In this document: positions 1 through 64,000 of the stretch, piece after piece | How the letters are laid out: each line of letters begins with the position of its first letter | Numbering within the stretch: the first letter of the stretch is position 1 | Assembly (NCBI GenBank): GCA_029564595.1 | Contig: JAKQPS010000113.1 | Coordinates: 220,227 to 284,226, forward strand | DNA length: 64,000 nt | Source of the DNA: a bacterium | Lineage (GTDB): Bacteria > UBP15 > UBA6099 | Reading direction: 5' to 3' | The notes under the pieces: generated by a model | The model's database searches: none | Seen by the model: only the letters and a program-made list of their open reading frames with translations | Told to the model about the DNA's origin: nothing | Translations under genes and position numbers: made by a program

Positions 1-647
1 TGCCGCCGGTTGCTGTCGGCGATGTGAACGTGCGCCGCGCGGCTTCCCGCCAGACGTATGCTGTTTTCGATGGAGGCTTCTTCAATGTTCATGTGAAAAG
101 TGTCGAGTAGAACGCCGCACGCGGGGCTGCCCACTTTGTCAAGGAAACGCAGGCAGTCCTCGACGGTGATAATGAAGGACGTTTCGTATCTGTTGATAGG
201 CTCGACGGCGAGTTTGACGCCGCGCCGTTCCGCCCTGCCCGCGCATTCGGCCAGACACTCCGTCGCCCACCGTTCCGATTCCGGCGTGACGGGGTTCTTG
301 CCGACTATGAGGCCGATGATGACAATCGCGCCGAAACCGGCGGCGAAGTCGATGTGAGATTTAATCCGCTCGACTGCTTCGCGGCGCGTTTTCTCGTCTG
401 GGGATGAAAAGCACAATCCGTCCTCGCCGAAAGCCCTTCCGGTTCCTATGGCCGGAGCTACAAGCCCGAAATCCGCAAGAAGCTTACTGACGCGCCCGGC
501 GTCCACGGTCGCCGGATTCCGCACATGCAGTTCGGCTCCGTCGAACCCGGCTCCGGAAGCCGCTCTGAAAGTGTCCTCAAATTCGCCCTTCAACGCGAGC
601 GCGCTGAACTTGGCGTCCGGCTCGGACACCGCTATGCTCAACTTCAT
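1..647 (-). CDS. Ketose 3-epimerase-like sugar isomerase (3' end cut by window)
   Basis: A TIM-barrel protein of the xylose-isomerase-like/AP-endonuclease-2 superfamily. Reading from the ATG at 647, the protein begins MKLSIAVSEPDAKFSALAL. It contains VEPINRYE, then LLDTFHMNIEE, then HVHIADSNRR. These three blocks match the order and wording of D-psicose/D-tagatose 3-epimerases, where the Glu, Asp and His bind the catalytic Mn(II) or Mg(II). The fourth metal-binding Glu would lie beyond the window edge, so about a quarter of the protein is missing. An IolE or hydroxypyruvate isomerase role is possible, since the superfamily is promiscuous. It follows the cNMP-domain gene at 660-1181 by 12 bases on the same strand, so the two are probably co-transcribed. 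Confidence 0.8.
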   Translation of the reverse strand, partial: MKLSIAVSEPDAKFSALALKGEFEDTFRAASGAGFDGAELHVRNPATVDAGRVSKLLADFGLVAPAIGTGRAFGEDGLCFSSPDEKTRREAVERIKSHIDFAAGFGAIVIIGLIVGKNPVTPESERWATECLAECAGRAERRGVKLAVEPINRYETSFIITVEDCLRFLDKVGSPACGVLLDTFHMNIEEASIENSIRLAGSRAAHVHIADSNRR

Positions 648-659
648 CGCTTGTTCTCC

Positions 660-1181
660 TCAGGACTTCGATTGTTCTTCGAATGCGTCCGGCACTCCCC
701 AAGATACGAAATGTTTCGTCAGGAAGTTGGAGCCTCTCAGCCTCTGGCATATCAGTTTGGCCAAATTCCGTATCACCACATAGCCAATGTTCTTATCCTT
801 TTCGACGAGCGAGTAGAAATGTGACATCGGAAGCAGAATGACAATGGAATCAGACATTGCGGTGACGGTGGCCGAATGAGGCATCTCGTCGATTATGGCT
901 ATCTCGCCGAACGCGTCGCCTTCGCCGAGAGTGGTTATCATCGCCGAGCCGTCGGCTCCTTCGCAACTGTCCACTATCGCCTGAGCCACGGACACCACGA
1001 TTTCGCCCTGCCTTATGACATAAAGCATCTCTTTCGGAGGGTCGTTTTCTTCAATAATAACCGTTCCTATGGGAAACGACTGCTCCGAGCAGCCGGTGGC
1101 CATTTTTTTCAGGTCTTCGTCGCCTAACCCGTCAAAGATTCTGCTTTTTTTGAACACTAGAACTATTTGATTAATGTCCAC
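660..1181 (-). CDS. Stand-alone cyclic-nucleotide-binding-domain protein
   Basis: A 173-residue cytoplasmic protein made almost entirely of one cNMP-binding beta-roll (about residues 10-145). The phosphate-binding cassette is visible as GDAFGEIAIIDEMPHSATV. In CRP-type cassettes an Arg follows the Pro and pairs with the cyclic phosphate. Here the equivalent residues are His-Ser, so cAMP binding is doubtful. There is no helix-turn-helix, so it is not a CRP/FNR activator by itself. The start is GTG. An ATTATA on the plus strand at 1237-1242 gives a perfect minus-strand -10 (TATAAT), with no clear -35. It probably heads a short operon with the epimerase-like gene. Confidence 0.85.
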   Translation of the reverse strand: MDINQIVLVFKKSRIFDGLGDEDLKKMATGCSEQSFPIGTVIIEENDPPKEMLYVIRQGEIVVSVAQAIVDSCEGADGSAMITTLGEGDAFGEIAIIDEMPHSATVTAMSDSIVILLPMSHFYSLVEKDKNIGYVVIRNLAKLICQRLRGSNFLTKHFVSWGVPDAFEEQSKS

Positions 1182-1236
1182 AGCCTATCACCCCGCGTCA
1201 TTGTCTCGGCGAATCCCGCTTGAGCGCTCGCCTCTG

Positions 1237-1242
1237 ATTATA
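1237..1242 (-). promoter_or_regulatory. Candidate -10 element for the cNMP-domain gene
   Basis: The minus strand reads TATAAT here, about 55 bases before the GTG start at 1181. The hexamer 17 bases upstream does not resemble a -35, so this rests on the -10 alone. The rest of the 1182-1364 gap is AT-rich, with nothing else recognised. Confidence 0.3.
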
Positions 1243-1364
1243 TATTCAACACTACTGCCTGAACCGTTTCATAATATTTTATTTTTCCCGCTTATACAAG
1301 CAAAATCAACAAAAACGGCCAAATATTTCGAGCCGCATTTCCCGAATCGGGGCTTCGCGGCTAA

Positions 1365-2678
1365 TTATTGATCGAGAACGCGCTTGACGGCGGAGATGGC
1401 GATTTCGGACGCGGAGACGCCGCCCGGCCCGCTCCCGTCGAAAACGCCGCGCCGCAGAGCGTCCACTACGGCATCAAGAGTCATCCCCGCTTTGACGGCC
1501 ATTCTAGTCTTCAAGCCGTTCGCGCCTTTTGTTCCGAATATCTTCATCATCTCAAACTCGATGGCCGAGATATCGGGCGGACATCCGGGAATGAACACGC
1601 CGATATTTGCTAGCGCCTGAGAGCAATCGCCGACGACAAGCGTCCGCTGCCTATCCACAACCGTATCGGGATGGCCCACCGGCCTGCCCGCGATAATATG
1701 CGCTGGAGTCCCGTTCAGGGCGGACGCGCCGACTAGCGCGTCCATCGCCTGCCTGATGAAACCCACGCAACCGCCGGGACAATACTTCTCCGCGCCTCCA
1801 GTAACGCTTATCCACGGACACGCTCCTTCGATATCCCATTCGGCGTCTCTGAACCGCGCCGAGCGCCCTATCGCGCCCTCGGGCCGAACGTCCATCGTCG
1901 CCGCGCTCGACGCGCATTCTCCTCTATCCGCCAGCAATCTAAGATGCGCGACATCGTGAATGCCGTATCCCATCAGGTTCGCCATCGCGACATCGACGTT
2001 GGCCGGGTTGGAGCCGCCGACGAGGAGCCCAAGCTTTCGCGGCGACGGATTCATCGGACCCTGCCCTTCGCCGGCGACTATCGCGTCATATACCGCGTAG
2101 TCAGGCGCGCGGCATGCGTGTATGTCTACAAGTTTCTGATGCAGGCGAAAGTCATGCAACGCCAGCCTGTCGGGGTCCCTCATAGTCTGATGGGTCAAAT
2201 CCATAGACGAGCACACAGTCGTGGTCAAGCTGGTCTTCGCTTTCGGAAGCGACAGAACAAAATCGCTTTCAAGCAATATCTTCGGCAGTCTGAATTCCAT
2301 CTGGGTCAGAGGGTTGTCCGGATTCGCCCTTGCGCGGCTCATCGAGCGGATGTCCTCGATTTCCGCGGCGGCGCGCAGCCTTGCTGTTTGTTCGGCGGAG
2401 AACCTGCTCGAGCGGGAAGCGCATCCGGGATGCGCTACTCCGGCGACCGCTATCTTTTCCGCCCCAAGAGCGGCCATCGCTTCGGCGGCGGCTATGACGA
2501 CCTCTGGCCGGACGCCTTTAGCGTCCGCGTCGCCCCCGCCCGCGGAGTCGTCGCAAAACAGAGCCAGCGCGCGCGCGCCTTTCAGTTTCACGCCGTCTGC
2601 TTCCAGAAATTCCCTGATTCTTGCCGATATCTCGTCCACGTCGTAAACGTCCTGCTTGAAGACGCGGACGGGTTTCAT
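1365..2678 (-). CDS. DUF362 domain protein
   Basis: A soluble protein of about 437 residues with no signal peptide. It matches the DUF362 family in layout: an N-terminal alpha/beta part with a GAEKIAVAGVAHPG turn, a central LPKAKTS segment, and a C-terminal part with Cys-rich turns (KYCPGGCVGF and FIPGCPP). DUF362 proteins are often encoded near Fe-S proteins or LarA-like (DUF2088) proteins, and a LarA-like gene lies about 7 kb away. No reaction is established. The ATG at 2678 (MKPVRVFKQD) has AAGG about 10 bases upstream. The frame stays open for another 75 codons upstream, but that stretch would overlap the aroF promoter region and lacks a ribosome binding site. Confidence 0.75.
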   Translation of the reverse strand: MKPVRVFKQDVYDVDEISARIREFLEADGVKLKGARALALFCDDSAGGGDADAKGVRPEVVIAAAEAMAALGAEKIAVAGVAHPGCASRSSRFSAEQTARLRAAAEIEDIRSMSRARANPDNPLTQMEFRLPKILLESDFVLSLPKAKTSLTTTVCSSMDLTHQTMRDPDRLALHDFRLHQKLVDIHACRAPDYAVYDAIVAGEGQGPMNPSPRKLGLLVGGSNPANVDVAMANLMGYGIHDVAHLRLLADRGECASSAATMDVRPEGAIGRSARFRDAEWDIEGACPWISVTGGAEKYCPGGCVGFIRQAMDALVGASALNGTPAHIIAGRPVGHPDTVVDRQRTLVVGDCSQALANIGVFIPGCPPDISAIEFEMMKIFGTKGANGLKTRMAVKAGMTLDAVVDALRRGVFDGSGPGGVSASEIAISAVKRVLDQ

Positions 2679-2909
2679 AAGCAGGCCTTGCGGCGGCTTT
2701 CTATTTTCCACGCGGTTCATGAACAGAATTAAAGCATGACGAGCCAAGAAGAGCAATACCCCGCCATTTCCACGAATGCGGGCTATTTCCGGCACAGCGT
2801 TTTTCGCCGCAAAGAGGAAGCTCGCGCGCGGGTGGCGCTCTCGCCCGCGTTGGCGTATATTATATTCGCGCCCATTGCGCGCCCGACAACAACCACGGAG
2901 CAAGCCGCC

Positions 2910-3935
2910 ATGCTTATAGTAATGAAAAACAACGCATCCCCCGAACAGATTTCAGCGGTAGAGGAAGAAGTGAGAAAACTTGGATTCACACCATACGCCA
3001 TCCCCGGCTCTCAAAGAACGGCCATAGGCGTGCTCGGCAATGAAAAACAGGTGGATTCTATAACAATAGAGGGACTGCCGGGAGTCATCAATGTCATTCA
3101 TGTGTCGCGTCCGTACAAGCTTGTTGGCCGCGAGTTCAGGCAGACGTGCACGACGGTGGAAGTCGGCGGGGTGAAGATAGGCGGCGGGACGCTTACGGTC
3201 ATGGCAGGTCCATGCGCCGTCGAGTCAAGAGAGCAGATAGTATCGACCGCAAAGTTCATAGCTTCCGTTGGAGCCGCCATGCTGCGCGGAGGGGCATTCA
3301 AACCCCGCACATCGCCATACGCGTTTCAGGGCCTGTGCGCGGAGGGCGTGCAACTGTTGGCGGAGGCTCGCGCCGCCTCCGGGCTGCCTTTCGTCACCGA
3401 GGTCATAGACGAGAAGTCTCTCGAAGTCTGCGCGGAGGATGCCGACATGCTTCAGATCGGCGCGCGCAACATGCAGAACTTCTCTCTTCTGAAAATGGTC
3501 GGCCAGAGCGGAAAACCCGTGCTGCTCAAACGCGGGATGTCCGCCACTGTCAAAGACCTGTTGATGTCCGCAGAGTACATAATGAGCGAGGGAAACGAGA
3601 AAATCGTGCTGTGCGAGAGAGGAATAAGGACTTTTTCGGACGCATCCCGCAACACGCTCGACCTGTGCGCGATACCGTATATCAAAGCCGAGAGCCATCT
3701 TCCGGTCGTGGTGGACCCCAGCCACGCAATGGGAGTGAGGGACAAGATAGCGCCGGTAGCGCTCGCCGCTGTCGCCTCCGGAGCGGACGGCCTTATGATA
3801 GAAGTTCACCCGAATCCGCGCGCGGCTCTTAGCGACGGCCCTCAGTCTCTGGACTTCGAGTGTTTCGCTCAGACTATGAAGCAGATCGCCGCTGTCGCCG
3901 CCGCTGTGGGCAAAACCATCGCTTCAGCGAAATAA
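2910..3935 (+). CDS. aroF: 3-deoxy-7-phosphoheptulonate synthase (DAHP synthase, type I-beta with ferredoxin-like N-domain)
   Basis: Catalyses the first step of the shikimate pathway, joining phosphoenolpyruvate and erythrose 4-phosphate. The 341-residue protein starts with a ferredoxin-like regulatory domain of about 70 residues (MLIVMKNNASPEQISAVEE), as in Thermotoga and Geobacillus enzymes. The KDSA/DAHP-synthase barrel follows, with the hallmark blocks MAGPCAVES, RGGAFKPRTSPYAFQG, VLLKRGM, LCERGIRTF, VVDPSHAMG and GLMIEVHPNP. The barrel binds a divalent metal. The ATG at 2910 has GGAG 10 bases upstream. Divergent from the DUF362 gene and convergent with the next gene. No other shikimate genes are adjacent. 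Confidence 0.95.
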   Translation: MLIVMKNNASPEQISAVEEEVRKLGFTPYAIPGSQRTAIGVLGNEKQVDSITIEGLPGVINVIHVSRPYKLVGREFRQTCTTVEVGGVKIGGGTLTVMAGPCAVESREQIVSTAKFIASVGAAMLRGGAFKPRTSPYAFQGLCAEGVQLLAEARAASGLPFVTEVIDEKSLEVCAEDADMLQIGARNMQNFSLLKMVGQSGKPVLLKRGMSATVKDLLMSAEYIMSEGNEKIVLCERGIRTFSDASRNTLDLCAIPYIKAESHLPVVVDPSHAMGVRDKIAPVALAAVASGADGLMIEVHPNPRAALSDGPQSLDFECFAQTMKQIAAVAAAVGKTIASAK

Positions 3936-3962
3936 CTCCGGGAACCGGCTGCCGCAATCCGC

Positions 3963-5132
3963 CTACTCGACCTCGTAATAGTAATCTTGCATCACAATCG
4001 ACGCGGAATGAGAGATGTCTCCCATGAGCGGCTTGGCTTTCATAATGTCAGAGCCTGCCAGCCGCAGATTGCCTGTCACGAAATTGATTGTGTCTCGCTC
4101 GGATGGCCCGATCAACCGTCTGTCGAACCATATATCCATCTTGCTGCCGTTTATTTTGTATCCGAACGCGCCTTTGTCGAAAACTTCCGCAGAGTATTCC
4201 TTGAATTTCAATGTCTGAACTCTGTAATCGGACTTGTTCGCCTCGGATTCCTCCCAGTCTATCTTACCGGGATGTATCAGCGCGGACGCGGGGAACTTCA
4301 CGCCTTCGATAGCCGGAGCTATTTCGATGGTGGGAGCGTAGTACCACGCCCAGACGCTCTGGGCCATCTCCATTATCTGCGCTTCCGACATAGCGCCCTC
4401 AAGCGCGCCCGCGCGCGCCTTCTGCAACAACGCGGGATCAAACACGAGAGACCTGTTCACCAACGCGAACAGATACACGTTCGCGTCGAGAGGAGCGACC
4501 GTGCCGGGGCGAGGCTGTTCCTTGAACTCCACTCTGAAATAAAACTTGTCGTCGTCATAGCCGAACCAAACGGCCCGCACGTCCATATACGCCGGTATTT
4601 CGCGCGGGTCGGCTTCTTCATGCTCGAATATCAAATCCAGATAATCGAACGGCGACCCCGGCCCTCCCGGCTCCCAGCCCGGCATCGTATCCTCAGGCGA
4701 CATAACTCGCGCGATGTTCCCGGCAGTGTCTGTGGCGGACACGTAAAACGCCACGCCGCCCGCGGCTCCGAGGGGCGGTATTTCGCCTTCCCACTCAAGC
4801 CCGTCTTCATCTTCCACCATGTCCGCGCTTTCCCATGTTTCTCCGCCGTCCGTCGAATAAAAAAGCTTTACTTCGTCCATGGTCTCGAAATCATCGTCTG
4901 AAAGTTTAAGCCTGCCCACCCGCGCGACAACCTTAACCGCATCGTCCGGCCCCGGGTCCGCCGGATAGAACCTCACCGAGCTGATTATCGGAGGGATATA
5001 CTTCATAAACTGGGCGATCTTTTCCGCGTCGAACGAGAAGTCCATATCCTGAGCCGCCGAATCGACCGCCGACGCTATCTCTATAATCGCGCAAACCGCC
5101 GCCGCTATCGCAAACGCTTTTATCTTATTCAT
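3963..5132 (-). CDS. Exported protein with Ig-like module, function unknown
   Basis: 389 residues with a signal peptide (MNKIKAFAIAAAVCAIIEIASA, cleaved near residue 25). After it comes a beta-rich module with the phrases SVRFYPADPG, VKLFYSTDGGETWE and FYVSATDTAGN. This resembles the Ig-like domains that read 'sequence of events' style repeats in secreted enzymes. A second region with KFYFRVEF and ANVYLFALVN follows. The same two-part layout makes up the N-terminal part of the ceramidase-like protein at 6753-8909, so the genes are partial paralogues. The start is set by an AGGAGG box 10 bases before the ATG at 5132. No catalytic motif is seen. It is probably a periplasmic or surface binding protein. 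Confidence 0.75.
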   Translation of the reverse strand: MNKIKAFAIAAAVCAIIEIASAVDSAAQDMDFSFDAEKIAQFMKYIPPIISSVRFYPADPGPDDAVKVVARVGRLKLSDDDFETMDEVKLFYSTDGGETWESADMVEDEDGLEWEGEIPPLGAAGGVAFYVSATDTAGNIARVMSPEDTMPGWEPGGPGSPFDYLDLIFEHEEADPREIPAYMDVRAVWFGYDDDKFYFRVEFKEQPRPGTVAPLDANVYLFALVNRSLVFDPALLQKARAGALEGAMSEAQIMEMAQSVWAWYYAPTIEIAPAIEGVKFPASALIHPGKIDWEESEANKSDYRVQTLKFKEYSAEVFDKGAFGYKINGSKMDIWFDRRLIGPSERDTINFVTGNLRLAGSDIMKAKPLMGDISHSASIVMQDYYYEVE

Positions 5133-5299
5133 CCCCGAAATAATCCTCCTAAAGAAATGCCGTCCGCGAATATTCAAACACATCCGCGCCGCCCGCGCAA
5201 CACAAGCCGCGCCGGTCGATTCGGGAGCGCATCCCGGTTGCGTCGCCCGGATTTGAATAACTCGAGGGTGAAAGTTTTTTTAAAATGCCGTCATCAGCA

Positions 5300-5329
5300 T
5301 TAGACACGGCGGGCCTGCGTGTCTAAAAT
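5300..5329 (+). promoter_or_regulatory. Sigma-70-type promoter overlapped by a 9-N9-9 palindrome
   Basis: The -35 TAGACA (5301-5306) and -10 TAAAAT (5324-5329) are each 5/6 matches to consensus, with a 17-base spacer. The predicted transcript start near 5336 leaves a leader of about 24 bases before the TPR gene. A perfect inverted repeat, TTAGACACG at 5300-5308 and CGTGTCTAA at 5318-5326, spans the promoter core. That is the classic position for a repressor operator. Its 9-9-9 geometry and TTAG/CTAA ends recall CIRCE, but the inner bases differ. Confidence 0.65.
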
Positions 5330-5359
5330 AAAGATAATTAAACACAGAGGTGAGACTCA

Positions 5360-6190
5360 ATGAAAAACAGGTTGAGCGCGGCGGCGGTTCTAATTGTTGC
5401 GGCGGCTATGTTGTTCGCGGCGGCGCGGGCGGGCGCGGACGAGGCTGCGGGCGACGCCCTAATGCAGAAAAAAGAATATAAAAAGGCCGCCGCTGAATAC
5501 AAAAAAGTTATCGAATCAAAAGGCGAGAAAGAAGCTCTGGTCGTAAAACTCGCGGAGGCGTACGAAGCCGCTAAATGGCACGGCATGTCGGTTCAGGTTT
5601 GGGAAAGATATATCGAATTGTTTCCTAACGGCAAAGTCATTGACAGAGCTAAAAAGAGGGCGGCCGCGGCCCGCAGATGGATGGGCGTCAACTTCTACAA
5701 CCTCGGCGAGGACATGGATAAAGTCATCCACCAGTTGAAGCTCGCCGTTGAACTCGACCCTTCCCTGCTTGAGGCATACTACTGGCTGGGCAGGGTTTAT
5801 GTCGAGGAGGGGATGCTCGACGAGGCGGTTTCCATTCTCGAAAAGCTCGCATCAATGGATCCGAAGGACAAGAAAGCGGCTTGGCTGCTCAAGGAAGCTA
5901 AGGGGATGAAGGATGTCGGCGGCAACGCTTATGTGGCATACAGGGAAGGCTTCAACCTCTACGAAAAAGGGATGCTCAACGAGGCTCTGACAAAATATTC
6001 TAAAGCCGCAGAACTGAATCCTGATTTTGCCGCGGCTCACGTTTGGATCGCGCGCATCCTGCTCGAAACCGAGCAATACTCGCTGTCGGAAAAGAGCTGG
6101 AAAAGAGTTCTCGAGCTTGAGCCTGACAACAAACGGGCCGAGTGGTTCATGAAACTTGCGGCCGGCAAAGCCAAAGAAACCGGACGCTGA
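5360..6190 (+). CDS. Exported TPR-repeat protein
   Basis: 276 residues. An N-terminal signal peptide (MKNRLSAAAVLIVAAAMLFAAARAG) is followed by tetratricopeptide repeats. The clearest are ALMQKKEYKKAAAEYKKVIE, a middle pair around AVELDPSLLEAYYWLGRVYVEEG, and a C-terminal pair around YEKGMLNEALTKYSKAAELNPDFAAAHVWIARI. TPRs scaffold protein-protein contacts, so an envelope-assembly role is likely but unproven. A GAGGTGAG box precedes the ATG. The promoter is covered by a perfect palindrome (see 5300-5329), so this gene is probably regulated by a dedicated repressor. The next gene, sixA, starts 18 bases downstream and is probably in the same operon. Confidence 0.8.
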   Translation: MKNRLSAAAVLIVAAAMLFAAARAGADEAAGDALMQKKEYKKAAAEYKKVIESKGEKEALVVKLAEAYEAAKWHGMSVQVWERYIELFPNGKVIDRAKKRAAAARRWMGVNFYNLGEDMDKVIHQLKLAVELDPSLLEAYYWLGRVYVEEGMLDEAVSILEKLASMDPKDKKAAWLLKEAKGMKDVGGNAYVAYREGFNLYEKGMLNEALTKYSKAAELNPDFAAAHVWIARILLETEQYSLSEKSWKRVLELEPDNKRAEWFMKLAAGKAKETGR

Positions 6191-6207
6191 ACCGGCGGCG
6201 GATTATA

Positions 6208-6699
6208 ATGAACGTCTATTTCATAAGGCATAGCGAGGCGGAGCCTGCCGGAGGCGGAAGACCGGATTCCGAAAGGCCGCTTTCCTGCGAAGGCGAGAAA
6301 AAGATCTCCGCAAGTCTTCCGGGGATATTCAAACTTGCCGGACAATTGGATTACATCCTGACAAGTCCCGCCGCGCGCGCCGCTCAAACGGCATATCTTA
6401 TAGCCGCACATCAGAAATGCAGGAACTTCGTTTTTGAAATGCCCGAACTCGCCGCCCCCGGCTCTGAAATTGCCGTGGATACCATGCTGAACAAACTCAT
6501 CGGCAAGGAAAATGTCGCGGTCGTAGGACATCAGCCTTATCTGACGGAATTGGTCGGCTATTTCACAGGGATGCCGCCGGAAGAATCCATCAGCATCGAC
6601 AAAGGCGGTATGATAAAAGTATCATTCAAGGGGTTCCCCGGCAAAGGCGCGGGAAAGATGCGCTGGAGCATGTCGCAAGACGATCTGATAAAAGTTTAA
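6208..6699 (+). CDS. sixA: Phosphohistidine phosphatase SixA
   Basis: 163 residues of the histidine phosphatase (phosphoglycerate mutase-like) fold. It has the catalytic IRHSEAEP block near the N-terminus, SPAARAAQTA in the middle and the second catalytic His in VVGHQPYLTEL. The length and lack of extra domains fit SixA, which removes phosphate from histidine on phosphotransfer (HPt) domains. The family motif is usually RHG. RHS, as here, is a tolerated variant. The window has two phosphorelay-type systems (47-51 kb and 56-64 kb), but no HPt domain was found to serve as a substrate. Confidence 0.85.
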   Translation: MNVYFIRHSEAEPAGGGRPDSERPLSCEGEKKISASLPGIFKLAGQLDYILTSPAARAAQTAYLIAAHQKCRNFVFEMPELAAPGSEIAVDTMLNKLIGKENVAVVGHQPYLTELVGYFTGMPPEESISIDKGGMIKVSFKGFPGKGAGKMRWSMSQDDLIKV

Positions 6700-6752
6700 T
6701 CCAACGAATACTGACGGAAACAAGCGACGGCCCCCGGTTATGCCTCGCGGCC

Positions 6753-8909
6753 TTATTTGAGTTGCGCCAGAATATCCAGAAGCATATCCCTGACAAACTC
6801 GCCCTGTTTCGGCCCGAACATAGCGAACGTGGCCTCGTAAATATGTTTGTGATACCATTCTTCCGGGATGATGTAACCCATAGTGTCGTTCGTCACGCCC
6901 GCCAGAACGCAGGTCTCGACGCCCATTTCGGCGGCGCGCGCCCTGACCGGAAACCCCAGTTCTACAAACATCTCTCCGGGTATGGTAAGGATTGCGAATT
7001 CGCCCATCCGCAACCCGGCCATCGTCGTCCACAACCCCAATTCAGGATGAACGAGGATTTCCTGCGTCACGAACTGTACAGGGAGGGAATCGGAAGTTTT
7101 GATAGTTTTCATAGCGTCCGCGACCGCCGCGGCGAGAAGCTCTCCCTGTCTGCGCGTTTTATCCGGGCCTGAGCCGCAGTCGCCGGGGCATGCCGGGCCT
7201 GCGTTGCCAAGCGTTCCGTTCATGAACATGCCGACTACGCCGGGAAAGGCCTCTTTTAGCGCGCGCCGAGCCGAGCCGGGATATTCCGCCGAAAACTTCA
7301 TGTTCGATTCGCTGAGAACAGTCGGGTGCGCCGAATAATTAAATATGACCGCTATCGGCGAGCCGTCCAGCGCAGAGTCGAAGCGGACGACGCGGACGAT
7401 GTCGTCCACCGGGCCGCCTTCCTGCCGCCGGTTGAGCGTCAGGCCGGGAGCATGAGCAGACGCCGCGCCCGCTCGCGCCGGACGCATTTTTCCGTGCGCT
7501 TCCTTCGCCACCGTCACGAACCTGTCGACGATGTCCGCGTATAGCTTCTGGTCTGCGTCTCCCGCCAGAAGCGCCAATTCCGGGAACATCGCCCCGGACG
7601 ACGAGTGCGAATGCGAGGCGGAGATCACGACATGATCGCGGGGGATTCCGATAGAACGCTCCAGTTTGAGCGCCACTTCCTGATGAAATTTGCGCCTGAG
7701 AAGAAACGTGTCCGACGTGATGAATATGTAAGACTCTTCTCCGGCCTTAAGGGCCAGAGCCTGCGCCATGAGCGGGTCCAGAACTCCGTCCGAAGGCTTT
7801 CCCTGTCTCCCGGCGTATCCGGCAAGAGGAATGCCTACCGGCGGGGTGATATCTATCTCCGCGGCCCCCGCATAAATCGGCGTTGCGTCAGGGCCGCCTT
7901 CTCTTACTCTATATTTATGGTTTCTCATTATGAAAGTCAGGTATGGGGACGCCTCCCACGGGAGCAGGCCGTCGAGAGTTTTAACTGCGGCGGTCATCGC
8001 CATCGTCTTGTATTCGCCGCCATTGTTAGGGCCAAGCGCGGCGCGGTTGAACCTGAACAGAAGCTCGTCGTCGCCCCGGCGCAGTTTTACATCCGCTCCG
8101 GGTATCGGCTTCTTGGTCTCAAGCAGGCTTGAGAGCAGGAAGAGACCCTGAGGCTCCACGCCGAGATAGCTGGAAAGCAACGGAGCGTAGGCCAGAAGAG
8201 GGGTGTTGAACAGTTCCGCCATGCCGCCCCCGCCCGTCTCCGCGTTCAGCATCGGCATGAAATAGAAGTATGCTCCCCTGCCCGCCGCGTCTCCCTTTCC
8301 GGGCTTCCCGGCGGTCTTCAGCCTGACCAGCAACGAATCCTGATCGTGCGCGACCTCCAGCCTCAGAATGTCTATATCCTTCGGAACCACATAGTCTTCA
8401 GTTTCCGCGTCGTCCACGCCGACGAAATTCGCCGCGCCGCCGGGAACCGAACTCGCCGGGCCGGGCATCTCTGTGGTTTTATTGCCCGCCGTGTCCGCCG
8501 CTTCGACATAGTATGAAACCTCCGCGCCCGCTTTCTGCGGCGGCAGATACGCAAAGAAATAATCGGGATCGGCGTCGCTGCGCGCCATATCCACTCCCTC
8601 CCACGGAGAGCCGTCGACGGAGTAGAAAAGGTTTACACGAGACACTGGGAGAGACGCTTTGATCTGGTCCTGCCGAGCCACCACGCTCACCTTCACGCGG
8701 CTGCCCGCGCCGGGTTCCGCCGGCGTATGAGACACGCGCTCGATTACCGGAGTGGCGTCGAAAAGGAAAGTGGCGAAAGGAGCCTTGGCGCCGTCCGCGA
8801 AAACAGGCGCGTCCCCTCCCGGCCTCGACTGCGGCTGCGCCGATGCCGCTAACGCGGCGGACGATAATATCGCAACCCCCGCGACGATGCTCAGCATTAT
8901 GTTTCTCAT
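6753..8909 (-). CDS. Secreted neutral ceramidase-like amidohydrolase with N-terminal Ig-like module
   Basis: 718 residues. The signal peptide is MRNIMLSIVAGVAILSSAALA. Residues of about 40-340 repeat the module seen in the exported protein at 3963-5132 (NLFYSVDGSPWE and YYVEAADTAGN). From about residue 345 comes a neutral/alkaline non-lysosomal ceramidase N-terminal domain: GAAEIDITPPVGIPLAGYAGR, VVISASHSHSSSG (zinc-binding His pair), NYSAHPTVL and MFMNGTLGNAGP, where family members bind zinc and place the nucleophile Ser. The usual C-terminal ceramidase domain is absent or very short. Bacteria often use this family in ways other than ceramide cleavage, so the substrate is open. GGGGAG lies before the ATG at 8909. 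Confidence 0.85.
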   Translation of the reverse strand: MRNIMLSIVAGVAILSSAALAASAQPQSRPGGDAPVFADGAKAPFATFLFDATPVIERVSHTPAEPGAGSRVKVSVVARQDQIKASLPVSRVNLFYSVDGSPWEGVDMARSDADPDYFFAYLPPQKAGAEVSYYVEAADTAGNKTTEMPGPASSVPGGAANFVGVDDAETEDYVVPKDIDILRLEVAHDQDSLLVRLKTAGKPGKGDAAGRGAYFYFMPMLNAETGGGGMAELFNTPLLAYAPLLSSYLGVEPQGLFLLSSLLETKKPIPGADVKLRRGDDELLFRFNRAALGPNNGGEYKTMAMTAAVKTLDGLLPWEASPYLTFIMRNHKYRVREGGPDATPIYAGAAEIDITPPVGIPLAGYAGRQGKPSDGVLDPLMAQALALKAGEESYIFITSDTFLLRRKFHQEVALKLERSIGIPRDHVVISASHSHSSSGAMFPELALLAGDADQKLYADIVDRFVTVAKEAHGKMRPARAGAASAHAPGLTLNRRQEGGPVDDIVRVVRFDSALDGSPIAVIFNYSAHPTVLSESNMKFSAEYPGSARRALKEAFPGVVGMFMNGTLGNAGPACPGDCGSGPDKTRRQGELLAAAVADAMKTIKTSDSLPVQFVTQEILVHPELGLWTTMAGLRMGEFAILTIPGEMFVELGFPVRARAAEMGVETCVLAGVTNDTMGYIIPEEWYHKHIYEATFAMFGPKQGEFVRDMLLDILAQLK

Positions 8910-8949
8910 TGCCGTCTCCCCGAATGTGTGTCGTCAGAGTTCAGATTGT

Positions 8950-9867
8950 TCAATCAATCGGTTTCCTTCCGGCGCGCTGGAAATCCCGGAGTTGCCGCCA
9001 GCCGACAAGGCAAAGACCGGGCGAATTCTCTATAGCCGCCCGAATGTCCGGGTCAAGCGCGAGTCCGAGGTCTCCCGTTCTCATTTCCGCTTCCGCCTCG
9101 TCCCATCCCCCGACCGCCGGGTGAAACACGACCTCCGTTATCCCCGGCTTAAGCTCGCCGATGACCTTCAGCAAACTTTCCTTTTTCTTTTCGTAAGGGT
9201 CCTTCATGTTTACCATAGTCGTGAAATCCGGAACGATGATGCCCGCGCGAACCAGCGCCGGGTCGTTCGGTCGTCCCGTCCATCTTATCGGAAGGTCGTG
9301 TTTCTCCGCCAGTTTGAGCGTCACCGAAAGCGATTTTTTGTCGTAAAGATGATAGAAGCCCTTGTGGCAGTCCAGATGCGTCACGTCCACGCCATTCGCG
9401 TACGCGGCATCCACCTGCGCGGTCAACTCCATTCCCATTTCGCTTAAAGTAGCCTTTGCGAAAAGAGTGTTGAGGTCGGTTATGAAGAAGCCATGCTCAT
9501 TCAGGAGATTCGGCACTTTGTCTGCGGGGGACAACGGGGAATAAAGGTTTCCGGGCGCGTCGTCGCGGGCTAGCGTGAGGTGAACGCCGACATCAAGCTT
9601 GGGACTGTTTCTGATTACTTCATAAGCTTCCTGCGCGCCGAGCGCGGCGGTCATAAGGCTCGTGCTGGTCAGCGCTCCTTCTGTGGCGGCTTTGAGAACG
9701 CCCTCATTGCTCCACTTCGACCTGCCCAGATCGTCTCCATTCATTATCAGGCCCTTTTCGCAGCCGATTCCGGCAAGGAACTTCTGCGCCGGAGAAACCT
9801 GAGCGCGCACCGGAGAAACAGAGAATAGCAGCGCCGCAACGGCTGCCGCAAAGACGAATGTTTTCAT
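8950..9867 (-). CDS. Exported ChbG/YdjC-family carbohydrate deacetylase
   Basis: 305 residues with a signal peptide (MKTFVFAAAVAALLFSVSPVRAQ). The YdjC/ChbG fold is shown by IMNGDDLGRSKWSNEG near the start of the mature protein, which supplies the metal-binding Asp pair. LDVGVHLTLA, VTHLDCHKGFYH and VVFHPAVGG follow with further metal-binding His. Characterised members remove acetyl groups from chito-oligosaccharides in the cytoplasm, but this one is predicted to be exported. A CGGAGG box 8 bases upstream fixes the ATG at 9867. It sits between the ceramidase-like and LarA-like genes on the same strand, with short gaps, so it may share their transcript. Confidence 0.85.
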   Translation of the reverse strand: MKTFVFAAAVAALLFSVSPVRAQVSPAQKFLAGIGCEKGLIMNGDDLGRSKWSNEGVLKAATEGALTSTSLMTAALGAQEAYEVIRNSPKLDVGVHLTLARDDAPGNLYSPLSPADKVPNLLNEHGFFITDLNTLFAKATLSEMGMELTAQVDAAYANGVDVTHLDCHKGFYHLYDKKSLSVTLKLAEKHDLPIRWTGRPNDPALVRAGIIVPDFTTMVNMKDPYEKKKESLLKVIGELKPGITEVVFHPAVGGWDEAEAEMRTGDLGLALDPDIRAAIENSPGLCLVGWRQLRDFQRAGRKPID

Positions 9868-9898
9868 AGGAGAACCTCCGTTTTTCGCCCCGCCTGCG

Positions 9899-11182
9899 TC
9901 ATCGGCACAGGCAGGGAACCACATACGGGCCTTCCGGAATCACCGCCACGCGGGCGGAGCGCCCGCGCTTTTTCAGCGCGGCGTCCAGCGCGGCTTGCAA
10001 CGTCGGCGCGGAGCCGACTCTCGCCCGCGCTATGTCTTTCTCTGTCAGGCCCCGCGACACCAGAACCACTTCCGCCTTGCGAAGCGCCGCCACATACTTT
10101 TCCGCCTGCCACTGGTCCGGAATAAAATTCTCCGGTTTCGATATGTATTCTATATACTTTTCGATGTCGCCGATTTCGCAGAACTTGTCCAAGCAGGCCG
10201 AGAAAGTGTCATTCCCCAGCCCTTCGCCGCACTCTGAAGCTATTATAATAGTTCCCCGCTCTTTGACGACGTTCAGCGCGCCGACCATCCCTTTAATTGT
10301 CTGGTAGAACGTCTTATCCAGAGGATATCCCGCAGCCGACGTGACGACGATGTCGGCCTGTTCTTTCGCCTGAGCCATGTCGTGCCGCATCGCGAACTCG
10401 ACTCCCGCTCGGTGCGCCGCTTCAAGGTCGCCGCAGAATACCCCGCACAAATCCCGCTCCTCGTCCAGAGCCACGTTCAAAATAAAATTCACGCCGGCCA
10501 TTCTGGCTATCTCAGTCAATTCGGCGTGAAGCGGGTTCTCGGAGGTCACGCAGTTTGTCGCGTTCGGCATCTCCATGAAATGCGGGCTGTGAATGCGCCT
10601 GACCGTGTCTATCGACGCTATGCCCGGACACACCGCTTTTCTTCCGCCTGAATACCCCGCCATGAAATGCGGCTCGATAAGCCCGGTCAATATCTTCACA
10701 TCGCTGTCGAGATATCTGGCGTCGAGTTTTACTTCCGTGCCCGACGCGGTGACGCCGATATTTCTGTGCGCGGCGGCGTCGAAGCAGTCATGGTTTAGCA
10801 GGTCGAACTCGTTTGCTATCTTTTCGCCCAGAAGCTCGACCGCCTCCGCGCCGATGTTAGGACGGTGCGTGCCTGTCGCGTTGAGAAGAATAATTTTAGA
10901 TTTCGGAATACCCGCAGCGGTCAGTTCCTCTATCATCGGGGGAAGAATAAGGCTGTTCGGAACCGGCCGGGTAATGTCGTTGACTACTATGCAGGCAGAC
11001 GATTTGCCGCGTGCTGTTCTGAACAAGGTCGGAGAACCGATGGGGACAGCAAGAGCCTCCCGGACCGCTCTTTCGGGGTCGGACTTCTTTTCCATTTTTT
11101 TCTTGCGGTATATTGCGGACAGGTTGGCGTCAGGGACGTCAACTTCAAGTTTGCCTTTGCCGAAAGCGACATCTATTATCAT
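9899..11182 (-). CDS. larA: LarA-like nickel-pincer enzyme (lactate racemase family)
   Basis: About 427 residues. LarA of Lactobacillus plantarum uses a nickel-pincer nucleotide bound through Lys184 and His200, with His108 and His174 as acid/base. Counting from a GTG four codons upstream, this protein has His110 (ATGTH), His176 (EPHF), Lys186 (SGGRKAVCPG) and His202 (RRIHSPH). That is the same spacing shifted by two, so the active site is intact. The substrate may be a 2-hydroxyacid other than lactate. The cofactor-building genes larB, larC and larE are not in the window. NikR, a nickel sensor, is encoded 4 kb away. The start is uncertain between ATG 11182 and GTG 11194. ATG is favoured because the purine-rich GGAAGGGG sits directly against the GTG. 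Confidence 0.85.
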   Translation of the reverse strand: MIIDVAFGKGKLEVDVPDANLSAIYRKKKMEKKSDPERAVREALAVPIGSPTLFRTARGKSSACIVVNDITRPVPNSLILPPMIEELTAAGIPKSKIILLNATGTHRPNIGAEAVELLGEKIANEFDLLNHDCFDAAAHRNIGVTASGTEVKLDARYLDSDVKILTGLIEPHFMAGYSGGRKAVCPGIASIDTVRRIHSPHFMEMPNATNCVTSENPLHAELTEIARMAGVNFILNVALDEERDLCGVFCGDLEAAHRAGVEFAMRHDMAQAKEQADIVVTSAAGYPLDKTFYQTIKGMVGALNVVKERGTIIIASECGEGLGNDTFSACLDKFCEIGDIEKYIEYISKPENFIPDQWQAEKYVAALRKAEVVLVSRGLTEKDIARARVGSAPTLQAALDAALKKRGRSARVAVIPEGPYVVPCLCR

Positions 11183-11225
11183 GACGAGCGCCACCCCTTC
11201 CGGGCGTCGCGGCGCCCCGCAGGCG

Positions 11226-11870
11226 TTATGCCGCCGTCTGCGCCGCCGCCTTCCTCTTCTTGCTTATGAACCTTATTATCAGATACAGCGCTATGAACGC
11301 GCCCGCTATCTCTACCGTCAGCAGAGCGAAGTCGGAGCTGTGCAGGTAGCCTTCCACATCCTTCGGCGTCCACCCCATCTTATTGAGAAAGTAAAAAGAT
11401 ATCATGGCTATCAACATGTAGCGAGTCGTCCTGAAAATCGCGGACACCAGAATGAATCTCGGAATATTAAGATTGAACACACCCGCTGAAATAGTAAAAA
11501 CCTTGTAGGGAATGGGAGTGAAGGCGGCGATGCCAATCGCCCACATGTCGTATTTCTGGAACAGCGTTTCCACTTTGTCCGTCTTTTCCCGGCTGAAGAA
11601 TTTATGGAGCAGAGGCTGTCCGCCCTTTTTTCCTATTAAATATCCGAAACATGCTCCGACCACCGACGCAAACGATGTCCACAAAGTTATCAGCACGACC
11701 ATTTCCAGCGATTTTCCAAACGCTATGAACGGAAGTAACACGTCCGGCATAATTATGAAACAACACGATTCGGTGAAAGATATTATGAACAGGGCGATGT
11801 AACCGGAAGGCGCGAGGGTGGCAGAGCCGAAAAAAGTTATCCAGAACGCAGTGGTAAAATACTGTTTCAT
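11226..11870 (-). CDS. DedA/YqaA-family (VTT domain) membrane protein
   Basis: 214 residues with four to five predicted membrane spans. The VTT/DedA core is visible as SFTESCCFIIMPDVLLP, GYLIGKKGG and the re-entrant FTPIPYKVFTISAGVF. This Phe-x-Pro-x-Pro-x-Lys pattern is typical of the YqaA branch. DedA relatives act as lipid scramblases or flippases that recycle undecaprenyl phosphate or phosphatidylethanolamine, using the proton gradient. The ATG at 11870 follows AAAGGAACGG. It is probably the first gene of a minus-strand run toward the LarA-like gene. Confidence 0.85.
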   Translation of the reverse strand: MKQYFTTAFWITFFGSATLAPSGYIALFIISFTESCCFIIMPDVLLPFIAFGKSLEMVVLITLWTSFASVVGACFGYLIGKKGGQPLLHKFFSREKTDKVETLFQKYDMWAIGIAAFTPIPYKVFTISAGVFNLNIPRFILVSAIFRTTRYMLIAMISFYFLNKMGWTPKDVEGYLHSSDFALLTVEIAGAFIALYLIIRFISKKRKAAAQTAA

Positions 11871-12043
11871 TTAACCGTTCCTTTGCATTTAATAAATTGT
11901 GCCGCCGCGCGGCACGCCTTTTATCCTAAATTAAGAGAGCCGCGCTGTCAATTAATTCCGGCTCCGGCCGGCATGGTCTTTCGATTAAAAACCGCCCTCA
12001 TCAGAAGTTGCCGCGCATCGCGACATAATTTCGCCATCGCTGA

Positions 12044-12049
12044 TATAAT
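12044..12049 (+). promoter_or_regulatory. Candidate -10 element for the alpha/beta hydrolase gene
   Basis: TATAAT lies 60 bases before the proposed ATG at 12110. A GACA at 12022-12025 is 18 bases upstream and is at best a weak -35. The remaining 11871-12043 spacer between divergent genes shows nothing else recognisable. Confidence 0.35.
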
Positions 12050-12109
12050 AATGAATGCTCCGGCGCGCCCGGAGAGCAATTGCCTTCAAGGAGAGACGGA
12101 CAACACGCC

Positions 12110-12928
12110 ATGAACTCAACTATCGAGAGACACGAAATCAACGCGGGCAACGCGAATCTTTATTATTTGAAAGCCGGTTCCGGCCCCGTTCTGCTTATGA
12201 TGCACGGACTGATGGCTAACGCGGTGGATTTCAAAATGCAGTTCGAGGAGTTTTCCTCGCGAAGACTTTGTATTGCCCCCGACCTGCCGGGATTCGGCAT
12301 GAGCCGTGAACACGGTTCGGAAGAGCCGGGACTCTACGTCGCCGCCGACGCGATGGAGGCTTTTATCAGCGAACTCGTCCCCGAAGGAGAAAAACTAGAC
12401 CTGCTCGGACATTCTTTCGGCTCGGTCGTGGCGCTCGAGTTGACTTCCCGCATCCCTGAAAAGCTCCGCTCCGTCACAATCGTCGGAGCCCCGACCGACA
12501 TGACCGCAAAACCTCTCCAGCGCGCCCTTATGCCTTTCCTTCCCACCTTCTCTATTCTCGTGAACAAAATAACCATCGACTTCTATTCCCGCAACGTCAA
12601 CATCGACCGCAGAAACCTCACTCCTGAAATCGACTCCCTCCTAGAAGAACGAAACTCCATCGTGTCCCCGGAAGACGCCGATTCTATGATGTCCTACATC
12701 AAATCCTTCAAAGACTGGGTTCTGCCTGAATACCCGTCGGATTACGACATACCCACCCTGATAGTCCACGGCGCGGTGGACAATGTGGTGTCAATGAACG
12801 CGGCGGAAAAACTAGCGTCGAAAATCCCGAACTCGACGGTGAAAATCATAGGCAACGCCCGGCACTCCCCGATGTACGAACAAAGCGAAGAGTTCAACCG
12901 CATCCTCGGAGAATTTCTTAGGATCTGA
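12110..12928 (+). CDS. Alpha/beta-hydrolase fold protein
   Basis: 272 residues with the full triad of the alpha/beta hydrolase family. The oxyanion-loop block is LLMMHGLMANAVDF, the nucleophile elbow is LGHSFGSVV (Ser), the Asp is in VHGAVDNVVS, and the His is in GNARHSPMYE. The lid is short and helical. It resembles the MhpC/BphD-like hydrolases and esterases. The substrate cannot be told from sequence. No signal peptide. Two starts are possible: ATG 12110 (MNSTIERHE), with AAGGAGAG about 14 bases upstream, or ATG 12080, with GGAGAG 4 bases upstream. Family alignment favours the shorter form. Confidence 0.85.
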   Translation: MNSTIERHEINAGNANLYYLKAGSGPVLLMMHGLMANAVDFKMQFEEFSSRRLCIAPDLPGFGMSREHGSEEPGLYVAADAMEAFISELVPEGEKLDLLGHSFGSVVALELTSRIPEKLRSVTIVGAPTDMTAKPLQRALMPFLPTFSILVNKITIDFYSRNVNIDRRNLTPEIDSLLEERNSIVSPEDADSMMSYIKSFKDWVLPEYPSDYDIPTLIVHGAVDNVVSMNAAEKLASKIPNSTVKIIGNARHSPMYEQSEEFNRILGEFLRI

Positions 12929-13005
12929 TTCGAAGAAAACCGAATACCTGTTTCTTCTTTAGTCGACGCGTTGAGTTAAACCAGTACGGATAACGCTCTT
13001 GATAT

Positions 13006-13344
13006 TCAGAGGACTTGAACAAGCCATTTGACCGGATAATAGACTATCGTCCAAAGCACAACCGCCATGCCGGTCATATAAGCGGAAACAAAAACAGTCA
13101 TAAAAACAAAAGTAAGCTCTCCGGACTTCTTTCTTGGGAAAGCCAGAGCAGCCGCCACAAACACTAACGCCGCGTAAGCCGCCAGCGCCGCAAAAACGAA
13201 TTGCGAACCGGCGGGACGCCCTGCCGCGCCCGATATCATGCACCCGAAATAAAAAAGCGGGCCGAACTCAACTATCGGCAACAGCATGGCGTTCACAACT
13301 TTTTCCGACATGGTTCTATTAGCGCTATTTCCAATTCTTTCCAT
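13006..13344 (-). CDS. Small integral membrane protein, unknown function
   Basis: 112 residues with three hydrophobic segments at about 15-35, 43-68 and 80-105, separated by a short basic loop (PRKKSGE). No family is recognised. Its ATG lies 3 bases after the stop of the larger membrane protein at 13348-14883, and a GGAG box sits within that gene's end, so the two are translationally linked. They probably work together in the membrane. Convergent with the alpha/beta hydrolase gene. A weak hairpin (GAAGAAA/TTTCTTC, 12932-12957) in the gap could end both transcripts. Confidence 0.6.
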   Translation of the reverse strand: MERIGNSANRTMSEKVVNAMLLPIVEFGPLFYFGCMISGAAGRPAGSQFVFAALAAYAALVFVAAALAFPRKKSGELTFVFMTVFVSAYMTGMAVVLWTIVYYPVKWLVQVL

Positions 13345-13347
13345 TAA

Positions 13348-14883
13348 TCATTTCTCCACGGCCGCATCGCCCGGTTTCAGGTATTCCTCTATGTCCACAA
13401 CAAAAACTCCGTTTGACGCGGCGATATAAAGCTCTTTCCCTTTCTGGTCCGTCCTCAACGCGAAAACCTTTCCTCCGACTCGGTTCTCCCGCAGGAGTGT
13501 TGCTGATTCTATATCAGTTAAAACCAGTTTTCCATCTCTGCTCCCAGCCGTAAAAAGGACTTGATTAGGGATGGAAACCGCCGCAACGCGCGCGCCCGAC
13601 GCTGCCGGCAATTCGCGCCTCGCCCTCAATCGCTCAATATCTATCTCTCGGGCGACAGGCTCGAAAACTGATGTGACGAATGCCGTTTTGCCGTTTAACG
13701 CCAAAGCGCCGCCCGTCCCCGGCGAGACAGCGGACGCTTCGACGCGGAACGAATACGGGTCAATGCGGGCGACCCAAGAGCCGCCGCCCTTTTTCGCCGG
13801 GCCTGCCAATGCGACTACCTCTCCGCCGCTCAGAGTCAACATGTCCCACCCGCCAGCGCGAAACCCAACTCCCGGCTCCCTCGTAAAACGCAGACCGCCC
13901 GCCTGTTCCCCTGCGTCAATCTCGAATTCCGCCAGTCCCGGCAACCCGGAGTATATGACTCTCAGAAGATTTCCATGCAAGCTTATTGCAGTCGGAGAGC
14001 GACTCCAGTCCGTCGCGACCGAGAATGTCCTGATGACGCGGGCTTTTTCCGGCTCCACTTCGTAAACTAGCGCGGCTCCTGAATCGAGAGCGTAAACAAT
14101 GCCGGTTTCAGGATGAGTAAGCGCCTTGTCGAACGACGCATGTGCCGATGCCGCTTTCGCCCTTTTCAACGAAGCGCAGCCGTTTTCAACCTTGAACAGA
14201 CCGGAATATCCTGAAGCAAGCCAGACATCTCCATCATTTGAAACTGCGATGTCTCTGACGGTTCCCAGCCTTTCGGCCTTCGGACAGACGGTCTTAACTC
14301 CAGGCAAACCGGTAAAATCGCCGCCGGACAGAATGATTCGAGGCGCCGCATAATGCTGATAAGCCACAAGAGCCGCTATCGCGACCGCCGTCGCCGTCCT
14401 TGCAGCGAACCGTGGAAACGGGAGACGGCGGCCGAGCCGCGCCGCAGCAATAACAAAAACCGCCGCCAACGCCGATGCCGCCGGCGCATGTTCGATTATC
14501 GAGCGCGCGGCTCCCTGCGGGACTGTCAGCCAATATACTACATCGTAAATGCGCGCGGGAAGAACGCTCGTCCTTATTATCAGAGGAGGAGCCGAAACCG
14601 CCGCCAGAAGGACGGCGAATTCGAGGGCAAGCCCCGCAGCCATTCTTCCTCCACTGATTCTCAAGCTGATGTTTCGCGAAACAAATAGGAATATGGAGAA
14701 AAAAGTGAACGCGGCAAGCGGAGCCTGAATCCCGGCAACCCCATCAATTCTCAGATAAGCCGTTCTAGCGCAGAACCACAATCCGGAAATGAAAAGAATC
14801 GCGTCCGCCGTTAAGTACGCCGTCGTCCAAGGAATTGAACGATGCGCGGCGTCTGGAACGGTTTCGGTTCGGGGCGTTTTCAT
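13348..14883 (-). CDS. Membrane protein with C-terminal beta-propeller-like domain
   Basis: 511 residues. The N-terminal part, about residues 18-190, holds five or six hydrophobic segments. From about residue 205 the chain becomes a soluble, repeat-like region with blocks such as VRDIAVSNDGDVWLASGYSGLFKV and YALDSGAALVYEVEP. These are typical of NHL/WD-type propeller blades, probably facing the periplasm. No named family is recognised. The design, a membrane anchor carrying a propeller, suggests protein or ligand binding. The next gene, a small membrane protein, is translationally coupled to it. Confidence 0.65.
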   Translation of the reverse strand: MKTPRTETVPDAAHRSIPWTTAYLTADAILFISGLWFCARTAYLRIDGVAGIQAPLAAFTFFSIFLFVSRNISLRISGGRMAAGLALEFAVLLAAVSAPPLIIRTSVLPARIYDVVYWLTVPQGAARSIIEHAPAASALAAVFVIAAARLGRRLPFPRFAARTATAVAIAALVAYQHYAAPRIILSGGDFTGLPGVKTVCPKAERLGTVRDIAVSNDGDVWLASGYSGLFKVENGCASLKRAKAASAHASFDKALTHPETGIVYALDSGAALVYEVEPEKARVIRTFSVATDWSRSPTAISLHGNLLRVIYSGLPGLAEFEIDAGEQAGGLRFTREPGVGFRAGGWDMLTLSGGEVVALAGPAKKGGGSWVARIDPYSFRVEASAVSPGTGGALALNGKTAFVTSVFEPVAREIDIERLRARRELPAASGARVAAVSIPNQVLFTAGSRDGKLVLTDIESATLLRENRVGGKVFALRTDQKGKELYIAASNGVFVVDIEEYLKPGDAAVEK

Positions 14884-14995
14884 TGCGGACTGTCTTTCAG
14901 GTTCAGCCTGTCGGACTTATCGCCGCCGGATGTTCGCGGTTGCCGCAGTATCGGTCATTGCGCGCCGGCGTCGGCAAAATCCGCAGGGGGCCGCG

Positions 14996-15529
14996 TCAGC
15001 TCCCGGTTTTCGGCTTGTAATCGTGTTCTACCACATATTTCTTTATAGCGTTGTTTCCCATCTTAAAGTCCGCTTCCGCATTGTTCTTCAGTTGCTGAAC
15101 GACAGCAAGCTCGAACAGCGGGCCGATAATCGGAACCTTCAGCTCGAAGAATCCGCTCAACACGCGGCGGGTGCGCCCGTCCCCGTTGTCGTAAAATTCG
15201 AGCTTATGGCGGCAATTGATCAGGTTCGACAGATAGTTCGGTATGATTTTCGTCGAATAAGTCCTGTCCCTGCGATCCCAGACCGAATCCTCTACAAACG
15301 TGAGCATCTCCGGCTTGATGAGTTTTTGGGCGGCCTTCGGTATCTGCCCGTGAACGCACCATTTATTTTTGATCAATTTGCGGTCGCCTTCGTCCCGGCA
15401 ATCCAATGGCGTGTTCGTCTGGACGTTCGGCAGGTCTTTCAGGTCGTAAAGCCCCTCGGTTTCCATAAGCAGGTCAACCACTGTGTCTATCGGGAAATCA
15501 TAATAGTCCACGATTCTGTATCTTTGCAT
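14996..15529 (-). CDS. START/SRPBCC-like lipid-binding-fold protein
   Basis: 177 residues, no signal peptide or membrane span. It begins MQRYRIVDYYDFPIDTVVDLL, and the body has NKWCVHGQIPKAAQKLI, SVWDRRDRTYSTKIIPN and a long C-terminal helix. This pattern of a strand, two short helices, a curved beta-sheet and a final helix is that of the START/SRPBCC (DUF2505-like) superfamily, which binds hydrophobic ligands. The exact family is a moderate-confidence call. GAGGCGG lies before the ATG at 15529. It is downstream of nikR on the same strand, with a gap of about 67 bases. Confidence 0.65.
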   Translation of the reverse strand: MQRYRIVDYYDFPIDTVVDLLMETEGLYDLKDLPNVQTNTPLDCRDEGDRKLIKNKWCVHGQIPKAAQKLIKPEMLTFVEDSVWDRRDRTYSTKIIPNYLSNLINCRHKLEFYDNGDGRTRRVLSGFFELKVPIIGPLFELAVVQQLKNNAEADFKMGNNAIKKYVVEHDYKPKTGS

Positions 15530-15596
15530 GTCGTCCGCCTCGTTGAGGAAATCCGCCCGCGCGCGGGCTTTTTTTTAATTCCTAGCAATCTCCCGC

Positions 15597-16013
15597 TCAA
15601 ACTATCGCTTCGAGCGTGGTGAAAGTCATCTGTCCATGCACGACGCCTTTCGTGCCAACAATATGATCTCCCAGAGTTTTGATATCCCGCCCTTTGCCTC
15701 GCAGGATGAGCGCCTCCAGACAATGGTGCGCGTCAACATGCACATGCATCGCAGCCACTACCTGCCCGATATTCTGGTGCTGGCTGTGCGTGAGCTTGCT
15801 CGACAGTTCGCGCGAGTGATGATCGTAAACAATGGTTACCGTTCCTATAGAGTCCGCCTCGCCCCCGTCCCATTCGTCCTTCACCAGCGCGTCGCGGATC
15901 AAATCCCTGATTGCCTCCGACCTGTTGGTGTACCCTTTTCGTTTCATATATCTCTCGAATTTGTCGAGGAGGTCTTCTTCCATCGACATCCCGAACCTCG
16001 TCATGCCGCTCAT
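15597..16013 (-). CDS. nikR: Nickel-responsive transcriptional regulator NikR
   Basis: A ribbon-helix-helix regulator of nickel uptake genes. The N-terminal DNA-binding part is TRFGMSMEEDLLDKFER followed by RGYTNRSEAIRDLIRDAL. The C-terminal ACT-like domain keeps all four high-affinity nickel ligands: His in SQH, the two His of MHVHV, and Cys in AHHCLEA, equivalent to His76, His87, His89 and Cys95 of E. coli. 138 residues from the ATG at 16013, which has GGAG 9 bases upstream. Two further in-frame ATGs upstream (16028 and 16037) are weaker starts. No GTATGA/TCATAC-type operator was spotted in the window. The LarA-like nickel enzyme at 9899-11182 is a possible beneficiary. Confidence 0.95.
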   Translation of the reverse strand: MSGMTRFGMSMEEDLLDKFERYMKRKGYTNRSEAIRDLIRDALVKDEWDGGEADSIGTVTIVYDHHSRELSSKLTHSQHQNIGQVVAAMHVHVDAHHCLEALILRGKGRDIKTLGDHIVGTKGVVHGQMTFTTLEAIV

Positions 16014-16082
16014 ATAGTTGTTCTCCATTCCGACCATGTGGAAGTGAATTTACCCGCGCGGCGTCCGCGTGTCAACAACGCG

Positions 16083-18332
16083 CTACCGAATCTGTCCGCA
16101 CCCGCCGCTTTCGTCGATGACGCTGAGCGGGATAATCTGAGAACCGGGAATCATCGTCGCGCGCTCGCCCAGCGGGGACGAGGCCTCCGGATAGTTGTTC
16201 AGCCTGTGATAAAACTTGCCGTCCAGCATCTTCATGGTTATGTCCACGCCGCGGACGCGAAGATTTTTTATCTCCGTGCGGAAGTCCGACGCCAGAGCGC
16301 GCGGCAGAGCCGTCACGGAGCCGTCCAGCCCGAACTCCACGCCGAACACTCCGAATATCACCGCCTGCGCTCCGGCCAGCGAGGCTATCGAGTTCGCCCT
16401 TCCCTGCCGGTCGTAGCCCGGCTCGTCCACCCTGACTGTCTCCGGATAGTAAGGCATCGCCCCGCCAACCCACAATATCCTGTTCAGAAGCTCCTCCGCT
16501 TTTTCCGGTTTCCCCAGACGGTAAAGCGTCTCGACAAGGTCCGGCGCGTCCGCTATCCCGGCAAGATTGCCTTCCCAGTCAGGGCCGGGATTTTCGCCCC
16601 CCGCCTCCCGCAACGCCATGCTGTAAACGCCCCGGGGAGCGAGGAAATCATACTGATTTATATGTCCTATCAGCAACTCCGCCTGTTCCGGCGAGGGAAC
16701 TCCGGTTTGCAAAACGTCCAGCGCGTCTCTCGCCCATACATGCCGGCGCTTGCCTTCGGCGTCTATGGATTCGTACCAACTCGCCACCGTGTCCCACAAC
16801 TTTTCGTTTATCAGCGCCGACAGCGCGTCTGCCTTGGCCCGGAACGCCTGAGCCGTCCCGTTGTCATCGCCGACCATCTCTATCAGGTCCGCCACCGCGC
16901 GGTATATCCACACCCGGCGGGCGTTCGGAGTCGGCGCGAAATGCTCATATCCCGGCTTCTTAAGGTTTAGAAAAGTCTCGTTCGGGCCGTAATCGATGAG
17001 CGTCGGAGGCTCTCCTTCCACGGCGCCCCGGTCGGCTATTGCCTTCAGAACATCTATTATCCTGCCGCCCCTCGTCCCGAATACCAGAAACCGCGCGTCG
17101 CCCGTGATGGCAACATAGTCGTATACAGCCTTAACCGCGCTGTAATCGTTGTACGGATGAGGAGCGCCGACGCCCGCAAGGCCGATCGGGCTGAATCCCG
17201 CTGCGGCATCCGCCCCGACGTTGAGATAAAACCTTATATGGTTCCTCGCCGCGGCGGGGTCCGCCAGTATCAACATCCTCGACACTCGCGCGAAATCCCT
17301 AAGCCCGCTCGCCGTCCCTCTGCCGTCGCTTCCCCCGCTCGACCAGAACGGTTCCATCCCCATCGCTTCCGGGATTCTCCACCTCGACATGAAATATCCC
17401 ATAACCGATCTGTTGTAGAACTTGAGCAGGTCCATGTTCATGGTCCTGAGCCACGGCCATCTTCTGAACGTTTCGTACATCTCAAGGTCGAGCGCGTTCC
17501 GGCTCTCATCGAAAATATCCGTAGGCATCTTGTCCTTGTGTCTATCCAGCGTCTCAACCGCGTCCTTTATCTCTCCGACCGCGCACAGGAAACCGAAACT
17601 CTTCATCTCTCTCGATTCAAAACGCGTTTTCGCGACCAGCCGTCCGTCCTTAAAACTCGCGCCGGGCATTGTCGAACGGCAGAAAACCCCGCCATCCGGC
17701 GACACGGCGGCCAGCATCGACAATCCATCGTCCCATACGGCCATCGCCGGATATGCCGCCGCCGGACGCTCCATTCCCCACTCTGCGGCTCCCGGTTTGC
17801 CGATGAAGCCTTTCATCTCGACCGCCATCTCCGCTTCGCGAGGCTCGAATCTCTGGTTCTTTATCTGAACATCAAACATAAAAGCCGTCTCATTGAGGAC
17901 AGTGGTTATCCGCGACATCAGGGCGAACTCGGGCCGCTCCAACGCGCTCGTCTCAAACGCAACCGGCGTCCACACTTGGGTTTCCGGCACAGCGGTTTCG
18001 CCATCCAATTTGACAGTTAAAGAAAACTCCTCGGTAATGAACGGGGGAGCGACAGGATTCGCGAATCCGAGCATATTCCCCGCCGCCGGGCCGACCGCAA
18101 GCCTGCCGTTGAAAATGCGCGTGTGTTCGGGCGCAAGAATATTGTTGTCTGCCCCCGCCTCGAATGCGTTGAACATCGGCAACGCGTTCACATACAAAAT
18201 CTGAGGGGACGGGCCTTGCGCGGAAACTTGCGCGCGCGCGGAACCAGCGAAGGCCAGCCACGAGGCCAGAAAAAACAGCGCCAACGCTTTCGCGGGCGAC
18301 GTCGCTCCCTTGTTTTCGTTCGTGAAAAACAT
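16083..18332 (-). CDS. Secreted (alpha/alpha)6-barrel glycoside hydrolase-like protein
   Basis: 749 residues. The signal peptide spans about residues 1-34, ending ...AGSARAQ. The first 260 residues are beta-rich, and the rest resembles the six-hairpin (alpha/alpha)6 barrels of GH37, GH63, GH78 and GH15 enzymes. Typical blocks are WSSGGSDGRGTASGLRDFARV, PNETFLN, WIYRAVADLIE, AKADALSALINEKLWD, YDRQGRANSIASLAGA and ALREAGGENPGPDWEGNLAGI. The Asp and Glu residues in these blocks are candidate general acid and base. The substrate is unknown. No clear ribosome binding site precedes the ATG at 18332. A TATGAT lies about 16 bases upstream of it. With the ceramidase-like and ChbG-like enzymes it forms a secreted degradation set. 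Confidence 0.75.
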   Translation of the reverse strand: MFFTNENKGATSPAKALALFFLASWLAFAGSARAQVSAQGPSPQILYVNALPMFNAFEAGADNNILAPEHTRIFNGRLAVGPAAGNMLGFANPVAPPFITEEFSLTVKLDGETAVPETQVWTPVAFETSALERPEFALMSRITTVLNETAFMFDVQIKNQRFEPREAEMAVEMKGFIGKPGAAEWGMERPAAAYPAMAVWDDGLSMLAAVSPDGGVFCRSTMPGASFKDGRLVAKTRFESREMKSFGFLCAVGEIKDAVETLDRHKDKMPTDIFDESRNALDLEMYETFRRWPWLRTMNMDLLKFYNRSVMGYFMSRWRIPEAMGMEPFWSSGGSDGRGTASGLRDFARVSRMLILADPAAARNHIRFYLNVGADAAAGFSPIGLAGVGAPHPYNDYSAVKAVYDYVAITGDARFLVFGTRGGRIIDVLKAIADRGAVEGEPPTLIDYGPNETFLNLKKPGYEHFAPTPNARRVWIYRAVADLIEMVGDDNGTAQAFRAKADALSALINEKLWDTVASWYESIDAEGKRRHVWARDALDVLQTGVPSPEQAELLIGHINQYDFLAPRGVYSMALREAGGENPGPDWEGNLAGIADAPDLVETLYRLGKPEKAEELLNRILWVGGAMPYYPETVRVDEPGYDRQGRANSIASLAGAQAVIFGVFGVEFGLDGSVTALPRALASDFRTEIKNLRVRGVDITMKMLDGKFYHRLNNYPEASSPLGERATMIPGSQIIPLSVIDESGGCGQIR

Positions 18333-18438
18333 TCAGTTACACGCCGTTATCATAATTATTCGCGGATGCGCGCGGATATTTCATCCGCCACAATCCATTC
18401 CGCATTATGTTCCCGCCCCCGCCTTTTTTCAAGTTTTT

Positions 18439-18467
18439 TAGACAAACCCGCTTGCCGTCGTTACAAT
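18439..18467 (+). promoter_or_regulatory. Sigma-70-type promoter for leaderless HAD gene
   Basis: -35 TAGACA (18439-18444), 17-base spacer, -10 TACAAT (18462-18467). Each hexamer is a 5/6 match. The predicted start, 6-7 bases past the -10, falls at 18474-18475, next to the ATG at 18477. The mRNA would have almost no leader, and there is indeed no ribosome binding site. The same -35 hexamer is used at 5301. Confidence 0.65.
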
Positions 18468-18476
18468 TTCCGCATT

Positions 18477-19184
18477 ATGAACGACAGAAAGATAAGAGCT
18501 GTCTTCTTCGACGCCGGCAACACGCTGCTGTTCCTTGATTTCGCCCAGATAATCGATGAACTGGCCGAATCGGGTAAAGAGGCCGATGAGCGCGGGCTTC
18601 GCGCCGCCGAGATCGAAGCGAGACGCCGAGTCGATGAATACATGTCCCGCGACGACCGCGACGACAACATGATCTGGGAGATATATTTCACAACCATGTT
18701 CGCGGGCGTCGGCATCGACGACAGAGAATTGGCGTTAGAAATCATCAGACGTCTCCGCGCGCGCGACAGGCTCCACAACCTGTGGCGCCACGCCCCGCCT
18801 GAATCGTCCGAAACTCTGGCCCGGCTGAAAAACGACGGCTACACGCTCGGCGTCATTTCAAACGCGGACGGCCGCGTTGCCGGGTTCTTGGAAGAAGCCG
18901 GACTCGCCCGTTATCTGGATTTCATCATCGATTCCAAAATCGTCGGCGTAGAAAAACCCGACCCCGCGATTTTTCAAATGGCTCTCGAAAAAGCAGGCCA
19001 ACCACCCGAAGCCTGCGTCCATGTCGGCGACATCATCAGCGCCGATGTCGTGGGAGCGCGCTCTGTAGGCGTTCTCCCCGTCCTTCTCGACCCTGCCGAC
19101 ATCTATTCTCCCGACTGCGTCAAAATCAAATGTGTCTCTGAAATCGTTCCCCTCATTGAACAGTGGAACAACGAATCCGAATGA
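18477..19184 (+). CDS. HAD-superfamily hydrolase
   Basis: 235 residues. The four HAD motifs are visible: I, AVFFDAGNTLL (nucleophile Asp); II, LGVISNAD (Ser/Thr position is Ser); III, VEKPDPAIFQMALEKA (Lys); IV, VHVGDIISADVVGA (Asp pair). A helical cap (about 20-90) makes it a C1-type enzyme. Motif I reads DxG, not the DxD of most phosphatases. This DAGNTL form is common among uncharacterised members and leaves the acid/base Asp unclear. The substrate is not predictable. The ATG has no Shine-Dalgarno, and a promoter ends almost at the start codon, so translation is probably leaderless. Convergent with the methyltransferase gene. Confidence 0.85.
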   Translation: MNDRKIRAVFFDAGNTLLFLDFAQIIDELAESGKEADERGLRAAEIEARRRVDEYMSRDDRDDNMIWEIYFTTMFAGVGIDDRELALEIIRRLRARDRLHNLWRHAPPESSETLARLKNDGYTLGVISNADGRVAGFLEEAGLARYLDFIIDSKIVGVEKPDPAIFQMALEKAGQPPEACVHVGDIISADVVGARSVGVLPVLLDPADIYSPDCVKIKCVSEIVPLIEQWNNESE

Positions 19185-19196
19185 TGCCATCTTCCC

Positions 19197-19216
19197 TTTT
19201 GACCTTGCCGTCAAAA
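19197..19216. terminator. Bidirectional terminator between HAD hydrolase and methyltransferase genes
   Basis: TTTTGAC (19197-19203), CTTGCC loop, GTCAAAA (19210-19216). A 7-bp stem with A and T runs on both sides, lying in the 34-base gap between convergent genes. The stem is short, so it would be a modest terminator. Confidence 0.4.
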
Positions 19217-19218
19217 AT

Positions 19219-20694
19219 TTAACCGGTTTTTTCGGGATAACCTATATCAATCGTTTGCATAGTGGTCGCGCCGAAAATGTCCGTTATCATGGCGCATGCG
19301 GCCGCGCGGTCTCTTCCGGCTTCAATCGCTCTCGGCTCGGTGTGAAGCTTAATCGGTCTTTTCGAGCGTCCGCTTCTGAAATCCGTCCATTGATGATTGA
19401 ACGACTCTCCGCGAGTCCAATCGAAATCCACTGAAAAGAAATCCACCAAAGCCAACCTGTCCCTAACGTCCCCTGCCCTTGCTGATATCTCCGCCGGATA
19501 ATAATCCGTCAGAGCTACGGACACTTCGCCGGATCGTTCGCGATGCGCTTCAAGAGTTGCTTTTCCAGCCGCGACGGCAGGCCCTGCATCCTCTCCGGCC
19601 GTATACACGTCGAACGCGCGGAAAGCCTCTCCGGACGCCGCTCGCCCGCTCTGCTCGCTCATCATTCTTTTTCTCGTTGTGGCGACAGCCGCCGACCCGA
19701 TGTCGCACATTATCCATTTCCTTCCCAACTTCTCGGCTACAACTCCCGTCGTTCCGCTTCCGCAGAAGAAATCCGCGACCAGACTGTCAGGCTCGGTCGA
19801 AGACAGCATTATTCTTTCGATGAGTTTCTGGGGCTTCTGCGTCGCGTAGCCTGTCCTCTCCCGCGAACCGGATTGGAGGCTGTTGATATCCGTCCACCAG
19901 TCCTCAGGGATTTTTCCCTCATCGAGATAGTATTTGTAATACCGGGTTTCGCCCCGGCTGTTTTTCGTGCCGTAAACGAGCCTGAATTCCCTTCCGTCCG
20001 GGTCGCGCTCCAACCTTCCGCCGAAGCTTTCTCTTCCGGATTTCATAGGGGCGCGCGCGGCTCCCGCGTTGAAATAACGCTCGGATTCTTTTTTTGCGAA
20101 AGATAGTATCGTGTTGTGTTTTCTGCCGAACATGCGCTTTGATTTTGCGCCCTGCGAAAAACACCATATTATTTCGTTCACAAAGTTTCTTCTGCCGAAA
20201 ACCTCTTCGAGAACGAGGCGAATGTGAGCGGACGCCCGCCAGTCGGCATGAGCGTATATCGTCCCGCGCTCGCTTAAAAGCTTTTTCATAAGCAGCGCGC
20301 GCTCGTAAATCATTTGCAGATAAGCGTCCAGCCCGCCCGGCCAAACATCGCTGTAGTGTGGCGTTTCAACGCGCTTATCGCCTGTGTCTCCGAAATCAGA
20401 TTCGCCGGCGAACTCGTTTCCGGTAAAAAAAGGAGGATCGATATATATCAGGTCGATTTTCTCTGAATAATCCGACTCAAGCGCTTTCATCGCGCGCGCG
20501 TTGTCGCCTCGAATAAGCAAGTTCCTGAAATCATTATTTCGGCATTTTTCTGATTCGGATGAGCGCGGGAAGTCGGAAATTTCAATTTGCTTTAATGAAG
20601 AGTTTCCGTAGTCGCAGTCGGAGCGCTTGCCCGACCATTCAAGCCGGACATCTCCGTCAGCGGCATCTTTGCGGGCGCGTTTTTTTTCAGTCAT
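19219..20694 (-). CDS. Beta-class N4/N6 DNA methyltransferase, solitary
   Basis: 491 residues. The motif order is that of the beta class of amino-methyltransferases, as in type III Mod and several type II enzymes. Motif IV, IDPPFFTG (about residues 85-91), comes first. The target region with YKYYLDEGKIPEDWWTDI follows, then YATQKPQKLIERI and motif I ADFFCGSGTTGVVAEKLGR, which binds S-adenosylmethionine. The catalytic motif is DPPF, not the more common DPPY. A tail of about 130 residues of unknown role follows. No restriction enzyme or specificity gene is near, so it may be a regulatory orphan or lost its partner. The ATG at 20694 has no clear ribosome binding site. A longer open frame would run into the next gene. 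Confidence 0.85.
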   Translation of the reverse strand: MTEKKRARKDAADGDVRLEWSGKRSDCDYGNSSLKQIEISDFPRSSESEKCRNNDFRNLLIRGDNARAMKALESDYSEKIDLIYIDPPFFTGNEFAGESDFGDTGDKRVETPHYSDVWPGGLDAYLQMIYERALLMKKLLSERGTIYAHADWRASAHIRLVLEEVFGRRNFVNEIIWCFSQGAKSKRMFGRKHNTILSFAKKESERYFNAGAARAPMKSGRESFGGRLERDPDGREFRLVYGTKNSRGETRYYKYYLDEGKIPEDWWTDINSLQSGSRERTGYATQKPQKLIERIMLSSTEPDSLVADFFCGSGTTGVVAEKLGRKWIMCDIGSAAVATTRKRMMSEQSGRAASGEAFRAFDVYTAGEDAGPAVAAGKATLEAHRERSGEVSVALTDYYPAEISARAGDVRDRLALVDFFSVDFDWTRGESFNHQWTDFRSGRSKRPIKLHTEPRAIEAGRDRAAACAMITDIFGATTMQTIDIGYPEKTG

Positions 20695-20764
20695 CGTAAC
20701 GCAACTTTGGAATTGACGGCGGCGGTCCGCATCCCGTCTAATGATGGCAACGAAAAACGGATGT

Positions 20765-23353
20765 CTATCGCAGCCCGGCAGCTTCGAAGAACGGGCCGTA
20801 CTTCCTGTCTTCGAGAAGAGTGTGGCTGACAAACCAGTTTTTGATAAAGTCCATGAATTCCGCAGCTTCCGACCAGTCGCCGGAGGAGAGCCGTTTCTTG
20901 AATTCGAGCAATTCCGCCAGAAGCCTGTCGTGTTCGCCCTTCTGTTTGTCGTAATCCGGGTATTCGTATTGCGACATCAAGGCTTCCTCGCGCTCGAAGT
21001 GAGAGCGAACCAATTCGATAAAAGAATCGAGCAACGGAAGGAATGAGGCGTTTTTCTCATCCGCCGCCGCCAGAAGTTCATTAGCCTTTGCGAACATGAC
21101 CCTGTGCTGTTCGTCGAGTTCAGAGACGTTCACTTTGTACTCTTTGCGCCATTCGAGATCGAATCTGGCGCTGAAAGTTTTCACGCGCCTCTCGTACGTC
21201 TCCTGAAGTTTCCAATAGACGATTGGAATGTTTTCCACGAGCGACACATCGATTTTTATCATGGAAGCGTCCGTCGCGGCGCGCGCTTTAAAAACAGACT
21301 GCTCGCCGAAAAGCGCGAACTCCGCCCCGACAAAGCCTCCGGGCCGAAGTCTCTCGATTATCCTTCGCCCTGAATAAAGATAAACTTCTCCGCTCGTAAG
21401 AATGTAAAGACCCGGCCAGTTCTTGATGGGAAGCTCCTCGCCTTTAGCGCATATCACGGTTTCCATTCCGCGAGCTATCCTGTTGTGCGTCGGGTACGAA
21501 ACCATTTCTCCGAACAGCCATGTGTTTTTAAGGAACTGCCTGTTGTAATGCAGTCGTCGTATCTCGTCTATGTAGCCGTTTCGTTTAGCGAACTCCATGT
21601 AAAAGTCCGAAGGCATAATAAGAGCCTTCACGTAGCTGACGGTTCTGTAGGTCGCGTTCGAAGGCTCCTTCATAACGCAAGACAACTCGCCCACCATCGC
21701 GCCTGCGGAAACCTGATTCCTCGTCCCGTTCTCCGAGTCGAGCATTTCCGCGACCCCCGACAGAATCAGATATATCCTGTCGGCGATCTCGCCTTTCTTC
21801 ACGAGTATCGATCCCGCGTTGATGTTTTCAATCGGGCAGTTCAAAAGCATCTCGATGTCGTGCCGGGGCGATTCCGGAAAATAGTCTCCGAGGAAGTCCA
21901 GCGCGCACTGGGCGCAATAGTTCTGACGGCCCGGAATCAGCACGTCAGTCATTCCGAACACGGCGTTCGCTCCGATTTCCTTTTGCGCGTCCGTCAGTTC
22001 GAGAGCGGTGTGGCTGAGGATTATCTTGTCAGATTCGTCGTCGATGAAATCTTCCGCGCGCCCGTGTATAAGTCCGCCTCCGATGTCGATCTTTTTCAGG
22101 TTCGTCTTCATCAGATACAGTTCTTTGACCTTGTCTTGGAACTCTTTCGAGACGCCGCTCTTATTCGGGTCGTCGGTGACCATTCTGCCGAGGACGTCGA
22201 ACGCGACAGTGTCCGCCCAGTGAGCGTATGTCCTGTAGCCGTCCCGCCACAAAGCCCTGAAAACCATCACGCTCGTCTCGACCGGGTGAGGAGAAAAGAG
22301 CGGCATGACTTCGAGTCCGTTGACGTTGTTCCACTTATCGAATTCGAGGTCGCGCACGTCGAAATACCTGTCGAAGCTTTTTTCCTCAATAGACATGAGA
22401 GCCGACAGTTTTTTGACCACTGACGCGCGTACGAGAGGCGTCGCGTAATACTTTATCCTGTGGTCGGAACGCACAAGAGACGTCAGCCCCGCGAAATGGT
22501 CGTCGTGCGCGTGAGTGTGAAATATCCCCTCGATCTCGCTCACGCCGATGCCTAGACATGTCAGGCTGTCAAGCACGTTCGGCCCGGCGTCTATCAGATA
22601 GACCCTGCCCTGAAAGGTTATCACGCTGGACATGCAGGGCCGGTTGATGTCCCAACCGTCGCCGTCGCCCGAATGAATTACGGAGAAATATTCGCGGTTG
22701 ATCGAGTGAAGCCCCATCATGTACGGAGCCTCGTAGCGCTCCCCCGGAGCCAGATTCAAATCGACCCTTTCCGATTCGCCGTTGTAGATGAATTCATAGT
22801 TGTTGAAACCGGCGCGGTGGACGATGACGCCGTCCCTTAGCGTCACATCCTCTTTGTCTACAATGCGCGTGTCGACGAGGTCTTCGGTGAGCCTGATGTC
22901 GTCGAACGCGAACCAGTTTTTAAGACGCATCATGTCTACGGCTTCCGATTCGGACACTCCGGCGGCCATGATTTCTTCTGCGCTGACAAGCCCGTAGTTG
23001 CCCCTGAATATGTATTCGCTCTGAGCGCGCGCCTGATCCGCTATCCCTATCAGCATCGGTTTTCTTCCCGTGTTGTTCGGATGATTGGGCAGAAGCATCC
23101 CCTGCCTGTAAAACATCTGAAGCACGGGGAACTCGGCCAGATTCGCGAAACTTCCGTTCTGCGCCGAAACATCGGAGAGGAGGATTGCGTTGGGGCCGGT
23201 CTCGTACCAGACCCCGTTTTTTTCGCGGCTCGATATCAGGCCGCGCTTCATCATGTGTTTCACGCTGTCCGCCGGACACCCGCAAAGTATCCGCATATCG
23301 ACTTCCGGAATTTCAATCCAGTATATCCCGGTCGCCACTTTAATCTTTTCCAT
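20765..23353 (-). CDS. Metallo-beta-lactamase fold, double cNMP-domain, hemerythrin protein
   Basis: 862 residues in four parts. Residues 1-200 are a novel N-terminal region starting MEKIKVATGIYWIEIPEVDMRILCGCP. Then comes a metallo-beta-lactamase domain with THAHDDH and downstream His/Asp residues for a dinuclear metal site. Two cNMP-binding beta-rolls follow (IENINAGSILVKKGEIADRIYLILSG... and the region ending GGFVGAEFALFGEQ). Last, about residues 735-862, is a bacteriohemerythrin (SELDEQH, SHFEREE, GEHDRL, SHTLLED). Six of the seven hemerythrin iron ligands are present. The position equal to His73 of Themiste hemerythrin is Gln. A GGGAGG box sits 10 bases before the ATG. It probably senses oxygen, iron or NO and a nucleotide, and acts through the hydrolase-like domain. 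Confidence 0.85.
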   Translation of the reverse strand: MEKIKVATGIYWIEIPEVDMRILCGCPADSVKHMMKRGLISSREKNGVWYETGPNAILLSDVSAQNGSFANLAEFPVLQMFYRQGMLLPNHPNNTGRKPMLIGIADQARAQSEYIFRGNYGLVSAEEIMAAGVSESEAVDMMRLKNWFAFDDIRLTEDLVDTRIVDKEDVTLRDGVIVHRAGFNNYEFIYNGESERVDLNLAPGERYEAPYMMGLHSINREYFSVIHSGDGDGWDINRPCMSSVITFQGRVYLIDAGPNVLDSLTCLGIGVSEIEGIFHTHAHDDHFAGLTSLVRSDHRIKYYATPLVRASVVKKLSALMSIEEKSFDRYFDVRDLEFDKWNNVNGLEVMPLFSPHPVETSVMVFRALWRDGYRTYAHWADTVAFDVLGRMVTDDPNKSGVSKEFQDKVKELYLMKTNLKKIDIGGGLIHGRAEDFIDDESDKIILSHTALELTDAQKEIGANAVFGMTDVLIPGRQNYCAQCALDFLGDYFPESPRHDIEMLLNCPIENINAGSILVKKGEIADRIYLILSGVAEMLDSENGTRNQVSAGAMVGELSCVMKEPSNATYRTVSYVKALIMPSDFYMEFAKRNGYIDEIRRLHYNRQFLKNTWLFGEMVSYPTHNRIARGMETVICAKGEELPIKNWPGLYILTSGEVYLYSGRRIIERLRPGGFVGAEFALFGEQSVFKARAATDASMIKIDVSLVENIPIVYWKLQETYERRVKTFSARFDLEWRKEYKVNVSELDEQHRVMFAKANELLAAADEKNASFLPLLDSFIELVRSHFEREEALMSQYEYPDYDKQKGEHDRLLAELLEFKKRLSSGDWSEAAEFMDFIKNWFVSHTLLEDRKYGPFFEAAGLR

Positions 23354-23536
23354 TCGGAACTGCCTCCCGCCCGGAAACATCCCGGTTCGCCAGCGCCGCG
23401 TTGGGCATATCCCGCTCTCCGCAGCTTAATCATGTTATCACAAAAATCACGCTCTAAAAAGCTGATATATGTTTCGCTCTCTATTTATCCCTCATACCGC
23501 TCAATGCCGCGCATGCCCTATTACGCTTTGCGCATT

Positions 23537-23863
23537 CTATTCGACGACTGGATCGTGCAACTCGAACGTGCCCACCTTCTTGATGGTCTTTAGAGATTTC
23601 GCCACCTTGTCGTTAGCGCGGACGATATACATAGTCTGATCCTGCATTTTGCACGCTTGGGACACATATAACATCGAACCAAGCCCGGATGAATCGATAA
23701 ACCTCAAATCGTCCATGTCGAGAACGACGTTTTTCCCTTTTCCCTTCACCCTTTCAGGCGTCTTAAGCATGAACTCCTGAGCGTCGATAAACATCAGTTC
23801 GCCTTTTAATTTCAACATGATTCCATTCTTTATGTTTTTTGCTTCCACAACCAGATCTCTCAT
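23537..23863 (-). CDS. STAS-domain anti-sigma-factor antagonist
   Basis: 108 residues of the SpoIIAA-like STAS fold. The switch Ser is in LRFIDSSGLGSMLYVS, with the flanking VVLDMDDL strand typical of antagonists. In such systems the unphosphorylated protein binds an anti-sigma kinase and frees a sigma factor or other partner. No anti-sigma kinase or PP2C phosphatase gene is present in the window. The ATG at 23863 has GGGGG 8 bases upstream. Its promoter region, shared with the divergent NifX/MinD cluster, carries tandem palindromes (23989-24021). Confidence 0.85.
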   Translation of the reverse strand: MRDLVVEAKNIKNGIMLKLKGELMFIDAQEFMLKTPERVKGKGKNVVLDMDDLRFIDSSGLGSMLYVSQACKMQDQTMYIVRANDKVAKSLKTIKKVGTFELHDPVVE

Positions 23864-23988
23864 CGCCGCCCCCTGCAAATAATAAGGATAATAATAATCA
23901 GTATTAAGAATTTTAGCTTAAAACAGAAAAAAAGAGCGACAGCGGGAAAAATAACGCGGCGGAAACCAGCAAGAAGGCGTTTCATATC

Positions 23989-24021
23989 TGCAATATTGCA
24001 TAGTCAATATTGCAGTATTGA
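23989..24021. promoter_or_regulatory. Tandem palindromes, probable operator
   Basis: A perfect 12-bp palindrome, TGCAATATTGCA (23989-24000), is followed by TCAATATTGCAGTATTGA (24004-24021), palindromic at 16 of 18 positions. CAATATTG occurs twice with a 14-base repeat distance. It sits between divergent genes, 126 bases from the STAS gene and 128 from the NifX-like gene, and recurs once at 42133-42140. Fits a repressor or redox-regulator site. The regulator is unknown. Confidence 0.5.
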
Positions 24022-24120
24022 AACAATGGGCTTGTGGGTCGGTTCTTCATGGTTTCAGCAATTAATTCATTTTTCAATTTGTTAAAAGTTTTTTTGCGTT
24101 TTATTAGAATTTTTCTAGCT

Positions 24121-24136
24121 TGGCGCTCTTATTGAT
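24121..24136 (+). promoter_or_regulatory. Candidate sigma-54 (-24/-12) promoter, weak
   Basis: TGGCGC, then TCTTA, then TTGAT. The -24 element differs from TGGCAC at one base, and the 7-base gap between TGGC and TTG is right. But the -12 reads TTGA instead of TTGC. Orange-protein operons in Desulfovibrio are sigma-54 dependent and a sigma-54 activator is encoded at the far end of this cluster, which is why this is listed. A transcript from here would begin at the ATG itself. A sigma-70-like pair, TTGTTA (24079) and TATTAG (24102) with 17 bases between, is an alternative. Confidence 0.25.
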
Positions 24137-24148
24137 TCTATCCTTCGC

Positions 24149-24604
24149 ATGAGTCGATATAAAGTGGCCATTTCTGAATCAGGCGAGCGCGTGTCGCACA
24201 GGTTCGATTGCGCTCACACAATATACATAATCGAGTTGGATGATGGAAAAGAAGCGCTCCGTCAATCCATATCGACAGAGAACATGAACGGAATACAAAT
24301 GATGAGACAAGTCATCAATTCCGGGGCCGAGGCGATTATCTGCGGAGCCATGCCATGTTTCTATCACAGGATGGCGGATTCGGTGGGTATTAAGGTGATT
24401 TTTTACACAGGCGATATTGAAAGCGCGACAGTGGCTGCGGGGAACTCGGATCAGCCGGCGCAAAGCGCGCAGCCGCGACGCGGACACGGCAGGCGTTGCG
24501 GAATGAACAATGCGGCCCGCAACAGAAACGGATGCCGCGCTCGAATAATCGAGCGCGATGATTCTGTTGATTCGAAAAACGACGGGAGGATTGAGGATGC
24601 CTGA
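24149..24604 (+). CDS. NifX/ORP-like metallocluster-binding protein with basic C-terminal tail
   Basis: 151 residues. Residues 1-95 match the NifB/NifX/VnfX family, which carries iron-molybdenum-type clusters, and the orange protein (ORP) subgroup: MSRYKVAISESGERVSHRFDCAHTIYIIEL, then GAEAIICGAMPCFYHRMADSVGIKVIFYTG. The family residues before the tail, AIICGAMP and the His in SHRF, are present. The last 50 residues are unusually basic and rich in Arg, Asn and Cys (QPRRGHGRRCGMNNAARNRNGCRAR). First gene of a plus-strand cluster. No Shine-Dalgarno is seen upstream. The next gene overlaps its stop by 8 bases. Confidence 0.75.
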   Translation: MSRYKVAISESGERVSHRFDCAHTIYIIELDDGKEALRQSISTENMNGIQMMRQVINSGAEAIICGAMPCFYHRMADSVGIKVIFYTGDIESATVAAGNSDQPAQSAQPRRGHGRRCGMNNAARNRNGCRARIIERDDSVDSKNDGRIEDA

Positions 24605-24842
24605 TAAAGATGGTACAGGGCCGAAAGGCGGAGGGAAACGCGGCAAGCGCGGCGGAAGGCGCTCCGAAAAAACTCCCGCGACGAGCAATAAGAAGAGCGG
24701 GATGCCGGGAAGTCCGGCATGCGATATCTCTTCGGCAACTCCGCTCAAGCCGACAGGCGACGCCGCGTCCGGGCGTGCGGGCGGCAAAAAGCGATGCGGC
24801 CAAAGAATAGATGAATTTTCCAACCCTGAGTGGTGGAAATAA
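24597..24842 (+). CDS. Small basic Gly-rich protein with DGTGPxG N-terminus
   Basis: 81 residues starting MPDKDGTGPKGGGKRGKRGGRR. The MPxxDGTGPxG start recurs in the next gene and is characteristic of the small DUF5320-like proteins found beside NifX/MinD genes in anaerobes. The remainder is basic, low-complexity, and ends RIDEFSNPEWWK. It has two Cys (PACDISS and KRCGQR). The start overlaps the previous stop and has GGGAGGATTGAGG upstream. Function unknown. It may be a nucleic-acid-binding or cluster-chaperone accessory. Confidence 0.7.
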   Translation: MPDKDGTGPKGGGKRGKRGGRRSEKTPATSNKKSGMPGSPACDISSATPLKPTGDAASGRAGGKKRCGQRIDEFSNPEWWK

Positions 24843-24871
24843 CAATAACCGACAGAAAGGAGGTGAAAAAC

Positions 24872-25171
24872 ATGCCGGGATATGATGGAACAGGCCCGAT
24901 GGGTTCAGGCCCGATGACAGGAAGGGCGCTCGGAAGATGCGCGGGCAACGCCGCGGAGGGCGCTTTTGCGGGAGCAGGACGCGGCGGATTTCCGAGAGGA
25001 TGCGGAAGAGGCCGCGCGTTCGGCGGCGGACGCGGACAAGGCGGACGCCGTTTCGCTCAACCCGCTGGCTCAGCGGACGAAGCTTCATTTCTGAAGCGCG
25101 AGGCCGAAGCTCTGGAATCGCGTCTTGCGGATTTGAACAGCAGGATCGCTGAACTGGAACAGGAGCGATAG
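24872..25171 (+). CDS. DUF5320-like protein
   Basis: 99 residues starting MPGYDGTGPMGSGPMTGRALGRCAG. This N-terminus is the DUF5320 signature. A Gly/Arg-rich middle (GRGRAFGGGRGQGGRRF) leads to a C-terminal coiled coil (LKREAEALESRLADLNSRIAELEQER) that should dimerise. An excellent AAAGGAGGTGA box precedes the ATG. The function is unknown, but the gene type travels with NifX and MinD-like genes in methanogens and sulfate reducers. It lies 29 bases after the preceding paralogue-like gene. Confidence 0.8.
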   Translation: MPGYDGTGPMGSGPMTGRALGRCAGNAAEGAFAGAGRGGFPRGCGRGRAFGGGRGQGGRRFAQPAGSADEASFLKREAEALESRLADLNSRIAELEQER

Positions 25172-25298
25172 AGCAGACTCAGCAATGCGGCGCGGCGGCG
25201 CGACGGCTTCCGCGACGGGCAACAATAACGCGCCGGGATCGCCTCTCGCGCTCCCGGCTCACGTTATCGCGATGTATAACAATATGAGGGGGAATAAA

Positions 25299-25661
25299 AT
25301 GAAAATCGCAATAACATCAAAAGGAACCACTGTGGACTCTCCTGTCGATCCGAGATTCGGCAGAGCCGCCGGCTTCATGGTTTGCGACATCGACACGGGC
25401 GAATGCGCATACAAGGACAACGCGCAGAACCTCAGCGCGTCTCAGGGCGCGGGAATACAGAGCGCGAAGAATGTCGCCGACAGCGGAGTGTCGGCCATTG
25501 TCACGGGACACTGCGGCCCCAAGGCGTTTTCCGCGCTTAAAGCCGCCGGCATTAAGATTTACACCGGAGCGGAAGGAACCGTCGCCGAAAACATCGAGAA
25601 ATTCAAAGCCGGGTCTCTTAAAGAAATAGACAACGCGGATGTCGAGGGACATTGGTCGTGA
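25299..25661 (+). CDS. NifX/ORP-family cluster-binding protein (orange-protein homologue)
   Basis: 120 residues, entirely one NifX-like domain: MKIAITSKGTTVDSPVDPRFGRAAGF, then QGAGIQSAKNVADSGVSAIVTGHCGPKAFSAL, then GAEGTVAENIEKFKAGSL. The wording is that of Desulfovibrio orange protein, which binds a [S2MoS2CuS2MoS2] cluster. Only two Cys are present, in MVCDIDTGEC, plus one in HCGPK. GAGGGGG precedes the ATG. Its TGA overlaps the GTG start of the next gene, so synthesis is coupled to the MinD-like ATPase. Likely the core cluster carrier of the locus. Confidence 0.85.
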   Translation: MKIAITSKGTTVDSPVDPRFGRAAGFMVCDIDTGECAYKDNAQNLSASQGAGIQSAKNVADSGVSAIVTGHCGPKAFSALKAAGIKIYTGAEGTVAENIEKFKAGSLKEIDNADVEGHWS

Positions 25662-26554
25662 AAGAAGAAAAAAGACAAACGACAACCATCGCCGTGGCGA
25701 GCGGCAAGGGCGGAACCGGCAAAACCACCGTAGCCGTAAATCTCGCTTTGACATTCAGCCGCGCAGGGAAAAAGACGCTCCTGCTTGACTGCGATGTCGA
25801 AGCGCCGAACGCTCACATATTTCTCGGGACCGAGGGCATGGAGTCATCGCGGGTGACGGTTCGCGTCCCGGTCGTGGACGAGTCAAAGTGCGACGCCTGC
25901 GGAGCGTGCGGGAAAGCGTGCAGGTTCAGCGCGATTGTCTCTCTAGGTGGCAAGGCGCTGACTTTCCCATCGCTCTGTCACGCCTGCGGCGGATGCGTCA
26001 TCGCGTGCCCAACCAAAGCGATATCCGAAGGAGAGCGCGAGATAGGCGCGGCGTTCCGAGGAATGTTTCACGGAGTAGATTTCGCTTACGGAAAGTTGAG
26101 GATAGGAGAAGCAATGTCCCCGCCTCTCATCCGCGTGGTGAAAAAATTCAAGTCCGACGCCGAACTTACTATTGTGGATTCTCCTCCGGGGACGTCATGT
26201 CCGGTCGTGCAATCCGTCCGAGGCAGCGATTACGTGGCGCTTGTGACGGAGCCTACGCCCTTCGGGCTGCACGATCTTAAACTGGCGGTGGAAATGATAC
26301 GCGAGATTGGGATTCCGTTCGGATGCATAGTCAACCGCGCGGAGGCCGGGGACAGGCGCGCTCATGATTTCTGCCTCGAAAACGACATCCCCGTCATAGG
26401 AGCCATTCCTGACGACAGGCGCGCGGCGGAAGCTTATTCAAGAGGGATTCCTCTTATCGACGCGCTCCCTGATTTCAAACTATTATTCGAGGAGCTTGGC
26501 GGCAGATTGATCGAAACCGCCGAGGCTTGCGCGAGGAAGGAAGTCCGGCGATGA
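25658..26554 (+). CDS. MinD/Mrp-superfamily ATPase with inserted ferredoxin domain
   Basis: 298 residues. A deviant Walker A, SGKGGTGKTTVAVN, is followed by an inserted 2[4Fe-4S] ferredoxin (CDACGACGKACRFSA and CHACGGCVIACPTKA, about residues 70-125). DSPPGTSCPVVQS and TEPTPFGLHDLKLAVEMI complete the fold. These enzymes are the MinD-like ATPases of orange-protein loci (DVU2103/DVU2104 type) and are thought to power cluster or electron transfer. The GTG at 25658 shares bases with the previous TGA and has GAGGG 9 bases upstream. An in-frame TTG at 25652 would have too short a spacing. It is followed by an ATGA overlap into the next gene. Confidence 0.85.
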   Translation: MKEEKRQTTTIAVASGKGGTGKTTVAVNLALTFSRAGKKTLLLDCDVEAPNAHIFLGTEGMESSRVTVRVPVVDESKCDACGACGKACRFSAIVSLGGKALTFPSLCHACGGCVIACPTKAISEGEREIGAAFRGMFHGVDFAYGKLRIGEAMSPPLIRVVKKFKSDAELTIVDSPPGTSCPVVQSVRGSDYVALVTEPTPFGLHDLKLAVEMIREIGIPFGCIVNRAEAGDRRAHDFCLENDIPVIGAIPDDRRAAEAYSRGIPLIDALPDFKLLFEELGGRLIETAEACARKEVRR

Positions 26555-27417
26555 AAGAATTGACAATTGTCAGTGGCAAAGGCGGGGCCGGCAAGACGAG
26601 CGTGGCCGCTTCATTTGCGGCCTTGGCGCGCGACAAGGCTATCGCCGACTGCGACGTGGACGCTGCCGACCTCCACCTTGTCATGGAGCCTACGATAAAG
26701 CATAGAGAGCCTTTTTCGGGAGGCTCCAAAGCTGAGATAGATTTGAAAATATGTTCCTCCTGCGGACTCTGCCGGACCCTTTGCAGGTTCGACGCCATAG
26801 ACAAGGATTACAAAATAGACGATTTTGCGTGCGAGGGATGCGGAGTATGCGCGGACAACTGCCCGGAGAAGGCGGCGCTGCTTATCCCCCGGCAGGCGGG
26901 CGAGTTGTTTGTGTCGGACACGCGGAACGGCCCGATGGTTCACGCCCGCCTTATTCCGGGAGAGGAAAACTCAGGGAAGCTTGTTTCGCTCGTCCGCTCC
27001 AGAGCGAGAGAGATCGCGGAAAACGAGAAACTTGGGCTTGTTCTCATCGACGGTTCTCCGGGGATAGGGTGTCCGGTGATAGCTTCCGTGACGGGCGTTT
27101 CATTATTGCTGATTGTCACAGAACCGACGTTGTCCGGCCTCCACGACCTTGACAGAATCGCGTCTCTCGCGGGTCATTTCGGCATACCGTCCGCGGTTTG
27201 CGTCAACAAATTCGACATCAACATCGAAATGACGGAATCTATAGAGAAATACTGCGCGGGGAAGAAACTGCCGATTGTCGGAAGGATACCTTACGATACT
27301 CTTGTCACGAAAGCGCAGATTGCGGGAGTAAGCGTGGTAGAATATTCTGGCGGGGCCGCGGCGCTCGAAGTCTCGCGGGTCTGGAAGAAAACAAACTATA
27401 TGCTCGAAACGTGTTGA
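26551..27417 (+). CDS. MinD/Mrp-superfamily ATPase with inserted ferredoxin domain (second copy)
   Basis: 288 residues, the same fold and layout as the gene before it. The P-loop is SGKGGAGKTSVAA, the ferredoxin insert CSSCGLCRTLCRFDA and CEGCGVCADNCPEKA. IDGSPGIGCPVIA and TEPTLSGLHDLDRIASL follow. The paired MinD-like genes (like DVU2103/DVU2104) overlap by ATGA. They probably form a heterodimer, since each carries one nucleotide site and two [4Fe-4S] clusters. A GAGGAAGGAAG box lies upstream. The next gene, MOSC, starts 17 bases after the stop. Confidence 0.85.
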   Translation: MKELTIVSGKGGAGKTSVAASFAALARDKAIADCDVDAADLHLVMEPTIKHREPFSGGSKAEIDLKICSSCGLCRTLCRFDAIDKDYKIDDFACEGCGVCADNCPEKAALLIPRQAGELFVSDTRNGPMVHARLIPGEENSGKLVSLVRSRAREIAENEKLGLVLIDGSPGIGCPVIASVTGVSLLLIVTEPTLSGLHDLDRIASLAGHFGIPSAVCVNKFDINIEMTESIEKYCAGKKLPIVGRIPYDTLVTKAQIAGVSVVEYSGGAAALEVSRVWKKTNYMLETC

Positions 27418-27434
27418 GCAAAAGGGGAATGTAA

Positions 27435-27878
27435 ATGGCAAAGGGAAAAGTGGCCGCCGTATGTTCCGGCGCCGAGCGCGGCAAAGGGAAAACGCGCGTC
27501 CGCGAAGCTATGCTGATCGCCGGAGCCGGACTCGAAGGAGACGGTCACGCTCGAGGCGGCGCAAGACAGTTGAGCATCCTGTCCGGCGAGACTGCGAAAC
27601 GACTAAATGAAGACCATGGACTGGGAGCGCAACCGGGAGACTTCGCGGAAAACATTCTCACGGAAGGATTGGACTTCGCGCGGCTCAATGTCGGAGACAA
27701 GCTGAAGATAGGAGAGGCGGTGGCGCGCATAACGGAGATCGGGAAACCGGAGCACGGCCCGAATGATTTTAACTTTAAAGGATTCGCCCCTCTTGCAAAA
27801 ACCGGCTTGTTCGCCGAGATTATTGTCGGCGGCCGCGCGCGGGAAGGCGACGAGATATCGAAAATCGAAGACGAATAA
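27435..27878 (+). CDS. MOSC-domain protein lacking the usual sulfur-carrying Cys
   Basis: 147 residues of one MOSC (molybdenum cofactor sulfurase C-terminal) domain: AGLEGDGHARGGARQLSILSG, then PGDFAENILTEGLDFARLNVGDKLKIGEAVARITEIGKPEHG. In typical MOSC proteins a Cys follows the last motif and carries persulfide sulfur. Here the equivalent stretch reads PEHGPND. The only Cys is near the N-terminus (AVCSGAE). It may position a sulfur or Mo species rather than carry it. Its presence inside the NifX/MinD cluster hints at Mo-S chemistry. AAAAGGGGAATG box upstream. Confidence 0.8.
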   Translation: MAKGKVAAVCSGAERGKGKTRVREAMLIAGAGLEGDGHARGGARQLSILSGETAKRLNEDHGLGAQPGDFAENILTEGLDFARLNVGDKLKIGEAVARITEIGKPEHGPNDFNFKGFAPLAKTGLFAEIIVGGRAREGDEISKIEDE

Positions 27879-27907
27879 GATTAAGGTCTGATAATCGGAG
27901 AAAGATC

Positions 27908-28153
27908 ATGCCCATATACGAATATGAATGCGGGAAATGCGGGAACAGGCACGAGCATCAGCATGCCGCGAACGCGACGAGGGACGAAGCGCCGCCCTGC
28001 CCTTCCTGCGGCTCTCAGTCGTCGGAACGCGTTTTTTCTTCATTCTCTGTCGGAAAACAATCATCTCCCGGCTCCGGCGCGACATGTTGCGGCGCGGCAA
28101 ACCCGTCCGAAGCCGGATGCGGCGGCGGCTCATGCTGCGGGAAAGGACGGTAA
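27908..28153 (+). CDS. FmdB-like zinc-ribbon protein
   Basis: 81 residues. The FmdB zinc ribbon occupies residues 1-46: MPIYEYECGKCGNRHEH, then PPCPSCGSQSSERVF, with four Cys forming a zinc (or rubredoxin-like) site. The C-terminus adds two Cys-rich bursts (TCCGAANPSEAGCGGGSCCGKGR). FmdB was named for the regulator of a formamidase operon, and the domain is found as a small accessory of many anaerobe operons. Here the Cys-rich tail could hold copper, iron or another metal for the cluster. The next gene starts 7 bases after its stop. Confidence 0.8.
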   Translation: MPIYEYECGKCGNRHEHQHAANATRDEAPPCPSCGSQSSERVFSSFSVGKQSSPGSGATCCGAANPSEAGCGGGSCCGKGR

Positions 28154-28160
28154 GACTGAT

Positions 28161-28619
28161 ATGTCGTCTAGATGCGTTAACGCGGATAAAACTCCCGAAG
28201 CGTTTTTCGTGTGGCTGAGAGACAGGTTTCCGGAGGCCGGCGGTTTCATCGACGTTTCGGCGCCGCCCGAAGATTCCAACATCGGGCCTCTGGACAACGC
28301 CGACGCGAACGGAACCATTCACGGAATATGCGGCGACACGATGGAGATATGGCTGAAGATTGAAAACGGGGTCGTGACGGACGCCAGATACGCGACTAAC
28401 GGTTGCTTCTCGTCGAGAGCCTGCGGGGCGGCGGCGACATATCTTGCCAAAGGCGAAAGAATCATAGACGCTCTCGGCATATCCCCGCGCGACGTGATGA
28501 ATCTGCTGGAACTGATTCCCGGCGTTGACATTCATTGTTCGATACTTGCGATATCAACCCTTTACAGGGCGATTGCGGAATACATTCTAAAAGGCAATAT
28601 CAGCGTGGAAATGAAATAG
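28161..28619 (+). CDS. NifU/IscU-type Fe-S cluster scaffold
   Basis: 152 residues. The three ligand cysteines of IscU-type scaffolds are present at 57 (GICGDTMEIW), 82 (TNGCFSSRACGA) and 126 (DIHCSILA), with the Asp next to the first. An N-terminal extension of about 45 residues is not typical of IscU. No IscS-like desulfurase is near, so sulfur would come from elsewhere or from sulfide. The scaffold fits a role in assembling the cluster for the ORP-like carriers. A weak GGACGG precedes the ATG. The 45-base gap downstream leads to the Mrp-NifX fusion. Confidence 0.85.
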   Translation: MSSRCVNADKTPEAFFVWLRDRFPEAGGFIDVSAPPEDSNIGPLDNADANGTIHGICGDTMEIWLKIENGVVTDARYATNGCFSSRACGAAATYLAKGERIIDALGISPRDVMNLLELIPGVDIHCSILAISTLYRAIAEYILKGNISVEMK

Positions 28620-28664
28620 CGATGAGCGCGGCAAGAGCGCAATCTCAACAGGAGGAAACACAAG

Positions 28665-29927
28665 ATGGGTTCTGACGGCAAATGCGGACACGGCGGCGGC
28701 GGATGTTCAAGTGGAAACGAGCATCAAGGCGGCGGTCGCGATGAAATGAATGAATTTCTGGACAACCAACTGCTCTCCAAGCGGATGTCGATGATTAAGA
28801 ACAAAATCATCGTCATGAGCGGAAAAGGCGGCGTTGGAAAAAGCACGGTGGCGGCGAACATAGCGGTGGGTCTGGCCATGCGCGGGCTGCGCGTGGGGTT
28901 GCTGGATGTCGATATTCACGGGCCGAGCGTGCCGAGGCTTCTGGGGCTGGCGGATGCCCGCCCCGACCACGACGAGTTCGGGCTGAAACCTGTCGAATGC
29001 AAAGTCGGCGACGCCGTCCTCCGGGTGATGTCTATCGGCTTTCTCACATCGAACAGGGACGAAGCGATAATCTGGCGCGGCCCTATGAAAATGACCGCGA
29101 TAAAACAGTTCCTGAAAGATGTCGCATGGGGCGAACTTGATTTCCTTGTCATCGACTCGCCTCCGGGAACGGGAGACGAACCGCTTTCGGTGTGCCAGTT
29201 GATTCCCGGCCTGACAGGCGCGGTAATCGTCACCACTCCCCAGAAACTGGCCATAGACGATGTGCGCAAATCCATCGCTTTCTGCAACAGGTTGAACCTT
29301 AGGGTTCTTGGAGTCGTCGAAAACATGAGCGGCTTCGTTTGTCCGAAGTGCGGCGAAACGATAGACGTGTTCAAGAGCGGAGGCGGACAGGAAATGGCCT
29401 CCGACATGGGAGTTCCTTTCCTCGGCAAAGTTCCGCTGGACCCGGCGGTTGTCGCGGCTGGAGACGACGGGTCTCCGGTGGCGGCGTCTATAGCGGACGG
29501 GCCGACAGCCGCCGCATTCAGCCTTATGATTGAGCCGCTGTTGACATTAGTCAATAACGACGGCGAGCAAATTCAACAGAAAGAAGGGGCCGCGATGAGA
29601 ATAGCGATACCGACCGCGCAGGGAAGTCTCTGCATGCACTTCGGCCATTGCGAAGTATTCACGATATTCGACGTCGAGGACAACAAAGTTGTGAAAACTC
29701 AGACGCTGACGCCTCCGGAGCATGAGCCGGGGGTGATTCCCAAATGGCTTAGCGAGCAGAAAGCGACTCACATCATCGCCGGAGGGATGGGTTCGCGCGC
29801 GCAGGATTTGTTTAAACAGTACGGCATAGAAGTTGTGGTGGGCGCTCCGGCGCTGGCTCCTCAGAATGTCGTCGAGCAATACCTGTCAGGCTCGCTGCAA
29901 TGCGGCGGCAACGTCTGCGACCACTGA
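28665..29927 (+). CDS. Mrp/NBP35-type ATPase fused to a C-terminal NifX/ORP-like domain
   Basis: 420 residues. A Cys/Gly-rich head (KCGHGGGGCSSGNEHQGGG) precedes an Mrp/NBP35 ATPase core: MSGKGGVGKSTVAANIA, VDIHGPSVPRLLGL, SPPGTGDEPLSV, TPQKLAIDDVRKSI, and a CPKCGE pair that holds a bridging [4Fe-4S] cluster between subunits. From residue 311 a complete NifX-like domain follows (MRIAIPTAQGSLCMHFGHCEVFTIFD... GVIPKWLSEQKATHIIAGG). DVU2109 of Desulfovibrio vulgaris belongs to the same Mrp group. An AACAGGAGGAAA box precedes the ATG. The in-frame ATG at 29595 has AAGGGG 5-10 bases upstream, so the NifX domain might also be made alone. Last gene of the cluster. Confidence 0.9.
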   Translation: MGSDGKCGHGGGGCSSGNEHQGGGRDEMNEFLDNQLLSKRMSMIKNKIIVMSGKGGVGKSTVAANIAVGLAMRGLRVGLLDVDIHGPSVPRLLGLADARPDHDEFGLKPVECKVGDAVLRVMSIGFLTSNRDEAIIWRGPMKMTAIKQFLKDVAWGELDFLVIDSPPGTGDEPLSVCQLIPGLTGAVIVTTPQKLAIDDVRKSIAFCNRLNLRVLGVVENMSGFVCPKCGETIDVFKSGGGQEMASDMGVPFLGKVPLDPAVVAAGDDGSPVAASIADGPTAAAFSLMIEPLLTLVNNDGEQIQQKEGAAMRIAIPTAQGSLCMHFGHCEVFTIFDVEDNKVVKTQTLTPPEHEPGVIPKWLSEQKATHIIAGGMGSRAQDLFKQYGIEVVVGAPALAPQNVVEQYLSGSLQCGGNVCDH

Positions 29928-30059
29928 GAAAATGGAAAACTCTCTGTTTGCTTGTCGATATGGTGTTAGGGTTAACTCTGGAACGGTTCTTGCCTTAGAA
30001 CTGCAATGCGGATGCGTTACATCAGACTGACAGTTCGGTAATTTCAGCAAAGTTCTCAC

Positions 30060-30096
30060 AAGCCGCCTTGAAGGAACATTTCAAGGCGGCTTTTTG
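30060..30096 (+). terminator. Rho-independent terminator of the NifX/MinD cluster
   Basis: AGCCGCCTTGAA (30061-30072), a 7-base loop, its exact complement TTCAAGGCGGCT (30080-30091), then TTTT. A 12-bp perfect stem with a T run. It lies between convergent genes and may also serve the sigma-54 regulator on the minus strand. The rest of the 29928-30213 gap shows no gene. Confidence 0.85.
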
Positions 30097-30213
30097 AGTC
30101 TTAATCAAAACAAAACCGCCACCCTTTCCGTTGCGCGAAAAACTATCGATAATCAACCCGATTTCACCGTTAGATATGGCGAAACGGAAGCTATTTTCAT
30201 AACGGGAAGCAAA

Positions 30214-31554
30214 TTATGATATGCCGTGTTTTTTCATTTTTCTCCAGAGGGTGGCGTAGCTGACGCCAAGCTCTCTGGCGGTTTCGGCTCTGTTGCCGGA
30301 GTTGCGTTCAAGAGCCATTTTGATGGTTTCGGCTTCTGCGGTCATTAGAGGGGCGTCCGCGGAGGGTTGCGGCGCGGCAACGCGCATTTGGGCGTGTTCG
30401 GCGGGAAGGTGCTCGATTTCTATCATGTTTCCGTGGCACAGCACGAAGGCGTGCTCGATTATGTTCTCCAATTCGCGCACGTTGCCGGGGAATGAATGTT
30501 TCATCAAAACGCTCATTACTTCTGGAGAAACGTCGCGGATGTTCTTTTCTCTTTTGAGATTAAAATGCTTGATGAAATGTTCGACGAGCAGCGGAATATC
30601 CTCGCGTCTTTCGCGCAGCGGGGGCAGCTCGATCCTGACCACGTTCAGCCGGTAGTATAGGTCTCTTCTGAAAGAGCCGTTCTCCACAAGTTCGGCGAGC
30701 GGGCGGTTTGACGCGGCGATTATTCTGACGTCGGCTTTCGTTGTGGACACGGAACCTAGAGGCTCATACTCTTTCTCCTGAATGACGCGCAGTAGTTTGA
30801 CTTGAGCGGCCGGGGAAATGTCGCCTATTTCGTCGAGGAAAATCGCGCCGCCCTCCGCGAGCGCGAATCTGCCCGGCTTGTCGCGGACGGCGTCGGTGAA
30901 TGCGCCCTTCACATATCCGAAAAGTTCGGACTCGAAAAGGTTGTCGGGCAGGACTCCGCAGTTGACAACGACATACGGTTTGTCTTTCCGGGGGCTTAGA
31001 TTATGGATGGCGCGAGCGAAGAGTTCTTTGCCGGAACCGCTCGGCCCTTCTATCAGGACGGTGGCGTCGCTGTCAGCTATGTCCGGTAGGATGTTGAATA
31101 TTTTATGTATATTTCTGTTCTTGCTTACGATGTCCTCGAAAGTGTATTTGCCGCCGATTTCCTTTTTGAGGGCTTCGATGGCGGAAAGGTCGCGGAAGGT
31201 TTCGACGCCGCCGATTTGTTGTCCGTCGTCGCCGACGAGCGCGGAAGCGCTGACGCTTATCGGAATTGAGGAGCCATCCTTGGAGATGATATTCAGAGGG
31301 CGGTCCACGACGTCGCGCTTCTCTCTTACGGCTTCGTCGATGGCGCACGCTTGCCGGCAGATGCTCGCCCTGAATATCTCGTGACAGAATTTACCGATAG
31401 CCTCTTCTCTTGTGTAACCTGTTATTCTCTCTGCTGCCCGGTTGAAAGTGGTTATTCTTTTGTCGGCGTCGATGGTAAAAACGCCGTCGGCAATGCTGTC
31501 GAGGATAGTTCCGACAAATCCGCCGCATTCGTTTTCGCCAACGGAGAATTTCAA
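30214..31554 (-). CDS. PAS-domain sigma-54-dependent transcriptional activator
   Basis: 446 residues: PAS sensor (about 12-125), AAA+ domain (about 135-370) and Fis-type helix-turn-helix (about 405-446, NRAETARELGVSYATLWRKMKKHG). The AAA+ part has Walker A GPSGSGKE, Walker B IFLDEIGD and the sigma-54 contact loop. That loop reads GAFTDA (217-222) instead of GAFTGA. The PAS part holds Cys57, Cys66 and Cys70 (FRASICRQAC), a redox or metal-sensing candidate. The start is TTG with AAGGA 9 bases upstream, and the minus strand carries a TATAAT at 31634-31639. Convergent with the ORP-like cluster, it corresponds to the DVU2106 regulator of Desulfovibrio orp operons. Confidence 0.9.
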   Translation of the reverse strand: MKFSVGENECGGFVGTILDSIADGVFTIDADKRITTFNRAAERITGYTREEAIGKFCHEIFRASICRQACAIDEAVREKRDVVDRPLNIISKDGSSIPISVSASALVGDDGQQIGGVETFRDLSAIEALKKEIGGKYTFEDIVSKNRNIHKIFNILPDIADSDATVLIEGPSGSGKELFARAIHNLSPRKDKPYVVVNCGVLPDNLFESELFGYVKGAFTDAVRDKPGRFALAEGGAIFLDEIGDISPAAQVKLLRVIQEKEYEPLGSVSTTKADVRIIAASNRPLAELVENGSFRRDLYYRLNVVRIELPPLRERREDIPLLVEHFIKHFNLKREKNIRDVSPEVMSVLMKHSFPGNVRELENIIEHAFVLCHGNMIEIEHLPAEHAQMRVAAPQPSADAPLMTAEAETIKMALERNSGNRAETARELGVSYATLWRKMKKHGIS

Positions 31555-31718
31555 TGCGATGTTCCTTCCATGTCCGTTTTGTAATGCCGCGCTGTCCGCG
31601 CTGTCGCTCGAACTAGCCGCGATTGCTTATTCAATTATATAATCGCGCCGGCGAAGGTTTCCATATATACGAAAACAAGACCGCGACGGTCTAAGATAAC
31701 CGAAGCCGTATCGGGCAA

Positions 31719-31755
31719 ATAAAAAACGCAACCGGCATGTTAAACCGGCTGCGTT
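31719..31755 (-). terminator. Rho-independent terminator of the RRM gene
   Basis: On the minus strand, AACGCAGCCGG, a 9-base loop, then CCGGTTGCGTT running into TTTTATT. The 11-bp stem contains one G-U pair. It lies 84 bases past the stop of the RNA-binding-protein gene. Confidence 0.75.
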
Positions 31756-31838
31756 GATACATCTGAATCATGTGCGAGACGCGAAGCGACCCGGAAAAGG
31801 AACCGGGGAGCGACGCGTCGAACTTCCGGATCGGTTTA

Positions 31839-32261
31839 TTACCAGCGTTTGCCGCCGCCGCCGTAACCGCCGCCGCCGCCGTAGTCGCCATCGCCGCCGC
31901 GACCGCCGCCACCGCCACGGCTTCCGCCGCCGCCGTAGCCACCGCGTCCGCCGCCGCCGCCGCCGCGATTTCCGCCGCCGCCGTAGCCGCCGCGTCCGCC
32001 GCCGCCTCTATCTTCTTTCGGTCGGGCGATATTAACTGTCAGCGCTCTGCCGTTGACTTCTTTCCCGTTCAACGCGCTGATCGCCGCGTTAGCTTCTTCG
32101 TCAGTGTTCATCTCGACGAATCCGAAACCCTTGCTTCTTCCGGTTTCCCTGTCGGTGATCACAGTCGCGCTCAACACGGTCCCGTGCTGCGAGAACAACT
32201 TCTCGAGTTCATCGCTTTTCATTCCGTAATCCAGACTTCCTACAAACAGTTTCGTGCTCAA
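31839..32261 (-). CDS. RRM-domain RNA-binding protein with RGG-like glycine-rich tail
   Basis: 140 residues. The RNA recognition motif fills residues 1-82, with RNP2 LFVGSLDY and RNP1 KGFGFVEM clearly present. The C-terminal 55 residues are Gly-rich with Arg and Tyr in RGGYGGGG-like repeats, similar to cyanobacterial Rbp and plant cold-induced glycine-rich proteins. The coding repeats of GGN make this stretch a low-complexity sequence. The start is TTG with AAAGGAG 9 bases upstream. A leader of about 159 bases precedes it. The family is linked to cold response and RNA chaperoning; that role is inferred here. Confidence 0.9.
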   Translation of the reverse strand: MSTKLFVGSLDYGMKSDELEKLFSQHGTVLSATVITDRETGRSKGFGFVEMNTDEEANAAISALNGKEVNGRALTVNIARPKEDRGGGGRGGYGGGGNRGGGGGGRGGYGGGGSRGGGGGRGGDGDYGGGGGYGGGGKRW

Positions 32262-32432
32262 AACACACTCTCCTTTATTATCCTCCCCGCCGAGGCGGCG
32301 CGCATAAACGCGCCCTTCCAGTTCCGTTCAGGCATCCGGACTCGACAGTGTTGAGGTGAATTTACAATTTTTCGACAAGCAGTTCCCATTCGCGACGGCG
32401 CGATTCATAAACTTGCGCCGGATATGATTATA
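32262..32432 (-). promoter_or_regulatory. Promoter -10 and long structured 5' leader of the RRM gene
   Basis: A minus-strand TATAAT (32427-32432) predicts a start near 32420 and a leader of about 159 bases. Two hairpins are visible: CGGCGC/GCGCCG (32396-32401 with 32415-32420) and GGCGCG/CGCGCC (32297-32302 with 32309-32314). Length and structure recall the regulatory leader of cold-shock mRNAs such as cspA. No -35 of quality is seen. Confidence 0.5.
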
Positions 32433-32498
32433 CGCTTTTTTTAAAGTAAACTCCATTATTAGAAAATAATTCTTTTTGGCTAATCCCGGCCAACGCGC

Positions 32499-33263
32499 TT
32501 ATTTCCTAACAGGAATGCCATTTGAGGCAAGATGCTCTTTCATCTGCGCGACGCTGAATGTTCCGAAATGAGCTATGGAAGCGACAAGAACGTGGCGCGC
32601 AAGCCCCTCGATGATTGCTTGAGAAAGGTGTTCGAGCTTGCCCGCGCCGCCCGATGCCGTAACCGGTATGCCTACCGCCCCGGCGATGGCCTTGGTCATC
32701 GGAATGTCGTAACCGTTAAGAGTTCCATCCGCGTCCATGCTGGTCGGAAGCAAGGCCCCCGCGCCGAAATCCTCCATTTTCTTGGCCCATTCGACGGCGT
32801 CGATGCCGGTCGGCTTTGTTCCGGCGTTCACTACAACCTCGAATCCGGAAGGAACCGTTTTCGAGCTTTTCGTGTCGATTGCCACGACGATTTTTTCGCC
32901 GCCGAAAGCTGCCGCCGCTTCGCGTATCAGTTCGGGGTTCTTGACGGCGGCCGTATTAATGCCCACCTTTGCGACGCCGATTTCGAGAAGAGCTTCGATG
33001 TCCGACGTCGAGCGAATTCCTCCGCCGACGGTGAGCGGGATTGAGCATCGTTCTAGAGTCCTTTTCACCGCGTCGCGTATGGTGTCTCTGTTTTCGACGG
33101 TGGCGGTGATGTCGAGAAAGACGAGTTCATCCGCGCCGGCAGCACTGTAAGCGGCCGCGCTTTCCGCGGGGTCGCCGACATCCTTCAACTCGACGAAATT
33201 AACTCCTTTCACCAGCTTGCCGTTCTTCACGTCAAGACAAGGGATTACATGCGTGTAGTTCAT
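32499..33263 (-). CDS. hisF: Imidazole glycerol phosphate synthase cyclase subunit HisF
   Basis: 254 residues of the HisF (beta/alpha)8 barrel: IPCLDVKNGKLVKGVNF holds the catalytic Asp11, VAIDTKSS the second catalytic Asp, and VTVGGGIRSTSDI plus VTASGGAGKLEHL bind the two phosphates. It closes the imidazole ring in histidine synthesis together with the glutaminase HisH. No other his gene is in the window, so this organism has a dispersed pathway or the rest lies elsewhere. AGGAGG precedes the ATG. Confidence 0.95.
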   Translation of the reverse strand: MNYTHVIPCLDVKNGKLVKGVNFVELKDVGDPAESAAAYSAAGADELVFLDITATVENRDTIRDAVKRTLERCSIPLTVGGGIRSTSDIEALLEIGVAKVGINTAAVKNPELIREAAAAFGGEKIVVAIDTKSSKTVPSGFEVVVNAGTKPTGIDAVEWAKKMEDFGAGALLPTSMDADGTLNGYDIPMTKAIAGAVGIPVTASGGAGKLEHLSQAIIEGLARHVLVASIAHFGTFSVAQMKEHLASNGIPVRK

Positions 33264-33397
33264 AGAATCCTCCTAATAGTAGAATCATAGCGGCTAAGCG
33301 GATATTATCTCATAAAACAATATTTTCGTCGCCTCCCCGCGGCTTATCATGTAAAATTGATTTCGTTATATATCGATAAGGGTTACATGGTGAACGC

Positions 33398-34696
33398 ATG
33401 GCTCGTGCCGGAATGGATAACGACATACCCGCCTCGGAAGGAACGGATTTTTCGCGCAACGACGGGATGTCGGAAGACCGCTTTGCGCGCGGTTTCATGA
33501 GGATTCTGATTCCGGCGTTTTTAGCGGTCGCCGTTTTGTATTCATTGATGATGCCAGCATGGTTGAATTCAGACGAGCCTTTTCACTACAAATATATAAA
33601 AGTCATACAGACCGAGTTGAGGATACCATCCCACGAGGAGACATATCAGGCGGCGCATCCTCCGTTGTATTATGCCGCCGCCGCTGTTTGGGGGCTTCCG
33701 TTCAGGAGCGCGCACTCGGACGCGCAGAACCACTGGCTGAGGCTGATGTCGGTTGTCTTCGGAACGCTTACGGTCTTCATAATCTTCAGGACGGGCCGGG
33801 ACGCTCTAGGCTCTCCGGTTCTCGGCGCGGGCATGGCGGCTTTCGCGGCTGCAAATCCAGCTTTCGTTGTGATGAACTCCGTCGTCAACAACGACACCGC
33901 CGCGATTCTGGCGTGTTCCGCGACGATTTACTTTATACTCATGATAAATCGGAACGGCGGAAGCATTTGGCGCGCGGCGGCTTGCGGAGCGGCTTCCGGC
34001 TTGTGCTGCCTTGTCAAAATCAACGCCAATCTGATACCGGTCTTCTTTCTTTTTTTCTATGCGCTTCATCCCGCAAACCGCGCCCGGAAAGTTTCCGCTA
34101 TCTGTCTGGAAACCGCCGTTTATCTTCTTGTATTCGCGGCTTTGGCGTCAAGCTGGTTCGTGGCCGGGTATCTCAACCTCGGCGACAGAGTGTTTTTCAA
34201 CCCCGTCAACGAAACCAGCCCAAACTATCTTCATATTCCCGGCAATTTGTTGTGGTTTGTCAAATCGCACGCGCTCAACTTCTGGATTCCTCAGGACTAT
34301 CTGAGGGGATACCCGCAAAATCTGCCTTTCATGATGAAGCTTCTCTATTTTTCTCTTTCGGCGATATTCGTGGCGCTAGCGGTATTCGGTTTGGCGCGGA
34401 CGGCTCGGGGCAAAAACGGGCTGGAAAGGCACGCGATGCTTTCGTTTTACGCGTGCGCCGCCGTGTATATTGCGCAGATGGCGGTTTACAACGCGCAGAT
34501 GCCTGTGGCGCAGGCGAGGTACGCATATATAATCATCGCGCCGATTGCCGCAGTCGCCGCCGCGCCTGTTAAAAGCATTCTAGGCGACCGGTTCGGCGCT
34601 TTCGTGGTCGGCGGCGCCGCTGTGGGGTTCGCGCTGCATCTTGTGTGGTCGCTGGTTTATTTGCGCGCAATCGGGCCGATGCCGTTTTCGGTTTGA
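33398..34696 (+). CDS. Multi-pass membrane glycosyltransferase-like protein (GT-C fold)
   Basis: 432 residues with about ten hydrophobic segments. The N-terminal loop WLNSDEPFHYKYIKVIQ, with an acidic pair, and the later HPPLYY are the hallmarks of GT-C enzymes related to PMT/ArnT and DUF2142 proteins. These use polyprenyl-phosphate sugars. A polyprenyl-phosphate glycosyltransferase of the GT2 family is encoded next (34746-35525), a natural partner supplying the lipid-linked sugar. The ATG at 33398 has AAGGG 15 bases upstream. A start at a later Met (about residue 24) is possible. Confidence 0.7.
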   Translation: MARAGMDNDIPASEGTDFSRNDGMSEDRFARGFMRILIPAFLAVAVLYSLMMPAWLNSDEPFHYKYIKVIQTELRIPSHEETYQAAHPPLYYAAAAVWGLPFRSAHSDAQNHWLRLMSVVFGTLTVFIIFRTGRDALGSPVLGAGMAAFAAANPAFVVMNSVVNNDTAAILACSATIYFILMINRNGGSIWRAAACGAASGLCCLVKINANLIPVFFLFFYALHPANRARKVSAICLETAVYLLVFAALASSWFVAGYLNLGDRVFFNPVNETSPNYLHIPGNLLWFVKSHALNFWIPQDYLRGYPQNLPFMMKLLYFSLSAIFVALAVFGLARTARGKNGLERHAMLSFYACAAVYIAQMAVYNAQMPVAQARYAYIIIAPIAAVAAAPVKSILGDRFGAFVVGGAAVGFALHLVWSLVYLRAIGPMPFSV

Positions 34697-34731
34697 CGCT
34701 CCGCGTTCTTCTCGCCTTTTTGTTTATGGTT

Positions 34732-34737
34732 TATAAT
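34732..34737 (+). promoter_or_regulatory. -10 element directly before the GT2 gene
   Basis: A perfect TATAAT ends 8 bases before the ATG at 34746. Transcription would begin 1-3 bases before or at the start codon, and no ribosome binding site is visible. No strong -35 is seen. A second candidate for leaderless expression, beside 18439-18467. Confidence 0.45.
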
Positions 34738-34745
34738 CCCGACTA

Positions 34746-35525
34746 ATGATAGAAAATAGTGTTTCACACGATCGACCGCAGATAAGCGTTATATTTCCCG
34801 CGTACAACGAGGAAAAACGCATTCCGGAATCCCTTGAGAAGACAACGCGGTATCTGTCCGGCGCGGGCCGCGCGTTCGAGATAATCGTGGTGGACGACGG
34901 AAGCAGGGACGCCACTTCAGACGTTTCGCGCGCGCAACTTGAAATATCCGGCGCGGATTTCAGCATAATCCGCCTTGATGAAAACCGTGGCAAGGGATAC
35001 GCGGTGAGAACAGGAATGCTGTCCGCGCGTGGCGATTACGTTTTTTTCTCCGATGCCGACCTTTCCACTCCCATCGAGGAAATCGACCGACTACTTCCGC
35101 TGATTGAAAACGAATATGACATTGCGATCGGATCAAGGGCGCTGCGCGATTCCAAACTTGACAAAAGACAACCGATATACCGCGAAACTTCGGGCAAGTT
35201 GTTCAACCTCGCGATGCAGGCCGCGCTTTTGCCCGGGATAAAAGATTCGCAGTGCGGTTTCAAGGGGTTCCGCGCGGAAGCCGCGCGAAGAATAGCCGAG
35301 ATTCAAAAATTCGACAGGTTCTCGTTCGACGTGGAGATGCTCTGGATCGCCAGAAAACTCGGTTTCAAAATCAAAGAGGTTCCGGTGCGGTGGTCGAACA
35401 ATCCTGACACGAGAGTGAGCTATTTGAAGGACGGCCTCGTAATGGTCGCCGACTTATTCAAAATACGTCTGGCGCACAGGAAAACGAACTTCGAACCCTG
35501 CCCGAAACAAGAGACAACCCGATAA
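34746..35525 (+). CDS. GT2-family polyprenyl-phosphate glycosyltransferase (DPG-synthase-like)
   Basis: 259 residues. The GT-A fold is shown by SVIFPAYNEEKRIPESL, EIIVVDDGSRDAT, ENRGKGYAVRTGML and the metal-binding DADLSTP. CGFKGFRAEAARRI and ELPVRW-like KEVPVRWSNNPDTRVSYLKDG are diagnostic of the dolichyl-phosphate beta-glucosyltransferase (Alg5/GtrB) branch. It would load a sugar onto undecaprenyl phosphate at the inner membrane. No membrane span follows, unlike GtrB. The neighbouring GT-C-like protein is the likely acceptor-side enzyme. The gene lies between that one and the convergent oxidoreductase. Confidence 0.85.
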   Translation: MIENSVSHDRPQISVIFPAYNEEKRIPESLEKTTRYLSGAGRAFEIIVVDDGSRDATSDVSRAQLEISGADFSIIRLDENRGKGYAVRTGMLSARGDYVFFSDADLSTPIEEIDRLLPLIENEYDIAIGSRALRDSKLDKRQPIYRETSGKLFNLAMQAALLPGIKDSQCGFKGFRAEAARRIAEIQKFDRFSFDVEMLWIARKLGFKIKEVPVRWSNNPDTRVSYLKDGLVMVADLFKIRLAHRKTNFEPCPKQETTR

Positions 35526-35538
35526 GAACCCGACCCGT

Positions 35539-37827
35539 TTACAGGAGCGGATGCTCAGACATCGCTTTTAGTCGTCTCCACCTTCGCTCGACTTCCGCCT
35601 CGAAGGATTTCAATTCATTTTCGAACGCTGGTTTGGCGAATTGTTTCGTCTTGCCCATCATCTTGAGCCAGTCCAACGCGGGAATGCGCTTGTTTTTCTC
35701 TTCGGGATCGTAAGTGAGAGTGGTCACGCCGTTTTCTATTTCATAAAGCGGGAAGAAGCAGCAGTCGACGCCAGCCTGAATAACCTCGCGGCATTTATTT
35801 TCGGGTATGCGCCAGTTGAGCGGACAAGCCGAGAATATTTTTCCGTAAACGAAGCCGTGTTCGCGGGCCATGTACTGGGCTTTAGCGGCTTTGCGTGTAA
35901 GGTCAAGATGGTTGCACTCCGCGCCTGTAAAGACATAAGGAATGTGGCAGGCGTTCATAATCTGCACGGTGTCTTTGTGGTGAGTCTTCTTGCCGTGCTG
36001 AGCCGGGCCGACGTGGCTGGTAGTGGTCTCGTGTCCCAGAGGGGTGGAAAAAGACAACTGGTGTCCGGTATTCATGTAGCCGCCGTTGTCGTATTCAAGG
36101 CAAATCATATTGTTGTTGCGCAGCGCGGAGCCGATGGTCGGCCCCATGCCGATGTCGTTGCCGCCGTCGCCTGTGACCATGATAAAAGTGATGTCGAGGT
36201 CGGAAGGCAGTTCGCCCCGCCGTTTTTTCTCGTGGTACATCTCGACTATTCCAGCGACTGTGGGCGCGCCGTTCTGGAAAAGGTTGTGGACGTAAGTCTG
36301 CCTGTGGGCGCTGTTGGGATATCCGGTTCCGATAATCATGCCGCAGCCGGTATGGAACAGAGTGACGACCGGGCCTTCGATGCCTCTCATAAAGAGGTTG
36401 AGGGAGGGGATGATGCCGCAGCCGGGGCAGGCTCCGTGTCCGGGGGCCAGCCGTTTCGGCATGCGGGTCAGTTCTCTTGAGTTGACCCCTTTAACCTGAA
36501 GCTTTCCGGTTTCAGGGTCGGGAGAGACGCTGATGATGCCGGGGGTGAGAGCCGCGATGTCCAGAGGGGGATCGACGCGTTCTGGTTTGAATCCGGTCTC
36601 GCCCTCGAAAGCGCCGACATATTCATAGGGCTTGGCGACTTTTCCGGTCTGCGCCGTCTCCAACGCCTCGTTGAGCAGCTTCACGGCGTCGCTGATGTAG
36701 AACTCCAGACCGCCGAGGCCGTAAATGCGCGAGAAGATGAGAGATTTGTTTTCGGGATCGTCCTTGAGGGCGGCCTTAATCTCGATCGTCATCATGCCGC
36801 CCCATCCGCCGAACGTGTCCTGCCTGTCTGCGACGCATATCGCTTTGCAGTTTTTGAAGACAGCCTGAATCTCCCTAATCGGGAACGGGCGTATCACGTT
36901 GGCGGTGACAAGCCCGACTTTTTTGCCTTCGGCTCGAAGGACGTCTATGGCCGCGCGAGCGGTGCTGCTGGAACTGTTCAACATGAACAGAGCTGCTTCA
37001 GCGTCTTCCATTCTGTAGGTGGTGACAAGCTCATATTTGCGTCCGCTTATCGCCGCGTATTCCTCGAATATTTTCGGTATCACATCGTACGCGCGAATCA
37101 TCGCGTCGCTCTGCTGTTTTCTGTTGTTGATCAAGTCGTCGTTCATGTAAGGGCCGACGGTTATCGGGTTAGTCGGGTCGAGCAGGTCGTAGTCGGGTTT
37201 GAACGGGCCGATGAATTCGCGCACGGCTTCATCGTTCTTGAAAACGCGCACTCTGCGTTTCTGGTGGCTGGTAAAGAATCCGTCCTGCGAAACGATGACG
37301 GGCAGGCGCACATCGGGATGCTCGCCGACGCGGACGGCGCAGATGTTCATGTCGTAAACGGCCTGCGGGTCCGGAGCCATAAGAATAATCCAGCCGATAT
37401 TGAGACAGGAAGCAAGGTCTGAATGATCTCCGCGGATGTTAAGCGGGCCGCTGACGGCGCGGTTCACAAGGTTCAGAACCATAGGCAGGCGGGTTCCGCT
37501 CTGAACGGGAAGTTGCTCAAGGGCAAAAAGAAGCCCCTGCGCGGAAGTGGCATTGAACACGCGGCCTCCGGCGGCGGCGGCTCCGAAACATATCCCGGCG
37601 GCTCCGTGCTCTCCGTCGCCCGGAACCATGTTTATGGTGTTGTAGCCGTTCGCTTTCAGGCGGTCCAACTCTTCGGGTATCTGAGTCGAAGGCGTGATGG
37701 GATAGTAGCCCATCACGTGGTAGTTTATCTGCGACGCGGCCGCGGCGGCCATCTCGTTGCCGCTGTCCACCACGCTTGTCTGTTCGTACTTTTCGGAAGC
37801 TTCGTTTTTCATCGCTCCAGAAGCCAT
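35539..37827 (-). CDS. 2-oxoacid:ferredoxin oxidoreductase, fused alpha and beta subunits
   Basis: 762 residues. The alpha part (about residues 15-410) starts AASQINYHVMGYYPITPSTQIPEEL, and includes NLVNRAVSGPLNIRGDHSD. The beta part (about 455-700), with the TPP-binding site, has APGHGACPGCGIIPSLNLF and MVTGDGGNDIGMG plus the Cys ligands of a [4Fe-4S] cluster. These enzymes decarboxylate pyruvate, 2-oxoisovalerate or similar acids to acyl-CoA, passing electrons to ferredoxin. The subunit sequence does not settle which acid. The ATG at 37827 has GGGAGGA. It follows the gamma-delta fusion in an operon, gap 68 bases. Confidence 0.9.
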   Translation of the reverse strand: MASGAMKNEASEKYEQTSVVDSGNEMAAAAASQINYHVMGYYPITPSTQIPEELDRLKANGYNTINMVPGDGEHGAAGICFGAAAAGGRVFNATSAQGLLFALEQLPVQSGTRLPMVLNLVNRAVSGPLNIRGDHSDLASCLNIGWIILMAPDPQAVYDMNICAVRVGEHPDVRLPVIVSQDGFFTSHQKRRVRVFKNDEAVREFIGPFKPDYDLLDPTNPITVGPYMNDDLINNRKQQSDAMIRAYDVIPKIFEEYAAISGRKYELVTTYRMEDAEAALFMLNSSSSTARAAIDVLRAEGKKVGLVTANVIRPFPIREIQAVFKNCKAICVADRQDTFGGWGGMMTIEIKAALKDDPENKSLIFSRIYGLGGLEFYISDAVKLLNEALETAQTGKVAKPYEYVGAFEGETGFKPERVDPPLDIAALTPGIISVSPDPETGKLQVKGVNSRELTRMPKRLAPGHGACPGCGIIPSLNLFMRGIEGPVVTLFHTGCGMIIGTGYPNSAHRQTYVHNLFQNGAPTVAGIVEMYHEKKRRGELPSDLDITFIMVTGDGGNDIGMGPTIGSALRNNNMICLEYDNGGYMNTGHQLSFSTPLGHETTTSHVGPAQHGKKTHHKDTVQIMNACHIPYVFTGAECNHLDLTRKAAKAQYMAREHGFVYGKIFSACPLNWRIPENKCREVIQAGVDCCFFPLYEIENGVTTLTYDPEEKNKRIPALDWLKMMGKTKQFAKPAFENELKSFEAEVERRWRRLKAMSEHPLL

Positions 37828-37895
37828 CGTTGTTATTCCTCCCAAATTATGTTCGCGCGCTCGGCGCGCTTAGGCGTTTCGCGCGGCGGCTCAAA

Positions 37896-38882
37896 TCACT
37901 CCGCCGCCTCTCTGGCTGACGTCAGAGCCTGCTTCGGACATACCTCTACGCAACGCAGGCACCCTTTGCAGTGCATGTAATCAATGTGATCGAAGAACTG
38001 TCTTTCTTTCCCCTTTTCGTCGGTTTTGCGGGAGAAGATGATGCACTGATCCGGGCAAGCGGTGTCGCACTCGGCGCAGTTGATGCACTTCGATTCGTCC
38101 CAAACGGGTTTGAACCCTGTGCGGGAAGCGGTCAAATCGTTCAACACTGTGTTGCCGGGGTTGACGATGACGCCGCCGATGGGCGCGTTCTTCCATCCCA
38201 GTTTCGGCTGGAACTGCTTGAACTCCGAAATCGGATATTTATCGTCCGCCGGGACTTCATAGAGCGCCGCTTCTTCGTAGCCCCGTTTGAATCCTTTTAT
38301 GTTAGGCTCGACAAGCGCCGGATACTTCTTTTCAAACATGCGTCTTATGCCCGCTTCGAGCGCGTCTTTGTCAAGAAACTCCACCGCTCTCGATATCGCG
38401 CCGATGATTACGGTGTTTATCCTTACTTTCTCTTCGACGGCGATCTTCATGGCGTCTATGCAGTACAGCGTGACGCCGCCGGGTATTTTCAACAGGTCTC
38501 TGGTTTCTTCGGGGGATTTCGTGGTGTTTACCACTATCTGAGCGCCGGGCTTAATCCCGTTCATAATAGGCACGCTCTTGACCAGCACCGGAGCGAAAAC
38601 GACCAGAAGATGAGGCTCTGTGACAGGGCTGTTGATGCGTATTTCCTTGTCGCTCTCGGCGAGCCTGATGTAGGCGCGGACGGGAGTGCCTTTCTTCTCC
38701 GAGCCGTAACTGGCGAAACTAATGCCGTTAAGGCCCATGTCCATAATGGCGGCGTCGGCCAGAATCTTGCCGGCAAGGTTGGCCCCCTGCCCTCCTATGC
38801 TCTCCATGCGGATTTCGTAATTGCCGAACTGGTTCTTTTTCGTGATGACTTCCTTAGCTGTGTCAGTAGTCAAGTCCACCAC
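37896..38882 (-). CDS. 2-oxoacid:ferredoxin oxidoreductase, fused gamma and delta subunits
   Basis: 328 residues. The gamma part (about 15-220) begins IRMESIGGQGANLAGKILADA and has SYGSEKKGTPVRAYIRL. The delta part (about 250-328) is an 8Fe ferredoxin with CINCAECDTACPDQCI and CKGCLRCVEVCPKQAL. With the alpha-beta fusion it completes a four-subunit enzyme from only two polypeptides. The start is uncertain: GTG 38882, or a TTG three codons further, which has AAGGGG at better spacing. Upstream gene of the pair. Confidence 0.9.
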   Translation of the reverse strand: MVDLTTDTAKEVITKKNQFGNYEIRMESIGGQGANLAGKILADAAIMDMGLNGISFASYGSEKKGTPVRAYIRLAESDKEIRINSPVTEPHLLVVFAPVLVKSVPIMNGIKPGAQIVVNTTKSPEETRDLLKIPGGVTLYCIDAMKIAVEEKVRINTVIIGAISRAVEFLDKDALEAGIRRMFEKKYPALVEPNIKGFKRGYEEAALYEVPADDKYPISEFKQFQPKLGWKNAPIGGVIVNPGNTVLNDLTASRTGFKPVWDESKCINCAECDTACPDQCIIFSRKTDEKGKERQFFDHIDYMHCKGCLRCVEVCPKQALTSAREAAE

Positions 38883-39046
38883 CCCTTCGATGTTGAATGT
38901 TTCCGGAATAGAACCGCGTCATTAAAAGACGCGATTCGCCCGGACGCCCTGCCTATGTCAATCATTTGAATATCATAATGAAAAAAACGCGGTTTTACCA
39001 CATCCGGGAGAAATATTCGAGCGCCTTCGACGCAAGTTGCGGAATT

Positions 39047-39541
39047 TCACTTGACTACAAAAAAAGCTTCTTGTTTGGCTTGGCAAATGGGGCATTTCTC
39101 AGGGAGAATTCCATCTGACACATACCCGCAGACATTGCACACGTAATATTCAGTTTCCCGTTCTTGAGCGAAATGGTCGAGCATCTTCTTGTAAAGTGAC
39201 GCGTGGAACTCCTCGGCGTCTCTCGAATATGTGAACGCGAGAGCGGCTATCGGGTTGTCCTCTTCGTGAGCGGTCTTTATGAACTCCGGGTACAACACCT
39301 CGCTTACGTTTTTCTCGCCCTCGAACGACGCTGTAAGGTTCGATTCGGTGTCCTTAAGTTCTTTCATATTCTTCAGGTGCTTCTTAGCGTGTATTAGCTC
39401 GGCCTCGGAAATCGCTCTGAAAAGTTTGGCTATCTGCGGATAACCCTCATCCATAGCTTTGTCCGCGTAAAGCCTCAGCCTGACAACAGCCTTCGCCTCT
39501 CCTGCGAAAGCGGCTTTGATGTTTTCCTCAGTTTTTGACAT
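39047..39541 (-). CDS. rbr: Rubrerythrin
   Basis: 164 residues. A four-helix ferritin-like domain with the diiron ligands (EAKAVVRLRLYADKA, EAELIHAKKH, SRDAEEFHASLY) precedes a C-terminal rubredoxin: CNVCGYVSDG and CPICQAKQE. It reduces hydrogen peroxide using electrons from rubredoxin or NAD(P)H-linked partners, a mark of anaerobes under oxidative stress. A GGAGGA box precedes the ATG. It lies 19 bases after the pentaheme cytochrome gene, in the same transcription unit. Confidence 0.95.
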   Translation of the reverse strand: MSKTEENIKAAFAGEAKAVVRLRLYADKAMDEGYPQIAKLFRAISEAELIHAKKHLKNMKELKDTESNLTASFEGEKNVSEVLYPEFIKTAHEEDNPIAALAFTYSRDAEEFHASLYKKMLDHFAQERETEYYVCNVCGYVSDGILPEKCPICQAKQEAFFVVK

Positions 39542-39560
39542 GCCTGATTTTCCTCCGTGT

Positions 39561-40949
39561 TCAGTCCAGTTTAAGCTCTGCGGCGGTCATAATAATCTTC
39601 GGAACGCGGGGAGCGGCGTCTCCGAAAAGAGCGTCCGCAACCGCTTGATCAAACGAGCGATAGTTCAACTCCGCGCGCACTGTCACCGGCTTTTTCGCAT
39701 CGGCGGGAATGACGAACGCAAAGCTTTCGACGGCATACCCCTTCGGCGGGATGGTTTTATTGTAGGCGAAATGTGAAATCTTCCACGGTTTCAGAGTGGG
39801 CTGGCCGAAGTCGTCCACAGCAAGGCTGTTGAAGATGACGGCTTTAGAATCGATTGCGCCTTTTTCATCCACAGCGCCCGAGCGCCAGAAAATTTTTCCC
39901 GCCGCGTCTTCCGCCCTCACGTCCAGCCACATCTGCCTGAGTTCGGTAAGGCTGGTTGGGAGGTTGTGTCCCGCCGCGATATTCTCCACTTTCACATCAA
40001 CAACAGTCAGTCCGGGGGAGCTGGTCGCCGCTGAGGACAGGCTCAGGCGAGCCGCCGCCTTCAATCTCTTTTCAGCAATCACGGCGTGTTTTTCAGAGCC
40101 GAGCAGACGGGACATAACGAAATTGCCGCCGACGAATTCATGCGTGTATATGTGGGGCCTCTCGTCCGCGATTTCGGAAGCGTATCCGGGATTGGGAACC
40201 CGCTTGAGAGTGGCAGCCACCTCGGGCAGATTGTCTATTGGGGCCATGTGGCAGTCCTGACATACTATGCCGTTGCGGGCGTACACCGAATGGCGCCATT
40301 CGTCGTATGTCCGCTCGATTGGAAATCCGGTCGAGCCGTGAAAAACGTTGTGGCAGTTGCCGCAGAACTCCGCGCTCGTGTGCAGTTGGGAATAAACGCT
40401 GTCGTGGAAAGAAGCCTCGGAGTCGCCGAACGGGCCGCGTTTGAGTTGTCCGGGGTCTATTGCCACCGCCATGTTGTGAGGTTCAAGCGCCCGCGTCTTC
40501 TGATAATGCGTCGAATCTATCGAGTGGCAATAGTCGCACTGTACGCCGTTGGCGGATATGTTGTCCAGTTTCTCCATATCCGCCGGAGCGACGAGCTTGT
40601 CGGTCATCATGCCGATCGGGGAATGGCATCCGATGCACTCGGTTCCGATGGCCCCGCCGGTTTCTTCGAATGCCATTTTCCATTTCTTCTGCCAGACGGG
40701 GTCTTTGAACGAATTGGCGTGCATGGAGCCTTCCCACTGCTCATGAATGCCCTGATGGCACGCGCCGCACGTCTCCGGCCCTGTAAAATCGTTTACAGTG
40801 ACCTGTCTGTCGCCGGTGATTTTTAAAAGGTTTGGAAAAAAACGATATTCGCTATTGTCGGAGCCGGCGGAGATGTTAGCTCCCGCAAAAATGAGAGCCG
40901 CCGCGATTAACGCTGGAGCCGCCCAAATATACCTGCCGCGTTGTTTCAT
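39561..40949 (-). CDS. Exported pentaheme c-type cytochrome (c554-like)
   Basis: 462 residues with a signal peptide (about residues 1-29, through AAPALIAAALIFAG). Five CxxCH motifs are present: CGACH, CIGCH, CDYCH, CGNCH and CQDCH. The first two-thirds match cytochrome c554-type domains, and the last 130 residues form a beta domain starting AARLSLSSAAT. It probably sits in the periplasm and passes electrons to or from another cytochrome. The five motifs are all in the first 240 residues. A GGGGGTG box precedes the ATG at 40949. Operon with rubrerythrin, which suggests a peroxide-reduction or electron-sink role. Confidence 0.85.
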   Translation of the reverse strand: MKQRGRYIWAAPALIAAALIFAGANISAGSDNSEYRFFPNLLKITGDRQVTVNDFTGPETCGACHQGIHEQWEGSMHANSFKDPVWQKKWKMAFEETGGAIGTECIGCHSPIGMMTDKLVAPADMEKLDNISANGVQCDYCHSIDSTHYQKTRALEPHNMAVAIDPGQLKRGPFGDSEASFHDSVYSQLHTSAEFCGNCHNVFHGSTGFPIERTYDEWRHSVYARNGIVCQDCHMAPIDNLPEVAATLKRVPNPGYASEIADERPHIYTHEFVGGNFVMSRLLGSEKHAVIAEKRLKAAARLSLSSAATSSPGLTVVDVKVENIAAGHNLPTSLTELRQMWLDVRAEDAAGKIFWRSGAVDEKGAIDSKAVIFNSLAVDDFGQPTLKPWKISHFAYNKTIPPKGYAVESFAFVIPADAKKPVTVRAELNYRSFDQAVADALFGDAAPRVPKIIMTAAELKLD

Positions 40950-41036
40950 GTCAGACACCCCCGATGTAAACAAAGATTAGGACGCGCATGTTCCCGGAAC
41001 TGATGTCGAGGATGTCCGATAACCCCATTCGAGAGG

Positions 41037-41897
41037 TTATTTCCCTTCCTCGACAGGCATCAGCAGATTGCCGACGCGGGTCATCAGATTGCCGACCTTG
41101 ATGCCGTATTCGGCGGTTCCCCTGAAGGAAACAAGCTGTTGGCGGGTGGCGTCGAGAGCGCCCACTTCGCTCGACAGGACTTTTAGGGCGGCGTCGAGGT
41201 CCTTGAAATCCATGCCTACGTAAGGCCGCCTCTTGGTTTTGCCTTTCGTCGCCTTGATGTCCCCTTCATCTATCCGGATGTGAACCGCAGGCTCTTCAAG
41301 ATTGACAGTCCACTCGATAATCTTTTTGCGGGCGGTCTTCGTGAGCCTGTATATGTAATCGTCTCCGCCGCGCGACATCTCCTGCAGCGCGAACGCCACC
41401 ATGTACAACATCATGCGGACTTTAAGCAGCTTTTCCTCTTCTGTCTTGCACTTGTATTCGGGCATCAGCATCTTCATTTTCATCATCATCTTCATTAGGA
41501 AGGTCATGAGGATAATCAGGTGGGACATCCCGGATATCTTGGGGAGAATCATCTTGCCTGTGAAGAAACCGTTCATATCCGCGCAATTCTTAAAAGTCAT
41601 CGTGATGACGGGTTTGTCGTGCGTCCCCTGCTTGACCGAGACGGTCCCTTTCTCGAAAAGAACATACGCGGCGGGAATGTCGTTCTTCACCTTGAACTGA
41701 ATCGCGCAGTTCCAGCCGGAAACCTTTTTCTGCAACGCCGCGTCGGAAGCAACTATTTCCTCGATGAGAGGAAGGGCGGCGGCAAGAAAAGTGACCGAAC
41801 GCAAAGTCTCAGATTCCATAGGAACCGGAGGCTGCTTTTTCGCAGGCGCTCCCTCAGCGATTTCCTGTTCCACTACATTATCATTATCTTCCGCCAT
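41037..41897 (-). CDS. Protein with tandem SCP2-like lipid-carrier domains
   Basis: 286 residues. Two stretches look like SCP2 sterol-carrier domains. One is at about 45-125 (WNCAIQFKVKNDIPAAYVLFEKG, then GFFTGKMILPKISG). The second is at about 190-275 (IEWTVNLEEPAVHIRID, then GMDFKDLDAALKVLSSEVG). Between them is a Met-rich helix pair. SCP2 folds hold fatty acids or hydrophobic ligands. The assignment is by pattern and is moderate. No signal peptide. GGAGG precedes the ATG. Divergent from the gene at 42158. Confidence 0.55.
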   Translation of the reverse strand: MAEDNDNVVEQEIAEGAPAKKQPPVPMESETLRSVTFLAAALPLIEEIVASDAALQKKVSGWNCAIQFKVKNDIPAAYVLFEKGTVSVKQGTHDKPVITMTFKNCADMNGFFTGKMILPKISGMSHLIILMTFLMKMMMKMKMLMPEYKCKTEEEKLLKVRMMLYMVAFALQEMSRGGDDYIYRLTKTARKKIIEWTVNLEEPAVHIRIDEGDIKATKGKTKRRPYVGMDFKDLDAALKVLSSEVGALDATRQQLVSFRGTAEYGIKVGNLMTRVGNLLMPVEEGK

Positions 41898-42117
41898 ATC
41901 ACGCCTCCGATGCCTTTTTTGCGCGGAAGCTTGGAAAAATCGCATAGCTCTATTTCATCCATTCCCGCGCAAGATGAAACAATACCATAAAACGCCGCGC
42001 CGAACAAGCGCAATGATTTGCGATAATGTAATTAAGTTATCTTTACAATCCGTTGCGCGGTTATTTGTATGTGCTTAATGATTTCAGCCAATTGCCATTA
42101 GTTAGAGAGTTGAATAG

Positions 42118-42139
42118 AATATTGTGGAAAAACAATATT
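42118..42139. promoter_or_regulatory. Inverted repeat upstream of the exported alpha/beta protein
   Basis: AATATTG (42118-42124), 8 bases, CAATATT (42133-42139). It includes CAATATTG (42133-42140), the same 8-bp palindrome seen twice at 23991 and 24005. It ends 18 bases before the start at 42158, close to the ribosome binding site. It could be an operator or an mRNA hairpin. Confidence 0.35.
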
Positions 42140-42157
42140 GATTTATCGGAGGACAAG

Positions 42158-42808
42158 ATGAAGAAACTGACGATTGCGGTAATTGCTCTTATTGTTTTGC
42201 CCGCGCTATGCCTCGGCAAAGCTAGAGATGAAGACGAGTTCCGGTTCTATGACGATGTGAAATATGACGATATTAAAATAACCTCAGTCGCCCTGCTTCC
42301 GTTCAAGAACAGCGTTGGCAAGCAGACATCGCACGAAGTCGAGGACATGTTCGAAACCATGCGACTGTTCCTTCAGGCAAAGGGAATAAAAGTGATAGAC
42401 GCGGCGGAGGAAGCTCGGAATCAGAAAATAGACATAGCTTTCGACGATCCGGACGCGGCCAAACTAGCGGCGATTGGAAAATCTCTCGGAACCGACGCGG
42501 TTCTGAATGGAACGATTTACAAATTCCAGACTTCCAAAAAAGGCATAGCCACAGTGGGCATAACAGGCAACCTTGTATATGTATCGAACGAAGATTACAT
42601 ATACAGAGCAAAATTAGCTAGAGAAAAGAAGATAAATGCCACGAAAAAATGGATAACCGGCGTGGTAAGAGGCGAATCAAAACAGAATCGGATGAAAGCG
42701 CTGAAGGATTGCGCGGCTGACCTTCTTAACCCGGTTTATGAAAAATTGAGGATGGGGAAGTTGACATTAGAAGAGATAGAGAAGATAGGCTCTGAAAACG
42801 AGGAATGA
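42158..42808 (+). CDS. Exported CsgG/TolB-N-like alpha/beta protein
   Basis: 216 residues with a signal peptide (MKKLTIAVIALIVLPALCLGKA). The mature part has SVALLPFKNSVGKQTSHEVEDMF, then GIKVIDAAE, then LGTDAVLNGTIYKF. This is the pattern of TolB-N/CsgG-type domains, which sort an envelope-component list by name. No CsgE/F or TolB propeller is near, and the rest of the sequence is not recognised. A CGGAGG box lies just before the ATG. The role is open. Confidence 0.5.
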   Translation: MKKLTIAVIALIVLPALCLGKARDEDEFRFYDDVKYDDIKITSVALLPFKNSVGKQTSHEVEDMFETMRLFLQAKGIKVIDAAEEARNQKIDIAFDDPDAAKLAAIGKSLGTDAVLNGTIYKFQTSKKGIATVGITGNLVYVSNEDYIYRAKLAREKKINATKKWITGVVRGESKQNRMKALKDCAADLLNPVYEKLRMGKLTLEEIEKIGSENEE

Positions 42809-42919
42809 TGCCCGCCTATTGTTCTCTGCTTTTCATCCCGTATTTGTCGAAATAGCCGAAAAATTGGGGCGATTTTCTTAGTGGCGAACTGTTTCAACAT
42901 CTTCGAAGCAAGTTAGGGG

Positions 42920-44533
42920 CTACGCGTTTATCGGATATTTCCCAAACTTCATCCCGGTTTCGAGCATGGCGCGGTAGTTGGCCGGGATGACATAGTTCGG
43001 GATGGAATTGGACGCCGAAAGCCCCCAACCGCCTCCGGGCGCGAGTTCGCGGATTTTTCGTTTCACCATCGCCTCTGTTTCCTCAGCCGTCCCGCGCGTA
43101 AGCGTATACTCAAGGTCGATGTTGCCGAATATGCAGAACTTGTCGCCGTGCTTCCTTTTTACTTCCACTATGTCCATAGCCAGCGGCTCAATCGGATGAA
43201 TGGCGGTTATACCGCAGTCGGCGAGGTCGTCAAACACATTAGTGAGCTTGCCGTCGGAGTGATATATGAAGTGCAGGCCGGCCCCGCGAACTATCTCGCC
43301 AATGCGCTTGTACCACGGAAAAACATACTTTCGCAGAGTGGCAGGCGACACCAACGTTCCGCCGCCGTGCGCTATGTCGTCCGACATGAACACCGCCCCC
43401 AGCTTGGGAACCTTCACCATCCGCCTCACTATCTCCACGTATGCTGCTCCGACAATCTCAAACAGCGCTTCGGGGACTTTCGGGTTGTCGTAGAGCGCGT
43501 ATGAAAAATTCTGAAGTCCCATAGCCTGAGAAGCGTTGCCTAACACGGCCGCAGGCGACAGCATGCCGATGATTTTCATCTTTTCCGGCAACAGGTCGGC
43601 TACCTCCTTGAAGGAGGAGAAATCAACTTCCGAGGCGCTGGGCCATGGAAAATTTTCCACATCCTCAATGGTTTTGATGATGCCTTCGCTTTCGGTTATC
43701 CATTGTGAATCGTCGTCGCGTTCGGGGTCTCCGCCAGAGGCCGAGCGCATGATTCGCGGCGCAAAAAACGGCGCAACCACCGGAGCATAGTCGTATCCGG
43801 CGCGGATGAAGAATTCAATTTCATCCGCCGCCGAGTTAATCTCGCGGCCTAAAAACCACTCCTGCACCGGCAACGCGACTTCAGCTTCGAAAAATGGAAC
43901 ACGGTCGGCCTCCTCCCTATCGAGAGCAATCTTCAGCCGCGAGAAATCAGGGTCAAGCCTCGCTCCTCCCAGCCACCCTTCAATTTTTAACGGCTCAGGC
44001 TTTTTGTACGCGCCAGTCCCCGCAAATTCCTCTATTCTGTCTATAATGGAATTGAGTATCGGAAAATTCCCTTCTATGCGCAACGGTTTATTTGCAGGCT
44101 CTGTTCCGCTCATTCTCACAATCAAATCAAACACAAACTTCACAAGCGGGAACCTCGTCTTTTCCCCAAGCGTGTCCCCCACTTTCAGAGTCGCCCCGCC
44201 GTACTCGTTCGTTATGAACGATATCTTTATAGCATGAACGCCTTTGGTGAGCTTTTCTCCCTTCACCCTGACGACAAGATTCGAATTGCCGTCGAATGAG
44301 TACACCCCTTCTTCGGCTTTGTCGGCGACGCGTATCACCCTGCCGCCAAGCTCCAGTTCGATGCTCTCCGCCGGACGCCTTTTGCCGTCTACCTCAAGCG
44401 AGATATCCCTCATGCCGCTGATACGCACAGGCGTCATCCTGTTTTTGAACCTGAACTCGAAGCCGTCGTCAGTGTTCCGCAGACTGCCCTGCTCGTAAAC
44501 CTTGTTCACAAGTATGCCGGGTATAAAAACCAT
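42920..44533 (-). CDS. Uroporphyrinogen-decarboxylase-family methyltransferase-like protein with N-terminal extension
   Basis: 537 residues. About residues 195-537 form the URO-D fold seen in corrinoid and coenzyme M methyltransferases (MtaA/CmuA), with WLGREINS-like and GAGLHFIYHSDGK blocks plus HPIEPLAMDIVEVKRKHGDK and IFGNIDLEYTLTRG. The first 115 residues are a beta domain (GSLRNTDDGFEFRFKNRM, then DISLEVDGKRRPAESIELELGG). Its layout resembles the beta subunit of bacterial C-glycoside deglycosidases (DUF6379). That resemblance is my own pattern match and is tentative. No corrinoid protein is near. The ATG at 44533 has a weak GTGAG. Convergent with the gene at 42158. Confidence 0.7.
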   Translation of the reverse strand: MVFIPGILVNKVYEQGSLRNTDDGFEFRFKNRMTPVRISGMRDISLEVDGKRRPAESIELELGGRVIRVADKAEEGVYSFDGNSNLVVRVKGEKLTKGVHAIKISFITNEYGGATLKVGDTLGEKTRFPLVKFVFDLIVRMSGTEPANKPLRIEGNFPILNSIIDRIEEFAGTGAYKKPEPLKIEGWLGGARLDPDFSRLKIALDREEADRVPFFEAEVALPVQEWFLGREINSAADEIEFFIRAGYDYAPVVAPFFAPRIMRSASGGDPERDDDSQWITESEGIIKTIEDVENFPWPSASEVDFSSFKEVADLLPEKMKIIGMLSPAAVLGNASQAMGLQNFSYALYDNPKVPEALFEIVGAAYVEIVRRMVKVPKLGAVFMSDDIAHGGGTLVSPATLRKYVFPWYKRIGEIVRGAGLHFIYHSDGKLTNVFDDLADCGITAIHPIEPLAMDIVEVKRKHGDKFCIFGNIDLEYTLTRGTAEETEAMVKRKIRELAPGGGWGLSASNSIPNYVIPANYRAMLETGMKFGKYPINA

Positions 44534-44595
44534 TGAGGCTCACATCCAATCTTTCACGGCGTCCTTCGCCTGAATTTACAATATCAAAATATGAT

Positions 44596-44754
44596 ATGGC
44601 TTCAATTAATCTTGAGCTTCCTAAAACCGCGCTAGTTGCTTTAAGGTTGCATGAATGTCAATTGCACGAACATTTTACCAGAAAAGTCTCGCAAAATGTC
44701 GAATTGCAGAAGAACACGATTACTCAAGAAGCTGTTTCTAGACTACATTGGTAA
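44596..44754 (+). pseudogene. Possible decayed UPF0175-type antitoxin remnant
   Basis: A 52-codon open frame from ATG 44596 gives MASINLELPKTALVALRLHE, ending ...KNTITQEAVSRLHW. The opening INLELPKTALVALR and later KNTITQEAVSRL follow the shape of UPF0175 antitoxins (IxLPxxALLALR... and GKIxxxxAAExAGL). It stops just where the helix-turn-helix should complete. No toxin gene follows. The surroundings are AT-rich, unlike the rest of the window. Weak evidence, listed as a remnant only. Confidence 0.25.
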
Positions 44755-45027
44755 AAACGTGGGCTGTTCGATGTTATTAATAAAAGAAATAAAGGATAGG
44801 AAGTAGTGAGGAAATAATGATATTCGTTGAACAGAATTTCGAGGCACATCAATAATCAAGCTTTTATCAATAAGAATTTTTTAGATATTCTGACAGCATT
44901 GCGCTTAATGCCATCGATATTTTAAGATTAATAACGATATTTGACTAAATATTTATATATTGAAAATTATTTCATTGTAAGCATTGGAAATTGCTGATTT
45001 ATAAGAATCATATCAAATATCGAGAGC
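44755..45027. other. AT-rich spacer, nothing recognised
   Basis: About 270 bases of strongly AT-rich DNA between the possible antitoxin remnant and the groES promoter. No open frame of significance, no tRNA and no repeat with clear boundaries was seen. The composition contrasts with neighbouring genes and may mark an old insertion or a deleted element. Confidence 0.5.
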
Positions 45028-45055
45028 TTGACTTTTTTTTGAATTGATATAGAAT
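45028..45055 (+). promoter_or_regulatory. groESL promoter
   Basis: -35 TTGACT (45028-45033), 16-base spacer, -10 TAGAAT (45050-45055), each 5/6 matches. The predicted start, about 45062, lies within the adjacent CIRCE element, as is usual for HrcA-controlled operons. Confidence 0.7.
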
Positions 45056-45056
45056 A

Positions 45057-45083
45057 TTAGCGCTTGCACAGATAGAGTGCTAA
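45057..45083 (+). promoter_or_regulatory. CIRCE element (HrcA operator) with a degenerate left half
   Basis: TTAGCGCTT, 9 bases, GAGTGCTAA. The right half is a perfect CIRCE half-site. The left matches TTAGCACTC at 7 of 9. The 9-9-9 geometry and the position at the groESL start make the identification firm. HrcA itself is not in the window. Confidence 0.85.
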
Positions 45084-45125
45084 ATAAATTGACGCTCAGT
45101 GGCAGCGGAAAGGAGGAAGAAGAAT

Positions 45126-45422
45126 ATGAGAATAGAGCCATTGGGAGATCGCGTGGTTCTGAAGCGCCTCGATGTGACCGAGGAGAAGACAGCAGGAGGG
45201 ATCGTGCTGCCTGACACGGCGAAGGAGAAACCGCAAGAGGCGGAAGTGGTGGCAGTCGGACCGGGAAAGCGGGATGAGGACGGGAAGAGAATAGCCCTCG
45301 ACCTGAAAGTCGGAGACGTCGTCATCATGCAAAAATGGGGCGGCACCGAATTCAAGCTTGACGGCAAGGAATACATCATCGTCAGCGAAGACGACGTTCT
45401 GGCAAAAGTAAAGAAAAAATAA
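45126..45422 (+). CDS. groS: Co-chaperonin GroES
   Basis: 98 residues of the Cpn10 family: [36 protein letters not shown] with the mobile loop, then [34 protein letters not shown]. It caps the GroEL chamber and helps fold proteins. A strong AAAGGAGG box precedes the ATG at 45126. The CIRCE/promoter upstream makes it heat-inducible through HrcA. groEL follows after 26 bases. Confidence 0.97.
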
Positions 45423-45442
45423 CCGCTAGCAAAGGAGCGTGA

Positions 45443-47074
<1,632 letters not shown>

Positions 47075-47102
47075 TCCGTTCCGGCAGTAAATAGTTCTCA
47101 CG

Positions 47103-47138
47103 AAGAGCCTCTCCTTGCAGGGAGGCTCTTTTTTTTTG
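47103..47138 (+). terminator. Rho-independent terminator of groESL
   Basis: AAGAGCCTC (47103-47111), short loop, GAGGCTCTT (47122-47130), then a run of T. A 9-bp perfect stem, extended by a G-T and a C-G pair, right after groEL. Confidence 0.9.
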
Positions 47139-47200
47139 CCGTGATGCGGTGTTTTCCTTCGGTCGCCGATATCAGCGGGATGCGGCTCCTTGAACCGATA

Positions 47201-47231
47201 TTGATTTATAAGTCGCACGTTGTCATATAAT
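47201..47231 (+). promoter_or_regulatory. Promoter of the MASE3 sensor-kinase operon
   Basis: -35-like TTGATT (47201-47206), a 19-base spacer, and -10 TATAAT (47226-47231). The spacer is longer than usual. A start near 47238 gives a leader of about 49 bases to the ATG at 47287. Confidence 0.4.
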
Positions 47232-47286
47232 ATCCATGTTCGCGCAGGCGCGAGGATGCAGGCGCGAGAATCGAGAAGGATATCTG

Positions 47287-49206
47287 ATGAGCGGCGAAGT
47301 CAAAAAAAGAATCTCGTTCGGCAAGATTGAGTTGGGGGCTTTGGCTGCCGTTTTCGCCTTGCTCGCGTTTTTTTATCCTAGAAATTTTCTGCTATTTCAT
47401 TGCCTTGCCGAGATTTTTTCCATCGTCGTGGCGTGCATGATTTTTGTCATAGGATGGAACTCAAGGAAGTTCCACTCGAATGGTTATTTCCTCTTTATTG
47501 GCATGGCGTTTCTATTTGTGGGCGTCGTCGATTTTTTGCACACTGTTTCATACAAGGGAATGAATGTGTTTGCGGGGACAAGTTCCGACCTTGCGACGCA
47601 GTTATGGATTGTTGCAAGATATTTTTACGCGGTCTCTATGCTCGCCGCGCCGTTGTTTCTGACAAAAAAGTTCAGGCTGGAGATCGCCCTGCCCTTGTAC
47701 GCTGGAATAACGGGAATTGTTCTTCTTTCTATCTTCAGTTGGAGAGTTTTCCCCGTCTGCTTCGTTGACGGAGCCGGATTAACCGCTTTCAAAGTCGCGA
47801 GCGAGTATGCGATATGCGCGATTCTCGCGGCGGCGATTCTGTTTCTTAAATCGAAGAAAGAAAATTTCGAGCCGGGAGTATTCAGGCTGCTTGCGGCGTC
47901 GATGGCGGTTTCCATCGTTTCAGAGTTGGCGTTCACGCTGTATATAGATGTTTATGGAGCTTTGAACGCTGCGGGGCATCTGCTCAAGATTCTTTCTTTC
48001 TATATTTTTTATAAAGCTGTCGTGGTAGTAGGTTTGCAACGGCCGCGCGAACTGCTCTTCAGGAATCTGAGCGAGAGCGAAAAGAGGTTGAGGAAAAGCG
48101 AGAAGAAATACCGCGATCTGGTGGAAGGGATAAATGAGGGAGTGTGGGCGATAGACGAGAATGCGAACACAGTTTTCGTTAACCGCGCGATGGCTGAAAT
48201 GCTTGGTTGTTCGCCAGAAGAAATGATGGGAAGACATTTGTTTTCATTCATTGACGAGAGGGATGTCGAGAAGGCGAGAACCGATCTTGAGAATAGGAAA
48301 GCGGGGCTAAGCGAAAAACACGAGTTTGAGTTCATCCGGAAGGACGGCTCAAGGCTGATTGCCCATGTGACTGCGGCTCCGGCGATGGATGACGCTGGAA
48401 ATTACAGAGGAGCCGTAGCCGCGGTGATGGACATCTCGGAGAAAAAACGCATTGAGCGCGATTTGTTGCAAGCGAAGGAAATCGCGGAAACCGCCAGCAA
48501 GTCGAAAAGCGAATTTCTAGCGAACATGAGCCACGAGCTTCGAACCCCTCTTAACGCGATAATCGGTTTTTCTGAGTTCATGCTGAAGGCGGACTCGGAA
48601 GGCTTGAGCAAGAATCACGTTGAATACTTGGAGAGGATATATTCCGCCGGGCAACATCTTCTTTCGCTGATTAACGACATACTCGATTTGTCGCGCATCG
48701 AGGCGGGTAAAATGGAGTTGTTCGCGGAAAGCATAGACCTTCCGGGAACGCTCGGATATTGCATGACGATGTTCAGGGAGAAGGCAAGCAATCATCGCAT
48801 CAAGATGAGCCTCGCGACGGAGGAGGCTCCTGAAATCATCCGCGCCGACCTGCGAAAGTTCAAACAGATAGTCATCAATCTTCTATCTAACGCGTTGAAG
48901 TTCACTCCCGACGGAGGCGAAGTTCAGGTGGCGGCCTATACGAAAAGCGGTTCGGTTTTGATATCCGTGAGAGACAGCGGAATCGGTTTCAAACCGGAAG
49001 ACATGGAAAGGATATTCGCTCCTTTCGAGAGAGCCGGAGAGAACGCAAACAAGAATATTGAAGGAACCGGACTGGGGTTGTCGATGGTGAAGAGGCTTGT
49101 GGAGTTGCACGGCGGCAGAGTATGGGCGGAGAGCGCTCCCGGAGAGGGCAGCGTTTTTTATTTCACTTTGCCTATCGAACAGCGCCACCCGGCGGGCAAC
49201 TCATGA
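47287..49206 (+). CDS. MASE3-PAS sensor histidine kinase
   Basis: 639 residues. Seven membrane spans in a MASE3 sensor domain (about 12-245: LFHCLAEIFSIVVACMIFVIGWNSR, then FVGVVDFLHTVSYKGM, then ATQLWIVARYFYAVS). A PAS domain follows (about 270-385), then the HisKA domain FLANMSHELRTPLNAIIGF with the phosphorylated His, and an HATPase with NLLSNALKFTP, DSGIGF and GTGLGLSMVKRL. MASE3 signals are unknown. The start is fixed by GAGAAGGATATCTG before ATG 47287. An ATG at 47236 would have no leader. Its stop overlaps the receiver gene by ATGA. Confidence 0.9.
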   Translation: MSGEVKKRISFGKIELGALAAVFALLAFFYPRNFLLFHCLAEIFSIVVACMIFVIGWNSRKFHSNGYFLFIGMAFLFVGVVDFLHTVSYKGMNVFAGTSSDLATQLWIVARYFYAVSMLAAPLFLTKKFRLEIALPLYAGITGIVLLSIFSWRVFPVCFVDGAGLTAFKVASEYAICAILAAAILFLKSKKENFEPGVFRLLAASMAVSIVSELAFTLYIDVYGALNAAGHLLKILSFYIFYKAVVVVGLQRPRELLFRNLSESEKRLRKSEKKYRDLVEGINEGVWAIDENANTVFVNRAMAEMLGCSPEEMMGRHLFSFIDERDVEKARTDLENRKAGLSEKHEFEFIRKDGSRLIAHVTAAPAMDDAGNYRGAVAAVMDISEKKRIERDLLQAKEIAETASKSKSEFLANMSHELRTPLNAIIGFSEFMLKADSEGLSKNHVEYLERIYSAGQHLLSLINDILDLSRIEAGKMELFAESIDLPGTLGYCMTMFREKASNHRIKMSLATEEAPEIIRADLRKFKQIVINLLSNALKFTPDGGEVQVAAYTKSGSVLISVRDSGIGFKPEDMERIFAPFERAGENANKNIEGTGLGLSMVKRLVELHGGRVWAESAPGEGSVFYFTLPIEQRHPAGNS

Positions 49207-49568
49207 AGAAAAAAGCGCTAATAGTGGACGACAACGAGGCGAACCTGATTCTCGCGCGCGACATATTGAGGCTTGTCGGATTTGACACTCTCGAAGCAAA
49301 GGACGCTGAGTCAGGAATTGAAACGGCGGCAAGGGAGATGCCTGATTTCATACTTATGGACATAAGGCTTCCCGGAATGAGCGGATTGGAAGCTACCGCG
49401 ATATTGAAATCCAGACCCGAAACTGCCGCTATCCCCGTGGTGGCGATATCGGCGTCGGTTTTCGGAGAGGATCGTCAGAAGGCTGTATCGGCGGGGTGCG
49501 AAGGTTTTTTAGAGAAGCCTTTCAAGTTCGAGGAATTTAAAGCGATAGCAAGCAAATTTTTAGATTGA
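49203..49568 (+). CDS. Single-domain response regulator
   Basis: 121 residues, receiver domain only: KKALIVDDNEANLILAR with the acidic pocket, FILMDIRLPGMSG with the phosphorylated Asp, and EKPFKFEEF with the Lys. No output domain. It overlaps the kinase by ATGA and is likely its partner, as a phosphate sink or shuttle to the downstream regulator. CheY- and DivK-like proteins share this layout. Confidence 0.9.
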   Translation: MKKKALIVDDNEANLILARDILRLVGFDTLEAKDAESGIETAAREMPDFILMDIRLPGMSGLEATAILKSRPETAAIPVVAISASVFGEDRQKAVSAGCEGFLEKPFKFEEFKAIASKFLD

Positions 49569-49684
49569 ACGCGGCACAAGTCAATAATCGCAGCCCCGTT
49601 TTCCGTTCGAGGGCGTGTCTGTCGGAGTCAAATGATATATAATGGACGCGTTCGGCAAAAGATATAGGCGGATATTTGAACAAG

Positions 49685-51037
49685 ATGGATAAGGTTTTAA
49701 TCATAGACGACGACCCTTCGGCTTTGAGGCTGATTGAGGTGTATCTCAAGAAGTGGGGATACCGCGTCTCTGAAATGTCAGACGGAAACGAAGCGACGCC
49801 GGAAGCCGTGGCCGCGATAGCTCCCGACGTGATTCTCCTAGACATGATGCTGCCGGGGAAATCCGGCGAAGAGGTGCTCGGCGAGTTGCGGCCGGTTTTT
49901 CCTGACACTCCGATAATAATGATAACCTCATTCGGCTCCATCGAGACGGCGGTGAGGACGATGAAAGTTGGCGCGTATGATTTCATGACTAAGCCTATCG
50001 ACCCGACGCGCCTTGAAATAATGGTGGGGAACGCGGCGAAAGCGTCGAGGATGGCGAGAAAACTGATGGAGTTCGACGCGGCGCACGCGGCCAGAAGCAG
50101 GCACGGCGATATTATCGGCTCCAGCGACGCGATGCAGAAGATATACGAGATGATAGACGCGCTTGCGGACAGCGACGCTCCGGCTCTGATAACGGGCGAA
50201 ACAGGAACGGGCAAGGAGATGGTGGCGTGCGCGATACATGAGAAGAGCGCGCGGGCGGAAAAGATGTTCGTGCCGGTGAACTGCGGCGCTCTTCCTGAAG
50301 GGATAATCGAGAGCGAATTGTTCGGTCACGTTAGAGGCGCTTTCACAGGGGCGGTGAGAGACAAGAAGGGGCGTTTCGAAATGGCGAACGGCGGGACGAT
50401 TTTTCTCGACGAAGTGGGCGACCTGCCGACCGCCACTCAGGTGAAGCTTCTCAGGGTTCTTCAAGAGGGGACTTTCGAGAAAGTAGGCGGCGAGGAGACG
50501 GTGAAGTGCGACGCCAGAGTGATAAGCGCCACCAATAGGGACCTGAAAAGCATGATGGCGCAGGGCAAGTTCCGGGAAGACCTTTTTTATAGGATATGCG
50601 TGGCCCCTCTTGAGATGCCGCCATTGCGAGAGCGCCGTACTGACATTCCGAAGCTGGCTGAACATTTCCTTATATTGCTGTCAGGCAACAGGGCTGCCGT
50701 CGCAAAGCTGTCGAAGGCGGCGATGGACGCGCTCCTCGATTACGAATGGCCGGGCAATGTCAGGCAGTTCAGGAACGCGCTTGAGTTCGCTCTTCTGAAA
50801 TGCAGGGATGAGAACGTGATAGAGCCGAGACACCTTCCACCTGAAATATGTCAAAGCCGTAACGCTGGCGAAAAACTCAAGCCCGGCAGAAAACCCTCGC
50901 TCAATGAGATTGAGGCGAGAGACGCTCTAAGACGCGCGGGAGGAAACAAAGCAAAAGCCGCCCGGATGTTGCGCGTAGGCCGCGCCACTCTTTACAGATT
51001 CCTCAGAGACAACAACATGGATCCCGATTCCTTCTGA
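49685..51037 (+). CDS. Sigma-54-dependent response regulator (NtrC family)
   Basis: 450 residues: receiver (about 1-120, LIIDDDPSALRLIEVYL, then ILLDMMLPGKSGEEV, then TKPID), AAA+ (about 140-370, Walker A GETGTGKE and the intact GAFTGA loop in HVRGAFTGAVRD), and Fis-type helix-turn-helix (about 405-450, LRRAGGNKAKAARMLRVGRATLYRFLRDNN). It activates sigma-54 promoters when phosphorylated. An in-frame TTG at 49676 is an alternative start. ATG 49685 is used here. The TATAAT at 49638-49643 suggests its own promoter. The partner is probably the MASE3 kinase just upstream. No target promoter was recognised. Confidence 0.9.
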   Translation: MDKVLIIDDDPSALRLIEVYLKKWGYRVSEMSDGNEATPEAVAAIAPDVILLDMMLPGKSGEEVLGELRPVFPDTPIIMITSFGSIETAVRTMKVGAYDFMTKPIDPTRLEIMVGNAAKASRMARKLMEFDAAHAARSRHGDIIGSSDAMQKIYEMIDALADSDAPALITGETGTGKEMVACAIHEKSARAEKMFVPVNCGALPEGIIESELFGHVRGAFTGAVRDKKGRFEMANGGTIFLDEVGDLPTATQVKLLRVLQEGTFEKVGGEETVKCDARVISATNRDLKSMMAQGKFREDLFYRICVAPLEMPPLRERRTDIPKLAEHFLILLSGNRAAVAKLSKAAMDALLDYEWPGNVRQFRNALEFALLKCRDENVIEPRHLPPEICQSRNAGEKLKPGRKPSLNEIEARDALRRAGGNKAKAARMLRVGRATLYRFLRDNNMDPDSF

Positions 51038-51204
51038 ATATTTTTCACCGCGAACGGTATTTGACAATTCGTTAATCTACAGAGTTTTTAAATTTCCTCT
51101 AAGACAGCGTTATTCATCAAAAACAATATGGAATATTCGTGCTGAATGACGTTGATAAGAAGAATTAAATCAAAGCGCCCACTAACTATTTGGCAAAAAG
51201 CATA

Positions 51205-51231
51205 ATGCGCAAAGTGAAAAGTTTTGCGCAT
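51205..51231 (-). terminator. Terminator of the formate dehydrogenase operon (minus strand)
   Basis: ATGCGCAAA (51205-51213), 9-base loop, TTTGCGCAT (51223-51231). A 9-bp perfect inverted repeat, 55 bases past the stop of the gene at 51286. On the minus strand it is followed by TATGCTTTTTG, a broken T run. Nothing else is seen in the 51038-51285 gap. Confidence 0.5.
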
Positions 51232-51285
51232 GGCGCGCTTGGCAGCGGGTAGAATCATCTAATAACATGTATAACTGTAACAGCT

Positions 51286-54000
51286 TCAATACTTGAGCAT
51301 TTTCGCTGATTCGGAGCGGGGCGAAACGCGCGCGGCGCACACCTTGAGTTCGGGTATCTTGGCTATCGGATCGAGCGCGGAGTTTGTGAGCGCGTTGGCC
51401 GCCGCCTCGGCGAAATGGAAAGGTATGAAGATAGAGCCTGCGGGAACCGCGTCCGAAATGGCCGCCGCGATGCTTATCGCGCCTCGTCTTGATGTCACGT
51501 CGCAAAATTGTCCATCGGCGATACTAAGGTTTTCGGCGTCTGCGGGATTAATCTGGAAAAAAGCCTGCGGCACATGCTCGTCGAGGGGCCGGGAGCGCCG
51601 GGTCATCGTCCCGGTGTGATAGTGATAAAGTATGCGTCCTGTGATGAGAGTCATCGGGTAATCGGCGTCGGGAACCTCGTCGGGGCCGGAGAATTCGACC
51701 GACGCAAACTTGCCTTTTCCGCGAGTGAACGCGCCTGTGTGAAGTATGGGAGTTCCGGGATGCGACTTAGACGGACAAGGCCAATGCACGGCCTCTCTAT
51801 CGATGCGCTCATAGTCCACCCCGCCGTAGCTGGGCGTAAGAGACGCTATCTCCTCCATTATCCGCTCCGGGCTTTCATAGTCCATTCTATAGCCGAACCG
51901 CATCGCCAACTCGCCGATGATGCGCCAGTCCTGTTTGCTATCGCCGGGAGCCGCCACCGCCGCTCTTACTCGTTGAACGCGCCGCTCCGTGTTGGTGAAA
52001 GTTCCATCCTTCTCGGCAAAGCAGACGGCTGGAAGAACAACGTCCGCCAGTTTTGCGGTCTCTGTGAGAAATATGTCCTGAACGATAAGCAAGTCCAATT
52101 TTTCCAAAGCTTTGCGCACATGGCCGGTGTCGGGGTCGGACACCATCGGGTTTTCGCCCATGATGTACATCGCTTTAATATCGCCTTTTATTGCGGCGCG
52201 CATCATTTCTGTGGCGGTCAGCCCGGCGGATTCAGGAAGTTCCGCTTTCCATGCGGCGGAGAACTTTTTCCTCGCGTCGGGATTGGAAACCTGCTGATAT
52301 CCGGAAAAGACGTTGGGCAGAGCGCCCATGTCGCAGCTTCCCTGCACGTTGTTCTGGCCTCTGAGAGGATTGACGCCTGTTCCGGGCTTGCCGATGTTGC
52401 CGGTCAGCATCGCAAGATTCGCGACGGACATGACGTTGTTCGTGCCGGAAGTGTGCTGCGTTATGCCCATTGAGTAAAGGATGGCGGCTTTTTCGGCTGT
52501 GGCGTAAACGCGAGCCGCGGCGCGCAGGTCGCCCGCCGGGATGCCAGTGATATTTTCCACATATTCCGGCGTGTATTTCTTGACCGCCGCTTTCATTTCT
52601 TCAAAGCCTTCGGTGCGGGTCTCGATAAACGAGGCGTCCTGCAGCCCCTCGCTGATGATTACGTTGATGAATCCGTTTATCCAAGCGACATCCGAGCCGG
52701 ATTTCTGGCGCAGGTGGATTTCCGCGATATCGCAAAGCTGGATGCGGCGAGGTTCTATGACAATAATCTTCGCGCCGCGCCTTGCCGCCTTTTTCACTTG
52801 AAGCGCGATTATCGGGTGCGTCTCGGTGGTGTTCGACCCGGTTATGAGTATGACGTCCGCCTGCGAGATGTCCGCGATGGTGTTGGTCATGGCTCCGCTG
52901 CCGAAGGATATCGCCAGCCCCGCGACTGTTGACGCGTGGCAGAGTCTCGCGCAGTGGTCCACATTGTTAGTGCCTATGACGGCGCGCATGAACTTCTGGA
53001 AAACATAGTTCTCTTCGTTCGTGCATCTTGCGGAAGCAAGCCCGGCTATCGAATCCGCGCCGCTCTCTCCTTGAATGTCGCACAATCTTCTCGCCGCGAA
53101 ATCCAAAGCCTTCTTCCATGTCGCTGGTTTCAATTCGCCGTCTTCTCTGACTAGAGGAACTGTCAAACGTTCGGGGCTATGGATGAAGCCGTAACCGAAT
53201 CTTCCTTTCGAACATAGAGCGACGCCGTTCACGGGCGCGGAGGGATTGGATGTGACTTTCACAACTTTGCCGTCTTTGACGTTCAGGTCCAACTGGCAGC
53301 CGCAACCGCAATATGGGCAGGTGGTGGTTACTTTGTTGAGTTCCCACTCCCGCGCGACGCCCGCCGCGTCTCTTTCTCTCAAGGCCCCGGTAGGGCACGC
53401 CGCGACGCAGTTTCCGCAGAAGACGCATCCGGAATCCTTCATGTTTCTGTTCAATGGCGTTGAAATCATTGTAGCGAAGCCGCGATGGGCGAAATCGATT
53501 ATGAAATCGCCTTGAATCTCCGCGCACGCGTTCACGCACCGTCCGCACAGGATGCATTTATTGTAGTCTCTCACATAGAACGGGTTGTCTCGGTGTTCGG
53601 GATAGTTGTAAATCGCGCCGCCTTTGAACCGCGTGTCCGAAACGCCGTATTCGTAGCAGTATTTCTGAAGCAGACATTTGCCTGCCATATCGCAGGTCAT
53701 ACAGTCTTTGGGGTGAGCGGAAAGAAGCAGTTCAAGAACCATTTTTCTGGCTCGGACGACCCGCTCGGTTCCCGTCGAGACTTTCATGTCGGGGGAGACT
53801 TTGACCGCGCATGACGGCATAAGGGCGCGCTGGCCCTCAACCTCGACCACGCACAGCCTGCATGCGCCTGTCGGTTGAAGATATTCCGCGTGGCAAAGAT
53901 GGGGAATGTCCACGCCGTTCGCTTGCGCGGCTTCGAGGATAGTCATGCCATCCCTTGCCGCCGCTTCCCGTCCATCTATGAAGAAATTGATTTCATTCAT
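51286..54000 (-). CDS. fdhA: NAD-dependent formate dehydrogenase catalytic subunit, Cys form
   Basis: 904 residues. N-terminal [2Fe-2S] domain (Cys36, 47, 50, 64), a His-Cys3 cluster site (His96, Cys100, 103, 109), two [4Fe-4S] sites (Cys149-159 and 192-202), then the molybdopterin domain with its own [4Fe-4S] (Cys228, 231, 235, 263). The Mo/W ligand is Cys354 (codon 52939-52941, TGC) in NNVDHCARLCHAST. The paralogue at 58688-61414 has UGA at this position. It oxidises formate or reduces CO2, with NuoE/NuoF-like partners upstream passing electrons to NAD. GGAGG lies before the ATG. Last gene of the operon, 15 bases after the NuoF-like gene. Confidence 0.93.
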   Translation of the reverse strand: MNEINFFIDGREAAARDGMTILEAAQANGVDIPHLCHAEYLQPTGACRLCVVEVEGQRALMPSCAVKVSPDMKVSTGTERVVRARKMVLELLLSAHPKDCMTCDMAGKCLLQKYCYEYGVSDTRFKGGAIYNYPEHRDNPFYVRDYNKCILCGRCVNACAEIQGDFIIDFAHRGFATMISTPLNRNMKDSGCVFCGNCVAACPTGALRERDAAGVAREWELNKVTTTCPYCGCGCQLDLNVKDGKVVKVTSNPSAPVNGVALCSKGRFGYGFIHSPERLTVPLVREDGELKPATWKKALDFAARRLCDIQGESGADSIAGLASARCTNEENYVFQKFMRAVIGTNNVDHCARLCHASTVAGLAISFGSGAMTNTIADISQADVILITGSNTTETHPIIALQVKKAARRGAKIIVIEPRRIQLCDIAEIHLRQKSGSDVAWINGFINVIISEGLQDASFIETRTEGFEEMKAAVKKYTPEYVENITGIPAGDLRAAARVYATAEKAAILYSMGITQHTSGTNNVMSVANLAMLTGNIGKPGTGVNPLRGQNNVQGSCDMGALPNVFSGYQQVSNPDARKKFSAAWKAELPESAGLTATEMMRAAIKGDIKAMYIMGENPMVSDPDTGHVRKALEKLDLLIVQDIFLTETAKLADVVLPAVCFAEKDGTFTNTERRVQRVRAAVAAPGDSKQDWRIIGELAMRFGYRMDYESPERIMEEIASLTPSYGGVDYERIDREAVHWPCPSKSHPGTPILHTGAFTRGKGKFASVEFSGPDEVPDADYPMTLITGRILYHYHTGTMTRRSRPLDEHVPQAFFQINPADAENLSIADGQFCDVTSRRGAISIAAAISDAVPAGSIFIPFHFAEAAANALTNSALDPIAKIPELKVCAARVSPRSESAKMLKY

Positions 54001-54015
54001 CCCTTTGCCTCCGCT

Positions 54016-55866
54016 TCAGGACAGCTCGATGGCGTCAAACGGGCACACCGTATGGCACATCCCGCATTTGACGCATTTCGCCTGATCAATTTTGTGGATT
54101 TCCTTTTTTTGCCCGGATATCGCGTTTGCAGGGCAAGACTCGGCGCACTTGTGGCACTTCTTGCATTTGTCTTCCGCCACCGTGTAAGTGAGAAGAGCCT
54201 TGCATTTGAGAGACGGGCATTTTTTCTGCTCGATGTGCGCCAGATATTCGTCCCTGAAATATTTCAGGGTGGTTATCACCGGGTTGGGAGCGGTCTGCCC
54301 CAGCCCGCACAGCGAAGTGTCCTTCACTATGTCAGCCGTCTCTTCGAGCAGCGCCAAGTCTTCCATCGTTCCCTTGCCGTCGGTGATTCTCTCCAGCAGT
54401 TCCAGCATTCTCTTTGTTCCCATTCTGCAGGGAACGCATTTTCCGCAAGATTCGGACTGAGTGAACGTCATAAAATATTTGGCGATATCGACGACGCAAG
54501 TGGACTCGTCCATGATAATCAGACCGCCGCTGCCCATAATCGCGCCGACTTTCGCAAGCGAATCGTAATCTATCGGGAGGTCCAAGAACTGTTCCGGGAT
54601 GCAGCCGCCCGACGGCCCGCCTGTGAGAGCCGCCTTGAATTTTTTCCCGTTCGGGATGCCGCCGCCGACTTCGAATATTATTTCCCTTAAAGTCATCCCC
54701 ATCGGAGCTTCCACCAGCCCGGTGTTCCTTATCATCCCGGCGAGAGCAAACACCTTCGTGCCTTTGCTCTTTTCAGTTCCCATCGACGCGTACCAATCTG
54801 AGCCGTTCTCAATAATGGCGGCGACGTTGGCGAGAGTTTCCACATTGTTGATGCAGGTCGGATGTCCCCAAAGCCCGGACTGGATGGGGAACGGCGGGCG
54901 CACTCTGGGAGTCCCGCGTTTGCCTTCGATAGAGGCCATTAGAGCCGTCTCCTCGCCGCAAACGAAAGCCCCGGCTCCCTCTTTGATGTGAAGATCAAAT
55001 GAGAAATTCGTCCCCAATATGTTGCGTCCCAGCAATCCAAGCTCTTCCATCTGCCGGAGTGCGATATTCAGATGAGCGATGGCGATGGGGTACTCTGCGC
55101 GAACATAGATATAACCTTCGTCGGCCCCTATCGCATAAGCGCCGATGAGCATGCCTTCGAGAACGGCGTGCGGGTCGCCCTCCAGCACAGCGCGGTCCAT
55201 AAAAGCTCCGGGGTCGCCTTCGTCGGCGTTGCAAACAAGAAACTTCTTATCGCTCTTCTCTTTGTTGGCGAATCTCCATTTTAGCCCGGTTGGGAAACCA
55301 GCCCCGCCCCTGCCCCTCAGCCCGGATTTGAATATCTCCTCAACCACTTCCTCAGGTTTCATCGTCTCGAGCGCTTTCGAGAAAGCCGTGTACCCGCCCC
55401 TGCATATATAGTCGTCAATCTCTCTCGGATCGACCACGCCGCAATTCTTCAGAACCAACCGTTTCTGGTGGCTGTAGAAAGGAATTTCTTTTTCCTTGAC
55501 GATTTTCTCCTGAGTCGCAGGATCCGCGAACAGCAGCCGTTCCACCGTTCTGCCGTTCACTACAGTTTCTTCAACAATCTCCGCGGCGTCTTCCGGTTTC
55601 AGGTTTCCATAAAAAATATTGCCCGGCTCGACGACCGCCACCGGAGACATTGAACAAAAGCCGTGACAGCCGGTCTCGATGACTTTGAATTTTTTCTCCA
55701 GACCGCGTTTTTTCAGTTCGGCCTTGAGCGACTCGGAGAAAGCGTCGGCGCCCTTTGCGCGGCAGCCCGTCATACACACCCTGATAGCGATCGCTTCGGA
55801 GTCTCGCTCCTTGTTCAACTTTTCGCGGTATTTGGCGATATCCTTGAATGTTTTAAAACGCGCCAT
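54016..55866 (-). CDS. NuoF/HndC-like NADH-binding flavoprotein subunit
   Basis: 616 residues in three parts. First comes a thioredoxin-like [2Fe-2S] domain (about 20-115, CMTGCRAKG and GCHGFCSMSP). The NuoF core follows (about 140-560: FMN/NADH site GLRGRGGAGFPTGLKW, CNADEGDPGAFMDR, and the N3 cluster ESCGKCVPCRMGT). Last are two C-terminal [4Fe-4S] motifs (CKKCHKCAESCP and CVKCGMCHTVCP). This longer HndC form is shared by electron-bifurcating hydrogenases and formate dehydrogenases, so ferredoxin may be a co-substrate. The ATG has GGAGGAA. It is placed between NuoE-like and FdhA genes. Confidence 0.93.
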   Translation of the reverse strand: MARFKTFKDIAKYREKLNKERDSEAIAIRVCMTGCRAKGADAFSESLKAELKKRGLEKKFKVIETGCHGFCSMSPVAVVEPGNIFYGNLKPEDAAEIVEETVVNGRTVERLLFADPATQEKIVKEKEIPFYSHQKRLVLKNCGVVDPREIDDYICRGGYTAFSKALETMKPEEVVEEIFKSGLRGRGGAGFPTGLKWRFANKEKSDKKFLVCNADEGDPGAFMDRAVLEGDPHAVLEGMLIGAYAIGADEGYIYVRAEYPIAIAHLNIALRQMEELGLLGRNILGTNFSFDLHIKEGAGAFVCGEETALMASIEGKRGTPRVRPPFPIQSGLWGHPTCINNVETLANVAAIIENGSDWYASMGTEKSKGTKVFALAGMIRNTGLVEAPMGMTLREIIFEVGGGIPNGKKFKAALTGGPSGGCIPEQFLDLPIDYDSLAKVGAIMGSGGLIIMDESTCVVDIAKYFMTFTQSESCGKCVPCRMGTKRMLELLERITDGKGTMEDLALLEETADIVKDTSLCGLGQTAPNPVITTLKYFRDEYLAHIEQKKCPSLKCKALLTYTVAEDKCKKCHKCAESCPANAISGQKKEIHKIDQAKCVKCGMCHTVCPFDAIELS

Positions 55867-55870
55867 GATA

Positions 55871-56362
55871 TTATTCCTCCGGGTCGGGCGTCCCTGCGTC
55901 CGCGCCGCCGCCGATATATTTTTTCAATATCTTTCCCACCGTCTTCGGCGTCTGCTCGCCGTAATAATCCTTGTCTATCATTATGGCTGGAGCGAGAAAA
56001 CAAGTGCCGAGGCAGGCCACTGTTTCAAGTTGGAAGTTCAGGTCTTCAGTCGGGTTTCCCGCCTTAACGCCCAGTTTTTCTTCGAGAGCCTGCAATGCCG
56101 CCCCGGCGCCGCGCACATGGCAGGCAGTGCCGACGCACACTTTAATCGTATGCTTGCCCCTCGGAGACAAATAAAACTGCGAATAGAAAGTCGCCACTCC
56201 GAAAACCCGGCTGAACGGGATTCCGAGTCCCTTTGAGACTTGTTCAAGAGTTTCCCCGGACAGGTATCCCATTTCGGCCTGCGCTTTCTGAAGAGCAGGG
56301 ATAAGAGAACCGGGCTTTCCCCGGTATCGTTCGATAATTTCCGTCAATGCGCTTGTAGACAT
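55871..56362 (-). CDS. NuoE/HndA-like [2Fe-2S] subunit
   Basis: 163 residues of the thioredoxin-like NuoE fold: KPGSLIPALQKAQAEMGYLS, VATFYSQF, and the four Cys of the [2Fe-2S] cluster in CVGTACHVRG and CLGTCFLAPAIMID. It pairs with the NuoF-like protein whose gene begins 4 bases downstream. AAAGGAG lies before the ATG at 56362. It heads the distal NAD-linked operon, preceded by a 230-base gap with its own promoter candidate (56452-56457). Confidence 0.93.
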   Translation of the reverse strand: MSTSALTEIIERYRGKPGSLIPALQKAQAEMGYLSGETLEQVSKGLGIPFSRVFGVATFYSQFYLSPRGKHTIKVCVGTACHVRGAGAALQALEEKLGVKAGNPTEDLNFQLETVACLGTCFLAPAIMIDKDYYGEQTPKTVGKILKKYIGGGADAGTPDPEE

Positions 56363-56451
56363 GATGTCGGCTCCTTTCGGCAAACGCGCGCGTCCGCCCC
56401 TTCAGCCGGGACTGCGCGCTGAAATCCACGCGCGTGAAATATCAAACATGG

Positions 56452-56457
56452 ATTATA
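56452..56457 (-). promoter_or_regulatory. Candidate -10 for the nuoE-nuoF-fdhA genes
   Basis: The minus strand reads TATAAT, about 90 bases before the NuoE-like start. No -35 of quality is present. The gap also holds a small hairpin (AGCGGA/TCCGCT, 56512-56531) without a T run, downstream of the receiver gene. Confidence 0.35.
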
Positions 56458-56594
56458 TATCGATTGTTCACAGCGCTCACCCGGTTGAAACTTAATTCAT
56501 TGCTTAATAATAGCGGAATTCCTTCTCCGCTTATCTAATGAGTATGATTTTATATCAAAAATACCGATATAGGAACAGGGAAAACAAAGGATAA

Positions 56595-56978
56595 TTATCT
56601 ATCGTTTTTAACATTCAGTTTTTCCACAGCGGTGAACACTTCTTCCGGTGTAAAAGGCTTGGGAATGAAATCGTCCGCTCCTAGTTTCATCGCCTCTACG
56701 GCTGTGTTTACGGTCGAATACCCGGTTATCACCACAACCGCGCAATCAGGATATCCTTTCTTTACACACTTTACAAGCTCCAGTCCCGGCATGCCGGGCA
56801 TCTTCAGATCAGTCAAAATCACGTCGTATTTTTCCGATCTGAGAACTCTCAGCGCCTCGTCGCCGGAAGATACGGTGGATATTTCATAGCGGTCGCTTTT
56901 CTCGCTGAATATATCTATGCAACTTTGCCGAACGACAATTTCATCGTCAACAATCAGCATTTTAATTTTTTTAGGCAT
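56595..56978 (-). CDS. Single-domain response regulator in the formate dehydrogenase cluster
   Basis: 127 residues, receiver only: KMLIVDDEIVVRQSC, DVILTDLKMPGMPGLEL with the phosphorylated Asp, and IPKPFTPEE with the Lys. It overlaps the end of the sensor-kinase gene by 8 bases, so the two are made together. GGAAGGGG lies 8 bases before the ATG. No output domain: it probably acts by protein contact, perhaps on the enzyme or the other receiver at 63418-64000. Confidence 0.9.
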   Translation of the reverse strand: MPKKIKMLIVDDEIVVRQSCIDIFSEKSDRYEISTVSSGDEALRVLRSEKYDVILTDLKMPGMPGLELVKCVKKGYPDCAVVVITGYSTVNTAVEAMKLGADDFIPKPFTPEEVFTAVEKLNVKNDR

Positions 56979-58704
56979 TTGCAACCCCTTCCACAGGCAG
57001 TTTTACACAGAATGTCGACCCTTGTCCGACAACGCTTTTTACGGTGATATCGCCGTTGTGCCGCTTTACTATTCCAAAACAGATTGAAAGGCCCAACCCT
57101 GTGCCTTCAGTCGGTCCTTTCGTGGTGAAAAAAGGATCGAACAGTCGCTCCAGATTTTCGGCTGGAACTCCGCATCCGGTGTCGGATAAAGAGACCTCCA
57201 CAAAACTTCGGGGCGGAGCGACTTTCGATTCCACAACCGACAATCGCGATTCCACGCTCACTGTTCCTATTCCCTTCATCGCGTCTGCGGAATTAATAAG
57301 GAGATTCATAAACACCTGATGCATCTGTCCCCGGTCGACGTTCAATTCAGGCAAATCAGGCGCGAGGTCTTTTAATATTTTTATGTTGTGAAAAGACTCC
57401 TGATTTTCCACAAGCGAAATCGCGCGGAGAATCACATCGTTGATTTTCGTCTGTGACTTTTCCGGAGTGGACTGCCGCGAAAATTCGAGAAGTCCCGCCA
57501 CTATGTTGCGGCATCTTTTAGTTTCGTCAACCACGACGCTAAGCCACTTCTTTTCCTTTTCGCCTTCGACTCTTTCAAGAAGGAGCGAACTGTAGCTAAG
57601 GACGGCGGTGAGAGGATTGTTTATCTCGTGCGCTATCCCGGCGGAAAGTTGTCCCAGAGAAGCCAGCTTGACCGACCTGACCAGCTTCATGTGCGTCTCG
57701 TCGTTAATGCGAGAGTAGATGTCCTCGAAGGTCGAGCCTGACTCCGGGTCTCTTCCCACGTATCCGGGGGCAATGGGGCTTCTTTTAGAAATTGAATCTC
57801 CGTTCACTATTTCAGGAGCGACGGTGTCATAAGTCAGAAAACTCCTGTATCCGGATTCTTTCCTGAGCTTCTCGGCCATTCGGTTGAACGAACGAGAAAG
57901 TCTTCCGAATTCGTCGCTGGCGTACACAGGCACGCGCGTGTTGTAATTCCCTGCCGACACGTCTCTAACTCCTCCTAGCAGCGCCGTCATAGGACGTATC
58001 AGAAAGTAATACAGCATCGCCGCCAATGCGGTCATTATCGCGATGAAAGATGAGACTCCGAGGATAATCAGATGCCTTTTGATTCCAGCGATTTTATTAT
58101 CCACGTCGGACAACGACATTGTGATATCGAAAAGGCCGAGAACTTTTTTGTCTCTCGGATGGTGGTCATGGCACATGAGGTAGCAACCTTCCTCATTGTA
58201 AATGGCCTGTGTGAGGCTAACAACCCGCCCTTCTCCGGATTTGGATTTGGAAATTCTCGCCCTGTCAGAAATTTCTATGTCTTCCAGCGGGGCGCCTCCC
58301 GCATGGCACACCGCGCACTGTTCGGCGTCTATGTCTATCGCGTCGCCAATCTCTCCGGAAACAGTGGATTTGCTGATCACGCCTCTTTTATCGAAAATTC
58401 TTATCGTCTCGATTTCATCGGATTGCTTGGCAATGTAGTCTATAGTCTCCTGAACTTTCTCTTTCGTGTTTTCGAGCATGTAGTTGCGAGTCGAGTATTT
58501 TACCGTTCCTGCTATGTTGTCGGCCCCGATAAGCACCTCGTCTATCAGTTGCTTCTCCTGCATGCTTATGTTGTAATACGTGCCTATCCCGATCAGCGCG
58601 GTAAGCGCGGCGCCGATAAAAATAAACAGTTTGAAGCCGAAGCTGCTGAAGTAAGGTTTCAGAGCGACAAATCTGTTTCGATATTTTTCAGCCTTTTTCA
58701 ACAC
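56971..58704 (-). CDS. Membrane sensor histidine kinase with CxxCH motifs in its periplasmic domain
   Basis: 577 residues. A first membrane span (about 23-45), a periplasmic region of about 165 residues, a second span (about 211-233), HAMP (about 235-290), HisKA (LSAGIAHEINNPLTAVLSY) and HATPase (DTGCGVP, TGLGLSICFGI). The periplasmic part holds CAVCH (130-134), a canonical c-type heme attachment motif, and CYLMCHDHH (174-182), with one residue more than the canonical spacing. A heme-based redox or gas sensor is the natural reading. The GTG start lies 17 bases inside the end of the selenocysteine dehydrogenase gene, so the kinase is translationally coupled to it. Confidence 0.9.
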   Translation of the reverse strand: MLKKAEKYRNRFVALKPYFSSFGFKLFIFIGAALTALIGIGTYYNISMQEKQLIDEVLIGADNIAGTVKYSTRNYMLENTKEKVQETIDYIAKQSDEIETIRIFDKRGVISKSTVSGEIGDAIDIDAEQCAVCHAGGAPLEDIEISDRARISKSKSGEGRVVSLTQAIYNEEGCYLMCHDHHPRDKKVLGLFDITMSLSDVDNKIAGIKRHLIILGVSSFIAIMTALAAMLYYFLIRPMTALLGGVRDVSAGNYNTRVPVYASDEFGRLSRSFNRMAEKLRKESGYRSFLTYDTVAPEIVNGDSISKRSPIAPGYVGRDPESGSTFEDIYSRINDETHMKLVRSVKLASLGQLSAGIAHEINNPLTAVLSYSSLLLERVEGEKEKKWLSVVVDETKRCRNIVAGLLEFSRQSTPEKSQTKINDVILRAISLVENQESFHNIKILKDLAPDLPELNVDRGQMHQVFMNLLINSADAMKGIGTVSVESRLSVVESKVAPPRSFVEVSLSDTGCGVPAENLERLFDPFFTTKGPTEGTGLGLSICFGIVKRHNGDITVKSVVGQGSTFCVKLPVEGVANA

Positions 58705-61414
58705 GGACGGCGCAAACCTTCAATTCGGGAATTTTCGCCACAGGGTCGAGCGCGTCATTCGTAAGTCTGTTAACCGGAGCCTCGCTGAAATGAAACGTCG
58801 TGAAAACAACCCCTTTTTCCACCATCCCTGACACGCGCGCGCGCAAACTGATTTCCCCTCTTCTGGAGGATACTTTCACCATATCGCCGTCCGACACTCC
58901 TAGACGTTCCGCGTCGGATGGATTAATCTCAAGTATTGCTTCTGGGGCGAGAATTTCGAGACTGGGACATTTGCGAGTCATCGTCCCCGTGTGGTAGTGA
59001 TACTGAATGCGTCCGGTTGTCAGAATTATCGGGTATTTTTCATCCGTCAATTCCGCCGCCGGTTTGTAAGGAATGGCGGTCATCAGACCTTTGCCGCGCT
59101 TGAAGCCTTCCGCGTGAAGGAACTCAGTGCCGGGATGATCGATGTCCGGACACGGCCACTGTATGCCGCCTTTCTCAAGACGGGAGTAACTTATACCGGC
59201 GTACGAGGGAACAACTCGTCTGATTTCGTTGAATATCTGCTCCGGAGACGCATAGTCCGCGGAGAATCCCATAAGCTGAAACAGGCGCTGGATTATTCTC
59301 CAATCAGGGTAACAGCTTCCGAGAGGCTGAACCGCCGCCCTAACGCGCTGCGCTCTGCGCTCGGTGTTTGTGAAAGTCCCGTCCTTTTCCGCCCAACTCG
59401 CGCCCGGAAGAACCACATCCGCTCTTGCGGCTGTTTCAGTCAGGAAAATATCCTGAACCACAAGGAAGTCGACTTTGTCCAACGCTTCCTCGATGTGGGT
59501 GATATTCGCGTCAGATAGCGCCGGGTTCTCGCCCATCACGTAAAGCGCTCGAATCTCCCCTTTCAAAATCGCCGGCATCATCTCTGTGACGGTTAATCCG
59601 GGTTTCGACGGCAGCGAATCGACGCCCCAGACGGCAGCGATTTTTCGCCTTGCCGAATCGTCCGCGACGCTCGCGTATCCCGGAAGCGAGCTTGGCAAAG
59701 CGCCCATGTCGCAAGCGCCTTGCACGTTGTTCTGTCCTCTTAACGGATTGACGCCTGTGCCGCGCCTGCCGACGTTGCCTGTGAGCATCGCCAGATTCGC
59801 CACCGATTTCACGGCGTCAGTTCCTGTGACATGCTGCGTTATTCCCATGGCGTATAAAAAAGTCGTTTTATCGGATTTTCCTATCAGTTCGGCCACCGCA
59901 ATCAGATCGGACGCCGGAATCCCCGTTATGCTCTCAACCAGTTCGGGAGTGTAACTTTCCACTTCTTGTGCCAGTTCTTCGAACCCTTCGCATCTTTCGT
60001 CGATATATTCTTTATTATGAAGATTGTTCTTGATAATCCAATGCATTATGCCGTTGAGCCAAGCGACATCCGTGCCGGGTTTCTGGCGAAGCCAGTAGTT
60101 CGCCTGTTCGACCAAATCTATGCGCCTCGGATCAGCCACCACGAGACGGGCGTCCCCCCGCTCTACCGCTCTCTTAATTCTCTGCGCGATTATGGGATGG
60201 TTCTCCGTTGTGTTGGTTCCCGTGATAACAATAACATCGGCCTCCTCGATTTCAGCAATCGAGTTGGTCATCGCGCCGCTTCCGAAGACTGTGGCCAGAC
60301 CGGCCACGGTGGAAGCGTGTCAAAGCCGGGCGCAGTGATCGACGTTGTTCGAGCCGATCGCCTGCCTTATGAACCTCTGAAAAAGATAGTTTTCCTCATT
60401 AGTGCATCTTGCGCTCGAAAGCCCCGCGATGGAATCCGGGCCGTGTTCCGCGATAGAGCGCCTGAATTCCCTCGCCACCCTCGTCAGGGCTTTCGTCCAC
60501 GTCGTTTCTTCGAGTTCTCCCTTTTCATTCCTTATCAGCGGCTTGCTGAGGCGCTCCCCGCTATGTATGAACGCATACCCGAATCTGCCCTTCGAGCACA
60601 GTCTTCCTTTGTTGACTCCCGTCGCGTCGTCAGTCGTCACCCCGACCACTTTGCCGTTTACAACGTTCAGTTCCAGCGAGCAACCGACTCCGCAGTACGC
60701 GCATGTCGTAGCCGTCTTTTCCGTTTCCCACGGCTTGCCCTTGCCGCCCCCCATGCGCTCTTCGATAGCGTTCACCGGACATACTCTCATGCACTCTCCG
60801 CATGAGACGCAGCGCGAAGGGCTTTCAGGGTCGGCGAGAGCGGGCTGAATCGACGCCAGCGCCCCCGGACCCGCCATCGTTATCGCTCCGAGTCCCCTTA
60901 TCTCCTTGCAGACTTTCACGCACCTTCCGCACAACACGCACCGCCTCGGATGATAGTCGAGTATCGGAGTCGAAAATTCCTTCCACGGATACTCCTCCGT
61001 CTTGATGCTGTAACTCCCGAAATCGTTCGGGGCGAGGTCGTACTCGTATGCGATATCCTGAAGCTCGCAATCGCCGTTTTTAGGACACGGCGAACAGTTC
61101 AACGGGTGATGCGCCAAGATCATCCTTATGACCTCGCGCCTCAGGTTAAAAAGCCTCTCCGAACGAGTCGCCACTCTCATGCCGTCCAGAGCCTGAGTGT
61201 TGCAGGCGGTAGCCGGCCTGTCGACGCCTTCGACCTCCACCACGCACACCCTGCATGAGCCTATCGGGCTTAGAGCTTCGTGATAACAGAGCGTCGGGAT
61301 TCTTACTCCCACCGCCCTTGCCGCTTCGAGTATGGTCGCCCCTTCCGGCGCTAATACCGTCTTCCCGTCGATCTCCAGTCGCACTTTCTTTTTCGTTTCG
61401 ATGATTGTGGTCAT
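58688..61414 (-). CDS. fdhA: Selenocysteine-containing NAD-linked formate dehydrogenase catalytic subunit
   Basis: 908 residues when the in-frame TGA at 60320-60322 (codon 365) is read as selenocysteine. The frame continues without a shift, and the surrounding protein reads NNVDHCARL-Sec-HASTVAGLATVF, matching the Mo/W-ligand site of formate dehydrogenases. A SECIS-like hairpin follows (60291-60307). The N-terminal [2Fe-2S], His-Cys3 and two [4Fe-4S] sites are all present, as is the molybdopterin [4Fe-4S]. The paralogue at 51286-54000 has Cys here. AGAGGAA lies before the ATG at 61414. The gene begins 4 bases after the flavoprotein gene and overlaps the kinase gene by 17 bases. Confidence 0.95.
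60291..60322 (-). promoter_or_regulatory. UGA (Sec) codon and bacterial SECIS-like hairpin
   Basis: On the minus strand, TGA is followed by 12 bases, then GTGGCC, GGTCT, GGCCAC. The 6-bp stem is perfect. The loop GGUCU contains the same GGUC as E. coli fdhF, and the distance from UGA to the loop (18 bases) equals that in fdhF. This is the signal that recruits SelB with Sec-tRNA. Confidence 0.9.
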
Positions 61415-61418
61415 TGTT

Positions 61419-63383
61419 TTATTCCTCTGTGGCGAACAACGCGATTCTGTAACAACGCAGGCATCTCTCCGCCTCTCTTATAGCTTCGTCGGGCTTTAAT
61501 CCGCGCTCGATTTCGACAAAGTCCGAAGTCCTCTCGCGCGCCGGTCTCATTTCCAGCCGGCAACGCGCCTTGTTTCCAAGCCTGTTCACCGGCGCTTGCG
61601 GCAGGGACATCGTTTTGAGCAATCTGAACATCCTTTCCGCTTCGGGCATGCTCATCTTCTCTCCGCGCATCCTCTGATCCATACAATGGGCGACTCTCAA
61701 TCCGTGTCCCATGGCGTCAATCAGAGCGGCGGGGCCGCTCACGCAGTCTCCTCCCGCGAACACCCTGTCCCTGCCCGTCATCATCGTGTTGTCGTCCACG
61801 GCGATAGTTCCCCACTTCGTGGTCTCTATTCCGCTTCCGTCGGACAGGAAAGAAAAGTCGGAGGATTGCCCTATCGCCGGTATCACGATGTCGCACTCTA
61901 TGAAAAAATCCGAGCCTTTGACTTCTACAGGCCGGCGACGGCCCGAAGCGTCGGGTTCCCCCAAGTCCATCTTCACGCAGGTTATCCCCTTCACTTTGCC
62001 GGCCTCGGCGTCGATTCTTACCGGGTGCGTAAGAAATAGGAACTCCACGCCCTCTTCCATCGCGCCTTCTATTTCCTCGTGGTCCGCCGGCATTTCTTTC
62101 TGAGTGCGCCTGTACACCACGCTTACTTTTGAATATCCGAGCCGCACGGCGCTTCTCGCGCAGTCCATCGCAACGTTGCCGCCTCCCACAACCACGACTC
62201 TGGTTCCTTCGGGAGGCTTGAACTCTCCGATGTGATGCAGAAGATTGAGGTCGCGCAGAAAAGTCACTCCCGCCACATACCCTTCCGAATTAGCGTCTTC
62301 TCCCTCCATTCCCACGCTTTTGCTGCCGTGCGCTCCGACGGAGATCAGGACGCTGTCGTATTCCGTCTCAAGTTGGCTGAGAGACAAATCCCTTCCCAGC
62401 CGCTTGCCGTAATGAAACTTCACTCCGATTTCGGATATCCGCCTGACTTCCGAACTGATAACGTCGCGAGGCAGCCTGTAGTCGGGAATCCCCACCGCGC
62501 TCATACCGCCCGGCTCCCGCAGGTCTTCGAATATATGGACTTCATGCCCCTTGCGCTTGAGATAAAAAGCGGCGGTAAGCCCGCAAGGCCCGGCTCCTAT
62601 AATCGCCGCTTTCTTTCCGCTTGCGGACGGAATTTCTTCCAGCGGCTTGGACCTTGCCGAGACGTAAGACACTATCTGATCATTGACGAATCTTTTCAGG
62701 TGTTTGATTGAAATCGCCTCGTCAAGCTCTTCGCGGCGGCAGACGAATTCGCAAGGCCTGACGCAGACTCGCCCGCAGACTCCCGCGAGCGGATTTTTCC
62801 TGCCGATTATCGCAAGGCTTTCATAGTAGTTCCCGCTTCTGATTGCGTCCACATATTCCGGAATATCCAGATGAGCCGGGCAGGCTTCAATGCAGGGAGC
62901 GGTTGCCATCGCCCTGTAGTTTCCTCGCTTCACAGGCGCGCGTCCCGCGACCGCCTCCTCAAAAGCTTCAGGCGCCAGTTCCATCATCTTGAGCAAAGCA
63001 GTCATGGATGTGTGGCCCAGTTCGCACATGGAGGCGTCCCGGATGACCGCCGCCATGGACCGTATGGCGTCAATGTCCTCGCGCCGCCCGTGCCCGTCCG
63101 CCAACGCGGCCAGCTTCTCGGCCACTACTTTCGTGCCCACTCTGCACGGAGTGCAGTATCCGCAACTTTCCTCCTGCGCTTTTTCGACGTACGCCCTAGC
63201 CATGTCCACGACGGGCGCGTCGCGATCAAAAAGAAAAAAGCCGTCCCATCCCATGAATGCCAGAATGTCGTTGCCGCTCTCGAATTCCTTCAATCCTTTG
63301 AACGCTTCCGGAATCGCCGACTTCTTAAGTCCCCGGTTGTCCGTCACATCGTCCCGCCAACTGCCTAAGATAACTTTCGCCAT
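61419..63383 (-). CDS. NuoF-C-terminal/GltD-like hybrid flavoprotein subunit
   Basis: 654 residues. The first 150 residues are the C-terminal part of a NuoF-like protein, with the [4Fe-4S] motif ESCGYCTPCRVGT but lacking the FMN/NADH-binding core. The rest is a glutamate-synthase-small-subunit-like (GltD/NfnB) oxidoreductase. A Cys-rich domain (CIEACPAHLDIPEYVDAI, CGRVCVRPCEFVCRR) holds two [4Fe-4S] sites. FAD binds at IIGAGPCGLTAAFYLKRKG, and NAD(P) at VVVVGGGNVAMDCARSAVRLG. It probably passes electrons between the selenocysteine dehydrogenase encoded 4 bases downstream and NAD(P)H. No FMN site remains, so it is not a plain NuoF. Confidence 0.88.
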   Translation of the reverse strand: MAKVILGSWRDDVTDNRGLKKSAIPEAFKGLKEFESGNDILAFMGWDGFFLFDRDAPVVDMARAYVEKAQEESCGYCTPCRVGTKVVAEKLAALADGHGRREDIDAIRSMAAVIRDASMCELGHTSMTALLKMMELAPEAFEEAVAGRAPVKRGNYRAMATAPCIEACPAHLDIPEYVDAIRSGNYYESLAIIGRKNPLAGVCGRVCVRPCEFVCRREELDEAISIKHLKRFVNDQIVSYVSARSKPLEEIPSASGKKAAIIGAGPCGLTAAFYLKRKGHEVHIFEDLREPGGMSAVGIPDYRLPRDVISSEVRRISEIGVKFHYGKRLGRDLSLSQLETEYDSVLISVGAHGSKSVGMEGEDANSEGYVAGVTFLRDLNLLHHIGEFKPPEGTRVVVVGGGNVAMDCARSAVRLGYSKVSVVYRRTQKEMPADHEEIEGAMEEGVEFLFLTHPVRIDAEAGKVKGITCVKMDLGEPDASGRRRPVEVKGSDFFIECDIVIPAIGQSSDFSFLSDGSGIETTKWGTIAVDDNTMMTGRDRVFAGGDCVSGPAALIDAMGHGLRVAHCMDQRMRGEKMSMPEAERMFRLLKTMSLPQAPVNRLGNKARCRLEMRPARERTSDFVEIERGLKPDEAIREAERCLRCYRIALFATEE

Positions 63384-63417
63384 ATCGCAAGATTCTCCAT
63401 TGCCTTCTTCTTGATAG

Positions 63418-64000
63418 TCACCAGATTTCCGATTCTAATCTCCGGGCCATCGTCATCATCTGTTTATCCGTGAGCTTTCCGACGTTTTCCTCAATCCATT
63501 TCACATCTCCGGTCGCTATCGCCGTTTTCGCTTCGGAACTGATGTCGTAATCTTTCAGAGCCTCCGAGCCTTCCATGTACAGCCGGTCAAAAAAGTCCGG
63601 GTCGTCGGATGTCCTGTCCAGAATCTCCAGCACGAGGGTCTCGCGCATTGATTTCTTCGGATCCTTCGCTCCGATTGCCTGAGACACCGCGTTCCTAAGT
63701 TCTTCGGGAGTGAATGGTTTAGGGATATAGTCGTAGGCGCCGAGTTTCATAAATTCTCTTGCGGTGTCCATAGATGGATAGCCCGTTATTACGATAACCG
63801 TTAATCGGGGATTTGTTTTTCTGATCCGTCTTACGACTTCGACGCCGTTCAGTTCAGGCATCATAATGTCTGTTATGAAAAGATCGATGCCTCCCGCCGA
63901 AGCAATATCTATGCATTCCGCGGGCGATGTGCTTGTGATTATCTCAAGTCCGGTTTCCTCCAGTATTTCCCTGCATGTGTTAAGAATCACTTCCTCATCG
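63418..64000 (-). CDS. Response regulator with C-terminal helical extension (5' end outside window)
   Basis: Partial gene: the start lies beyond the window edge. The visible receiver has DLFITDIMMPELNGVEVV (phosphorylated Asp) and YIPKPFTPEEL. The end adds about 80 residues not found in a plain receiver, closing with DVKWIEENVGKLTDKQMMTMARRLESEIW. This tail is not a known DNA-binding domain. The C-terminal helix pair may bind the oxidoreductase or another signalling protein. It is followed after 34 bases, toward lower coordinates, by the flavoprotein gene, so it appears to be upstream in the same operon. Confidence 0.85.
   Translation of the reverse strand, partial: DEEVILNTCREILEETGLEIITSTSPAECIDIASAGGIDLFITDIMMPELNGVEVVRRIRKTNPRLTVIVITGYPSMDTAREFMKLGAYDYIPKPFTPEELRNAVSQAIGAKDPKKSMRETLVLEILDRTSDDPDFFDRLYMEGSEALKDYDISSEAKTAIATGDVKWIEENVGKLTDKQMMTMARRLESEIW

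Follow-up and report, generated by a model that had tools for sequence, protein, structure and literature searches.

The window, by which we mean the whole 64,000-nucleotide stretch of DNA analysed here, carries a real gene on its minus strand: an 862-aa open reading frame plus stop at 20765-23353. On the plus strand of the same interval, the frame is broken by stops. ATG 23353 was preferred over ATG 23380 as the start because GGGAGG sits 9 nt upstream of 23353. The features of the gene and its upstream neighbour, all on the minus strand, are as follows.

20765-23353, minus strand: whole gene, encoding an N-terminal MBL-like domain, a putative catalytic MBL domain, CNB-A, CNB-B and hemerythrin (profile searches, AlphaFold2 model)
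23363-23368, minus strand: ribosome-binding site GGGAGG, 9 nt 5' of ATG 23353 (read from the sequence)
22688-23353, minus strand: N-terminal domain, aa 1-222, with an inactive-looking MBL-like fold that lacks HxHxDH (AlphaFold2 and Foldseek)
21914-22687, minus strand: putative catalytic MBL domain, aa 223-480, with ligands H281, H283, D285, H286, H356, D381 and H448 (Pfam, PDB profile matches, alignment)
21524-21913, minus strand: CNB-A, aa about 481-610, with Ser565 at the canonical phosphate-binding Arg position (Pfam, alignment)
21164-21523, minus strand: CNB-B, aa about 611-730, canonical Arg absent (Pfam, Foldseek, alignment)
20768-21163, minus strand: hemerythrin domain, aa 731-862 (Pfam, NCBIfam, PDB match)
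20942-20944, minus strand: CAG codon for Gln804, at hemerythrin ligand position 73 (alignment)
23537-23863, minus strand: gene for a STAS-domain protein, directly upstream with a gap of 183 bp (Pfam STAS)

Directly downstream, an N6/N4 DNA methylase gene (144 bits) occupies 19222-20694 of the minus strand.

Pfam models matched the 862-aa protein above their cut-offs: Lactamase_B_2 at residues 252-385 (34.5 bits), Lactamase_B at 238-295 (31.4 bits), cNMP_binding (PF00027) in two stretches that cover both CNB domains (79 bits, E = 2.6e-22) and Hemerythrin at 743-855 (54.9 bits). AlphaFold2 modelled the whole protein with a pLDDT of 89 and a pTM of 0.89. The initial annotation had described a four-part protein with an HTHAHDDH motif, two cNMP-fold domains and a C-terminal hemerythrin. 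All of these are present, with Pfam and NCBIfam scores over cut-offs, but a fifth conserved domain at residues 1-222 had been missed. The protein consists of five parts, in the order N-terminal domain, MBL, CNB-A, CNB-B, hemerythrin.

A probable tandem of MBL-fold domains

The HTHAHDDH motif spans residues 279-286. The seven MBL metal ligands, made up of HxHxDH and a downstream His, Asp and His, are invariant in all 22 family members aligned. When a family profile of residues 223-480 was compared with the PDB, Apyc1 was both the best and the longest match (1.7e-9), followed by arylsulfatase 8gyg, ELAC1 and RNase Z, mostly over shorter stretches. Apyc1 and related enzymes, which belong to the class II phosphodiesterases, form homodimers with an HxHxDH motif and two zinc ions (PMC9117128). 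Apyc1 and YhfI are the nearest solved structures to this domain and share its HxHxDH. In contrast to them, the window protein places two MBL-like units in one chain, the first of them inactive-looking, and adds regulatory domains. It also scores far under the gathering cut-off of the Apyc1 model (PF23023, 18.6 bits against 50) and far under that of RNase Z (TIGR02651, 41.7 bits against 292.95). Neither cut-off is reached and we therefore do not claim membership in either family. Judged from these profiles, the second MBL domain is probably a phosphodiesterase nearest the Apyc1/RNase Z branch, and its substrate is a guess from that branch of the fold.

Three candidate assignments were rejected. 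A role in tRNA 3' processing as RNase Z was dismissed on the TIGR02651 score and on the PxKxRN motif, which occurs in none of the 22 members. The flavodiiron partners suggested initially for a screen find no support either, since the family motif is HxHxDH and the diiron motif HxExDH is found in 0/22. A phage anti-Pycsar origin was also discarded, as the core has no phage match and the Apyc1 cut-off is not reached. A viral fold library searched with the N-terminal domain returned nothing significant, and plasmids gave matches to the hemerythrin domain only.

Residues 1-222 have no sequence match in Pfam, NCBIfam or the PDB. They are nevertheless strongly conserved across relatives, together with the MBL domain, and D61 and Q65 are invariant among the family members aligned. 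AlphaFold2 modelled this segment alone with a pLDDT of 89. In a Foldseek search of the PDB, every match in the credible range was an MBL-fold protein. Apyc1 ranked first (E = 1.8e-4, probability 1.00), with a modest TM-score of about 0.4. Profile-profile comparison of the N-terminal domain with the catalytic MBL domain found nothing, so the link between the two is one of fold. Given the modest TM-score and this negative comparison, the model makes it likely, but not proven, that residues 1-222 are an inactive MBL copy.

A comparable arrangement exists in long-form RNase Z, where an N-terminal MBL domain without a zinc site precedes the active MBL domain; bacterial RNase Z is of the short form only (PMC11649783). 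The window protein would resemble ELAC2 and Trz1 in having a probably non-catalytic N-terminal domain of this type, in our case by predicted fold. It differs from them in lacking PxKxRN, in carrying other extra domains and in being bacterial.

Regulatory domains and the ligand at position 73

In a Foldseek search with the whole model, the CNB region matched tandem CNB proteins, among them PKA regulatory subunits. The best match was a Trypanosoma cruzi PKA regulatory subunit that is bound to guanosine and independent of cAMP. At the phosphate-binding-cassette position of CNB-A, Arg is present in 0 of 19 members, and in CNB-B the canonical Arg is not conserved among members. Arg570 is conserved instead (18/19). 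In trypanosomatid PKA, loss of the canonical Arg goes with binding of a nucleoside instead of cAMP (PMC10959531). The window protein shares with those subunits the tandem CNB fold and the replaced Arg, but has no kinase context. With the canonical phosphate-binding Arg missing from both CNB domains, it is doubtful on sequence grounds that they bind cAMP in the ordinary way. The two regulatory cNMP domains of the initial annotation are thus upheld as folds, but without the canonical ligand Arg.

The hemerythrin domain scored 106.1 bits against the bacteriohemerythrin model NF033749 (cut-off 84) and 102.6 against TIGR02481 (cut-off 51.75), and its best PDB sequence match was McHr (4xpw). Six of the seven ligands are kept, namely H750 (position 25), H785 (54), E789 (58), H808 (77), H844 (101) and D849 (106). 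The fold and these six ligands are common to the bacteriohemerythrins McHr and DcrH-Hr. As first noted, the sole change is at position 73, which is Q804.

We compared 130 hemerythrin domains, non-redundant at <90% identity, from the window protein's family and from unrelated proteins; this census was drawn from top-scoring matches and is not a random survey. Position 73 is His in 119 domains, Gln in 8, and Met, Leu and Asn in one each. It therefore deviates from His in 11/130 domains, compared with one deviation in 780 sites when the other six ligands are taken together (Fisher P = 4e-9, indicative only, as related sequences are not independent). A tree built without column 73 requires at least seven changes between His and Gln, and is weakly resolved, with few columns and many unresolved forks. 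A further family member from SAR324 (L192) also has Gln at this ligand. When the window was compared with two close genomes, the hemerythrin domain had a dN/dS of 0.06-0.10; it is clearly constrained, though it changes faster than the remainder of the protein. The Gln is identical in three genomes of the window genus.

These data show that Gln73, presented initially as an oddity, is a recurrent variant under purifying selection with no sign of decay. The census, the counts of independent changes and the dN/dS speak against it as a mark of decay. A plainly degenerate domain, which the initial annotation had named as a refuting outcome, is likewise at odds with the dN/dS. Iron-ligand variation in hemerythrins has already been reported, with no detail in the main text (PMC4919030). 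Most hemerythrin-bearing family members have the canonical ligand set. In an order-mate of the window (L014:1477-4068) a different ligand is lost, His54 being replaced by Leu, while His73 is kept. This could mean that metal binding is relaxed in the clade of the window and L014. In a tandem hemerythrin protein of the window's family (L016), ligand 73 is Met in one copy and Leu in the other.

Distribution and genomic neighbourhoods of the family

The initial annotation knew of no described protein with this domain order. Searches found 11 non-redundant, full-length hemerythrin-bearing members, so the order is not unique. In the open-access literature we found no paper on the MBL-CNB-hemerythrin order and no description of the family, and we found no characterised enzyme belonging to it. 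The hemerythrin-bearing relatives come from the window's own candidate phylum (a search of 7 genomes), from Terasakiella and a further MAG labelled as alphaproteobacterial, from one small and one large phylum, and from SAR324. The parts are ordinary and the combination is new; the protein family is real and widespread.

Members without hemerythrin are commoner than those with it, and the domain is therefore not needed for the core function. A tree of the core places the window next to L014 (96/88 support) and requires at least three changes in the presence of hemerythrin. The ends of the protein are exchanged among relatives: a receiver (REC) domain is found in L181, a Zn_protease domain (PF05618) in L035, and no extra end in many. 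The core of N-terminal domain, MBL and two CNB domains is encoded by 43 of 52 SAR324 genomes (L186-L205, L212), including reduced genomes of 1.3-2.3 Mb, some of them incomplete. We took the phylum of these 52 genomes to be SAR324 because contigs are shared with named SAR324 records. This distribution suggests a near-core gene of unassigned role in SAR324. The same phylum also contains a divergent second subfamily (L206-L209), about 815 aa long. Its members align with the family profile over their N-terminal part and have HNHDDH and a CNB domain; MBL Pfam models fall below significance.

Neighbouring genes vary, and no operon partner is conserved across lineages. The common theme of the neighbourhoods is signalling. 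The STAS gene is also upstream in L003 and L004, which belong to the same genus as the window. Other relatives lie beside genes for response regulators, an RR-HD protein or a PAS histidine kinase with a receiver domain, a diguanylate cyclase (GGDEF) or a HAMP-SpoIIE phosphatase. In L181:1027-3678 and L183:2729-4630, the relative has an N-terminal receiver domain and the HAMP-SpoIIE phosphatase gene is directly upstream. These two neighbours, HAMP-SpoIIE next to the REC-bearing relative and STAS next to the window gene, hint at partner-switching signalling.

A proposed hemerythrin-regulated output enzyme and its alternatives

Our preferred reading, to which we give a probability of roughly 45%, is that the protein is a cytoplasmic signalling output enzyme of MBL phosphodiesterase type regulated by hemerythrin. 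The second MBL domain, with its complete dinuclear metal site, would hydrolyse a phosphodiester, most likely in a small nucleotide as suggested by the Apyc1/YhfI/class II phosphodiesterase/RNase Z branch. The N-terminal MBL-like domain, lacking the metal motif, may pack on the catalytic one and act as a pseudo-dimer partner within the same chain, in the manner of long-form RNase Z. A regulatory neck would be formed by the two CNB-fold domains in tandem. Because the canonical Arg is missing, this pair is less likely to be a cAMP receptor than a mechanical relay or a pocket whose ligand is uncharged or atypical. At the other end, four His and two carboxylates would hold the putative diiron site, where Gln804 replaces the third His of Fe1. 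The redox state of this site, or O2 or NO bound there, could then alter the CNB neck and with it the rate of the hydrolase.

We favour this reading because Apyc1 is the best PDB match of the 223-480 profile, whose metal ligands do not vary, and because the high-probability fold matches of the N-terminal domain are MBL proteins, with Apyc1 first. It is also favoured by a hemerythrin domain that exceeds curated cut-offs, is under purifying selection and keeps six ligands alongside a recurrent Gln73, by the interchange of sensory ends and the signalling genes adjoining relatives, and by a published precedent. That precedent, Bhr-HD-GYP of Ferrovum, is a hemerythrin-regulated c-di-GMP phosphodiesterase that works in the ferrous state and is inactive in the ferric state (PMC9388753). 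Both proteins join hemerythrin to a known or probable phosphodiesterase under proposed redox control, but the window protein has MBL instead of HD-GYP, a C-terminal hemerythrin, a CNB pair in between and Gln73 for His73. Counted against our reading are the Apyc1 and RNase Z scores under cut-off, the lack of a characterised member, the absence of hemerythrin from most members, the His54 to Leu change in L014 and the lack of an operon partner. The initial proposal that hemerythrin sensing controls a metallo-hydrolase through two domains fits the anatomy, the REC fusion in a relative and the neighbouring signalling genes, but its cNMP label holds for the fold only.

The alternatives concern different parts of the protein. 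The hemerythrin domain might no longer sense O2 and respond instead to NO, peroxide, nitrite or iron status, because Gln73 would reduce each iron to two His, the situation in YtfE/RIC. The remaining four His and two carboxylates presumably resemble the RIC site. A diiron centre persists in hemerythrin domains of P1B-5 ATPases in which the region of the third His is altered (H-HxxxE-HxE-HxxxxD) (PMC9388753). We regard this shift as somewhat unlikely, since Gln is able to ligate iron, O2 binds Fe2 (PMC9388753), where both His are kept, and most family members have the canonical set. A little less probable still is that the MBL domain is another hydrolase (a nuclease, sulfatase, lactonase or phosphonate-type enzyme) under the same CNB and hemerythrin control. 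The MBL superfamily is promiscuous and the second-tier PDB matches include arylsulfatase 8gyg, RNase J/TTHA0252, PhnP-family proteins and lactonases, but these are mostly shorter than the match to Apyc1.

Arg570 could act as an alternative anchor for an ordinary cyclic nucleotide in the CNB domains, in which case the protein would be a cNMP phosphodiesterase under feedback control. The conservation of Arg570, and a GAF-GAF-PAS-guanylate cyclase gene 2.3 kb downstream in L007, agree with this idea. We nonetheless consider it improbable, as the canonical Arg is missing from CNB-A in 19/19 and unconserved in CNB-B, and the closest fold match is guanosine-bound and cAMP-independent. Least probable is that the hemerythrin domain is a non-functional, decaying tail. 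Two different ligands are lost in sister lineages (Gln73 in the window genus, Leu54 in L014) and the domain changes more quickly than the other parts of the protein, but the low dN/dS, the Gln shared by three genomes, the six retained ligands and the concentration of deviations at position 73 all oppose decay.

More broadly, and only tentatively, these proteins may constitute an undescribed, widespread bacterial family: MBL phosphodiesterases that carry an inactive MBL copy inside the chain, as a counterpart to long-form RNase Z of independent origin, and that combine atypical CNB control with interchangeable sensory ends. Such enzymes would break down a second messenger when cued by O2/redox or by phosphorylation and would be near-universal in marine SAR324, with ligand 73 as a natural tuning position subject to repeated His-to-Gln change. 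There are few hemerythrin sensor enzymes, and according to a 2022 review Bhr-HD-GYP is the only sensor phosphodiesterase with a hemerythrin domain (PMC9388753); the window family would add a different catalytic fold. Its core is encoded by most SAR324 genomes, yet we found no description of it in the open-access literature. The family also provides a natural series of hemerythrin domains in which one iron ligand is either His or Gln against a shared protein background, which makes the role of that ligand directly testable.
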